DNA of 42,992 bases from Paracoccaceae bacterium. GTDB taxonomy: Bacteria > Pseudomonadota > Alphaproteobacteria > Rhodobacterales > Rhodobacteraceae. This document shows positions 1 through 42,992 of the stretch, in pieces (position 1 is the stretch's first letter; each line of letters begins with the position of its first letter). Where the stretch lies: NCBI GenBank assembly GCA_009924775.1, contig RFQY01000003.1:1-42992 (forward strand). The letters run 5' to 3'. Position numbers and translations under genes: made by a program. The notes under the pieces are model-generated. The model was not told the origin of the DNA and searched no databases. It was given only the letters and a program-made list of their open reading frames with translations.

Positions 1-16
1 AGGCAGGGCGCGAAAA

Positions 17-51
17 GGGCCAGTCTGGCCCCACGGCCCCCCCACGGCCCC
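17..51. repeat. GC-rich palindrome and direct repeat at window edge
   Basis: GGGCCAG-T-CTGGCCC (17-31) is an inverted repeat with 7-bp arms. It is followed by two copies of CCACGGCCCC (31-40 and 42-51) separated by one base. No coding frame is supported. It lies downstream of the gltB terminator, and the window edge cuts off its context, so no role is assigned. Confidence 0.4.
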
Positions 52-57
52 TGTGTG

Positions 58-91
58 AAAAACAAAACCCCGCGGCACAGGGGCCGCGGGG
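58..91 (-). terminator. Rho-independent terminator of gltD-gltB
   Basis: On the minus strand a perfect 9-bp stem (CCCCGCGGC with GCCGCGGGG) and a 6-nt loop are followed by TTTTGTTTTT. It begins 25 bases after the gltB stop codon and closes the gltDB transcript. Confidence 0.85.
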
Positions 92-116
92 ATGCCGTGA
101 TAACAGGTGCGGCCAC

Positions 117-3100
117 TTATTCCGCCGGGATCGCACCCTGTTCAAGGCTCAGCGGATGGGGAATGTGACGCAACATTTCTTTCGGGCAAACCTGAATGAA
201 ATTGGCCTTTTCACTGTCCCAATGCTGCAAAATGAACTGCGCTTTTTGGCTGCCGGTTTCTGCCGCGTGGCGTTCGATCAGCCCTTTGAGCTGATTTTCC
301 CAATGCGGCACGCTGACCGGGCAGGTCACCAGCGTTTCAAGGTTCATCACCGCTTCGGCCTGGCCCTCGGGGTCGTATAGATAGGCCATGCCACCGGTCA
401 TGCCGGCGCCGAAATTGGCACCGATGCTGCCCAAGATCACGGCACAACCGCCCGTCATATATTCGCACCCGTTCGAGCCGCAGCCCTCGACCACCACCTT
501 GGCGCCCGAGTTGCGGACGGCAAACCGCTCGCCTGCGCGACCGGCGGCAAACAAATAGCCATCGGTTGCACCGTAAAGAACCGTATTGCCGATAATGGTG
601 TTATCGGCGGCCACCAGCGGGCTGCTCATCGGGGGGCGCACCACCAATGTGCCACCCGATAGACCCTTGCCGACATAATCGTTGGCATCGCCCGATACCT
701 CGATTTTCAGGCCCGGGGCGGCAAACGCACCCAGCGACTGGCCGGCGCTGCCCGTCAGTTTTACGGTCAGGTGATCGGGCTGCAGCGCGTTGCGCATACC
801 AAAGCGGCGCACAATATGGCTAGACACCCGGGTGCCCACGGTGCGGTGGGTGTTTTGCACCGCGTAAGACAGCTGCATTTTCTCGCCATCTTCCAAGAAC
901 CGCGCGGCATCGCGCACAATCTCGGCATCCAGCGTGTCGGGCACCTCGTTGCGCGGCTTGTTGCGATCGTAGCGAATTTCATGCGCGCCATCGACGGTAA
1001 TCAACAGCGGGTTCAAATCCAGATCATCCAGATGCGCCGCGCCACGGCTGACTTGGCTCAGCAAATCGGCCCGCCCAATCACATCATCCATCGAGCGCGC
1101 CCCGATCGAGGCCAGAATTTCGCGCACTTCTTGGGCATAGAAGGTGATCAGGTTCACCACCTTTTCTGCATTGCCGGTGAATTTGGCGCGCAGCGTTTCA
1201 TCCTGGGTGCACACGCCCACGGGGCAGGTGTTCGACTGGCACTGGCGCACCATGATACAGCCCATCGCGATCAGCGCCGCAGTGCCGATACCGTATTCTT
1301 CGGCCCCCAGCATCGCGGCCATCACGATATCGCGGCCTGTGCGCAGCCCACCATCGGTACGCAGCGTCACGCGATCGCGCAGGTTGTTCATCGACAGCAC
1401 CTGATGCGCCTCGGTCAGCCCCATTTCCCACGGCAAACCCGCATATTTGATCGAGGTGGCGGGGCTGGCCCCGGTGCCACCATTGTGCCCCGAGATCAAG
1501 ATAATATCGGCTTTGGCCTTGGCCACACCGGCGGCAATGGTGCCCACACCGCTAGAGGCCACCAGCTTTACCGTCACCTTACAGCGCGGGTTGATCTGCT
1601 TTAGGTCATAGATCAGCTGCGCCAGATCTTCGATCGAGTAGATATCGTGATGCGGCGGTGGGCTGATCAGCGTGACACCCTTGGTGGAATGGCGCAGCCG
1701 GGCAATCAGGTCTGTCACCTTCATGCCGGGCAGCTGCCCACCTTCGCCGGGCTTGGCGCCTTGGGCGACCTTGATTTCCAGCTCTTCGCAATGGTTCAGG
1801 TATTCGGCAGTTACGCCAAACCGCCCCGATGCCACCTGCTTGATCTTGGCGCTGGGGTTGTCGCCATTGGGTTCAGGCACAAAATGCGCCGGGTCTTCGC
1901 CGCCTTCGCCAGAATCCGATTTCGCGCCAATGCGGTTCATCGCCACGTTCAGCGTTTTATGCGCCTCGGGGCTTAGCGCGCCCAGCGACATGCCCGGCGT
2001 GACAAAACGCTTGCGGATCGAGGTGATGCTTTCCACCTCTTCCAATGCAATCGCGCTGCCCAATGGCTTGATGGCCAAAAGATCACGCAAGTGAATGGGC
2101 GGGTTAGACTGAATTTTGGCCGAATATTGCTTCCACATCTGATAGCTGGCGCGGTTGCACGCCGTCTGCAGCAGATGCATCGTATCGGCACCCCACGCGT
2201 GGGTTTCGCCAGATTTGCGCGCCTTGTAAAAGCCGCCAATCGGCAGCGTGCCGTTGGTTTTCCAGCCCAAGCTGTGCACTTCTTCGGCCTTTTTCTGCAG
2301 GCCTGACAGGCCAATGCCGGAAATGCGGCTGGTCATGCCGGGGAAATATTCGGCCACCATCGCGCGCGACAGGCCCACCGCCTCGAAATTCAGGCCACCG
2401 CGATACGAGGAAATCACCGAGATCCCCATTTTCGCCATGATCTTCAAAAGCCCTTGGTCAATCGCTTCGCGGTAGCGCGCCATGGCTTCGGTCAGCGGGC
2501 CATCCAACAGGCCGCGCTCGATACGGTCGGCGATGCTGTCTTCGGCCAAATAGGCGTTTACCACCGTGGCCCCGCAGCCAATGAGCACCGCAAAATAATG
2601 CGGGTCGATACATTCAGCCGAGCGCACATTCAACGAACAGAAGGTGCGCAGGCCCTTGCGGGTTAGGTGGCTGTGCACCGCACTGGTGGCCAAGATCATG
2701 GGCATGGCCACACGGCCCGGCCCTTGGTTTTGGTCGCTAAGCACCAGATGCCCCGCGCCCGAACGCACCGCATCTTCGGCCTCGGCGCGGATACGCTCTA
2801 GCCCCTTTTGCAGCGCCATGGTGCCCGGCTCGAACGAGCAATCGATTTCCACCAGATCGGCATTGAACGCCTGCGTCACGCGCTGCCACTGGGCATTGGC
2901 AACAAAGGGGCTGTCCAGCACCAAAATTTCGGTTTGCGCGCTGCTTTCATCCAGCACGTTCTTCAGGTTGCCAAAGCGCGTCTTCAAGCTCATCACGCGG
3001 TATTCGCGCAGGCTGTCGATGGGCGGGTTGGTGACCTGACTAAAGTTTTGGCGGAAGAAATGCGACAGCGGGCGGTATTTGGTCGACAGCACCGCACTGG

Positions 3101-4646
3101 GGGTGTCATCGCCCATCGAGGCCACGGCCTCTTTGGCATCTTCCACCATGGGAGATAGGATTTGCTCCAGCTCTTCAATGGTATAGCCAGCCGCCACTTG
3201 GCGGCGGCGCAGCTCTTCGCCGCTGTAGATCGGCGCTTCTGTCACCTTGGCCAGCGCTTCGTCCAGCTCGTTGATCTTGCCAACCCATTCGCCAAACGGC
3301 TGGCTGGCGGCCAATTTATCTTTGATTTCGCGGTCGTGATACAGCACGCCTTCGGCCATATCGACAGCCAACAGCTGGCCCGGGCCCAACGCGCCTTTTT
3401 CCAAAACGCGCATCTCGTCGATTGGCACCATGCCCGCCTCGGACCCGGCAATCAGCAACCCATCGCCTGTCAAGACATAGCGCATGGGGCGCAGGCCGTT
3501 ACGGTCAAGCCCGGCGCAAACCCAGCGGCCATCGGTCATGGCCAGCGCTGCGGGGCCGTCCCACGGCTCCATCACGCTGTTGCAATAGGAATACATATCG
3601 CGCCAGCTTTGGGGCAGTTCCACCGCCTGTTTCGACCACGATTCAGGCACAAGCATGGTTTTTGCCATGGGCGCCGAACGCCCAGCACGCACCAGCACCT
3701 CGAACACCGAATCCAACGCCGCAGAATCCGAGCTGCCCTGCTGCACAATCGGCTTAATATCTTCTGCCAAATCGCCAAACGCGCTGGATGCCATGCGAAT
3801 TTCGTGGCTTTTCATCCAGTTCACATTGCCTTTTAGCGTGTTGATCTCGCCGTTATGGGCCAACATGCGGAAGGGCTGCGCCAACCACCACTGTGGGAAG
3901 GTGTTGGTGGAATAGCGCTGGTGATAGATGGCAAAGGCAGATTCAAACCGCTCGTCCATCAGATCTGGGTAAAACACGGCCACCTGTTCGGCCAACATCA
4001 TGCCTTTGTAAATAATCGAGCGGCACGACAGCGAGGCCAAATACAGCTCTTTCACACCAGCGGCAGCGGCGGCTTTTTCAATACGGCGGCGAATGACAAA
4101 AAGCTCGCGCTCGAACTGTTCTTCGTCGACGCCCTTGGAGTTGGAAATCAAGATCTGCTCAATCTCGGGGCGGGTGGCGTTGGCCTTTTCGCCCAAGCAG
4201 CTGATATCCACGGGCACATGGCGCCAGCCGTAAATGTAATAGCCCATGCGCAGCACTTCGGTTTCCACGATCGTGCGGCAGGTTTCCTGCGCCCCAAAAT
4301 TGGTGCGCGGCAAAAACACCTGGCCCACCGCCATCAGCTGGTCCATGCGCGGCTCGTGGCCGGTGCGGCGGATTTGGTCGTAGAAAAAGTTTACGGGGAT
4401 CTGCACGTGAATGCCCGCGCCATCGCCGGTTTTACCATCGGCATCCACAGCCCCGCGGTGCCAAACGGCCGTAAGCGCATCAATCCCCGATTGCACCACT
4501 TTGCGGCTGGGCTTGCCATCCACCGCCACCACAAGGCCCACACCACAGTTGGCCTTTTCTTCGTCGGCCGAATACAGGCCGTTTTCGGCCAACCACTGGC
4601 GCTTGGCTTCTTCTGCGGCAACCCAAGCTGCGTCATATTTGGTCAT
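117..4646 (-). CDS. gltB: Glutamate synthase (NADPH) large subunit
   Basis: This is the large subunit of cytoplasmic GOGAT, which uses glutamine, 2-oxoglutarate and electrons from GltD to make two glutamates. The 1509-aa product has full family length. The N-terminal glutamine amidotransferase domain begins at Cys34 (CGVGLVVAV) after a short propeptide, as in class II amidotransferases. A central domain follows, then the FMN-binding synthase domain with GEGGEDPAHF and the 3Fe-4S cysteine pattern CIMVRQCQSNTCPVGVC, and a C-terminal GXGXG beta-helix domain (for example GANFGAGMTGG). I chose ATG 4646 because an AAGGG lies 8 bases upstream; an in-frame GTG nine bases further out overlaps that ribosome-binding site. 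The gene follows gltD by 82 bases on the same strand and shares its transcript. No defect is seen. Confidence 0.97.
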   Translation of the reverse strand: MTKYDAAWVAAEEAKRQWLAENGLYSADEEKANCGVGLVVAVDGKPSRKVVQSGIDALTAVWHRGAVDADGKTGDGAGIHVQIPVNFFYDQIRRTGHEPRMDQLMAVGQVFLPRTNFGAQETCRTIVETEVLRMGYYIYGWRHVPVDISCLGEKANATRPEIEQILISNSKGVDEEQFERELFVIRRRIEKAAAAAGVKELYLASLSCRSIIYKGMMLAEQVAVFYPDLMDERFESAFAIYHQRYSTNTFPQWWLAQPFRMLAHNGEINTLKGNVNWMKSHEIRMASSAFGDLAEDIKPIVQQGSSDSAALDSVFEVLVRAGRSAPMAKTMLVPESWSKQAVELPQSWRDMYSYCNSVMEPWDGPAALAMTDGRWVCAGLDRNGLRPMRYVLTGDGLLIAGSEAGMVPIDEMRVLEKGALGPGQLLAVDMAEGVLYHDREIKDKLAASQPFGEWVGKINELDEALAKVTEAPIYSGEELRRRQVAAGYTIEELEQILSPMVEDAKEAVASMGDDTPSAVLSTKYRPLSHFFRQNFSQVTNPPIDSLREYRVMSLKTRFGNLKNVLDESSAQTEILVLDSPFVANAQWQRVTQAFNADLVEIDCSFEPGTMALQKGLERIRAEAEDAVRSGAGHLVLSDQNQGPGRVAMPMILATSAVHSHLTRKGLRTFCSLNVRSAECIDPHYFAVLIGCGATVVNAYLAEDSIADRIERGLLDGPLTEAMARYREAIDQGLLKIMAKMGISVISSYRGGLNFEAVGLSRAMVAEYFPGMTSRISGIGLSGLQKKAEEVHSLGWKTNGTLPIGGFYKARKSGETHAWGADTMHLLQTACNRASYQMWKQYSAKIQSNPPIHLRDLLAIKPLGSAIALEEVESITSIRKRFVTPGMSLGALSPEAHKTLNVAMNRIGAKSDSGEGGEDPAHFVPEPNGDNPSAKIKQVASGRFGVTAEYLNHCEELEIKVAQGAKPGEGGQLPGMKVTDLIARLRHSTKGVTLISPPPHHDIYSIEDLAQLIYDLKQINPRCKVTVKLVASSGVGTIAAGVAKAKADIILISGHNGGTGASPATSIKYAGLPWEMGLTEAHQVLSMNNLRDRVTLRTDGGLRTGRDIVMAAMLGAEEYGIGTAALIAMGCIMVRQCQSNTCPVGVCTQDETLRAKFTGNAEKVVNLITFYAQEVREILASIGARSMDDVIGRADLLSQVSRGAAHLDDLDLNPLLITVDGAHEIRYDRNKPRNEVPDTLDAEIVRDAARFLEDGEKMQLSYAVQNTHRTVGTRVSSHIVRRFGMRNALQPDHLTVKLTGSAGQSLGAFAAPGLKIEVSGDANDYVGKGLSGGTLVVRPPMSSPLVAADNTIIGNTVLYGATDGYLFAAGRAGERFAVRNSGAKVVVEGCGSNGCEYMTGGCAVILGSIGANFGAGMTGGMAYLYDPEGQAEAVMNLETLVTCPVSVPHWENQLKGLIERHAAETGSQKAQFILQHWDSEKANFIQVCPKEMLRHIPHPLSLEQGAIPAE

Positions 4647-4728
4647 GGTTTTCACCCTTCATCTGCCGCGGTCTGCCGGCGATTTGCCCGCGCCGCTTGT
4701 TGGTGTGGCCCTATGCGGGCCGGGGGAA

Positions 4729-6168
4729 TTATTCTGCGGCCACTGCGGTGGCGGCGTTCAAATACTCTAGGATTGCGGCCGCGCTATCGCGCCCATCGCG
4801 GATGGCCCAAACCACAAGGCTGGCACCACGCACGATATCGCCCACGGCGAACACGCCATCCAGCGCGGTGCGGCCAGTGGTGAATTCGGCCTTGATGGTG
4901 CCCCAGCGGGTGACCTCTAGCCCATCCACGCCCCAAAGCTTGGGCAGGTCTTCCGGCTCGAAGCCCAGCGCCTTGACGACCAGATCGGCCTCTTCCACGT
5001 AATCGGCACCTTCGATCGGTTCGGGCGATTGGCGGCCGGTGGCATCGGGGGCGCCAAGGCGCATTTTCTGCACCAACACGCCGGTGACATTGCCACCGCT
5101 TTCCACAAACCCCTTGGGCGCGGATAGCCATTCAAACACCACGCCTTCTTCTTCGGCGTTCAGCGTTTCCCGCTGGCTGCCCGGCATATTCGCCCGATCG
5201 CGGCGGTAAAGACATTTCACACTGGTGGCGCCTTGGCGAATGGCGGTGCGCACGCAATCCATTGCGGTATCACCGCCGCCGATCACCACCACTTTTTTGC
5301 CTTGGGCGTTCAACAGGCCGCTGTCAAAATCTTCTACCGCATCGCCAAAAGACAGGCGGTTCGAGGCGGTCAGATAGTCAATCGCGCGCACAATGCCATT
5401 GGCATCGGCGTTTGGCCCACCCAGATCGCGGCTTTTGTAAACGCCTGTGGCAATCAGCACAGCATCATGTTTGCCGCGAATGGCATCAAACGAGATATCT
5501 TCGCCAACGTTGCAATTTTGCACAAACTCCACGCCAGATTGCGCCAGCTGGTCGACGCGGCGCATCACCACATCTTTTTCCAGTTTGAACCCGGGAATGC
5601 CATAGGTCAGCAGGCCGCCAGCACGGTCGTAGCGGTCGTATACGGTCACTTGCACGCCCGCGCGGCGCAGCATATCGGCCGCCGCAAGGCCGCCGGGGCC
5701 CGCCCCGATGATGCCAACCGATTGTTCGCGCTCTTGGGCGGGGATGACAGGCTGCACCCAGCCCTGTTCCCATGCTGTGTCGGTGATGTATTTTTCAACC
5801 GAACCAATCGTCACGGTACCGTGGCCCGATTGTTCGATTACGCAATTGCCCTCGCACAGGCGATCTTGGGGGCAGATGCGGCCACAGATCTCGGGAAAGG
5901 TGTTGGTGGCTTGGCTAATCTCGTAGGCTTCGCGCAGGCGGCCCGTGGCTGTCATGTTCAGCCAATCGGGAATGTTGTTGTGCAGCGGGCAATGCGATTG
6001 GCAATACGGCACACCGCATTGGCTGCAGCGGCTGGCCTGCTCTTTGGCTTTTTCCGCTGCATATTCCGCATAGATTTCATTGAAATCTTGCTTGCGCGCC
6101 TCGGCGGCACGCTTTTGCGGCATATCGCGCTGCACGGTTACAAATTTCAACATCGGTTGCTTGGCCAT
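4729..6168 (-). CDS. gltD: Glutamate synthase (NADPH) small subunit
   Basis: This is the beta subunit of GOGAT: it oxidises NADPH through FAD and passes electrons over 4Fe-4S clusters to GltB. The 479-aa length is normal. The N-terminus carries the cysteine-rich cluster region (RCSQCGVPYCQSHCP, then CGRICPQDRLCEGNC). It is followed by the FAD-binding GIIGAGPGGLAAA and a second dinucleotide fold with VVVIGGGDTAMDCVRTA. The ATG at 6168 is preceded by GGAGG at good spacing. It is the first gene of the gltD-gltB operon. The 219-base gap to the divergent uppP must hold both promoters. PreT, encoded at 9480, is a paralogue with the same architecture but belongs to pyrimidine reduction. Confidence 0.96.
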   Translation of the reverse strand: MAKQPMLKFVTVQRDMPQKRAAEARKQDFNEIYAEYAAEKAKEQASRCSQCGVPYCQSHCPLHNNIPDWLNMTATGRLREAYEISQATNTFPEICGRICPQDRLCEGNCVIEQSGHGTVTIGSVEKYITDTAWEQGWVQPVIPAQEREQSVGIIGAGPGGLAAADMLRRAGVQVTVYDRYDRAGGLLTYGIPGFKLEKDVVMRRVDQLAQSGVEFVQNCNVGEDISFDAIRGKHDAVLIATGVYKSRDLGGPNADANGIVRAIDYLTASNRLSFGDAVEDFDSGLLNAQGKKVVVIGGGDTAMDCVRTAIRQGATSVKCLYRRDRANMPGSQRETLNAEEEGVVFEWLSAPKGFVESGGNVTGVLVQKMRLGAPDATGRQSPEPIEGADYVEEADLVVKALGFEPEDLPKLWGVDGLEVTRWGTIKAEFTTGRTALDGVFAVGDIVRGASLVVWAIRDGRDSAAAILEYLNAATAVAAE

Positions 6169-6387
6169 GATGCTAGCCTCCGCTTTGGGTCCAGTTGCGC
6201 GCAGCTATATTCCAGTCTTTGGAGAATGAAAAGTAACTAATGCTGACCTAAATTCAGATTTTTTTGCCCCATCCCGTCTTCGCGACTGCGATTTGCCCGG
6301 CTTTTATGTCCGATACGGACCTATATGCATCCTTTCCCTTTTTTTATAAAGGGTTTAGCAATACGCCCGAACATAGGACGCGCCTGC

Positions 6388-7191
6388 ATGACCATTTTCC
6401 ACTTGCTGATTGTCGCCATAATCCAAGGCCTGACAGAATTTCTGCCCATCTCCTCGTCTGGTCATCTGATTCTACTGCCGGGGCTAACCGGCATGGCCGA
6501 CCAAGGGCTGGCCATTGATGTGGCTGTGCATGTGGGCACCCTGCTGGCGGTGATTCTTTATTTCTGGGCCGATGTGCGCATGGGCTTGGCAGGTGTGCCG
6601 CGCATGTTGAGCGGGCGTATCGACACCCCCGGCGCGCGGCTGGCGTTTTTGCTTATGATCGCCACGCTTCCAGCCATTGGTGTTGGGCTGGTGCTAAAAA
6701 TCTCGGGCCTAAGCGAGGCATTGCGCAGCGTGGCGGTGATTGGCTGGACGATGCTGCTATTTGGCCTGCTGCTGTATTGGGCCGACCAAAAATGCCCAAC
6801 AACCCGGCAAGCCGCGGATTGGTCGCTTAGTGATGCCATCAAAATGGGGCTGTGGCAGGCTGTGGCGCTTATCCCCGGCGTGTCGCGGTCGGGCATCACC
6901 ATTACCGCGGGGCGGATGCTGGGCTATGGCCGCCACGACGCAGCAAAGCTATCAATGCTGATGTCCATTCCCACCATCATGGCCAGCGGTAGCCTTTTGG
7001 CGCTGGATGTGGTGGGCCAAGCCAACAGCCAGTTGCTGCGCGACAGCGCCATCGCCGCGGCCTTTGCCTTTGTGGCGGCGCTGCTGGCCTTGGCGCTGAT
7101 GATGCGGCTGTTGCGCAGCGTCAGCTTTACGCCTTACGTCATTTACCGCGTGGTGCTGGGCCTTGTGTTGCTGGGGATCGCCTATCTTTAG
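6388..7191 (+). CDS. uppP: Undecaprenyl-diphosphate phosphatase (BacA/UppP)
   Basis: This integral membrane phosphatase recycles undecaprenyl pyrophosphate to the monophosphate carrier used for peptidoglycan and other envelope polymers. The 267-aa length is typical. The first signature appears near residues 10-25 (IIQGLTEFLPISSSGHL, with the catalytic Glu). The second, PGVSRSGITITAG, is near residue 170. The rest is a run of hydrophobic helices. I use ATG 6388, because the protein then starts directly at the conserved first helix and an AGGA lies about 10 bases upstream. An upstream in-frame ATG at 6325 would add 21 residues with no family match. The gene is monocistronic, and the DUF1674 gene converges on it 12 bases downstream. 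Confidence 0.95.
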   Translation: MTIFHLLIVAIIQGLTEFLPISSSGHLILLPGLTGMADQGLAIDVAVHVGTLLAVILYFWADVRMGLAGVPRMLSGRIDTPGARLAFLLMIATLPAIGVGLVLKISGLSEALRSVAVIGWTMLLFGLLLYWADQKCPTTRQAADWSLSDAIKMGLWQAVALIPGVSRSGITITAGRMLGYGRHDAAKLSMLMSIPTIMASGSLLALDVVGQANSQLLRDSAIAAAFAFVAALLALALMMRLLRSVSFTPYVIYRVVLGLVLLGIAYL

Positions 7192-7203
7192 GGCCTGCAT
7201 GCC

Positions 7204-7422
7204 CTAGAAATCGATGGCGATGCCCTTTTTCTCCCAATCGCCGTAACGGGCCGGGTCCAGCCCATCGCGGCCACCGTATTCCTTGGGCGCCTCTTTGGCC
7301 GCAAGCGCCGCTTGGCGCCGCCGCTCTTCGGCTTCGGCCAGGGCACGGCGGGCGGCGGGTGGCAACGCAGCCTGGGGGGCGGAACCATCCGTGATGGGCG
7401 TGTCATCTTGCGCATTTGTCAT
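7204..7422 (-). CDS. DUF1674 / SdhAF4-like small protein
   Basis: This 72-aa protein ends in the conserved block EYGGRDGLDPARYGDWEKKG, which is diagnostic of the DUF1674 family. Eukaryotic members (SDHAF4) help assemble flavinylated succinate dehydrogenase subunit A. A similar role here is inferred from the family, not from context, since no sdh genes are in the window. The N-terminal half is charged and Ala-rich (about residues 20-48), probably helical and poorly conserved. AAGGAAG precedes ATG 7422. It is transcribed divergently from the rsmB-like gene across 64 bases. Confidence 0.88.
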   Translation of the reverse strand: MTNAQDDTPITDGSAPQAALPPAARRALAEAEERRRQAALAAKEAPKEYGGRDGLDPARYGDWEKKGIAIDF

Positions 7423-7486
7423 GGCGTTCTTCCTTCCACTTCACGGGCCTGATATACGCCCCAAACCCACACAGGCAAGGCGAACC

Positions 7487-8533
7487 ATGTCACACCCCCC
7501 ACACACCGCCCGCAGCAGCGCTGTCTTCCTGCTTAACAAAGTTCTGGGCGAACAGCGCCTTATGGCCGAATTGCTGGCCAGCCCTGCCGTGCAAAAGCTG
7601 CCCGCACCCGAACGCGCCCGCGCCCAGCGTTTGGCCAGCCAAACCCTGCGCCAACTGGAACGGGCCGACAGGGTTTTGGCCCACCACCTGCGCAAACCGC
7701 CACCCTTGGCGGTGATGAATGTGTTGCGCCTTGGCGCCACCGAAATTTGCACCGGCGGCGATGCCCATGGCGTGGTGAATGAATGCGTCGGCATCATCTC
7801 GCGCCACAAAACCGGCCAGCACCTTAAGGGGTTGGTGAATGCCGTGCTGCGCAAAGTGGCGGAAACCGGGCCACAAGACTGGGCCTTGCTGCGGGTGCCC
7901 CGCCTGCCAAAATGGCTGCGCAAGCCGCTGGTGCAGGCCTGGGGGGCGCCCGAAATAGCCGCGATAGAAGCCGCCCATCTAAACGGTGCACCCTTGGACA
8001 TCACCGCCAAGGCAGATGCCGCCACTTGGGCCGAAACACTGGGGGGGCAGCTGCTGCCCACCGGCAGCATTCGCCTGCAACAGGGCGTGCAGGTTTCAGA
8101 ATTGCCAGGCTTTGACAGTGGCGCTTGGTGGGTGCAAGACGCCGCCGCCGCCCTGCCTGCGCAGCTGTTGCGCCCCAAACCCGGCGAACGCGTATTGGAT
8201 ATGTGCGCGGCACCGGGCGGGAAAACGCTGCAGATGGCCGCAGCCGGCGCCGATGTGACCGCGCTGGATATTTCCGCCAGCCGCCTGCAACGGGTTCAGG
8301 AAAATCTGGCCCGCACCGGCCTGCAGGCCCGCGTGGAAACCGGCGGCGAATGCCAGATAGACGAGGCGCTGGCCCGCCACCCCGGGCTGCGCACAGACAC
8401 CCAAGCGCTGGATTTACCCGGCCTTGCGCCACAGTGGAAAACCCAAGAAGGCGGGCTGCGCCTGCGCCCCGATTATTGGCCCGATCTGGGCGGGATGGAT
8501 GGGTTTTACATGGCCGTGTTGCGCTGCGACTAA
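7487..8533 (+). CDS. RsmB-like 16S rRNA m5C methyltransferase lacking its catalytic motifs
   Basis: RsmB/NOP2-family enzymes methylate a cytosine in 16S rRNA using SAM and two cysteines. This 348-aa product has the N-terminal NusB-like RNA-binding region (about residues 1-140), the linker, and SAM motif I (VLDMCAAPGGKT, near residue 238) followed by VTALDISASRLQRV. After NLARTGLQARVETG (near residue 284) it jumps directly to GECQIDEALARHPGL and the normal family C-terminus ending GGMDGFYMAVLR. Missing are the DAPCSATGT-type motif IV and the CTCSLLPxEGE-type motif VI, which carry the two catalytic cysteines. I estimate 60-75 residues lost, in frame. SAM binding might remain, but methyl transfer should not. 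ATG 7487 starts the recognisable family sequence. It is a likely recent pseudogene, a non-catalytic relic, or an assembly deletion. Confidence 0.85.
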   Translation: MSHPPHTARSSAVFLLNKVLGEQRLMAELLASPAVQKLPAPERARAQRLASQTLRQLERADRVLAHHLRKPPPLAVMNVLRLGATEICTGGDAHGVVNECVGIISRHKTGQHLKGLVNAVLRKVAETGPQDWALLRVPRLPKWLRKPLVQAWGAPEIAAIEAAHLNGAPLDITAKADAATWAETLGGQLLPTGSIRLQQGVQVSELPGFDSGAWWVQDAAAALPAQLLRPKPGERVLDMCAAPGGKTLQMAAAGADVTALDISASRLQRVQENLARTGLQARVETGGECQIDEALARHPGLRTDTQALDLPGLAPQWKTQEGGLRLRPDYWPDLGGMDGFYMAVLRCD

Positions 8534-8541
8534 CGCGGCCC

Positions 8542-9312
8542 TCAGGCGGCAGGCGGCGCCACCACAATCTGCGTACCCCACGCGGCGCATTTTGCCGCCA
8601 AGGGGGCGGGCAAGGGGGCTTCGGTGTAAAGCTTTGCCATCTGTGACAGGGGTGCCACCCGCATTGGGGCCTTGCGGCCAATTTTGCTGTGGTCGGCCAC
8701 CAGCACCCTTTGCCGGGCTTGGGCAATGATGGTTTGGCTGACTGCCACTTCGGCGCTGTCAAAATCCAGCATATCGCCGTCTTGGTCCAAGGCCGAGCAG
8801 CCCATCACAGCCAGATCGACCTTGAATTGCTCGATCAGGCGCACGGCTGTGGGGCCAACCAGCCCCCCATCGGCACGGCGCAACCGGCCACCAGCCACCA
8901 CAACCTCGATCTGTGGGTTGGCCGCCAAGATATTGGCAATATTCAGGTTATTTGTCACCACCAACAAATCGCGATGGGTCAACAGGGCGCGGGCGACGGC
9001 CTCGGTCGTGGTGCCAATGGTTAAGAACAACGAGCAGGCATCGGGAATATCGGCCGCGCAGGCACGGCCAATGGCCTCTTTCGCCGCCGCGTGCATCTGC
9101 TGGCGGTCGGCATAGCCAATATTGGCCACGCCCGAGGGCAACACCGCCCCGCCATGCACCCGCTCTAGCTGCCCGGATTCGGCCAAATCGGCCAAGTCAC
9201 GGCGGATGGTTTGCAGCGTGACACCAAAGCGCTGGGCCAAATCCTCGACCACCACTTTGCCTTCGCTGCGGGCAATCGCCAATATTTCTGGGTGGCGAAA
9301 CCGGCTAGACAT
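8542..9312 (-). CDS. DeoR/GlpR-family transcriptional regulator
   Basis: This 256-aa cytoplasmic DNA-binding regulator has the normal length for the family. Its N-terminal winged helix holds the DeoR signature (VEDLAQRFGVTLQTIRRDL followed by LERVHGGAVLP, about residues 20-55). The C-terminal sugar-phosphate-sensor (DeoRC) domain includes TIGTTTEAVARAL and VVAGGRLRRADGGLVGP. Family members usually respond to phosphorylated sugars. ATG 9312 puts the helix-turn-helix at the usual distance; a start 20 codons upstream is possible but unlikely. It is divergent from preT across 167 bases, so it may bind that region, but it is not a known component of pyrimidine degradation. It converges on the rsmB-like gene 8 bases away. 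Confidence 0.9.
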   Translation of the reverse strand: MSSRFRHPEILAIARSEGKVVVEDLAQRFGVTLQTIRRDLADLAESGQLERVHGGAVLPSGVANIGYADRQQMHAAAKEAIGRACAADIPDACSLFLTIGTTTEAVARALLTHRDLLVVTNNLNIANILAANPQIEVVVAGGRLRRADGGLVGPTAVRLIEQFKVDLAVMGCSALDQDGDMLDFDSAEVAVSQTIIAQARQRVLVADHSKIGRKAPMRVAPLSQMAKLYTEAPLPAPLAAKCAAWGTQIVVAPPAA

Positions 9313-9411
9313 GGCGCTTAGACATGGCTCAATTGCCCCTTTTTTCGGCAAAATATGCCCCCAGCTGCCCAAATTTGCAATGTTTTAGCAGGCGCTTTTG
9401 CGATTCATAAT

Positions 9412-9427
9412 TTTACCGATTGATAAA
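9412..9427. promoter_or_regulatory. Degenerate RutR-like operator before preT
   Basis: TTTACCGATTGATAAA matches the perfect palindrome at 12859-12874 at 13 of 16 positions. It lies 52 bases before the preT ATG. A weak promoter, TTGCGA (9398) - 17 bases - TGATAA (9421), would place this box over the -10, as expected for repression. Binding by the RutR-like protein is inferred. Confidence 0.5.
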
Positions 9428-9479
9428 ATTTTGATTCGTGGCATCCTGAGATCAACGAAACCTAACAAAGGATGGTCCC

Positions 9480-10808
9480 ATGTCTGCAAATGCCCTGACA
9501 CCGGGTATCGCCGCAGGGCGGTTGCACAGTGACGACTTGCACCAGAACTTTGCCGATCTGCACCCGCCCTTGGGCCAGCACGAGGCGCAGGTTGCCGCTG
9601 ACCGGTGTTATTTCTGCCACGATGCGCCCTGCGTTACCGCCTGCCCCACTGCCATCGATATTCCGCTGTTCATCCGCCAAATCGCCACAGGCACACCCGA
9701 AGCGGCCGCCAAAACGATTTTGTCGCAGAACATTCTGGGCGGCATGTGCGCCCGCGTTTGCCCCACCGAAACGCTGTGCGAACAGGCCTGCGTGCGCGAA
9801 ACCGCCGAGGGCAAGCCGGTGGTTATTGGCCAACTGCAGCGCCATGCAACCGACACATTACAGGCCAAAGCCGGTCATCCCTTCTCCCGGGCGGCCCCGA
9901 CGGGGCGGCGTATTGCCGTTGTCGGGGCCGGTCCGGCGGGGCTGGCCTGTGCGCACCGTTTGGCCATGAAAGGCCACGATGTGGTGGTTTTCGATGCCCG
10001 CCCAAAAGCGGGGGGGCTAAACGAATATGGCATCGCCAGCTATAAATCGACCAATGATTTCGCCCAAGCCGAGGTAAACTGGCTGCTGGGCATTGGCGGC
10101 ATCACCCTGCAGCACGGGCAGGCCTTGGGCCGCGACATCACGCTGGCGGGGCTGCAGGCCGACTATGACGCCGTGTTCTTGGGCATCGGCCTTGGCGGGG
10201 TAAACGCGCTGGCCACTGAGGGCGAAGAAAAAACTGGCGTTCTGGATGCGGTCGATTTCATCGCCGATTTGCGCCAAGCAACCGATCTGGCCGCAGTGCC
10301 CATTGGCCGCGATGTTGTGGTGATTGGCGGCGGCATGACAGCGATTGACGCCGCCGTTCAGGCCAAACTGCTGGGCGCGCTGAATGTCACGCTGGTGTAT
10401 CGCAGGGGCCGCGCGCGTATGAATGCCAGCCCCTTCGAGCAAGATCTGGCCGCCTCTAAGGGGGTGCGCATCATCACCAACGCCATCCCGGTTCGGGTGC
10501 TGGGCAACGGGGCGGTGCGCGAGATCGAATTCGCCTATACCGACGATACGCTAACCCCCACCGGCGACACCTTCCGCTTGGCCGCAGATCAGGTGTTCAA
10601 AGCCATCGGTCAAACGCTGGCAGGCACCGGCCTGCCCGACATCGAAAAAGGCAAGATTGCCACCACCGGCACGGGCCGCACCAGCATGGCTGGCGTTTGG
10701 GCCGGGGGCGATTGCGCCGCAGGTGGCGACGACCTGACAGTAACCGCTGTGGCGCAGGGGCGCGACGCGGCAGAAGACATCCACGCAACCCTGACGGCAG
10801 AGGGCTGA
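9480..10808 (+). CDS. preT: NAD(P)-dependent dihydropyrimidine dehydrogenase subunit PreT
   Basis: This is the electron-input subunit of bacterial dihydropyrimidine dehydrogenase. It takes electrons from NAD(P)H and passes them through FAD and Fe-S clusters to PreA, which reduces uracil or thymine. The 442-aa protein is complete. Cluster cysteines are C43, C46, C51, C55 and C90, C94, C100, C104. The FAD fold starts at about residue 145 (VVGAGPAGLACAHR), and the NAD(P)-binding fold has VVVIGGGMTAIDAAVQ. The C-terminal AGGDCAAGGDDLTVTAV closes the FAD site. It resembles GltD in layout. The preA start follows only three bases after its stop, indicating translational coupling. A RutR-like box lies upstream, and AAAGGA precedes the ATG. 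Confidence 0.95.
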   Translation: MSANALTPGIAAGRLHSDDLHQNFADLHPPLGQHEAQVAADRCYFCHDAPCVTACPTAIDIPLFIRQIATGTPEAAAKTILSQNILGGMCARVCPTETLCEQACVRETAEGKPVVIGQLQRHATDTLQAKAGHPFSRAAPTGRRIAVVGAGPAGLACAHRLAMKGHDVVVFDARPKAGGLNEYGIASYKSTNDFAQAEVNWLLGIGGITLQHGQALGRDITLAGLQADYDAVFLGIGLGGVNALATEGEEKTGVLDAVDFIADLRQATDLAAVPIGRDVVVIGGGMTAIDAAVQAKLLGALNVTLVYRRGRARMNASPFEQDLAASKGVRIITNAIPVRVLGNGAVREIEFAYTDDTLTPTGDTFRLAADQVFKAIGQTLAGTGLPDIEKGKIATTGTGRTSMAGVWAGGDCAAGGDDLTVTAVAQGRDAAEDIHATLTAEG

Positions 10809-10811
10809 GAC

Positions 10812-12116
10812 ATGGCAGACCTGACAACAGATTTCATCGGCATCAAATCACCAAACCCGTTTTGGTTGGCCTCGGCCCCACCGACAGACAAAGAATATAA
10901 CGTGCGCCGCGCCTTTGAGGCCGGCTGGGGCGGCGTGGTGTGGAAAACGCTGGGCGAGGACGGCCCGCCAGTGGTAAATGTCAACGGCCCCCGCTATGGC
11001 GCAATTTGGGGCGCTGATCGGCGGCTGCTGGGGCTGAACAACATCGAGCTGATCACAGACCGCCCGCTGCATGTGAACCTGCAAGAAATCAAATCCGTCA
11101 AACAAGATTATCCCGATCGGGCGATGATTGTCTCGCTGATGGTGCCCTGCGTGGAAGAGGCGTGGAAAGCCATTTTGCCGCTGGTCGAAGAAACCGGCGC
11201 AGATGGGGTCGAGCTGAATTTCGGCTGCCCCCATGGCATGAGCGAACGCGGCATGGGCAGCGCCGTGGGCCAAGTGCCCGAATATATCGAAATGGTCACG
11301 CGTTGGGTAAAGCAAAACACGCGCATGCCCTGTATCGTAAAGCTTACGCCAAACATCACCGATATTCGCAAACCCGCCGCTGCGGCCAAGGCCGGGGGCG
11401 CCGATGCGGTCTCGCTGATCAACACGATCAATTCTATCACCTCGGTCAATCTTGATTTGTTCGCCCCCGAGCCCACGATCGACGGCAAAGGTGCGCATGG
11501 CGGCTATTGCGGGCCAGCGGTAAAACCCATTGCCTTGAACATGGTGGCTGAAATTGCCCGCAGCGCCGATTTACGCGGCCTGCCCATTTCCGGCATCGGT
11601 GGGGTAACCACGTGGCGCGATGCGGCGGAATATTTGGCCATGGGGGCGGGCAACGTTCAAGTGTGCACAGCCGCCATGACCTATGGGTTTAAAATCGTTC
11701 AGGAAATGATTTCGGGCCTGTCAGATTATCTGGATAGCAAAGGCATGCACAGCCCCGCCGATTTGGTCGGCCGCGCGGTGCCAAACACCAGCGACTGGCA
11801 GCATTTGAACCTGAATTACATCAGCAAGGCCAAGATCAACCAAGATCTGTGCATCAGCTGTGGCCGCTGCTACGCCGCCTGCGAAGATACCAGCCACCAA
11901 GCCATTGCCATGTCAGAAAATCGGGTTTTTACCGTGAAAGACGACGAATGCGTGGCCTGCAACCTGTGCATCAATGTCTGCCCGGTGGAAAACTGCATCA
12001 CGATGGAGCAAATGGCCCCCGGCACAACCGACCCGCGCACCGGCAAGATTGTCGAGGCAGACTATGGAAATTGGACAACCCACCCCAACAACCCCAACAG
12101 GGTGGCGGCAGAATAA
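10812..12116 (+). CDS. preA: NAD-dependent dihydropyrimidine dehydrogenase subunit PreA
   Basis: This is the catalytic FMN subunit that reduces uracil or thymine to the 5,6-dihydro form. The 434-aa protein has a dihydroorotate-dehydrogenase-like TIM barrel (residues 1 to about 320), with NFGCPHGMSERGMGSAVGQ and KLTPNITDI around the FMN and substrate site. A C-terminal two-cluster ferredoxin domain follows from about residue 345 (CISCGRCYAACEDTSHQ, then CVACNLCINVCPVENC). Mammalian enzymes have ACGQ, with a catalytic Cys, where this one has AVGQ; as I recall, bacterial members often share the Val. It is coupled to preT. The RutR-like regulator ends 8 bases downstream on the other strand. Confidence 0.95.
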   Translation: MADLTTDFIGIKSPNPFWLASAPPTDKEYNVRRAFEAGWGGVVWKTLGEDGPPVVNVNGPRYGAIWGADRRLLGLNNIELITDRPLHVNLQEIKSVKQDYPDRAMIVSLMVPCVEEAWKAILPLVEETGADGVELNFGCPHGMSERGMGSAVGQVPEYIEMVTRWVKQNTRMPCIVKLTPNITDIRKPAAAAKAGGADAVSLINTINSITSVNLDLFAPEPTIDGKGAHGGYCGPAVKPIALNMVAEIARSADLRGLPISGIGGVTTWRDAAEYLAMGAGNVQVCTAAMTYGFKIVQEMISGLSDYLDSKGMHSPADLVGRAVPNTSDWQHLNLNYISKAKINQDLCISCGRCYAACEDTSHQAIAMSENRVFTVKDDECVACNLCINVCPVENCITMEQMAPGTTDPRTGKIVEADYGNWTTHPNNPNRVAAE

Positions 12117-12123
12117 GCCGGGC

Positions 12124-12747
12124 TTAGGGCGCCAGCAGCTTGGTGAACATGGTTTCCACATGCTGCTGCGCCGCTGTCCAAGCGGCCTCGTTATCGGGGA
12201 TCAAAACCCGGACCTGCGCCTCGAAATCGGCATAATGCTGGGTGGTGGCCCAGATCGAAATAATCAAATGCGCCGGGTCTACAGGGGCCAACAACCCGGC
12301 ATCTACCCAATCTTGGATCAGGCGGCATTTTTCATCGAAAAGCGGCTTTAACCCGGTTTCAAGGTTGCCCCCCATACGCGGCGCGCCTTGGATGATCTCG
12401 TTTGCAAACAAGCGGCTTTCGCGGGGGTAAAGGCGGCTCATCTCCATTTTGCGGCGAATATAGCCCAGCAATTCGGTCAGCGGGTCGCCGTTGGCATTCA
12501 TCTGTTCCAGCGGGTCCAGCCATGCCTCCATCAGCCGCGCCAACAAGGTGACGTGGATCTCTTCTTTGCCGCTGAAATAGTAAAGAATATTGGGCTTTGA
12601 CAGGCCTGCCGCCTCGGCGATCTGGTCTAGCGTACTGCCGCGATAGCCATGCTGCGAAAACACGTCCAGCGCCGCCTCGAGAATGCGCTTGCGGTTGCGC
12701 TGCTGAATACGGCTGCGCTTTGGCGCGGTGGGGGGGGCTTCGCTCAT
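12124..12747 (-). CDS. rutR: RutR-like TetR-family repressor of pyrimidine catabolism
   Basis: This 207-aa TetR regulator has an N-terminal helix-turn-helix (about residues 15-60: RILEAALDVFSQHGYRGST, then AGLSKPNILYYFSGKEE). The C-terminal ligand domain carries features of E. coli RutR (YcdC): PRESRLFANEIIQGAP, LFDEKCRLIQDWVDAGLLAPVDP reduced in spacing only slightly, and IWATTQHYADFEAQV. E. coli RutR binds uracil or thymine and releases TTGACCA-NN-TGGTCAA sites. A perfect palindrome of that design (12859-12874) lies in the gap to the divergent amidohydrolase gene. ATG 12747 begins the family sequence; the frame stays open upstream without homology. Placement among reductive-pathway genes, rather than rut genes, is the notable point. 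Its ligand here is inferred. Confidence 0.82.
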   Translation of the reverse strand: MSEAPPTAPKRSRIQQRNRKRILEAALDVFSQHGYRGSTLDQIAEAAGLSKPNILYYFSGKEEIHVTLLARLMEAWLDPLEQMNANGDPLTELLGYIRRKMEMSRLYPRESRLFANEIIQGAPRMGGNLETGLKPLFDEKCRLIQDWVDAGLLAPVDPAHLIISIWATTQHYADFEAQVRVLIPDNEAAWTAAQQHVETMFTKLLAP

Positions 12748-12826
12748 GGGTATAAAATTATTGCTGCAGATTTGATCATATCTGCCCTCAGATAGCCCGT
12801 TGGCCCCATTATGTCCAAGACGAATC

Positions 12827-12874
12827 TTGACAGCCGAATGGGCAGCGGCAATCGTGACTTTACCAAATGGTAAA
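12827..12874 (+). promoter_or_regulatory. Promoter with perfect RutR-type operator
   Basis: A consensus -35, TTGACA (12827-12832), lies 17 bases before a weak -10, AATCGT (12850-12855). At the expected start point is TTTACCA-AA-TGGTAAA (12859-12874), a perfect palindrome with 7-bp arms and a 2-bp centre. It matches the E. coli RutR site TTGACCA-NN-TGGTCAA in layout and at 14 of 16 positions, counting the two free centre bases. It lies 29 bases before the amidohydrolase ATG and in the gap shared with rutR, so it could also serve autoregulation. Confidence 0.75.
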
Positions 12875-12903
12875 AAAGAGACCGGCCAAATAAGGGGGGT
12901 GTT

Positions 12904-14154
12904 ATGCCAGCACCTGGTGAAAACCTGCGCATCAACGGGGATCGTTTGTGGGACAGTCTGATGGAAATGGCAAAAATCGGGCCAGGGGTGGCCGGCGGCA
13001 ATAACCGCCAAACCCTGACCGATGCCGATGCCGAGGGCCGGACGCTGTTTCAAAAATGGTGCGAAGAGGCCGGTTGCGACATGGGGCTAGACACGATGGG
13101 CAACATGTTTGCCATCCGCCCCGGCACCGACCCCGACGCCCTGCCTGTCTACATGGGCAGCCATCTGGATACACAGCCAACAGGTGGCAAATATGACGGC
13201 GTGTTAGGCGTGTTGGGCGCGTTAGAAGTGGTGCGCAGCCTCAATGACATGGGCATCAAAACCCGCCATCCCATTGCCATTGCCAACTGGACCAACGAAG
13301 AGGGCACACGGTTTGCCCCAGCGATGTTATCCAGCGGGGTCTTTGCCGGCATTCACACCGAAGATTGGGCCAAAGCCCGCCAAGACGCCGATGGCAAATT
13401 ATTTGGCGACGAGCTGCGCCGCATTGGCTGGCAGGGCGAAGAACCCGTTGGCCAGCGCAAAATGCACGCGATGTTCGAGCTGCACATCGAACAGGGCCCC
13501 ATCCTAGAGGCAGAAGGCAAAAATATCGGCGTGGTTACCCACGGCCAAGGCCTGAGCTGGACACAAATCACCATCACCGGCAAAGACAGCCACACCGGAT
13601 CCACCCCGATGCCGCTGCGCAAGAACGCCGGGCTTGGCATGGCGCGCATTTTGGAATTGGTCGACCAAATCGCATGGTCGCATGCCCCCCATGCGGTGGG
13701 CGCGGCGGGCCATATCGATGTCTATCCAAATTCGCGCAACGTGATCCCGGGCAAAGTGGTATTCACCGTCGATTTTCGCAGCCCCGATCTGGCGGTGATC
13801 CAAGATATGGAACACCGCCTGCGCCTTGAGGGCCAGAAAATCTGCGATGAAATGGGGCTGGACGTCGCGTTTGAAAAAGTAGGCGGATTTGATCCCGTGG
13901 CCTTTGACGCGGGCTGTGTCGCAGCGGTGCGGCGCGCAGCAGAAAGCCTGGGCTACGCGCATATGAACATCATTTCGGGGGCTGGCCACGATGCCTGTTG
14001 GATCAACCAAGTGGCGCCAACAGCGATGATCATGTGCCCCTGCGTTGATGGGCTGTCGCATAACGAGGCAGAGGAAATTTCCAAAGACTGGGCAACCGCA
14101 GGCACCGATGTGCTGTTGCATGCGGTTCTGGAAACGGCGGGTGTGGTGGCCTAA
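12904..14154 (+). CDS. M20-family Zn amidohydrolase, probable N-carbamoyl-beta-alanine amidohydrolase
   Basis: This 416-aa cytoplasmic metallohydrolase belongs to the N-carbamoyl-amino-acid hydrolase / beta-ureidopropionase / allantoate amidohydrolase group of M20. Metal and substrate motifs are in order: MGSHLDTQPTGGKYDGVLGV, NEEGTRFAPAMLSSGVFAG, HIEQGPILE, GKDSHTGSTPM in the lid-domain junction, and SGAGHDACW near the C-terminus with LSHNEAE. Because it sits between preTA and hydA, the likely substrate is N-carbamoyl-beta-alanine (or the beta-aminoisobutyrate form), giving the beta-amino acid, CO2 and ammonium. Sequence alone does not exclude allantoate or an L-carbamoyl amino acid. It starts with a strong AAGGGGGG ribosome site and is directly behind the RutR-type operator. 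Confidence 0.88.
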   Translation: MPAPGENLRINGDRLWDSLMEMAKIGPGVAGGNNRQTLTDADAEGRTLFQKWCEEAGCDMGLDTMGNMFAIRPGTDPDALPVYMGSHLDTQPTGGKYDGVLGVLGALEVVRSLNDMGIKTRHPIAIANWTNEEGTRFAPAMLSSGVFAGIHTEDWAKARQDADGKLFGDELRRIGWQGEEPVGQRKMHAMFELHIEQGPILEAEGKNIGVVTHGQGLSWTQITITGKDSHTGSTPMPLRKNAGLGMARILELVDQIAWSHAPHAVGAAGHIDVYPNSRNVIPGKVVFTVDFRSPDLAVIQDMEHRLRLEGQKICDEMGLDVAFEKVGGFDPVAFDAGCVAAVRRAAESLGYAHMNIISGAGHDACWINQVAPTAMIMCPCVDGLSHNEAEEISKDWATAGTDVLLHAVLETAGVVA

Positions 14155-14188
14155 CGCCACCCCCACCCGGCAGATCAAGGAGGCCAAA

Positions 14189-15652
14189 ATGGCAACGAAA
14201 GTCATCAAGGGCGGCATGGTATGCACCGCCGACCGCACATGGAAAGCCGATGTTCTGATCGAGGGCGAGACGATCAAACAGATCGGCGAAAACCTAGTTG
14301 GCGACGAATATATCGACGCCGAAGGCGCCTATGTCATCCCCGGCGGGATCGATCCGCACACGCATCTGGAAATGCCCTTCATGGGCACAACCGCGGCTGA
14401 AACCTTTGAAACCGGCACATGGGCTGCGGCCTGTGGCGGCACCACGATGCTGGTGGATTTCTGCTTGCCCGGCGCCGATGGCAGTATCAAAAACGCCATT
14501 AACGAATGGCACCGCAAAAGCGCACCACAGATTTGCGCCGACATCGGCTATCACATGGCCATCACCGGCTGGAATGAAACCATCTTCACCGAGATGAAAG
14601 ACGCCGTCGATATGGGCGTGAATTCCTTCAAGCATTTCATGGCTTACAAAGGTGCGCTGATGATCGAGGACGACGAAATGTTCGCCTCGTTCAAGCGCTG
14701 TAAAGAACTGGGCGCCTTGCCCATGGTGCATGCGGAAAACGGCGATCTGGTGGCCGAGATGCAGCAAAAATACTTTGACCAAGGCATCACCGGCCCCGAG
14801 GGGCACGCCTATTCGCGCCCCCCCGAATTCGAGGGCGAGGCGGCAAACCGCGCGATTTGCATCGCCGATACCGCCGGCGTGCCGCTGTATATTGTGCATG
14901 TTTCTTGCGAACAGGCCCACGAGGCCATCCGCCGGGCACGGCAAAAGGGCATGCGCGTCTATGGCGAACCGCTGATCCAGTTTTTGACCTTGGATGAAAG
15001 CGAATATTTCAACAAAGATTGGGACCATGCCGCACGGCGCGTTATGTCGCCGCCCTTCCGCTCGAAAGACCACCAAGACAGTTTGTGGGCGGGTTTGCAG
15101 GCCGGCTCGTTGCAGGTGGTGGCCACCGACCATGCGGCCTTTAACACCGAACAAAAACGCGCCGGCAGGCATGATTTCCGCATCATCCCGAACGGATCCA
15201 ATGGGTTGGAAGAACGCTTGGCCGTGCTGTGGACGCATGGGGTGGAAACCGGGCGGTTAACCCCAAATGAATTCGTGGCGGCCACATCGACCAATGTTGC
15301 GAAAATTCTAAACATCTACCCCAAGAAAGGCGCCATCGTCGAAGGGGCCGACGCCGATATCGTGGTATGGGACCCAAAGATCAGCAAAACCATTTCGGCG
15401 GCCAACCACCACTCTATCCTCGATTACAATGTGTTCGAGGGTTTTGAAGTTACCGCGCAGGCCCGCTATACCCTATCGCGCGGCGAGGTGATTTGGGCTT
15501 GGGGTCAAAACAGCCAGCCAAACCCCGGCCGTGGCCGGTTTGTGCCGCGCCCCGCCTTCCCCAGCGCAAACGTAGCCCTGTCAAAATGGAAAGAGCTAAA
15601 CGCCCCCAAAATGATTCAGCGCGATCCGCTGAACATTCCCGCCGGCATTTAA
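14189..15652 (+). CDS. hydA: Dihydropyrimidinase (D-hydantoinase)
   Basis: This enzyme opens the ring of dihydrouracil or dihydrothymine to give the N-carbamoyl beta-amino acid. The 487-aa protein is an amidohydrolase-superfamily member of normal length. The metal ligands show as DPHTHLEMPF (about residue 57), the carboxylated lysine in FKHFMAYKGALM (about 150), HAENGD (about 183), VHVSCEQ (about 238) and ATDHAAFN (about 312). AAGGAGG at 14177-14183 sets the start at ATG 14189, 34 bases after the amidohydrolase stop; a longer frame from 14045 only overlaps the previous gene. It completes the three-step reductive pathway with PreTA and the M20 enzyme. Confidence 0.95.
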   Translation: MATKVIKGGMVCTADRTWKADVLIEGETIKQIGENLVGDEYIDAEGAYVIPGGIDPHTHLEMPFMGTTAAETFETGTWAAACGGTTMLVDFCLPGADGSIKNAINEWHRKSAPQICADIGYHMAITGWNETIFTEMKDAVDMGVNSFKHFMAYKGALMIEDDEMFASFKRCKELGALPMVHAENGDLVAEMQQKYFDQGITGPEGHAYSRPPEFEGEAANRAICIADTAGVPLYIVHVSCEQAHEAIRRARQKGMRVYGEPLIQFLTLDESEYFNKDWDHAARRVMSPPFRSKDHQDSLWAGLQAGSLQVVATDHAAFNTEQKRAGRHDFRIIPNGSNGLEERLAVLWTHGVETGRLTPNEFVAATSTNVAKILNIYPKKGAIVEGADADIVVWDPKISKTISAANHHSILDYNVFEGFEVTAQARYTLSRGEVIWAWGQNSQPNPGRGRFVPRPAFPSANVALSKWKELNAPKMIQRDPLNIPAGI

Positions 15653-15659
15653 TTTTTGT

Positions 15660-15686
15660 TGCACCCGGGTGCACAACCCGGGTGCA
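15660..15686 (+). promoter_or_regulatory. Strong GC-rich stem-loop between hydA and importer genes
   Basis: TGCACCCGGGT (15660-15670) pairs perfectly with ACCCGGGTGCA (15676-15686) across a 5-base loop. The first arm also forms its own 14-bp palindrome, TGCACCCGGGTGCA. No U-run follows on either strand, so it is not a standard terminator. It could stabilise or process the hydA mRNA 3' end, lower read-through to the importer, or bind a regulator. Confidence 0.6.
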
Positions 15687-15755
15687 GAGCGGTACAATAA
15701 TAACAGAGCGCGGCGCCCGAGCCGCGACATCACAGTAACGCGGGGAGTAACCGGT

Positions 15756-16541
15756 TTGACGACCGATATCGCGATCAGCGCCAAGGGCCTGAACCTGACC
15801 TTTCAAACAAATGATGGGCCGGTGCATGCCCTAAAGGATGTCAATCTTGATATCTGCAAGGGCGATTTTGTCAGCTTCATCGGCCCGTCGGGCTGTGGCA
15901 AAACCACCTTCCTGCGTTGCATGGCAGATCTTGAACATCCCACCGGTGGCAGCATCACGGTCAATGGTGTTTCGGCTGCAAACGCACGCGCCGCGCGCGC
16001 CTATGGCTATGTGTTTCAGGCCGCGGGGCTGTATCCATGGCGCACCATCGGGCGCAATGTGTCACTGCCGTTGGAAATTATGGGCTATGACAAAACCGAT
16101 ATTGCCCAGCGGGTGCAGCGGGTGCTGGAGCTGGTGGAATTGTCTGGCTTTGAAAAGAAATTCCCTTGGCAGCTTTCGGGGGGCATGCAACAGCGCGCCA
16201 GCATCGCCCGGGCATTGGCCTTTGACGCCGATATCTTGCTGATGGACGAACCCTTTGGCGCGCTGGATGAAATCGTGCGCGACCACCTGAACCAACAATT
16301 GCTGCAGCTGTGGGCGCGCACAAACAAGACGATTGCCTTTGTCACCCATTCGATCCCCGAGGCGGTGTATCTGTCGACCCGCATCGTGGTGATGAGCCCG
16401 CGCCCCGGCAGAATTACCGATATCATCGAAAGCCCGCTACCCCGCGAACGCCCCTTAGACATTCGCGACACCCCTGAATTTTTGGAAATCGCCCATCGCG
16501 TTCGCGAGGGCCTGCGCGCGGGTCATGCTTATGACGATTAA
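15756..16541 (+). CDS. ABC transporter ATP-binding protein of the putative pyrimidine importer
   Basis: This cytoplasmic ATPase powers the importer formed with the next three genes. It is of the NitT/TauT (SsuB/ThiZ-like) type. Seen in order are Walker A GPSGCGKTT, the Q-loop VFQAAGLYPWRT, the signature LSGGMQQR, Walker B ILLMDEP and the His switch FVTHS. The proposed start is TTG 15756, preceded by GGGGAG at 8 bases, giving 261 aa. An in-frame ATG at 15669 would lie inside the stem-loop and add 29 residues unlike the family. The gene is 103 bases after hydA and may share its transcript. Confidence 0.88.
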   Translation: MTTDIAISAKGLNLTFQTNDGPVHALKDVNLDICKGDFVSFIGPSGCGKTTFLRCMADLEHPTGGSITVNGVSAANARAARAYGYVFQAAGLYPWRTIGRNVSLPLEIMGYDKTDIAQRVQRVLELVELSGFEKKFPWQLSGGMQQRASIARALAFDADILLMDEPFGALDEIVRDHLNQQLLQLWARTNKTIAFVTHSIPEAVYLSTRIVVMSPRPGRITDIIESPLPRERPLDIRDTPEFLEIAHRVREGLRAGHAYDD

Positions 16542-16570
16542 GCGCAACACCTGCCATAGGGGGGGCAAGC

Positions 16571-17431
16571 ATGCGTAACCTGCTGCCCGTTTTAACCGTT
16601 GTCGCAGCGCTGCTGGCCCTGTGGTATGCCGCCGCCGTCTGGCTGAATGCCGATTGGGCCTATGACCGCGCCCAGCGCGCTGGAACCACGCTTAATTTTA
16701 GCGCATTGGTGGCCGACACATGGGCGCAAGACAAACCCAAATTGCCCGCCCCCCACCAAGTGGCCACCGAGATATGGAACACCACGGTCGAGAAAAAGAT
16801 CACCTCGAAACGCAGCCTTATTTATCATAGCTGGGTCACCATGTCGGCCACGCTGCTGGGCTTTATCTTGGGCACTGCGCTGGGTATTGGGCTGGCCATC
16901 GGCATTGTCTACAACCGCGTCATGGACATGAGCGTGATGCCATGGGTGATTGCCAGCCAAACCATTCCCATTCTGGCCATCGCGCCAATGATTATCGTGG
17001 TGCTGAACGCCGTGGGCATTTCCGGCCTGCTGCCAAAGGCCATTATCAGCATGTATCTTAGCTTTTTCCCGGTGGTTGTGGGCATGGTAAAGGGCTTGCG
17101 CAGCCCTGATCAGATGCAGCTAGACCAAATGCGCACATGGAATGCCAGCGCGGCGCAAACCTTTTGGCGCCTGCGCCTGCCCTCGTCTATGCCCTATCTG
17201 TTCACCTCGATGAAAATTGCCATGGCCGCCAGCTTGGTGGGGGCCATTGTGGGCGAACTGCCCACCGGGGCTGTGGCCGGGCTTGGGGCGCGGCTGCTGG
17301 CGGGCAGCTATTATGGCCAAACCATCCAGATTTGGAGCGCGCTGATCATGGCCGCCGCTTTGGCCGCAGCGCTGGTGGCACTTATCGGGCTGGCGCAGCG
17401 CATCACCCTGAAACGCATGGGAATGGCATAA
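16571..17431 (+). CDS. ABC transporter permease, first subunit
   Basis: This 286-aa inner-membrane permease of the NitT/TauT type has an N-terminal membrane helix (LLPVLTVVAALLALWYAAAV), then a soluble stretch (about 25-85). The core helices follow, with the coupling-loop region around DQMRTWNASAAQTFWRLRLP (about residue 188). Its stop codon overlaps the start of the next gene by one base (TAATG), so the two permeases are made together as a heterodimer. The substrate is inferred from the neighbouring pyrimidine genes. Confidence 0.9.
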   Translation: MRNLLPVLTVVAALLALWYAAAVWLNADWAYDRAQRAGTTLNFSALVADTWAQDKPKLPAPHQVATEIWNTTVEKKITSKRSLIYHSWVTMSATLLGFILGTALGIGLAIGIVYNRVMDMSVMPWVIASQTIPILAIAPMIIVVLNAVGISGLLPKAIISMYLSFFPVVVGMVKGLRSPDQMQLDQMRTWNASAAQTFWRLRLPSSMPYLFTSMKIAMAASLVGAIVGELPTGAVAGLGARLLAGSYYGQTIQIWSALIMAAALAAALVALIGLAQRITLKRMGMA

Positions 17432-18276
17432 TGGCTTGGGTTCTTGCAGCTTTGGCCGCTTGGGCCTTGGGGATCTGGGCCAATACCCGTTTGGCGCGGC
17501 TGCCACGGTCGCGGGGCACGGGGCTGGCCGTTCCGGTGATATTTGGCCTGACAATCGTGGTGATGTGGGAATGCCTTGTGCGGGGGCTCAACGTGCCCTC
17601 GGTTATTTTGCCCCCACCCAGCGCCATTGCCGCGCGGTTTGCAGTATCTACCCATATCTTGTGGGAAGACTTTGTGCAAACCGTGATGAAAGGGGCGCTA
17701 TCGGGCTATGTCATGGGCTGTGGCGGGGCATTCCTGCTGGCCATTGCCATAGATCGGTTTCCATTTTTGCAACGCGGCTTGCTGCCCGTGGGCAATTTCG
17801 TGGCCGCCCTGCCGATTATCGGCATGGCACCGATCTTGGTGATGTGGTTCGGCTTTGACTGGCAATCAAAGGCGGCCGTCGTGGTTGTGATGGTGTTTTT
17901 CCCGATGCTGGTAAACACCGTGCAAGGCCTGCAAGACACCACCACCATGCAACGCGATTTGATGCACACCTACGCCGCAGGCTATTGGGCCACGCTGCTG
18001 TATTTGCGTTTGCCTGCCGCGATGCCGTTTATCTTCAATGGCTTGAAAATCACCTCAACCTTGGCCTTGATCGGCGCGATTGTCGCCGAATTTTTCGGCT
18101 CGCCGATCCGGGGTATGGGGTTTCGTATTTCCACCAGCGTGGGGCAATTGGCGCTTGATCTTGTTTGGGCAGAAATTGTCGTGGCCGCACTGGCAGGGTC
18201 GGTTTTTTATGGCGGGGTCGCACTGCTGGAAAAAGCAGTCACCTTTTGGCACCCGTCACAGCGAGGCAGGGCATGA
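17431..18276 (+). CDS. ABC transporter permease, second subunit
   Basis: This 281-aa permease of the same family starts at ATG 17431, overlapping the previous stop. Seen are an N-terminal helix (VLAALAAWALGIWA), a second helix (VPVIFGLTIVVMWECLV), and a core with VMGCGGAFLLAIAIDRF and the EAA-like loop HTYAAGYWATLLYLRLPAAMP reduced to its key pattern. The sequence differs enough from the first subunit to indicate two dedicated halves. A 37-base gap with AAGGAG leads to the binding-protein gene. Confidence 0.9.
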   Translation: MAWVLAALAAWALGIWANTRLARLPRSRGTGLAVPVIFGLTIVVMWECLVRGLNVPSVILPPPSAIAARFAVSTHILWEDFVQTVMKGALSGYVMGCGGAFLLAIAIDRFPFLQRGLLPVGNFVAALPIIGMAPILVMWFGFDWQSKAAVVVVMVFFPMLVNTVQGLQDTTTMQRDLMHTYAAGYWATLLYLRLPAAMPFIFNGLKITSTLALIGAIVAEFFGSPIRGMGFRISTSVGQLALDLVWAEIVVAALAGSVFYGGVALLEKAVTFWHPSQRGRA

Positions 18277-18313
18277 ATAACACCATAACCAAAGCTAACA
18301 AGGAGAGTATGAA

Positions 18314-19303
18314 ATGAAACTGTTTGCAAAAGCGCTGGGCAGTTCGGCGCTTGCCCTATGGGCTGGCATGGCTGCCGCGGCTGATGATGTGACCCTACAA
18401 TTGAAATGGGTCACCCAAGCCCAATTCGCAGGCTACTATGTGGCGCTGGAAAAAGGCTTTTACGACGAAGAAGATCTAAACGTCACAATCAAACCGGGCG
18501 GCCCTGATATTGCCCCCACGCAGGTGATTGCCGGCGGTGGCGCAGATGTAACCGTAGAATGGATGCCCGCAGCGCTGGCCGCGCGCGAAAAGGGCCTGCC
18601 TTTGGTAAACATCGCCCAGCCCTTCAAATCGTCGGGGATGATGCTGACCTGCCGCAAAGATTCCGGCGTGGCCAGCACCGCAGATTTCAAAGGCAAAACA
18701 CTGGGTGTTTGGTTCTTTGGCAACGAATTTCCCTTCCTGTCATGGATGAGCCAGCTGGGCCTGTCCACCGAAGGTGGGGCCGATGGTGTGACCGTGCTTA
18801 AGCAAGGTTTCAACGTAGATCCGCTGCTGCAAAAACAGGCTGCCTGCGTTTCGACCATGACCTATAATGAATATTGGCAGGTGATCGATGCAGGGCTGAC
18901 ACCCGATGACCTGATCGTCTTCAAATACGAAGATCAGGGCGTCGCCACCTTGGAAGACGGGCTTTATGTGCTGGAAGAAAAACTGGCCGATCCTGCCTTC
19001 GAGGACAAGATGGTGCGCTTTGTGCGGGCCTCGATGAAGGGCTGGAAATACGCCGAGGCCAACCCAAACGAGGCCGCAGATATCGTGCTGGAAAACGATG
19101 CAACCGGCGCCCAAACCGAGGCGCATCAGCGGCGTATGATGTCTGAAGTGGCCAAGTTGACCGCAGGCTCAAACGGCGCGTTGGATCCGGCAGATTACGA
19201 GCGCACAGTCGCCTCGCTGATGTCGGGCGGCTCGGACCCCGTTATCACAATGGCCCCACAGGGCGCCTGGACCCACGCCATCACCGACAAAGCGCTGAAA
19301 TAA
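18314..19303 (+). CDS. NMT1/THI5-like periplasmic substrate-binding protein
   Basis: This 329-aa protein has a Sec signal peptide (MKLFAKALGSSALALWAGMA, cut near AAA-DDV). The mature part opens with LQLKWVTQAQFAGYYVALE, typical of the NMT1/THI5-like family that includes binders of thiamine-pyrimidine breakdown products. It continues with a type-2 periplasmic fold (GGADVTVEWMPAALAARE; GVWFFGNEFPFL). It would deliver the ligand to the two permeases. Its place at the end of a cluster for pyrimidine reduction suggests uracil, thymine or a related pyrimidine as ligand; this is inference. A strong terminator follows 24 bases after the stop, and the order ATPase-permease-permease-binding protein makes a complete importer. 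Confidence 0.9.
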   Translation: MKLFAKALGSSALALWAGMAAAADDVTLQLKWVTQAQFAGYYVALEKGFYDEEDLNVTIKPGGPDIAPTQVIAGGGADVTVEWMPAALAAREKGLPLVNIAQPFKSSGMMLTCRKDSGVASTADFKGKTLGVWFFGNEFPFLSWMSQLGLSTEGGADGVTVLKQGFNVDPLLQKQAACVSTMTYNEYWQVIDAGLTPDDLIVFKYEDQGVATLEDGLYVLEEKLADPAFEDKMVRFVRASMKGWKYAEANPNEAADIVLENDATGAQTEAHQRRMMSEVAKLTAGSNGALDPADYERTVASLMSGGSDPVITMAPQGAWTHAITDKALK

Positions 19304-19327
19304 GCGCAGCGGTTTTGCCAAACCACC

Positions 19328-19361
19328 GGCCCAAGGCGCAGCCGCCTTGGGCCATTTTTTT
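19328..19361 (+). terminator. Rho-independent terminator of the pyrimidine/importer operon
   Basis: GGCCCAAGGCG pairs perfectly with CGCCTTGGGCC (11 bp) across the loop CAGC, followed by ATTTTTTT. It is one of the strongest terminators in the window and ends the operon after the binding-protein gene. Confidence 0.93.
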
Positions 19362-19420
19362 GGTCTTTTTTTCGGGCGTTCATTTGGCGGCCCCTTGGTG
19401 GCACCCCATGCCGCCACCGC

Positions 19421-19459
19421 AAAAGAAAAAGGCCCGGGGTATGGCGCCCCGGGCCTTTT
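19421..19459 (-). terminator. Terminator of glnK-amtB
   Basis: Arms 19427-19439 and 19447-19459 form a 13-bp stem around GGCCCGGGG / CCCCGGGCC with a 7-base loop. On the minus strand a T-rich tail (TTTTTCTTTT) follows. It lies 21 bases after the amtB stop; a weaker plus-strand activity is possible. Confidence 0.88.
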
Positions 19460-19480
19460 CGTTGATCTGTTGATTTGGCC

Positions 19481-20803
19481 TTAGCCCTTCGAGAACTCGG
19501 GGTAGGCTTCCATGCCCAGCTCGGCCATGTCCAAGCCATTGATCTCGTCTTCTTCCGACACGCGGATGCCAACGGTGACTTTCAGGATAAACCACAAGAT
19601 ACCCGACACCACGAAGACGAAGGCACCAACCACGACGATGGAATACAGCTGCGTGGCAAGGCTGGCATCGCCATTGGTGAAGACCACCGCGATCGTGCCC
19701 CAGATACCGGCCATCAGGTGAACCGGAATGGCGCCAACCACGTCGTCGATTTTCAGCTTGTCCAAGAAGGGCACAGCGAACACGACGATCACGCCACCGA
19801 CAGCACCAATCAGCGTGGCCGAACCCAAGGTGGGGGTCAGCGGCTCGGCGGTGATCGAGACCAGACCAGCCAATGCGCCGTTCAGCACCATGGTAAGGTC
19901 TACTTTTTTGTACAGCAGCTGTGTCAGCAGCAGGGCAGCCACGGCACCACCTGCAGCAGCAGTGTTGGTGTTGGCAAAGATCCGGCTGATATCGGCCACA
20001 TTGCCTGCCGTATCCATGTACAGCTGCGAGCCGCCGTTGAAGCCAAACCAACCCAGCCACAAGATGAACGTGCCCAGCGTGGCCAGCGGCAGGTTCGAAC
20101 CCATGAAGGGAATGGTGCGGCCTTCTTTGTATTTACCGATACGCGGGCCCAAGATCAGCGCGCCTGCCAAAGCAGCCCAGCCACCGACCGAGTGCACAAC
20201 AGTCGAACCAGCGAAATCTAGGAAGCCTGCTTCGTCCAAGAAACCGCCGCCCCATTTCCAGCTGGCCTGGATCGGATAGATGAAGGCTGTCAGCAGGATC
20301 ACGAAGAACAAAAACGGCCACAGCTTGATACGCTCGGCCAGCGTGCCCGACACGATCGAGGCGGTGGTGGCGCAGAACATCAGCTGGAAGAAGAAGTCAG
20401 AACCAACCGATGCATAGGTCAAATCAGGTTCTGCTCCGGCCAAGCCAACGGGTTCTAGGCTGGCCATCGAAAAGGCACCAATCACGCCAGAAATGGTCCA
20501 GCCGTCGCCCGGATACATCAGGTTATAGCCCACCACGTAATAGGCGATGGCGGCCAAGGCAAACAGCGCAATGTTTTTTGTCAGCTGCATGGTCACGTTT
20601 TTGGAACGCACCAGGCCCGCCTCTAGCATGGCGAAACCCGCAGCCATCCAGAACACCAAAAAGCCCGCGACAAGGAACATGAAGGTGGTGAAGATAAAGC
20701 CGATCTCTTGGTTCGGCGGGGTGACATCGGCCTCTTGGGCCAGGCCCAGCGACGGCAGCGCGATCAGCGCAGCGGCGGCCCCCAGTTTAACAGCAAATTT
20801 CAT
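19481..20803 (-). CDS. amtB: Ammonium transporter AmtB
   Basis: This inner-membrane ammonium channel is controlled by GlnK. The 440-aa form starts at ATG 20803: AGGA lies 7-8 bases upstream, whereas the in-frame ATG six bases earlier is too close to it. A cleavable signal (MKFAVKLGAAAALIALPSLG, then LAQEA) precedes eleven hydrophobic segments. The family histidine pair is visible in STVVHSVGGWAALAG and IPVHLMAGIWGT, with MLEAGLVRSKN near the first core helix. It lies 25 bases downstream of glnK in the usual glnK-amtB order. With gltBD in the same window it makes up the ammonium uptake and assimilation route. Confidence 0.96.
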   Translation of the reverse strand: MKFAVKLGAAAALIALPSLGLAQEADVTPPNQEIGFIFTTFMFLVAGFLVFWMAAGFAMLEAGLVRSKNVTMQLTKNIALFALAAIAYYVVGYNLMYPGDGWTISGVIGAFSMASLEPVGLAGAEPDLTYASVGSDFFFQLMFCATTASIVSGTLAERIKLWPFLFFVILLTAFIYPIQASWKWGGGFLDEAGFLDFAGSTVVHSVGGWAALAGALILGPRIGKYKEGRTIPFMGSNLPLATLGTFILWLGWFGFNGGSQLYMDTAGNVADISRIFANTNTAAAGGAVAALLLTQLLYKKVDLTMVLNGALAGLVSITAEPLTPTLGSATLIGAVGGVIVVFAVPFLDKLKIDDVVGAIPVHLMAGIWGTIAVVFTNGDASLATQLYSIVVVGAFVFVVSGILWFILKVTVGIRVSEEDEINGLDMAELGMEAYPEFSKG

Positions 20804-20828
20804 GGTCATTTCCTTTCCCCAACACGCC

Positions 20829-21167
20829 TTACAGCGCATCCTCGTTGGTTTCGCCGGTCCGCACACGCAACGCCTGCTGCAGATCAAGCACGAATATCTT
20901 TCCATCGCCGATCTTGCCGGTCTTGGCGGTTTGCGCGATGGTATCCACCACCTGATCGGCCATTCCCGATTGCACCGCGATTTCCAATTTGATTTTCGGC
21001 ACGAAATTCACCGCGTACTCTGCACCACGGTAGATTTCGGTGTGGCCCGACTGCGCGCCAAAGCCTTTGATTTCGGTCACCATCATGCCGCGCACGCCGA
21101 TCGAGGTTAGCGCTTCGCGCACCTCTTCCAGTTTGAACGGTTTGATCGTTGCAATGATCAGTTTCAC
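20829..21167 (-). CDS. glnK: Nitrogen regulatory PII protein GlnK
   Basis: This trimeric PII signal protein binds ATP/ADP and 2-oxoglutarate and plugs AmtB when nitrogen is ample. Starting at GTG 21167 gives exactly 112 residues, the usual length, and begins KLIIATIKPFKLEEV. The T-loop GFGAQSGHTEIYRGAEY places the uridylylated tyrosine at residue 51. TGKIGDGKIFV forms the nucleotide site, and the C-terminus RVRTGETNEDAL is typical. AGGGGA lies ahead of the GTG. The longer frame from 21215 would add 16 atypical residues. It is probably under nitrogen control; the AT-rich stretch at about 21290-21345 is a candidate control region, but I recognise no sigma-54 site. Confidence 0.96.
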   Translation of the reverse strand: MKLIIATIKPFKLEEVREALTSIGVRGMMVTEIKGFGAQSGHTEIYRGAEYAVNFVPKIKLEIAVQSGMADQVVDTIAQTAKTGKIGDGKIFVLDLQQALRVRTGETNEDAL

Positions 21168-21365
21168 CTTAGTCCCCTTTACGATCTGCGGCGGAGGGTG
21201 CCCGCCCGTTTGCACCTGCAGGAAATCCGAATATTTGAGGGCGTGGAAAGGTGGAACGCTGTAAACAGAGGCAAAACACCTGCGTAAACGCCTAATTATT
21301 GCGCATTTTAACTTTTTTGCTTACTTTTTAATCATCACAAAAAGGCGCGCATGGGAAATCAGGTG

Positions 21366-21394
21366 TCAACATTTCCCCGCACTGACAGTATGAT
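21366..21394 (+). promoter_or_regulatory. Candidate promoter of the penicillin-binding protein gene
   Basis: TCAACA (21366-21371), a 17-base spacer and TATGAT (21389-21394) resemble a sigma-70 promoter (4 of 6 and 5 of 6 matches). The -10 ends 33 bases before ATG 21428. Confidence 0.35.
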
Positions 21395-21427
21395 CGCGCG
21401 AATAATAACGCTCGGGCAGGGCAATAT

Positions 21428-23599
21428 ATGAGTGATTCCGGACGCAGGCGGCCACCATTGGTGGCAGAAAAGCGCTATGCAGCGCAGCCAGCCAAAAAGA
21501 AATCGGCCGCAAAGGCCAAGCCCACAGGCCAACCCCGCAAAGGGCCAAAGCGGCCTGCCAAAAAGCCGCGCAACATTGTGGTGCGGCTGGTGGCGGGGCT
21601 GTTGGGCTGGATGTGGCGCCTGATCTGGGCCTTTACATGGCGTGTCAGCCTGACCGCAGCGGTGCTGGTGGGCCTGGCGGTGGGCTATACCCATTATACC
21701 TTGCCCGAAATCGACGCTTTGCTGGATGGGCGGCAAAAAGGCTCTGTCACGTTGCTGGATGCCAATGGCGCCGTCTTTGCCTGGCGGGGCGACCAGTTTG
21801 GTGGTGTGGTCACGGCCAATTCCGTTAGCCCGCATTTGAAAAACGCGGTTGTTGCGACCGAAGATAAGCGGTTTTACAGCCATTTCGGCCTGTCGCCCCG
21901 CGGCATTGCCAGCGCGGTGCGCATCAACCTGCGCGAAGGGCGCGGGCCGCTGTCGGGGCATGGCGGCTCGACCATCACGCAACAAACGGCCAAGCTGCTG
22001 TGCTTGGGTGTGCCCTTTGACCCAAGCCAGTGGAAAAACCAAGCCGAATACGAAGCCGATTGCCGCCGCTCGTCTTTGGTGCGCAAGGCAAAAGAAGCCA
22101 TTTTCGCCATGGCGATGGAGGCCAAATACACCAAGGATGAAATTCTCACCGTCTATCTAAACCGCGCCTATATGGGCGGCGGTGCCTATGGCGCCGAGGC
22201 GGCAGCACAGCGATTTTTTGGCAAAACCTCGGGTCAGTTAACCCCGGCTGAAAGCGCCATGCTGGCGGGCCTGCTGACAGCCCCCACAGCCTTGGCGCCC
22301 ACAAGCAACCTTGAAAGATCGCAAAGCCGCGCGGCGGTGGTGGTAAGCCTGATGCACGACCAAGGCTATCTCAGCGATGCAGATGCCCGCCAAGCCCTGG
22401 ACAACCCCGCACAGCTGTCCGAGGCAGCCGAGGCCCGCGCAGGCGGCTATTTTGTTGATTGGGTCATGTCCACCGGACCAGAATTTTTCACCCGCAATAC
22501 CACCGAAGATGTGGTGATCCGCACCACACTGGACCCGCGCATTCAAACCGCAGCCGAAGAAGGCATGCGAGAAGTATTTGAAAGCAAGGTGAAAGAGGGC
22601 TCGAAGGCGCAAGCCGCCATTGTGGTGATGGGCGCAGATGGCGCAGTGCGCGCCATGGTGGGGGGGCGCAAAACCAAAGTTGTGGGCGCCTTTAACCGCG
22701 CCACGCAGGCGCTGCGCCAAACTGGTTCCAGCTTTAAGCCCTTTGTCTATGCGGCGGCGCTGGATATGGGCTATTCCGCCGATGATGTCATTACCGACGA
22801 ACGCTATTGCCTCAGCGTGCCCGGCTCGGGCGAGTGGTGCCCGCAAAACTATGACCGGAAATATCATGGCCCTGTCACCCTGGCCGAGGCGCTGCGCACC
22901 TCGTTGAACATTCCAGCCGTGAAGGTGGCGCAAAGCGTGGGCTTGGAACAGGTGCGCGCCGTGGCCAGTGGCTTTGGCATCAATTCCGATCTGGCCTTGG
23001 GCCCGGCGCTGGCCTTGGGGGCCTCGGAATCGACGCTGCTGGAAATGACCGGCGCCTATGCGGGCATTTTGAATGGCGGTTCGTCTGTGCGCCCTTATGG
23101 CCTGACAGAGCTGCGCATGCAGGGCGAACGCGAAGCATTAATGAGCGCCACAGGCGGTATCGGCGAGCGGGTGATCCAAGAACAGGCCGCGCGCGAGTTG
23201 ACGTGGATGATGCATAAGGTGGTCAGCGAAGGCACCGGGCGGCGCGCCGAAATAGAGGGATGGCAGGTTGCCGGCAAGACAGGCACAACACAGGCCGCGC
23301 GCGATGCATGGTTTATTGGCTTTACCGCCGATTATGTCGCTGGCGTTTGGATGGGCTATGACGATAACACGCCGCTTTCGGGGGTAACCGGCGCGGGCTT
23401 GCCTGCCGAGATTTGGCACGAAGTTATGGCCCGCGTGCACGAGGGGCTGACGCCACAGTCGCTGCCCATGGCACCCCCCTTGGGCAATGGCGCAGGCCTG
23501 CCCGGGACCGGCGGGCGCCCCGGCGGGGGGCTGGGCATTATCGATGGGATATTGCGCGACATCTTTGGCGCGCTGCAGGGCGGCACCGGCGGGCGTTGA
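21428..23599 (+). CDS. Class A penicillin-binding protein (transglycosylase/transpeptidase)
   Basis: This bifunctional enzyme polymerises and crosslinks peptidoglycan at the inner membrane, facing the periplasm. The 723-aa protein begins with a long Lys/Pro/Ala-rich cytoplasmic tail (about 1-55), then a membrane anchor (about 70-95). The GT51 glycosyltransferase domain follows with ATEDKRFYSHFGLS (catalytic Glu), GGSTITQQTAK and TVYLNRAYMGGGAYG. The transpeptidase domain has the active serine in TGSSFKPFVYAAALD (about 435), the SLN motif in RTSLNIPAVK, and KTGTTQ (about 618). The C-terminus is Gly/Pro-rich. A separate PBP1A-type paralogue is usual in this group, so I give no mrcA or mrcB symbol. 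Its GCAGGG ribosome site is modest. Confidence 0.94.
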   Translation: MSDSGRRRPPLVAEKRYAAQPAKKKSAAKAKPTGQPRKGPKRPAKKPRNIVVRLVAGLLGWMWRLIWAFTWRVSLTAAVLVGLAVGYTHYTLPEIDALLDGRQKGSVTLLDANGAVFAWRGDQFGGVVTANSVSPHLKNAVVATEDKRFYSHFGLSPRGIASAVRINLREGRGPLSGHGGSTITQQTAKLLCLGVPFDPSQWKNQAEYEADCRRSSLVRKAKEAIFAMAMEAKYTKDEILTVYLNRAYMGGGAYGAEAAAQRFFGKTSGQLTPAESAMLAGLLTAPTALAPTSNLERSQSRAAVVVSLMHDQGYLSDADARQALDNPAQLSEAAEARAGGYFVDWVMSTGPEFFTRNTTEDVVIRTTLDPRIQTAAEEGMREVFESKVKEGSKAQAAIVVMGADGAVRAMVGGRKTKVVGAFNRATQALRQTGSSFKPFVYAAALDMGYSADDVITDERYCLSVPGSGEWCPQNYDRKYHGPVTLAEALRTSLNIPAVKVAQSVGLEQVRAVASGFGINSDLALGPALALGASESTLLEMTGAYAGILNGGSSVRPYGLTELRMQGEREALMSATGGIGERVIQEQAARELTWMMHKVVSEGTGRRAEIEGWQVAGKTGTTQAARDAWFIGFTADYVAGVWMGYDDNTPLSGVTGAGLPAEIWHEVMARVHEGLTPQSLPMAPPLGNGAGLPGTGGRPGGGLGIIDGILRDIFGALQGGTGGR

Positions 23600-23607
23600 A
23601 TGCGCGC

Positions 23608-24210
23608 TTAGGTGCTGGCGCCCAATTCAGCGATCAACGCGTCGATATCGCCGCGGCGGCGGTCTAGCATGGCGCCAATTTCGGCGCGTTCGGTCAACAA
23701 CATGTTCACACCTTCGATGAACATGTTGAAAAACTTTTCGCTGCCCGACCGATCAGAAATCAGAAAGGTCACGTCAAACGGTGCCTCACCGCGCAAATGG
23801 GCGGTGGTTTTCACCTCGATAAAGCTTTTTACCGCCCGCGCCTCGTTTACCTCGATCCGGCCACCGATAAATTCACGAAAGCGCCGGCCATATTTCAACG
23901 AGATATAGCGCTGAAACGCCGTGGTGTAGCTGCGCATCTGCGCCGGGGTTGCGCGCCGCGCCTCGACGCCCAAAGTATAACGCGCAATGGTGGGCACATC
24001 GGCATAGCGGGCAAAGATGCCTTCGAAATCGCGCAGCATCGCTTGCTCGGCTTCACCAGACGAGATCACCCGATTGATATCGGCCACCAGCAGGTCTACC
24101 AGCTGGCGCGCGCCAGCCTCGCTTAAGGCAAGGGCGGGCGATGCGGCACTGGCAAGCGCGGCGCCAATTAGGCCCATGGCGTGACGGCGGGAAAAAACAC
24201 TACTCGGCAT
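23608..24210 (-). CDS. mlaC: MlaC-type phospholipid-binding protein (ABC transporter substrate-binding)
   Basis: This periplasmic carrier shuttles phospholipids between the outer-membrane MlaA complex and the inner-membrane MlaFEDB transporter. From ATG 24210 the product is 200 aa. The N-terminus has a signal with twin arginines (FSRRHAMGLIGAALASAAS, then PALA), so Tat export is possible although the motif is not ideal. The MlaC/Ttg2 fold is recognised by FARYADVPTIARYTLG, AFQRYISLKYGRRF and VTFLISDRSG...FFNMFIEGVNML. It overlaps the end of mlaA by 11 bases, so the pair is translationally coupled. The mlaFED genes are not in this window. Confidence 0.9.
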   Translation of the reverse strand: MPSSVFSRRHAMGLIGAALASAASPALALSEAGARQLVDLLVADINRVISSGEAEQAMLRDFEGIFARYADVPTIARYTLGVEARRATPAQMRSYTTAFQRYISLKYGRRFREFIGGRIEVNEARAVKSFIEVKTTAHLRGEAPFDVTFLISDRSGSEKFFNMFIEGVNMLLTERAEIGAMLDRRRGDIDALIAELGAST

Positions 24211-24970
24211 AAGGGTCCTCGTACGGGTCGGCGGTGGCGGCGTCTGCATAGGGGTCAGCATAGCCCGCGCTGGCATCGAGGCCCAGATCGAAGCGGCGGT
24301 TTTGCAGGTAAATCAACCGTGATTGCGCATAACTGTCGGCGCTGTCGTAAAGCACCGAGTCGATCGTGTTTCCAAAGCGCCCGCGCTTGCCCAAGCGGTC
24401 TGCAACGGAAATGGCGGTGCTGATCTCGCGCTCGGCCGGGGGCAGGGCGTTTTTCAGCGGGTTTGTGCCCAAATCGACCACACGGCCAACAGCATCGCGC
24501 ACGGTTGAGGGGCCAAAGACCGGCAGTTCCACAAAGGCGCCTTCGCCGGCACCCCATACGTGCAAGGTTTCGCCGAAATCGGTTTTTTCCTCTGCGATGC
24601 CCATGGCGCTGGCCGTATCCAGCAGGCCCACAATGCCCAAGGTGGCGTTCACAGAAAACCGGGTCAGGTTCAAAGCCGCTTTATCGAATTTACCTTGTAG
24701 CAAGTGATTTGCCATATAGCCGGGCTGGGCCAAGGTATCGGCCAGATGGCCAATGCCGCTTTGGACCGGGCGCGGCAGCACGGCAACGTAGACCTTGGAC
24801 GCCGGGCGCAGCACGACCGCATCTAAACCGCGGTTAAACCCGTGCACAGCGCGGTTAACACCTTCGGCGGGGTCGTTCACCGGGTTGCCCCGGGGCGTGG
24901 GTGTGCCTGCGCAGGCCGCCAAAAGCGACAGGGCCAAGCCAACAGTTGCGATGCGCAGGAAAGGTGTCAT
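24200..24970 (-). CDS. mlaA: MlaA (VacJ) outer-membrane lipoprotein
   Basis: This lipoprotein removes phospholipids from the outer leaflet of the outer membrane. The 256-aa precursor has a lipobox (LLAACAG, Cys about 20). It then shows the VacJ core NDPAEGVNRAVHGFNRGLD, LAQPGYMANHLLQGK, RFSVNATLGIVGLLD, DFGETLHVWG and the helix after PVFGPSTVRDAVGR. The C-terminus carries a short run of DPY units (YADPYADAATADPYEDPYAE) of unknown role. The 210-base gap to the divergent secretion gene at 25181 contains no other gene that I can see. Confidence 0.93.
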   Translation of the reverse strand: MTPFLRIATVGLALSLLAACAGTPTPRGNPVNDPAEGVNRAVHGFNRGLDAVVLRPASKVYVAVLPRPVQSGIGHLADTLAQPGYMANHLLQGKFDKAALNLTRFSVNATLGIVGLLDTASAMGIAEEKTDFGETLHVWGAGEGAFVELPVFGPSTVRDAVGRVVDLGTNPLKNALPPAEREISTAISVADRLGKRGRFGNTIDSVLYDSADSYAQSRLIYLQNRRFDLGLDASAGYADPYADAATADPYEDPYAE

Positions 24971-25180
24971 AGTCTACCCAAACAATGCCGGTTTCGGAGT
25001 ATCAATTCAAACCAACTACTTAGTCGCTGCACCTGCAAAGCCCACCCCAAAACGTATGGCAGCCTAAGGCTGTGGCAAAATGGCGACAGAAATCACAGGG
25101 GTTGATCATAGCGGCAAATCGCAGGAACTTCGAGAGGCGATCTTTGCCCCTATAGTGCCCCCATGGAGTAACCCGTTAAG

Positions 25181-26902
25181 ATGAGCGCAACCGCCCCGCA
25201 ATCTGGCCGCGCCGAATTGGCCAAAACCCGGCAGGCCAGCCGGCATCTTTTCCTTTTCGTGGCGCTGTTTAGCATGGCGGTGAACCTTCTTATGCTCACC
25301 GGGCCTTTGTATATGCTGCAGGTCTATGACCGGGTTTTGGGCAGCCGCTCGGTGGAAACGCTGATTGCGCTTTCGCTACTGGCCACGTTTCTGTTTGCGA
25401 TGATGGGGCTGCTTGATCATGTGCGCGGGCGGGTGGCGGCGCGGTTTCAGGCGGCATTAGACCAGCGCGTGTTTCAGGCGATGATTCGCAAATCTGCCCT
25501 GCGCCCAGATGAACAAACCGCCGGCGCGCTGCGCGATCTTGAGGCGGTGCAGCGGCTCTTGGGGGCGCCCGCCATGCTGGCGCTGTTCGATCTGCCTTGG
25601 ACGCCCCTGTTTTTGTTTGGCATTTTTCTGTTTCACCCATGGCTGGGCTATCTGGCGGTAACCGGCGGGCTGGTTTTGCTGGCGATCACCATCTTGAACC
25701 AGATCAGCACCCGCACCCCCGTGGCCGAAGCCGCGCAGCGCAGCGCCCGGGCCGAGGTATTGGCCGCGCAATTGCGCAGCGAGGCCGAGATGGTGCAATC
25801 GCTGGGCATGGGCGCGGCGGTTATGGCGCGGTGGCGGCATTTGCGGGACCAATCGCTGCAGGCGCAGTTGGGTGCCGCAGATCGTGCCGGGCTGTTCACC
25901 GCCAGCACCAAAACATTTCGGCTATTCTTGCAATCCGCCATGCTGGGGCTGGGGGCTTATTTGGTGCTGCAAGCCGAGGTGACAGCTGGGGCGATGATCG
26001 CCGGGTCTATTTTGCTGGGTCGGGCGCTGGCGCCTGTGGAATTGGCCGTGGGCCAATGGGCAAGCGTGCAGCGCGCCCGCCAAGGCTGGCTGAATTTGGC
26101 CGATCTTTTGGGCGATATCGCCCCCGAACCCCCGCGCACACCGCTGCCCGTTCCAAAAGCCTTGCTTGAAGTTCAACAACTGACGGTGTTTCCACCGGGC
26201 GAGGCGCAGCCTGTGTTGCGCGCGCTGACCTTTAGCCTGCAACCGGGGCAGGCGGTTGGGGTGATCGGCGTTTCGGGCGCTGGAAAATCCAGCCTGGCGC
26301 GCGCCTTAACAGGCGCTTGGCGGCCCGCGCAGGGCATTATCAGGCTGGATGGCGCCACGCTGGACCAATACGACCCGGCCACCTTGGGCCGCCACATAGG
26401 CTATTTGCCCCAGCGCGTGCAGCTGTTCGAGGGAACGATCGCAGAAAATATCGCCAAAATGGCCACATCCCCCGATGCCGAAAAGGTGGTGCAGGCCGCC
26501 CGGCGCGCGGGCGCGCATGAGATGATTTTGAAGCTGCCACAGGGGTATGACACCCTTGTGCCGGCCAATGGGGGGCGTTTGTCGGGGGGGCAGATGCAGC
26601 GCATCGCCTTGGCGCGCGCGCTTTATGATGACCCGGTGATCTTGGTGTTGGACGAGCCGAATTCGAACCTAGATACCGATGGCAGCGCGGCGCTGAACCA
26701 AGCTATTTTGCAACAAAAACAGGCTGGCAAGGCCTGTTTGGTCATGGCCCATCGGCCGGCAGCCATTCAGGAATGCGATATGCTGCTGGTGTTAGACAAC
26801 GGCCACAGCGTGGCCTTTGGCCCGCGCGACGAGGTGCTGCGCAAGGCGGTGCATAACCACCAGAAATTGGCGCAGCGCAGCGCCCAAGGGGGCATGCAAT
26901 GA
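25181..26902 (+). CDS. Type I secretion ABC transporter (PrtD/HlyB-like permease/ATPase)
   Basis: This inner-membrane exporter has a fused ATPase and is 573 aa, the length of PrtD-type proteins without a C39 peptidase domain. The membrane domain spans about residues 25-300 (LFVALFSMAVNLLMLTGPLYM; LLATFLFAMMGLLDHVRGR). The ATPase domain has Walker A GVSGAGKSSLARAL (about 365), the signature LSGGQMQRIALARALYDD and Walker B VILVLDEPNSNLD. Its last codons overlap the adaptor gene (ATGA). No secreted RTX-type protein and no TolC are in the window, so the cargo is unknown. Confidence 0.92.
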   Translation: MSATAPQSGRAELAKTRQASRHLFLFVALFSMAVNLLMLTGPLYMLQVYDRVLGSRSVETLIALSLLATFLFAMMGLLDHVRGRVAARFQAALDQRVFQAMIRKSALRPDEQTAGALRDLEAVQRLLGAPAMLALFDLPWTPLFLFGIFLFHPWLGYLAVTGGLVLLAITILNQISTRTPVAEAAQRSARAEVLAAQLRSEAEMVQSLGMGAAVMARWRHLRDQSLQAQLGAADRAGLFTASTKTFRLFLQSAMLGLGAYLVLQAEVTAGAMIAGSILLGRALAPVELAVGQWASVQRARQGWLNLADLLGDIAPEPPRTPLPVPKALLEVQQLTVFPPGEAQPVLRALTFSLQPGQAVGVIGVSGAGKSSLARALTGAWRPAQGIIRLDGATLDQYDPATLGRHIGYLPQRVQLFEGTIAENIAKMATSPDAEKVVQAARRAGAHEMILKLPQGYDTLVPANGGRLSGGQMQRIALARALYDDPVILVLDEPNSNLDTDGSAALNQAILQQKQAGKACLVMAHRPAAIQECDMLLVLDNGHSVAFGPRDEVLRKAVHNHQKLAQRSAQGGMQ

Positions 26903-28206
26903 CAAAGCCTACCACAGAATTCAGCGCGCGGTGGCACTTGGGCCTTGGGTTGGGCGGTTTGGCGCTGCTGATCTTTGGCTTTGGGGGCTGGGCCAGTTTC
27001 AGCGAAATATCGGGCGCCGTGATCGCCCCGGGGCAAATCGAGGTAGATCAAAACCGGCAGGTGGTGCAGCACCCAGATGGCGGTGTCGTGGCCGAAATTT
27101 TGGCCCAAGAAGGCGACACCGTGCGCCAAGGGCAGCTGTTGATCCAGCTGGATGCCACGCGGCTGGGGTCAGAGCTGGCCATTGTCGAGGGGCAGCTGTT
27201 CGAGTTGATGGCCCGCCGCGGCCGCTTAGAGGCCGAGCGCGACGATAGGCCCGAACCAGTTTATGATGCATTGCTACGCGACAGCGCCGCCAGCAACGGC
27301 GATGCGGCCGTTTTGATGGCCGGGCAAAGCCAGTTGCTGGCCGCACGCCGCGCATCTACCGCCCAAGAAGTGGCGCAATTGGCCAAGCGGCGCAGCCAGA
27401 TCGATACGCAAATCACCGGGATCAGCGCCCAATCGCAGGCCTTGGGCCAGCAGCTGCAATTGATCGAGGAAGAGCTGCCAGATCAGCAAACCCTGTTAGA
27501 CCGCGGCTTGGCACAGGCAGGGCGCGTGCTGGCATTACGGCGCGAGCAGGCCCGGCTTTCGGGGCAATTGGGCGAGCTGACAGCGCAGCGCGCTTTGGCC
27601 CAAGAACGCGCCACAGAAATTGACCTAGAGGTCATCAAACTGCGCACCCAGCAGCCCGAAGAGGCCATTACCCGCCTGCGCGATTTGCAATTTCGCGAAT
27701 TGGAACTGGCCGAGCAGCGCCGCGCCCTGCTGGAACGGCGCGACAGGCTGGCCATCCGCGCGCCTGTAAGCGGCATTATCTATGGGCTACAGGTAACCAC
27801 GCCCCGCTCGGTTATTCGTGCCGCCGAACCGGTGATGTTTATTATCCCGCAAGATCGGCCCTTGGTTATTGCCGCCCGGGTCGATCCCATTCACATCGAC
27901 AAAATCACGCTGGGCCAGCCGGTAAACCTGCGGTTTTCGGCGCTAGATCAGCGCACCACCCCGGAACTGACGGGCGAAGTGGCCAAAGTATCCCCCGATG
28001 CCTTTGTCGATCAGGCCCGCGGCCTAAGCTATTATCGCACAGAAATTACCCTGCCCGAAGCCGAGCAATCCAAGCTGCCCAACAGAATTCGGCTGTTGCC
28101 AGGCATGCCAGTCGAGGCGTTTATTCGCACCGGGGACAGAACGCCCTTGGCCTATTTGACCAAACCGCTGACCGATTATTTCAGCAAAGCGTTTCGCGAT
28201 GGCTAG
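26899..28206 (+). CDS. HlyD/PrtE-family membrane fusion protein
   Basis: This 435-aa periplasmic adaptor links the ABC exporter to an outer-membrane channel. It has one N-terminal membrane helix (LGLGLGGLALLIFGFGGWAS). A split lipoyl/barrel domain (GAVIAPGQIEVDQNRQVVQH; DTVRQGQLLIQLDATRLGS) flanks a long coiled coil rich in Gln, Glu, Leu and Arg (about 90-270). The C-terminal beta-barrel has IRAPVSGIIYGLQV and RIRLLPGMPVEAFIRTGDR, typical of the family. The start overlaps the stop of the ABC gene by four bases, so the two are coupled. Confidence 0.92.
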   Translation: MTKPTTEFSARWHLGLGLGGLALLIFGFGGWASFSEISGAVIAPGQIEVDQNRQVVQHPDGGVVAEILAQEGDTVRQGQLLIQLDATRLGSELAIVEGQLFELMARRGRLEAERDDRPEPVYDALLRDSAASNGDAAVLMAGQSQLLAARRASTAQEVAQLAKRRSQIDTQITGISAQSQALGQQLQLIEEELPDQQTLLDRGLAQAGRVLALRREQARLSGQLGELTAQRALAQERATEIDLEVIKLRTQQPEEAITRLRDLQFRELELAEQRRALLERRDRLAIRAPVSGIIYGLQVTTPRSVIRAAEPVMFIIPQDRPLVIAARVDPIHIDKITLGQPVNLRFSALDQRTTPELTGEVAKVSPDAFVDQARGLSYYRTEITLPEAEQSKLPNRIRLLPGMPVEAFIRTGDRTPLAYLTKPLTDYFSKAFRDG

Positions 28207-28210
28207 ACAG

Positions 28211-28234
28211 CCCAGCGCCCCTTTGGGCGCCGGG
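28211..28234. terminator. Inverted repeat between convergent genes
   Basis: GCGCCC-CTTT-GGGCGC, extended by CCC/GGG past one mismatch, occupies most of the 37-base gap between the adaptor gene and gyrB. There is no U-run, so it would be a weak terminator or an mRNA end-stabiliser for both genes. Confidence 0.45.
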
Positions 28235-28243
28235 CGTTAGGGC

Positions 28244-30700
<2,457 letters not shown>

Positions 30701-30784
30701 TTACTGCCGTTTTATAGCCGCCCCCGGCCGGATTGTCACGTCACAGACACAATATTTGGTGGGTTACAGCCATATCCGCCGCAA

Positions 30785-31405
30785 TCACGTGAAAGGGATC
30801 ACACAACCCACGAAAATCAACACCCCACCCGAACCGATGTTCAGCCGTCGCAGCGCCTTTGGGCTTTGCAACACTTGCCGCACCCGATCCAAAAACAGCG
30901 CCAAACCCAAATTACCCAGCATCGGAACCAGCGCAGAAATTGCCAAAATACAGGCAATATCCAATGCCCCCACGCGGGCCAAATCAAAAAACCCTGGCAA
31001 GATACCCATGTAAAACAAAATCGCCTTGGGGTTGCCAATCACCGCAGCCACCCCCACCGAAAACCCAGCCCAAAGGCCCGGCCGCGTCAGCCGGCTATCC
31101 CCCTCAAGCCGTGTGGCGGGGCTGCGGATCAGCATCACCCCCATCCCCACAAACACCACTGCCGCCACCCAGCGCAGAACCGATAAAAAATCGCCATAGC
31201 TGGCCAGCACCCAGTTCAGGCCAAAAATGGCGCAAAGCGGCCAGATCAAATCGCCCATCGCCACCCCCACAGCCAAGGGCCACGCCCCGCGCATCCCCCC
31301 AGACAAGGCACGCGCCACCAACGCCGCCCACACGGGGCCCGGCACAGCCCAAAGGGCCGCCATTCCCCCTGCATAAAGCAGCAGATCATAAAATGAAACG
31401 CTCAT
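30785..31405 (-). CDS. LysE/RhtB-family amino-acid exporter
   Basis: This 206-aa inner-membrane protein has about six hydrophobic segments. It shows the LysE-family start (SFYDLLLYAGGMAALWAVPGP) and the middle GNPKAILFYMGILPGF, which corresponds to the conserved NPK motif. Members export amino acids or related compounds; the substrate is unknown. The frame is open further upstream and overlaps the recF 3' end, but ATG 31405 starts the recognisable protein, 34 bases after the recF stop. It interrupts the usual recF-gyrB neighbourhood, so an insertion or local rearrangement is inferred. Confidence 0.88.
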   Translation of the reverse strand: MSVSFYDLLLYAGGMAALWAVPGPVWAALVARALSGGMRGAWPLAVGVAMGDLIWPLCAIFGLNWVLASYGDFLSVLRWVAAVVFVGMGVMLIRSPATRLEGDSRLTRPGLWAGFSVGVAAVIGNPKAILFYMGILPGFFDLARVGALDIACILAISALVPMLGNLGLALFLDRVRQVLQSPKALRRLNIGSGGVLIFVGCVIPFT

Positions 31406-31439
31406 GCCCCATGTCCCAAAACCCTGTGCACAAGGGCGC

Positions 31440-32561
31440 TTAACCAATCTGCGGCGCCGACACCATGCAAAACTCTGACACGCCGCCCGCTTCTGTCATT
31501 TCCACATATTGCGCCCGCGTGCCCATGCCCTCGAACAACTCGGGCCCCGTGCCCGTCATCCATGCCTGCGCCCCCAGCGCGCAGATCTCATCATAAAGCG
31601 CGCCACGCCGTGCCGCATCCAAATGCGCGCCCACCTCATCCAGTAACACCAACGGCGGCGCCCCTAGATCCGCCGCCAAAGCCCGCGCATTGGCCAAGAT
31701 CAACGACACCAGCAGCGCCTTTTGCTCCCCCGTCGAACAGTCTTTCGCCGCCACCCCCTTGGCCACATAAACCGCGTGCAAATCTGTGCGATGGGGCCCA
31801 ACCAACGTGCGCCCCGCCGCCATATCCCGAAACCGGCTTTCCCCAAAGGCTGCCAGCAGGTCGGCCTCATCGCTTGCCTGCGCCCCTTCGGGCTGCATGA
31901 TCTCAAGATGTGCGGCAGGAAAGGCAGTTTCAGCCCCCTCTTGCGCCGCCAGCAACCGCACAAGCGCAGCCGCGCGGTTTTGCGCCATCTGCGCCCCCGC
32001 CCGCGCCATCTGCCGCTCCAGCGCCACATACCAATGCGCATCGCGCACCTGCTCTTTCAGCAGGCGGTTGCGTTCGCGCATGGCTTTATCGTAAATCAAC
32101 GCCTGCGCGCCATGATCGGGGAAAAAGCTCAGCGTCATCCGGTCCAAAAACCGCCGGCGTCCCTCGGCCCCTTCAATCCACAAGCGGTCCATACTGGGCA
32201 CCAGCCACAACACGCGCAAAAGCTGGCCCAACGCCGTCTGCGCCGCGGCTTTGCCCCCCAGCTTCACCTGCCGCGCAGCGCCGGCGTCTGAAAAAATCTC
32301 AACCTCTGTATCCAGATCAGCGCCCGCCAAAACATAGCGCAGCTTCCAGCCCAGCGCCTCGGGGCGGCGCGCCATCTCTTCGGCCGCAGCACGGCGCAGC
32401 CCGCGCCCCGGCGACAGCAGCGATACCGCCTCTAACAGATTGGTCTTCCCGGACCCATTCAGCCCAAATATCGCCACAGGCCGCGGGTCCAGCGCCAGCT
32501 CACCCCGCTGATGCGACCGAAAATGCGAAATCGACAGCGCAGAAACATAAAGGCCAGCCAC
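31440..32561 (-). CDS. recF: DNA replication and repair protein RecF
   Basis: RecF loads RecA at gaps together with RecO and RecR. The 373-aa protein is an SMC-like ATPase. Walker A is GLNGSGKTNLLEAVSLLSPG (about residue 33). The central part has WIEGAEGRRRFLDRM, and the ABC-like C-terminus has STGEQKALLVSLILANA and Walker B PLVLLDEVGAHLD. It follows dnaN by 61 bases on the same strand. It is slightly longer than E. coli RecF, and no motif is missing. Confidence 0.95.
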   Translation of the reverse strand: MAGLYVSALSISHFRSHQRGELALDPRPVAIFGLNGSGKTNLLEAVSLLSPGRGLRRAAAEEMARRPEALGWKLRYVLAGADLDTEVEIFSDAGAARQVKLGGKAAAQTALGQLLRVLWLVPSMDRLWIEGAEGRRRFLDRMTLSFFPDHGAQALIYDKAMRERNRLLKEQVRDAHWYVALERQMARAGAQMAQNRAAALVRLLAAQEGAETAFPAAHLEIMQPEGAQASDEADLLAAFGESRFRDMAAGRTLVGPHRTDLHAVYVAKGVAAKDCSTGEQKALLVSLILANARALAADLGAPPLVLLDEVGAHLDAARRGALYDEICALGAQAWMTGTGPELFEGMGTRAQYVEMTEAGGVSEFCMVSAPQIG

Positions 32562-32622
32562 TAAAGCCGCCCTTCATCTTGCCAAAAATACTCATCTCGC
32601 ACATGGGCCATCTGGCGCCACG

Positions 32623-33741
32623 TCAGACGCGCATTGGCATCACGACATATACCGCGCTGGTGTCATTGCCCTCGCGCATCAAGGTCGGGTCGCCGGCGGA
32701 ATTGAACAAGAACACCGCATTCTCGCGGTCCACTTGGCTGGCGATTTCCAGCAGATATTTGGCATTAAAACCAATCTCCAGCCGCTCGTCGCCATAGGCC
32801 ACGGCCAGCTCTTCCTCTGCCGCGCCGCTATCGGGGGCATTGACCGACAGCACCAGCCGGTCTTCATCCAGCTGCAGCTTGACCGCGCGCGACCGTTCCG
32901 ACGATACCGTCGCCACACGGTCTACCGCCGCGGCAAACTCGCTGGCATCTACCTCTAGCTTGCGGGTGTTTCCGGTGGGAATAACCCGGGTGTAATCGGG
33001 GAATGTGCCATCGATCACTTTCGAGGTCAGCGTCAGATTGGGCGTGGCAAAGCGAATTTTGGTTTCACTGACCGAGACGGCAATTTTCATATCGTCATCA
33101 TCTAGCAGCTTGCGCAGCTCGCCCACGGTTTTGCGCGGCACAATCACCCCCGGCATGGCTTCGGCATGTACGGGCAATTCGGCGTCGATCCTGGCCAAGC
33201 GGTGGCCATCGGTGGCCACGCAGCGCAACACCGGGCCGCCTTCGGCTTGGGCGACATGCATGTAGACGCCATTCAGGTAGTACCGGGTTTCCTCGGTCGA
33301 GATCGCGAATTTCGATTTGTCAAACAAGCGGCGCAACACCGGGGCCGGGGCGCTGAAATTCGAGGCATATTCCGACGAGGCCATCACCGGAAAATCCTCT
33401 TTTGGCAAGGTGGCCAAGTTAAAATGCGACCGGCCCGCAGTTACGCTCAGCCGGCCAGCGGTGCCATCATCTGCCAATGTAACCAGCGCGCCATCGGGCA
33501 GCTTGCGCACGATTTCGTGCAATGTCACGGCCGAAACCGTGGTGGCGCCAGCGCGCTCTACCATGGCTGTGGCCTTGTCGACCACTTCGATATCTAGGTC
33601 GGTGGCACGAAATTGCACTGTGTTGCCTTCGGCCTCGATCAGCACATTGGCAAGGATCGGTATCGTATTGCGCCGTTCCACAACAGATTGCGCCTGCGCT
33701 ACCGCTTTCAGCAGAGTTCCACGCTCGATACTAAGCTTCAT
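32623..33741 (-). CDS. dnaN: DNA polymerase III sliding clamp (beta subunit)
   Basis: This ring-shaped processivity clamp is 372 aa, the standard length, with three clamp-fold domains. It starts MKLSIERGTLLKAVAQAQSV and has VVERRNTIPILANVLIEAEG near residue 20. The C-terminus ends DTSAVYVVMPMRV, typical of the protein-binding pocket. ATG 33741 is chosen over a frame start 15 codons upstream because the conserved clamp N-terminus begins here and AAAGGAA precedes it. It lies 173 bases after dnaA. That gap holds a GGGCAGG/CCTGCCC inverted repeat (33866-33885) of uncertain role. Confidence 0.97.
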   Translation of the reverse strand: MKLSIERGTLLKAVAQAQSVVERRNTIPILANVLIEAEGNTVQFRATDLDIEVVDKATAMVERAGATTVSAVTLHEIVRKLPDGALVTLADDGTAGRLSVTAGRSHFNLATLPKEDFPVMASSEYASNFSAPAPVLRRLFDKSKFAISTEETRYYLNGVYMHVAQAEGGPVLRCVATDGHRLARIDAELPVHAEAMPGVIVPRKTVGELRKLLDDDDMKIAVSVSETKIRFATPNLTLTSKVIDGTFPDYTRVIPTGNTRKLEVDASEFAAAVDRVATVSSERSRAVKLQLDEDRLVLSVNAPDSGAAEEELAVAYGDERLEIGFNAKYLLEIASQVDRENAVFLFNSAGDPTLMREGNDTSAVYVVMPMRV

Positions 33742-33914
33742 GATCCACGTTCCTTTCCCGAACCGGGCTACAACCGGGAGGGGCAAGGTATCCGAAATTC
33801 CCGCCCACTCAAGCGTTTTATGCGTCTGTTACTGGGTTTGTCCAAGGAAACCGCAGGCCCGTCAAGGGCAGGCCTGCGCCTGCCCGTGCTTGGGGGAAAA
33901 CCGGGGCCTATTGG

Positions 33915-35285
33915 TCACGCCTCTAGGGTGCGGCGCAGCATCTCTAGATCTTCGGCAATCTGGCCATCTTGCACTTTCAGTTCTTCGACACGCTTCACAC
34001 CATGCATCACGGTGGTGTGGTCGCGCCCACCAAAACGGCGGCCAATCTCTGGCAGCGAGCGGCTGGTCAGCTGTTTGCACAAATACATCGCCACTTGGCG
34101 CGGGCGGGCATAGGTGCGCACCCGTTTCGGGCCCAGCAAATCTGATAGGCGAATGTTGTAATGTTCGGCCACGCGGCGCTGAATTTCCTCGATGGTGATC
34201 TTGCGTTCCGAGGCACGCAAAATATCGGCCAAGCAATCTTGGGTCATATCCAGCGTAATTTCGCAGCCCACCAGCGACGCAAAGGCAAACAGCCGGGTCA
34301 GCGCACCTTCTAGCACGCGCACATTGGTGCTGATGCGGTGGGCCAAAAATTCTAACACGCCATCGGCCAGAACAAGGCCGGGATATTGTTCGCTGAACTG
34401 ATCCACTTTGGAATGTAAAATGCCCAAGCGCAGCTCGTAATCGGTTGGGTGCAAATCCACCACCAGCCCGCATTGCAGGCGGCTTTTGATCCGGTCTTCC
34501 AGATCTTTGATTTCGCCGGGCGCCCGATCGGCCGAGATGATGATCTGTTTGTTTTGGTCCACCAGCGCGTTGAAAGTATGAAAGAATTCTTCTTGGGTGC
34601 TGTCTTTGCCGGCGATGAATTGCACATCATCCACCATCAGCACGTCAACCGCGCGGAAGATCTGTTTAAAGTCCATCATGCGGCGATCGCGCAGCGCCTG
34701 CACGAAACGATACATGAATTGCTCTGCCGACAGATAGACCACGTTCAAATCGGGGCGGCGCACCGATAGTTCATGCGCAATCGCATGCATGAGGTGGGTT
34801 TTACCCAAGCCCACACCACCATATAAAAACAGCGGGTTAAAGGTAACTGGCCCGCCCTCTGCCACGCGGCGCGCGGCGGCATGGGCCAGTTCGTTGGGCT
34901 TGCCCACCACAAACGTGTCAAAGGTAAAACGCGCATCAAGCGGCGCACCGGGCAGCAGCTCGCCCGCGGGGCGCACAGCTTGGGCGGTGCCCAAGGATGG
35001 CGCAGGTTTGGCGCCAGATTGGGCATTGGCACGCGCCGGGGTGGCGGCAGCCACGCTAAATTGCACGCGACGCACCTGTGCCCCGGAATGGGCCAATTTA
35101 TGCAAGATCAGATCGCCAAAATTTTGCTGAACGTAATTGCCCAGAAAGCTGGTTGGCACGTTGAAAATGGCAACGCCGTCGCGGATGTCGGAAAACTCGA
35201 TCGGTTCGATCCAGTTGGTGAAGTTATTTTGCCCCACCATGCCCAGCAAACTTTGCCGCAGCTGGCCCCATTGTTCTTGCGTCAT
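33915..35285 (-). CDS. dnaA: Chromosomal replication initiator DnaA
   Basis: DnaA binds oriC and melts it to start replication. The 456-aa protein has domain I (WGQLRQSLLGMVGQNNFTNW), a low-complexity Ala/Pro linker (about 90-130), and an AAA+ domain with Walker A GGVGLGKTHL (about 170) and Walker B VLMVDDVQF. The DNA-binding domain ends with RFGGRDHTTVMHGVKRV. ATG 35285 (MTQEQWGQ) begins domain I; the frame continues upstream for 59 codons of Cys-rich, non-conserved sequence, which I reject. The leader is long, and a candidate promoter lies about 220 bases upstream. Confidence 0.97.
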   Translation of the reverse strand: MTQEQWGQLRQSLLGMVGQNNFTNWIEPIEFSDIRDGVAIFNVPTSFLGNYVQQNFGDLILHKLAHSGAQVRRVQFSVAAATPARANAQSGAKPAPSLGTAQAVRPAGELLPGAPLDARFTFDTFVVGKPNELAHAAARRVAEGGPVTFNPLFLYGGVGLGKTHLMHAIAHELSVRRPDLNVVYLSAEQFMYRFVQALRDRRMMDFKQIFRAVDVLMVDDVQFIAGKDSTQEEFFHTFNALVDQNKQIIISADRAPGEIKDLEDRIKSRLQCGLVVDLHPTDYELRLGILHSKVDQFSEQYPGLVLADGVLEFLAHRISTNVRVLEGALTRLFAFASLVGCEITLDMTQDCLADILRASERKITIEEIQRRVAEHYNIRLSDLLGPKRVRTYARPRQVAMYLCKQLTSRSLPEIGRRFGGRDHTTVMHGVKRVEELKVQDGQIAEDLEMLRRTLEA

Positions 35286-35508
35286 TCCATCCCCGCTTGG
35301 CAACCAATTCGCACGTAAAAACGCATAGTCATCAAAAAAACATACTGTCCCATCCCCGCAAGGTTGCCCCGGCAGGCTTTGCACACATCCACTGTTTCCA
35401 AACACAGGGCCAAGGGTATTATTCCCTAGGCCTGCGGCACAGTCGCACCCGATTTTGGACAAAGTACCATTTGGCAGCGCCCGGCGTTGCGCCGAAAGAC
35501 TGTCTCAA

Positions 35509-35536
35509 ATTGTAACGCCGGGTTTATTCTGAACAA
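35509..35536 (-). promoter_or_regulatory. Candidate dnaA promoter
   Basis: On the minus strand TTGTTC (35536-35531), a 16-base spacer and TACAAT (35514-35509) form a possible promoter with a good -10 and a poor -35. It would give a leader of about 215 bases. The inverted repeat 35480-35522 spans the -10 and start point, so a regulator could act there. Confidence 0.35.
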
Positions 35537-35575
35537 AAATAAACTGGCGCGGCCCTGTCCCCCCAGACACGATGT

Positions 35576-35660
35576 GACTCGCAAGGGTGAAACTAGCAAC
35601 TGCGCCTATAGGGCCGCAACAGATCTTCACACTTGACTCGGGAATCCACGAAAAAGAATC
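35576..35660. promoter_or_regulatory. Cluster of four GANTC methylation sites
   Basis: GACTC at 35576-35580 and 35635-35639, and GAATC at 35642-35646 and 35656-35660, fall within 85 bases upstream of dnaA; three are within 26 bases. GANTC is the target of CcrM, the cell-cycle DNA methylase of alphaproteobacteria, which in Caulobacter affects dnaA expression. A similar role here is inferred. Confidence 0.5.
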
Positions 35661-35702
35661 TGCGCTCTTTCGGATATGGCCATATAACCGCATGGAACAA
35701 AC

Positions 35703-35731
35703 GCAAAAGGCGTCGCAAAATGCGACGCCTT
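35703..35731 (-). terminator. Terminator of rpsT
   Basis: AAGGCGTCGCA and TGCGACGCCTT form an 11-bp perfect stem with a 3-base loop, followed on the minus strand by TTGCGTTTG. It lies 26 bases after the rpsT stop codon. Confidence 0.8.
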
Positions 35732-35756
35732 GCATGGGCCAAACTGGCCTGTTTTC

Positions 35757-36020
35757 TTAGCCCAGCGCTTTGACGCGGGCGGCCAGGCGCGACACTTTGC
35801 GCGAGGCGGTGTTTTTGTGGAAAACGCCTTTGGTCACGCCGCGCATCAGTTCGGGCTGGGCTGCGCGCAGGGCTGCGGCTGCTGCGTCTTTGTCACCCGA
35901 AGCGATGGCTTCTTCGACTTTGCGCAGGAAGGTGCGGATACGCGAACGGCGGGTTTTGTTTACGGTGGCGCGTGCCTCGTTCTGGCGGGCGCGCTTTTTT
36001 GCCTGGGGCGAATTTGCCAT
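35757..36020 (-). CDS. rpsT: 30S ribosomal protein S20
   Basis: This small basic protein binds 16S rRNA in the 30S body. The 87-aa length is normal. It begins [20 protein letters not shown] and has [19 protein letters not shown] and [19 protein letters not shown], all characteristic. It has its own terminator and lies next to dnaA, a common neighbourhood in alphaproteobacteria. The upstream 207-base gap holds its promoter and the terminator of the enoyl-CoA hydratase gene. Confidence 0.98.
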
Positions 36021-36183
36021 GATGTCAGACCTTTTCTCGGGTTTGGTTCAATTCTGTTGGCGTCATGCCACACCCAAAGGGACAAACCCGATCCGGCGGC
36101 TGATGCCGGACGATTCGAGCCAAGCGGGCTGCACGCGCATGTATCGGGCGGCGTATAGGCGATTTGATTGCAGAAGGAAACAG

Positions 36184-36220
36184 GAAAATACCCGGCCAAG
36201 GCCCACGCCTTGGGCCGGGC
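36184..36220 (-). terminator. Terminator of the enoyl-CoA hydratase gene
   Basis: CCCGGCCAAGGC and GCCTTGGGCCGGG pair with one bulged base across a CCAC loop (about 12 bp). On the minus strand TATTTTCC follows. It starts 8 bases after the stop codon. Confidence 0.75.
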
Positions 36221-36227
36221 GCCTGTG

Positions 36228-37004
36228 TTATTTGTCGCGGAATTGCGCTGTGCGCTTTTCCAAAAAGGCAGCCATGCCTTCTTTTTGGTCTTCCGTGGCA
36301 AAAAGCGAGTGGAACACGCGCCGTTCAAACAGCACGCCTTCGCGCAGCGTGGTTTCAAACGAGCGGTTCACCGATTCTTTGATGGCTATCACAGTGACCA
36401 TGGATTTTTCGGCAATTTTTTGTGCCGCGCCCATCGCTTCTTTCATCAGCTCTTTGGCCGGCACAATGCGGCTGACCAAGCCTGCGCGCTCGGCCTCGGC
36501 GGCATCCATGAAGCGACCCGTCAAATTCATATCCATCGCCTTGGCCTTGCCAACAGCACGGGTCAGGCGCTGGGTGCCGCCAATACCGGCCATAACGCCA
36601 AGGTTAATTTCGGGCTGGCCAAATTTCGCCGTATCCGAGGCGATGATAAAATCGCACATCATGGCCAATTCACAACCGCCGCCCAGCGCATAGCCCGATA
36701 CCGCCGCGATAATGGGCTTGCGAATACGGCAGATGGCGTCGGTTTCTTCGGTGAACAGATCACCCATAAACACATCGACAAAGCTTTGCTCGCTCATCAT
36801 GCCAATATCGGCACCAGCGGCAAATGCCTTTTCGCTGCCGGTCAGAACGATGCAGCGCACCTTTTCATTGGCTTGCGCGGCCTGCAAAGCAGTTACCAAT
36901 TCCCCCAACAGCTGCGCATTCAGCGCGTTCAGGGCATCGGGCCGGTTCAGGCGGATCAGGGCGATGTGGTCTTCTACGTCGACGATGATCGTCTCATAGG
37001 CCAT
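36228..37004 (-). CDS. Enoyl-CoA hydratase
   Basis: This 258-aa crotonase-fold enzyme hydrates trans-2-enoyl-CoA to 3-hydroxyacyl-CoA, probably in fatty-acid or amino-acid breakdown. The first oxyanion-hole segment is AFAAGADIGMM (about 60) and the second is YALGGGCELAMMCDFIIAS (about 105). Catalytic glutamates are expected in CELAMM and in FGQPEINLGVMAGIGGTQRL. The C-terminal helix has ERRVFHSLFATEDQKEGMAAF. Both acid residues appear present, so it is likely active. Its place beside rpsT-dnaA is typical of Rhodobacterales. The exact chain-length preference cannot be read. Confidence 0.93.
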   Translation of the reverse strand: MAYETIIVDVEDHIALIRLNRPDALNALNAQLLGELVTALQAAQANEKVRCIVLTGSEKAFAAGADIGMMSEQSFVDVFMGDLFTEETDAICRIRKPIIAAVSGYALGGGCELAMMCDFIIASDTAKFGQPEINLGVMAGIGGTQRLTRAVGKAKAMDMNLTGRFMDAAEAERAGLVSRIVPAKELMKEAMGAAQKIAEKSMVTVIAIKESVNRSFETTLREGVLFERRVFHSLFATEDQKEGMAAFLEKRTAQFRDK

Positions 37005-37069
37005 GAAATTTGCTTTCGCTTGTTTCTGTCAGAACAGCACCCTTACCATTCCGGCACCAACGATCAAGA

Positions 37070-37921
37070 CTATCTTTGACACGAGGGGCAGTAGAAGGTT
37101 GATCTGCCACTTTGCACGATACGCCGGATCTTGGCTGTGCAACCGGGGCTGCGACAGTCATCGCCTTCGCGTCCGTAAACATCGAAATTGTGCTGAAAAT
37201 AGCCCAGCTCGCCATCGGCACGGCGGAAATCTTTCAACGACGAGCCGCCCGCCTGAATGGCCTGTTCCAGCACCTCGCGGATAATCGGCACCAGCCCCGC
37301 CACGCGCCCGGCGGCCACCTTTCCAGCTTGGCGCGCCGGGTGAATGCCCGCGCGATAAAGCGTTTCGCAGACATAAATATTTCCCAATCCCGCCACCACA
37401 TGCTGATCCAGCAAAACCGATTTCACCGGCGCAGTGCGGCCAGTGAAGGCGGCGCGCAAAACCTCGGGGCCAAAGGCATTGCCCAGCGGTTCCGGCCCGA
37501 TGCCCGCCAGCAATTTGTGCTGCTCTTGGCCCGCGGTTGGCAGCAGGTCCATCGCGCCAAAGCGCCGCGGATCATTAAAGGTGATGCGCGCGCCATTTTC
37601 CATATCTAGCACCACATGATCGTGCTTTTCCGGGGTGGGATGGTTGTGCACAAACTGCCCCAGCGGATCGCCCGAAATCAGCATGCGCCCGGACATGCCC
37701 AAGTGAACCAACAGGGTTTCACCCGAATCAAGATCCGCCAAAATATATTTCGACCGCCGCCGCAATTGCAGCACCCGCTGGCCCGTTAGGCGCTGTGCCA
37801 TATTGGGCGGAAAAGGCCAGCGCAGATCGGGCCGGTTGACGGCGGCATGGGCAATGACCTGCCCCTCCATCACCGGGGCAAGGCCGCGGCGCACTGTTTC
37901 CACCTCGGGCAATTCGGGCAT
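37070..37921 (-). CDS. mutM: Formamidopyrimidine-DNA glycosylase
   Basis: MutM (Fpg) removes 8-oxoguanine and ring-opened purines and cuts the abasic site. The 283-aa enzyme starts [14 protein letters not shown], giving the catalytic Pro after Met removal and Glu next to it. [12 protein letters not shown] carries the conserved Lys/His region, and the C-terminal zinc finger is [20 protein letters not shown] followed by [11 protein letters not shown] 37921 is fixed by the need for Pro at position 2; a longer frame from 37936 would block it. It is divergent from ubiE across 82 bases. Confidence 0.97.
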
Positions 37922-38003
37922 TCTATCTCCTGACACAAGGGCGCATTGCAGCGCCGGGCGAGTGGCCTATAAGGAAGGGTAGAGAAAAGGATCGGCAAGC
38001 CCC

Positions 38004-38756
38004 ATGGACCAGCAAAACGCAAAAACCACGCATTTCGGGTTTCAAGACATCCCCGAAGAAGAAAAAGCCGGCCGCGTGCGCGGGGTGTTTGGCTCGGTTG
38101 CTTCGAAATACGACATCATGAACGATGTCATGAGCGTGGGCATACACCGGCTGTGGAAGGATGCCATGATGGATTGGCTGGCGCCCCGCCCCGGCACCAA
38201 GCTGCTGGATGTGGCAGGCGGTACCGGCGATATCTCGTTTCGCTATCTGGCGCGCGCAGGCAACGCCCATGCCACCGTGCTAGACCTGACAGAACCCATG
38301 CTGATCGAGGGGCGCAAACGCGCCGAAGCCAGCCAACAAGCCGCCCAGCTAGATTGGGTGGTGGGCGATGCCATGGCGCTGCCGTTTGAAGACAACAGCT
38401 TTGATGTGTACACAATCAGCTTTGGCATCCGCAATGTCACCCGCCCCCAAGAGGCGCTGAACGAAGCCTATCGCGTGCTGCGCCCGGGCGGGCGGTTGAT
38501 GGTGCTGGAATTTAGCCAAATTCCCAACGAGATGATGCAAAAGGCGTATGATTTGTATTCCTTTAACATCATCCCGCGCATGGGGCAGCTGATTGCCAAT
38601 GACCGCGACAGTTACCAATATTTGGTGGAATCCATCCGCAAATTCCCCGACCAAGACACCTTTTTGGGCATGGTGCGCAAGGCCGGTTTCGGCAATGCGA
38701 AATACCGCAACCTAAGCTTGGGCATTGCATGTCTGCATTCGGGTTGGAAACTATAG
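38004..38756 (+). CDS. ubiE: Demethylmenaquinone/ubiquinone C-methyltransferase UbiE
   Basis: This SAM-dependent methyltransferase adds the C-methyl group in ubiquinone synthesis. The 250-aa length is normal. Signatures are [20 protein letters not shown] (about 28), SAM motif [15 protein letters not shown] (about 70), [20 protein letters not shown] and the tail [25 protein letters not shown] precedes ATG 38004. UbiB starts one base after its stop codon, so the two are a coupled quinone operon. Confidence 0.97.
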
Positions 38757-38757
38757 C

Positions 38758-40293
38758 ATGCGTGGACCTCACAATATTTGGCGCCTCATCCGCACCGGCG
38801 CCACGTTTGAACGCACCGGCGCGATGCGTGTTGTGTTGGATGCCATGGAAGCGCCCCGCACCGTGCGTATTGTGTTGCGCGGGCTGGTCTGGCCGTTTCG
38901 CTGGCTGGGCTACAAGGGCGATCCCACCATGCCGCCCGCGCCGCGGGCCCTAACCGCGCTGGGCCCAGCCTATATTAAATTTGGCCAAATCCTGTCGACA
39001 CGTCCCGATGTGGTGGGCCCAAGCCTGGCCAACGAATTGCGGGTGCTGCAAGACAAGCTGCCCCCCTTCAGCCTAGAGGCGGCCAAACGCAGCATCGCGG
39101 CCGAGCTGGAGCAACCAGCCGACCAAATTTTCAGCGCGCTCAGCGAACCTGTGGCGGCCGCCTCGATTGCGCAGGTGCACCGCGCCCAGCTGCGTAGCAC
39201 CGGCGAGGATGTGGCGGTAAAAGTGCTGCGCCCCGGTATCGAGCGCGCCTTTCGAAAAGATATCGACGCGTTTTATCTGGCTGCCGGCATGATCGAACGG
39301 CTGGCCCCCGCCGCCCGCCGCCTGCGCCCCACCGATGTGATCGCTCATTTCGAGGGTGTGGTTCTGGGCGAGCTGGATCTGCGCCTCGAGGCGGCCTCGG
39401 CCAGCGAGTTTGACGCCAATACGAAAAACGACGAAGGCTTTCGCCTGCCGCAGGTAAAATGGCACTATTCCAGCCGCCGGATCATGACGATGACATGGGC
39501 CGAGGGCCTGCCCATGGGCGACAATGACGCGCTGGACCAAGCCGGGATCAACCGCGAAGAGCTGGGCGAACGGGTGCTGCGCCTGTTTTTGAACCATGCA
39601 TTGCGCGACGGTTTTTTCCACGCCGACATGCACCAAGGCAACCTAAAGGTGGCCCCCACCGGCGAGATCATCGCCTATGATTTCGGCATCATGGGCCATA
39701 TCGATGAATACACCCGCCGCGTTTATGCCGAGATCTTGTTTGGCTTTATCCGCCGCGATTACAAACGCGTCGCCGAGGTACATTTCGAGGCAGGCTACGT
39801 TCCCGCCGACCGCGATGTCGAGGAATTTGCCCGCGCCCTGCGCGCCGTGGGCGAGCCGATATTTGGCCTTGATGCCACGCAGGTTTCGATGGGGCGGTTG
39901 CTGTCATATCTGTTCGAGGTGACCGAACGTTTTGGCATGCAAACCCGCACCGAGCTGATTTTGCTGCAGCGCACAATGGTGGTGGTAGAGGGCGTGGCCC
40001 GCTCGCTTAACCCGCATATCAACATCTGGAAAGTGGCGCAGCCCGTGGTGGAAAGCTATATCCGCCAATCGATCGGCCCTGCAGCGCTGGCCCGCGATTT
40101 GGGCAAAACCGCTATGGTACTGGCGCGGTTTGGGCCGCGGTTGCCGGGCATGGTGGAAGCCGTGCTTGTCAAGCAAGGCCAAGACGCCCCCGCACCACCG
40201 CGCCCCAGCCGCGCCCGGGCGCTGGGATGGCTGGGGCTGGGCCTGCTGATCGGCGCGGCCGCTGCCGAATTTGCCCACTTAGTCTTGCACTAG
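38758..40293 (+). CDS. ubiB: Ubiquinone biosynthesis kinase-like protein UbiB
   Basis: This atypical ADCK/COQ8-type ATPase is needed for ubiquinone synthesis and may extract or arrange precursors at the membrane. The 511-aa protein has the KxGQ motif (YIKFGQILSTRPDVVG, about 80), the Ala-rich loop AAASIAQVHRAQL, the lysine in DVAVKVLRPG, HADMHQGNL as catalytic loop and AYDFGIMG as DFG. The C-terminus has hydrophobic anchors (LGWLGLGLLIGAAAAEFAHL). ATG 38758 starts one base after ubiE. The last 15 bases overlap the convergent kinase gene. Confidence 0.96.
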   Translation: MRGPHNIWRLIRTGATFERTGAMRVVLDAMEAPRTVRIVLRGLVWPFRWLGYKGDPTMPPAPRALTALGPAYIKFGQILSTRPDVVGPSLANELRVLQDKLPPFSLEAAKRSIAAELEQPADQIFSALSEPVAAASIAQVHRAQLRSTGEDVAVKVLRPGIERAFRKDIDAFYLAAGMIERLAPAARRLRPTDVIAHFEGVVLGELDLRLEAASASEFDANTKNDEGFRLPQVKWHYSSRRIMTMTWAEGLPMGDNDALDQAGINREELGERVLRLFLNHALRDGFFHADMHQGNLKVAPTGEIIAYDFGIMGHIDEYTRRVYAEILFGFIRRDYKRVAEVHFEAGYVPADRDVEEFARALRAVGEPIFGLDATQVSMGRLLSYLFEVTERFGMQTRTELILLQRTMVVVEGVARSLNPHINIWKVAQPVVESYIRQSIGPAALARDLGKTAMVLARFGPRLPGMVEAVLVKQGQDAPAPPRPSRARALGWLGLGLLIGAAAAEFAHLVLH

Positions 40294-41172
40294 GCTGGCC
40301 AATTCCACATCGCGGGCCCGCGCGTAATCGGCCTGCCCCTGTTCCAACCGCCACTGGCAATAAGCCGCCATGCGCCATGCAAAAAGTGGCTGCAACGCGC
40401 GGTAATGGGCCACGGCCGCCGCATCCGGATAGGCCGCCAACATCTGCGCCCGGGCCTGTGGTGGCAGTGGCTGGCCTTGGTATAGCAGCTGCATTGCCGC
40501 CGAAAGGTAAATGGCCAGATCATGCGCCGCAGGCCCCCAACCGGGGCATTGCCAATCAATCAAACAGGGCCCCCGGGCAGAGTGCACAATATTGGCAGGC
40601 ACCGGATCGCCATGCAAAAACACCGGCACCAGCGCCCGCTGTTCCACCCTTTCGCACACAGCCGGCGGGGCAGAAAACGCAGCCCGGTCGCGGCAAAGTG
40701 CCAAAATCGCCTGCGCCGAGGCCATCAATGCCGGACCCGAGGCAGAAATCTGGCGCAACGCTTGGGCTGGGCGTGGCTGTTGATGCAACCGCGCCAGCAG
40801 CGCAGCAACCTGCGCAGGCCCAGCTGTGCCCGACTGGCCGGGCATATGCTGATACACCACGCACCGGCCCAAAGGCGTGGCCGCGTGGCCCAGAAATTTC
40901 GGTGCCAAACCGCACCCACTCAAGGCCTGCAAAGCCACTATTTCCGCATCGGGTTGGTTGGGGAACAATGGGTTGGCCGCAGGCTTGCTATAAAGCTTGA
41001 CCACCACATCACCCACACGCCACAGCAGGTTGGTTTTGCCCCCCTGCAAGGGGCGCCAAACCGTGGCTTGGGGCACAAGGGCCTGCAATTCTGGCACCAG
41101 TGCCAGCTGTGCCGCATGCTCTGCGCCCGTTTTGCCCGGTTGGGCCGCGCCAATATGGAAAACGGGTGACAT
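40279..41172 (-). CDS. APH-family phosphotransferase (choline/thiamine kinase-like)
   Basis: This 297-aa protein has the aminoglycoside phosphotransferase/choline kinase fold. It shows the ATP-binding lobe with LQGGKTNLLWRVGDVVVKLY (about 37), the Brenner motif VFLHGDPVPANIV (about 187) and the metal-binding CLIDWQCPGWGPAAHDLAIYL. The small-molecule substrate cannot be read; thiamine, choline or a sugar are possible. ATG 41172 is preferred; the frame is open upstream. It lies downstream of the flagellar remnant on the same strand, and its 3' end overlaps the ubiB end by 15 bases. There is no sign of a resistance role. Confidence 0.85.
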   Translation of the reverse strand: MSPVFHIGAAQPGKTGAEHAAQLALVPELQALVPQATVWRPLQGGKTNLLWRVGDVVVKLYSKPAANPLFPNQPDAEIVALQALSGCGLAPKFLGHAATPLGRCVVYQHMPGQSGTAGPAQVAALLARLHQQPRPAQALRQISASGPALMASAQAILALCRDRAAFSAPPAVCERVEQRALVPVFLHGDPVPANIVHSARGPCLIDWQCPGWGPAAHDLAIYLSAAMQLLYQGQPLPPQARAQMLAAYPDAAAVAHYRALQPLFAWRMAAYCQWRLEQGQADYARARDVELASLVQD

Positions 41173-41258
41173 TACGCGCCAAACAGCCCTGTGAATTCGC
41201 AGACCCAAGGCTAGTGCAGCGCGGCAATCACGGCAAGGGGCGCCGGCGCTGCGCGCGC

Positions 41259-41935
41259 CTAGCCACCTTGGCGGATGGCCGTCACCGTAGACAACGCGGC
41301 CACCGCGCCGGTTTGTTTAACAACCTGCACGCCAAGGGCGCTGTCGCGCAGCTCGGTCACGGTGGCGTAGGCCTGTGCTGGCTGCGGCTGCAGCGGCACA
41401 TCGCCGGCCCAAGCCTCGACCGTCATAAGATAGCTGCCTGCCATGGCCTGCTGCCCCGTGCTGGTGCGCCCGTTCCATTCCAGCAGCCCTTGGTCGGGCG
41501 CCACAGATTGGCGCGCCACCTCGGTGCCTGTGATGTCGCGCACCACCAACTGGGCGCGGCTGGCACCGGGCTGTGGGGCAGCCCACATCTGCACCGCGGC
41601 GCCCTGAAACGGCACAGGCCCCGCCAGCGCCACCTGTTGGCCAATCAACCGCGCCGCATCCAACAAGCCAGCCCCTTGCCCCCCATCATTTGACGCAGCA
41701 GATCATTGGTCAAAACCTGCTGCTCGACCGAAGAGAACGTTGCCAATTGCATGGCATATTCGGTGGAATCTATCGGGTTCAGCGGATCTTGGTTTTGCAT
41801 CTGAACGGTCAGCATTTTCAGAAATGTCTCGAAATCCGAACTCAGCGCCGTTGCATTTGCCTGCGGGCTGGCCGGTGGGGCCACGCCCTGCTGCACGGCG
41901 GTGGCAGGGCCAACAAGGGGGGCAACTGTGGTCAT
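41259..41935 (-). pseudogene. flgD: flgD hook-capping protein gene, split by a one-base frameshift
   Basis: FlgD caps the growing flagellar hook. The N-terminal part runs from ATG 41935 (AAAGG upstream) to a stop at 41645. It has FETFLKMLTVQMQNQDPLNP and TFSSVEQQVLTNDLLRQMM, classic FlgD, then runs out of frame. The C-terminal part (in the other frame to 41259) continues as LLDAARLIGQQVALAGPVPF and later DITGTEVARQ, also FlgD-like. The break is at about 41670-41685, next to a run of six G on the coding strand. Adding one G would give MMGGQGAGLLDAARL and a 225-aa protein, the normal size. It could be slippage (phase variation), decay, or a homopolymer error. As read, no full FlgD is made. Confidence 0.9.
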
Positions 41936-41945
41936 TGGATACCTT

Positions 41946-42404
41946 TCATAAACGCAAATCCATACCTTGGCCGGCACTGGCCAAGCGCGGGGGCGCAGTG
42001 GGGGGAACGGGCACAGCGGGCCCGGTGGCGGCCTCGGGCGCGGCGGCGCCATCGGCGGGTTGGCCCGTGGTGGTTAAAAACATGGTGCTTTCACCATTGC
42101 CCACCCCCACCTCGGACGAGCGGGCCACGGGGATGAAACCGCGCCCACGCACGCTAAGGTCGGTCGGGTTCGAGGTGGTGACAAGCGAACCGCTTTGGTC
42201 GATCAGGCGTTGGTTCGTGGTGCGCACCCCACCCGCCGAATAGGACCTGCCGGCGCTGGATAAGACCAAGGAATGGAAGTCGGTTTCAACCCGCCGATAG
42301 CCAAATGTCGATGAATTGGCGATATTGTCAGAGATCGAGGCCAAGCGGGTAGCATTGGCTGACAGCGCCGCAACGCCGGCATTCAAGCTAGAGGAAATCG
42401 TCAT
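41946..42404 (-). pseudogene. Truncated flgE hook protein, probably fused to the tail of fliK
   Basis: From ATG 42404 (AGAAAGG upstream) the product is only 152 aa; Rhodobacterales hook proteins are over 400. The first ~115 residues are clear FlgE: MTISSSLNAGVAALSANATR, SDNIANSSTFGYRRVETDFH, DLSVRGRGFIPVA and FLTTTG. It then changes to a Pro/Ala-rich tail (GQPADGAAAPEAATGP, VPVPPTAPPR) ending GMDLRL, which resembles the end of a hook-length protein FliK, the usual gene before flgD. I infer a deletion that joined flgE to fliK in frame. The middle and C-terminal FlgE domains are absent, so it cannot build a hook. flgD starts 10 bases downstream. Confidence 0.75.
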
Positions 42405-42462
42405 GTAGATACACCTTTCTGCTGAATCGCGTTTTCTTGCATGCAGCAATAGGCGCTGTGGC

Positions 42463-42477
42463 TTAACCCAAGGCTAA
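42463..42477. promoter_or_regulatory. Candidate CtrA box before flgE
   Basis: TTAA-CCCAAGG-CTAA (on the minus strand TTAG-N7-TTAA) matches the CtrA consensus TTAA-N7-TTAA with one mismatch. It is 58 bases upstream of the flgE start. CtrA controls flagellar genes in many alphaproteobacteria; binding here is inferred. Confidence 0.4.
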
Positions 42478-42491
42478 CATCTAAAATACGA

Positions 42492-42992
42492 TCAATTATC
42501 CATCCTCAACAGCAGCACAGACAGGCGGTTATTGCGCAGGTCCATGGGGTTTGGCCCATTGGGGCGGGTATCGCCATGGCCTGACACATGGTCTATGCGC
42601 GCCGGGTCTAGTTGCGCATCGGCCATCAATTTGCGCAGCTGGTCGGCCCGGTTTAGCGATAATTCCCAAACGGTATTATCAAGGCGCACAATGGGTTGGC
42701 GGGCCACGTGCCCCTCGATCCCAAAGGGGTTTTGAACCAAGCTGAACACCTGCACCATCACCTGCGCCAGTTCCACCAACAGGGGTGTGGGCGCTGCGGT
42801 TTCGCCCTCGAACAGGGGGGCATCTGGCAGGTCGTGAATATCAATACGCAGCCCTTCGGGGGTGATGCGCGCCGCGATATGGGCCAGCAGGCGCTGCGTA
42901 ATCAGGCTGCCCCCGCCGCCGCCGGTCAGCGCCTGCATCAGCTGGGTCATTTTGGCCTCATCGGCCGCCTGCCCACCCCGCGCCATGCGCGA
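42492..42992 (-). CDS. motB: MotB-like flagellar stator protein, 5' part outside window
   Basis: The visible 166 residues are the C-terminal part of a MotB-type protein; the frame is open to the window edge. The OmpA/MotB peptidoglycan-binding domain is recognised by GLRIDIHDLPDAPLFEGETA, HVARQPIVRLDNTVWELSLNRADQ reduced to its pattern, and DHVSGHGDTRPNGPNPMDLRNNRLSVLLLR. It anchors the proton-driven stator to the cell wall. The membrane helix with the essential Asp lies outside. It sits 87 bases before flgE on the same strand. Its C-terminus looks intact, unlike the two genes after it. Confidence 0.85.
   Translation of the reverse strand, partial: SRMARGGQAADEAKMTQLMQALTGGGGGSLITQRLLAHIAARITPEGLRIDIHDLPDAPLFEGETAAPTPLLVELAQVMVQVFSLVQNPFGIEGHVARQPIVRLDNTVWELSLNRADQLRKLMADAQLDPARIDHVSGHGDTRPNGPNPMDLRNNRLSVLLLRMDN

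Follow-up and report, generated by a model that had tools for sequence, protein, structure and literature searches.

A predicted RutR-type operator in a reductive pyrimidine gene cluster and its conservation in Rhodobacteraceae

The window, i.e., the whole stretch of 42,992 nucleotides that was analyzed (contig RFQY01000003.1 of assembly GCA_009924775.1, Paracoccaceae bacterium), contains a compact reductive pyrimidine cluster in which preT and preA on the forward strand are followed by a TetR-family gene on the reverse strand and then, again on the forward strand, by an M20 amidase gene, hydA, and an ABC transporter (Table 1). For the preT-like protein, the NCBIfam cut-off was reached by none among the matches listed. 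The M20 amidase also scored 692 bits (cut-off 452) against NF006769, a model that bears the name allantoate amidohydrolase, and is treated here as a candidate beta-ureidopropionase based upon its gene neighbourhood. The ABC transporter is probably encoded in the same operon as the amidase and hydA; its permeases were named by position alone, and a homologue of its ATPase (1e-20) was present at 70 of 80 relative loci (best 80 of 244).

Table 1. Coordinates of the genes and predicted regulatory elements, numbered from the first letter of the window
Feature	Positions	Strand	Remarks
DeoR/GlpR-like regulator gene	8542-9312		divergent from preT
Predicted operator O2	9412-9427	+	TTTACCGATTGATAAA; asymmetric right half; upstream of preT
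TTGATA, right half of O2, probable -35 hexamer of the preT promoter	9420-9425	+	invariant in 64/64
preT-like, dihydropyrimidine dehydrogenase NAD-binding subunit	9480-10808	+	Fer4_20, Pyr_redox_2
preA, dihydropyrimidine dehydrogenase catalytic subunit	10812-12116	+	NF006183 720 bits, cut-off 335
rutR-like TetR-family repressor gene, 207 aa	12124-12747	-	domains, PDB match, conserved pocket and DNA-contact residues
Putative -35 hexamer TTGACA of the M20-hydA promoter	12827-12832	+	
Putative -10 element AATCGT	12850-12855	+	17 bases after TTGACA
Predicted operator O1	12859-12874	+	TTTACCA-AA-TGGTAAA; kept upstream of the M20 gene in relatives
M20 hydantoinase/carbamoylase-family amidase	12904-14154	+	TIGR01879 383 bits, cut-off 204
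hydA, dihydropyrimidinase	14189-15652	+	TIGR02033 585 bits, cut-off 393
ABC transporter	15729-19303	+	ATPase 15729-16541; NMT1/THI5-like binding protein 18314-19303

The product of the TetR-family gene carries a TetR_N domain (55 bits) and a YcdC-like C-terminal region (PF08362, 157 bits), both over the cut-off. It matched the PDB entry for RutR, 3loc, with an E value of 1.7e-53, and was 50.6% identical over 176 amino acids to the segment of E. coli RutR that was used. A first-pass annotation, made from the letters of the window, had placed a RutR-like gene next to the palindrome described below, and these matches bear that out. At 223.7 bits the protein remained below the curated cut-off (368) of the NCBIfam RutR equivalog TIGR03613 and is therefore described as RutR-like rather than as a formal RutR. 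The same cut-off was reached by none of the seven family genomes that carry rutA; among the control genomes, matches came from E. coli and Caulobacter vibrioides, and one of these two exceeded it. According to the accessible part of PMC10891134, W77, Y97, W167, Q171, and Q179 of E. coli RutR contact uracil and K52 is a proposed DNA contact. All six positions were identical in the window protein and in 80 of 80 relatives (best 80 of 244). At 1e-30, a RutR match was obtained in 245 of 295 sampled family genomes.

The palindrome designated O1 lies in the gap between the M20 amidase-hydA-ABC operon and the rutR-like gene that diverges from it. It had been called perfect, and its 7-base halves are exact reverse complements, but the AA spacer is not self-complementary, which leaves 14 of 16 positions palindromic. 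The RutR-type layout claimed for it (half-site-N2-half-site) was upheld, with 16-bp sites of the form TTKACCA-N2-TGGTMAA near the predicted targets; the E. coli RutR box consensus is presumably TTGACCA-NN-TGGTCAA. In the accessible part of PMC10891134, the E. coli site is given as palindromic and about 16 bp long.

The exact sequence TTTACCANNTGGTAAA had one match in the assembly (3.27 Mb, 485 contigs), namely O1. When the window was scanned with TTKACCANNTGGTMAA at two mismatches or fewer, two matches were found against 0.22 expected (two or more in 1 of 100 shuffles), and each immediately precedes one of the two pathway operons. At three mismatches or fewer the strict pattern likewise gave two window matches, which against 0.89 expected is not significant. 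The case for O1 rests on its exactness, position, and conservation, and the three-mismatch count alone means little. Across the assembly, six sites with at most one mismatch were recovered, including O1, against two for the backwards control pattern. A wider regulon was considered and rejected, as the five further one-mismatch sites each overlap a predicted ORF. One of them (L123) lies at the very start of its ORF, and the true start could fall downstream of it.

Conservation was first assessed in the best 80 of 244 loci with relatives of the TetR protein (59-95% identical), a sample that favours near relatives, by scoring the best site in the 300 bases upstream of each gene against TTKACCANNTGGTMAA. 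Eight loci had no M20 match, and in the remaining 72 a site with two mismatches or fewer preceded the M20 gene in 70 (0 mismatches in 57, 1 in 10, 2 in 3, and 5 in the other 2). Upstream of preT such a site was found in 64 of 64 usable regions, 47 with one mismatch and 17 with two. At the same threshold, the control regions upstream of preA (0/64) and hydA (0/71) contained none, and mononucleotide shuffles gave 0.2 of 72 for M20 and 0.15 of 64 for preT. The first-pass annotation had tied the palindrome to the reductive pathway and had suggested a motif search in relatives; both came out in its favour, with the palindrome kept upstream of the orthologous amidase and preT genes. The operator at preT (O2) was absent from that annotation.

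The span previously drawn around O1 began at position 12827, the leading T of a TTGACA hexamer. This hexamer was recovered in 44 of the 59 loci that could be anchored, 39 times at -32 and 5 times at -33 relative to the operator; another 13 loci were unanchorable. In T-type loci each of the columns -11 to -4 (GCAATCGT) was conserved in at least 45 of 50. Judged by this conservation, transcription would be expected to start at about 12862, inside O1. The proposed overlap of palindrome and start point is thus supported by the conserved promoter columns, but a promoter scan in the style of E. coli found no promoter at O1.

The second operator ends 52 bases before preT and has a different form. An asymmetric sequence, TT[T/G]ACC[A/G]NTTGATAAA, was present in all 64 preT regions of the first sample (best 80 of 244 loci), and a second peak of conservation, containing TG and a -10-like element, lies 11-22 bases downstream of TTGATA. 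The right half of O2 therefore appears to serve twice, with TTGATA probably also acting as the -35 hexamer of the preT promoter, and such double use would account for the departure of this half from the palindrome. A scan against the E. coli consensus found no promoter at the preT operator. These negative scans count against both promoter assignments, but only weakly if the promoters are off consensus. Counting the window and the second sample described below, TTGAT[A/C]AA was found in 83 of 86 preT promoters (82 of 85 without a duplicated locus). TTGATA as the -35 hexamer is a strong tendency and not a rule, for three promoters depart from it: L176 has a perfect palindrome, L166 has its deviant base in the other half, and L164 is changed otherwise.

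In the first-sample loci (best 80 of 244), the third base of the half-sites divided the operators into 31 TT, 19 mixed GT, 19 GG, and 11 unclassified. An explanation in which the TTTACCA variant noted in the first-pass annotation marks a changed DNA specificity of the regulator is unlikely, even though site class does cluster on the RutR tree. On that tree (121 rows, 91 classified), separating T-containing from GG sites took 10 changes, and none of 500 shuffles was as low, yet the class changed repeatedly, at least three times as judged by well-supported branches. All three site classes (TT, GT, and GG) share one recognition helix, SKPN-x-[LI]-YYF, and when RutR residues 1-79 were compared across them, no residue of the helix followed the class. 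Single natural sites mix both kinds of half (the 19 GT among 69 classified), and eight GG genomes have one RutR-family match alone. With base 3 varying while the recognition helix stays constant, TTTACCA is better read as a tolerated variant than as a specificity switch, position 3 probably being accepted as either T or G.

A second, more distant sample of 40 loci was taken as every second row among the weaker matches listed that had not already been sampled; one of them (L165) proved to duplicate L091 from the first sample. Of the 40 loci, 36 contained an amidase match, and rutR and the amidase gene were often separated by another gene. A site with two mismatches or fewer was present in the 300 bases before M20 in 25 of 36 loci (24 of 35 without the duplicate) and lacking from that region in 11, and a site with at most one mismatch lay between rutR and M20 in 22 of 36 (21 of 35). 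By both criteria, five of the 36 (L167, L168, L172, L186, L191) had no site. Conservation at the amidase gene was thus weaker in the second sample than in the first. At preT, sites with two mismatches or fewer were found in 21 of 21 valid regions (20 of 20 without the duplicate).

These data also bear on the view that the palindrome is conserved merely as part of a promoter or of a well-kept neighbourhood, and does not serve a repressor. Across the 80 loci of the first sample (best 80 of 244) the cluster as a whole is well kept, and the operator adjoins a conserved promoter. The spacer varies, however, whereas the two halves do not lose their sequence, the layout persists through the T/G changes, and the regions upstream of preA and hydA lack the site. 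Four second-sample loci have no amidase match; in their genomes preT lies on another contig or more than 400 kb from rutR, and its upstream site was kept in all four, which argues for a trans-acting regulator over mere synteny. The two genes are also separated in a fifth genome (that of L062), whose preT site carries its mismatch at a different place (L227, TTTACTATATGGTCAA). Conservation without a repressor is accordingly very unlikely.

It is likewise very unlikely that O1, O2, or both belong to some other regulator. The DeoR/GlpR-like gene, although divergent from preT in the window, has a homologue beside preT in 1 of 60 loci with room (the sister genome) as against the site in 64 of 64. 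A second RutR-family gene is present near rutR in 14 of 80 loci (best 80 of 244), but in its own assembly the window RutR at 1e-30 finds itself alone, with two weak matches at 1e-6 to 1e-4. The paralogue was also considered as owner of the TTGACCA sites, all 14 of its loci being G-type, and was rejected, as the eight GG genomes with a single RutR-family match indicate that it is not needed for G-type sites.

The paralogue occurs, for example, at L037:5277-5915, and also at L022, L025, L028, L047, L051, L067, L068, L069, L071, L072, L076, L089, and L090. Its helix reads LPKANLHYYF where it was read and differs from that of RutR. The gene is beside or near rutR, with the amidase gene on its far side in all but L067, where the contig ends first. 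G-type sites precede the paralogue or the amidase gene, and in some loci two of them, judged by eye, stand in tandem.

Outside the family, a RutR match was found in 42 of 289 genomes of a class sample. Among the best 26 loci from other families, 18 contained a homologue of preT, preA, the amidase, or hydA (1e-6, about 1.5 kb flanks; the match in L201 is weak) and 8 contained none, while a site with two mismatches or fewer lay somewhere in the DNA of 19, position 3 usually being G, and was absent from 7.

The window regulator resembles E. coli RutR (rutA-G, carAB) as a member of the TetR family in its YcdC-like C-terminal region, its 50.6% identity, the six contact residues, and the half-site-N2-half-site layout of its predicted site. 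Unlike E. coli RutR, it apparently controls the reductive and not the oxidative pathway, its site has T and not G at position 3, and the protein is below the NCBIfam RutR cut-off. Linkage or co-occurrence with rutA, as would be looked for in a regulator of the rut operon, was not seen here, with no RutA found at 1e-50 in the 3.27 Mb assembly. At the same threshold RutA was found in 7 of 290 family genomes, so the rut pathway is probably rare in the family. Seven rutA regions (L141-L147) from five of these seven genomes contained no RutR match and no site with at most one mismatch, and two of them hold a two-mismatch site. A link to the rut operon within the family was rejected on this basis, and regulation of rut in those genomes appears unlike that in E. 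coli. At six loci with RutR relatives of 59-65% identity (L054, L060, L062, L070, L080, L083; Cognatishimia, Marivivens, and an uncultured relative), the reductive genes were not found beside RutR, and in five of the six genomes PreT was not found at 1e-100, which suggests that RutR has some other role there.

Precedents exist for a RutR-like protein in such a role. In Pseudomonas putida, PydR is reported to be a RutR-like protein that represses the reductive pathway (Hidese et al. 2012, J. Biochem., as cited in the accessible part of PMC7332683). A PydR-type repressor would act on the dehydrogenase gene of that pathway, with which the predicted site at preT is consistent. RegPrecise RutR regulons span 68 genomes in 13 groups of Proteobacteria with taxon-specific substitutions in the motif (PMC5343134, accessible part). 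In view of these two precedents, the present finding is well supported but ordinary in kind. The accessible part of PMC4344238 mentions RutR once, for E. coli. Among the literature matches listed, no description of this site in Rhodobacteraceae was found, subscription papers and supplements lying outside the search. The result would give a role and a small regulon to a RutR-like gene present in most sampled genomes of the family, and in Rhodobacteraceae the label RutR is better taken to indicate a probable regulator for the reductive use of pyrimidines.

Taken with its conservation and position, O1 is very probably the operator of the divergent RutR-like repressor, which would hold the reductive pyrimidine pathway off until uracil or thymine is available. 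At low uracil, a RutR dimer would occupy O1 over the start of the M20 amidase-hydA-ABC operon and would block initiation there, and RutR would also occupy O2 over the -35 region of preT-preA, such that the pathway would be off. Binding of uracil (or thymine) would release RutR and turn both operons on, after which pyrimidines would be imported and degraded via dihydrouracil and N-carbamoyl-beta-alanine to beta-alanine and ammonia. We infer binding, repression, the inducer, and the start points from the sequences and their conservation, together with the homology and pocket residues of the regulator.

The two operators may, tentatively, differ by design, O1 being symmetric over the start and O2 being near-invariant and asymmetric with TTGATAAA doubling as the -35 hexamer, so that two mechanisms and different affinities would be in play; this reading is possible, with the balance tipping slightly against it. 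If true, one repressor would act both by blocking a start site and by occluding a -35 hexamer, and transport and the later steps would be induced at a different uracil level from the first reducing step. If the dual use is true, changing TTGATAAA to TTGGTAAA in the preT site would tighten binding and weaken the promoter, and the conserved asymmetric preT operator would illustrate in simple form how a promoter element can constrain an operator.

At two of the relative loci (L082, L084), an omega-aminotransferase-like gene, named by eye, lies between rutR and the M20 gene, and would fit the use of beta-alanine made by the pathway.
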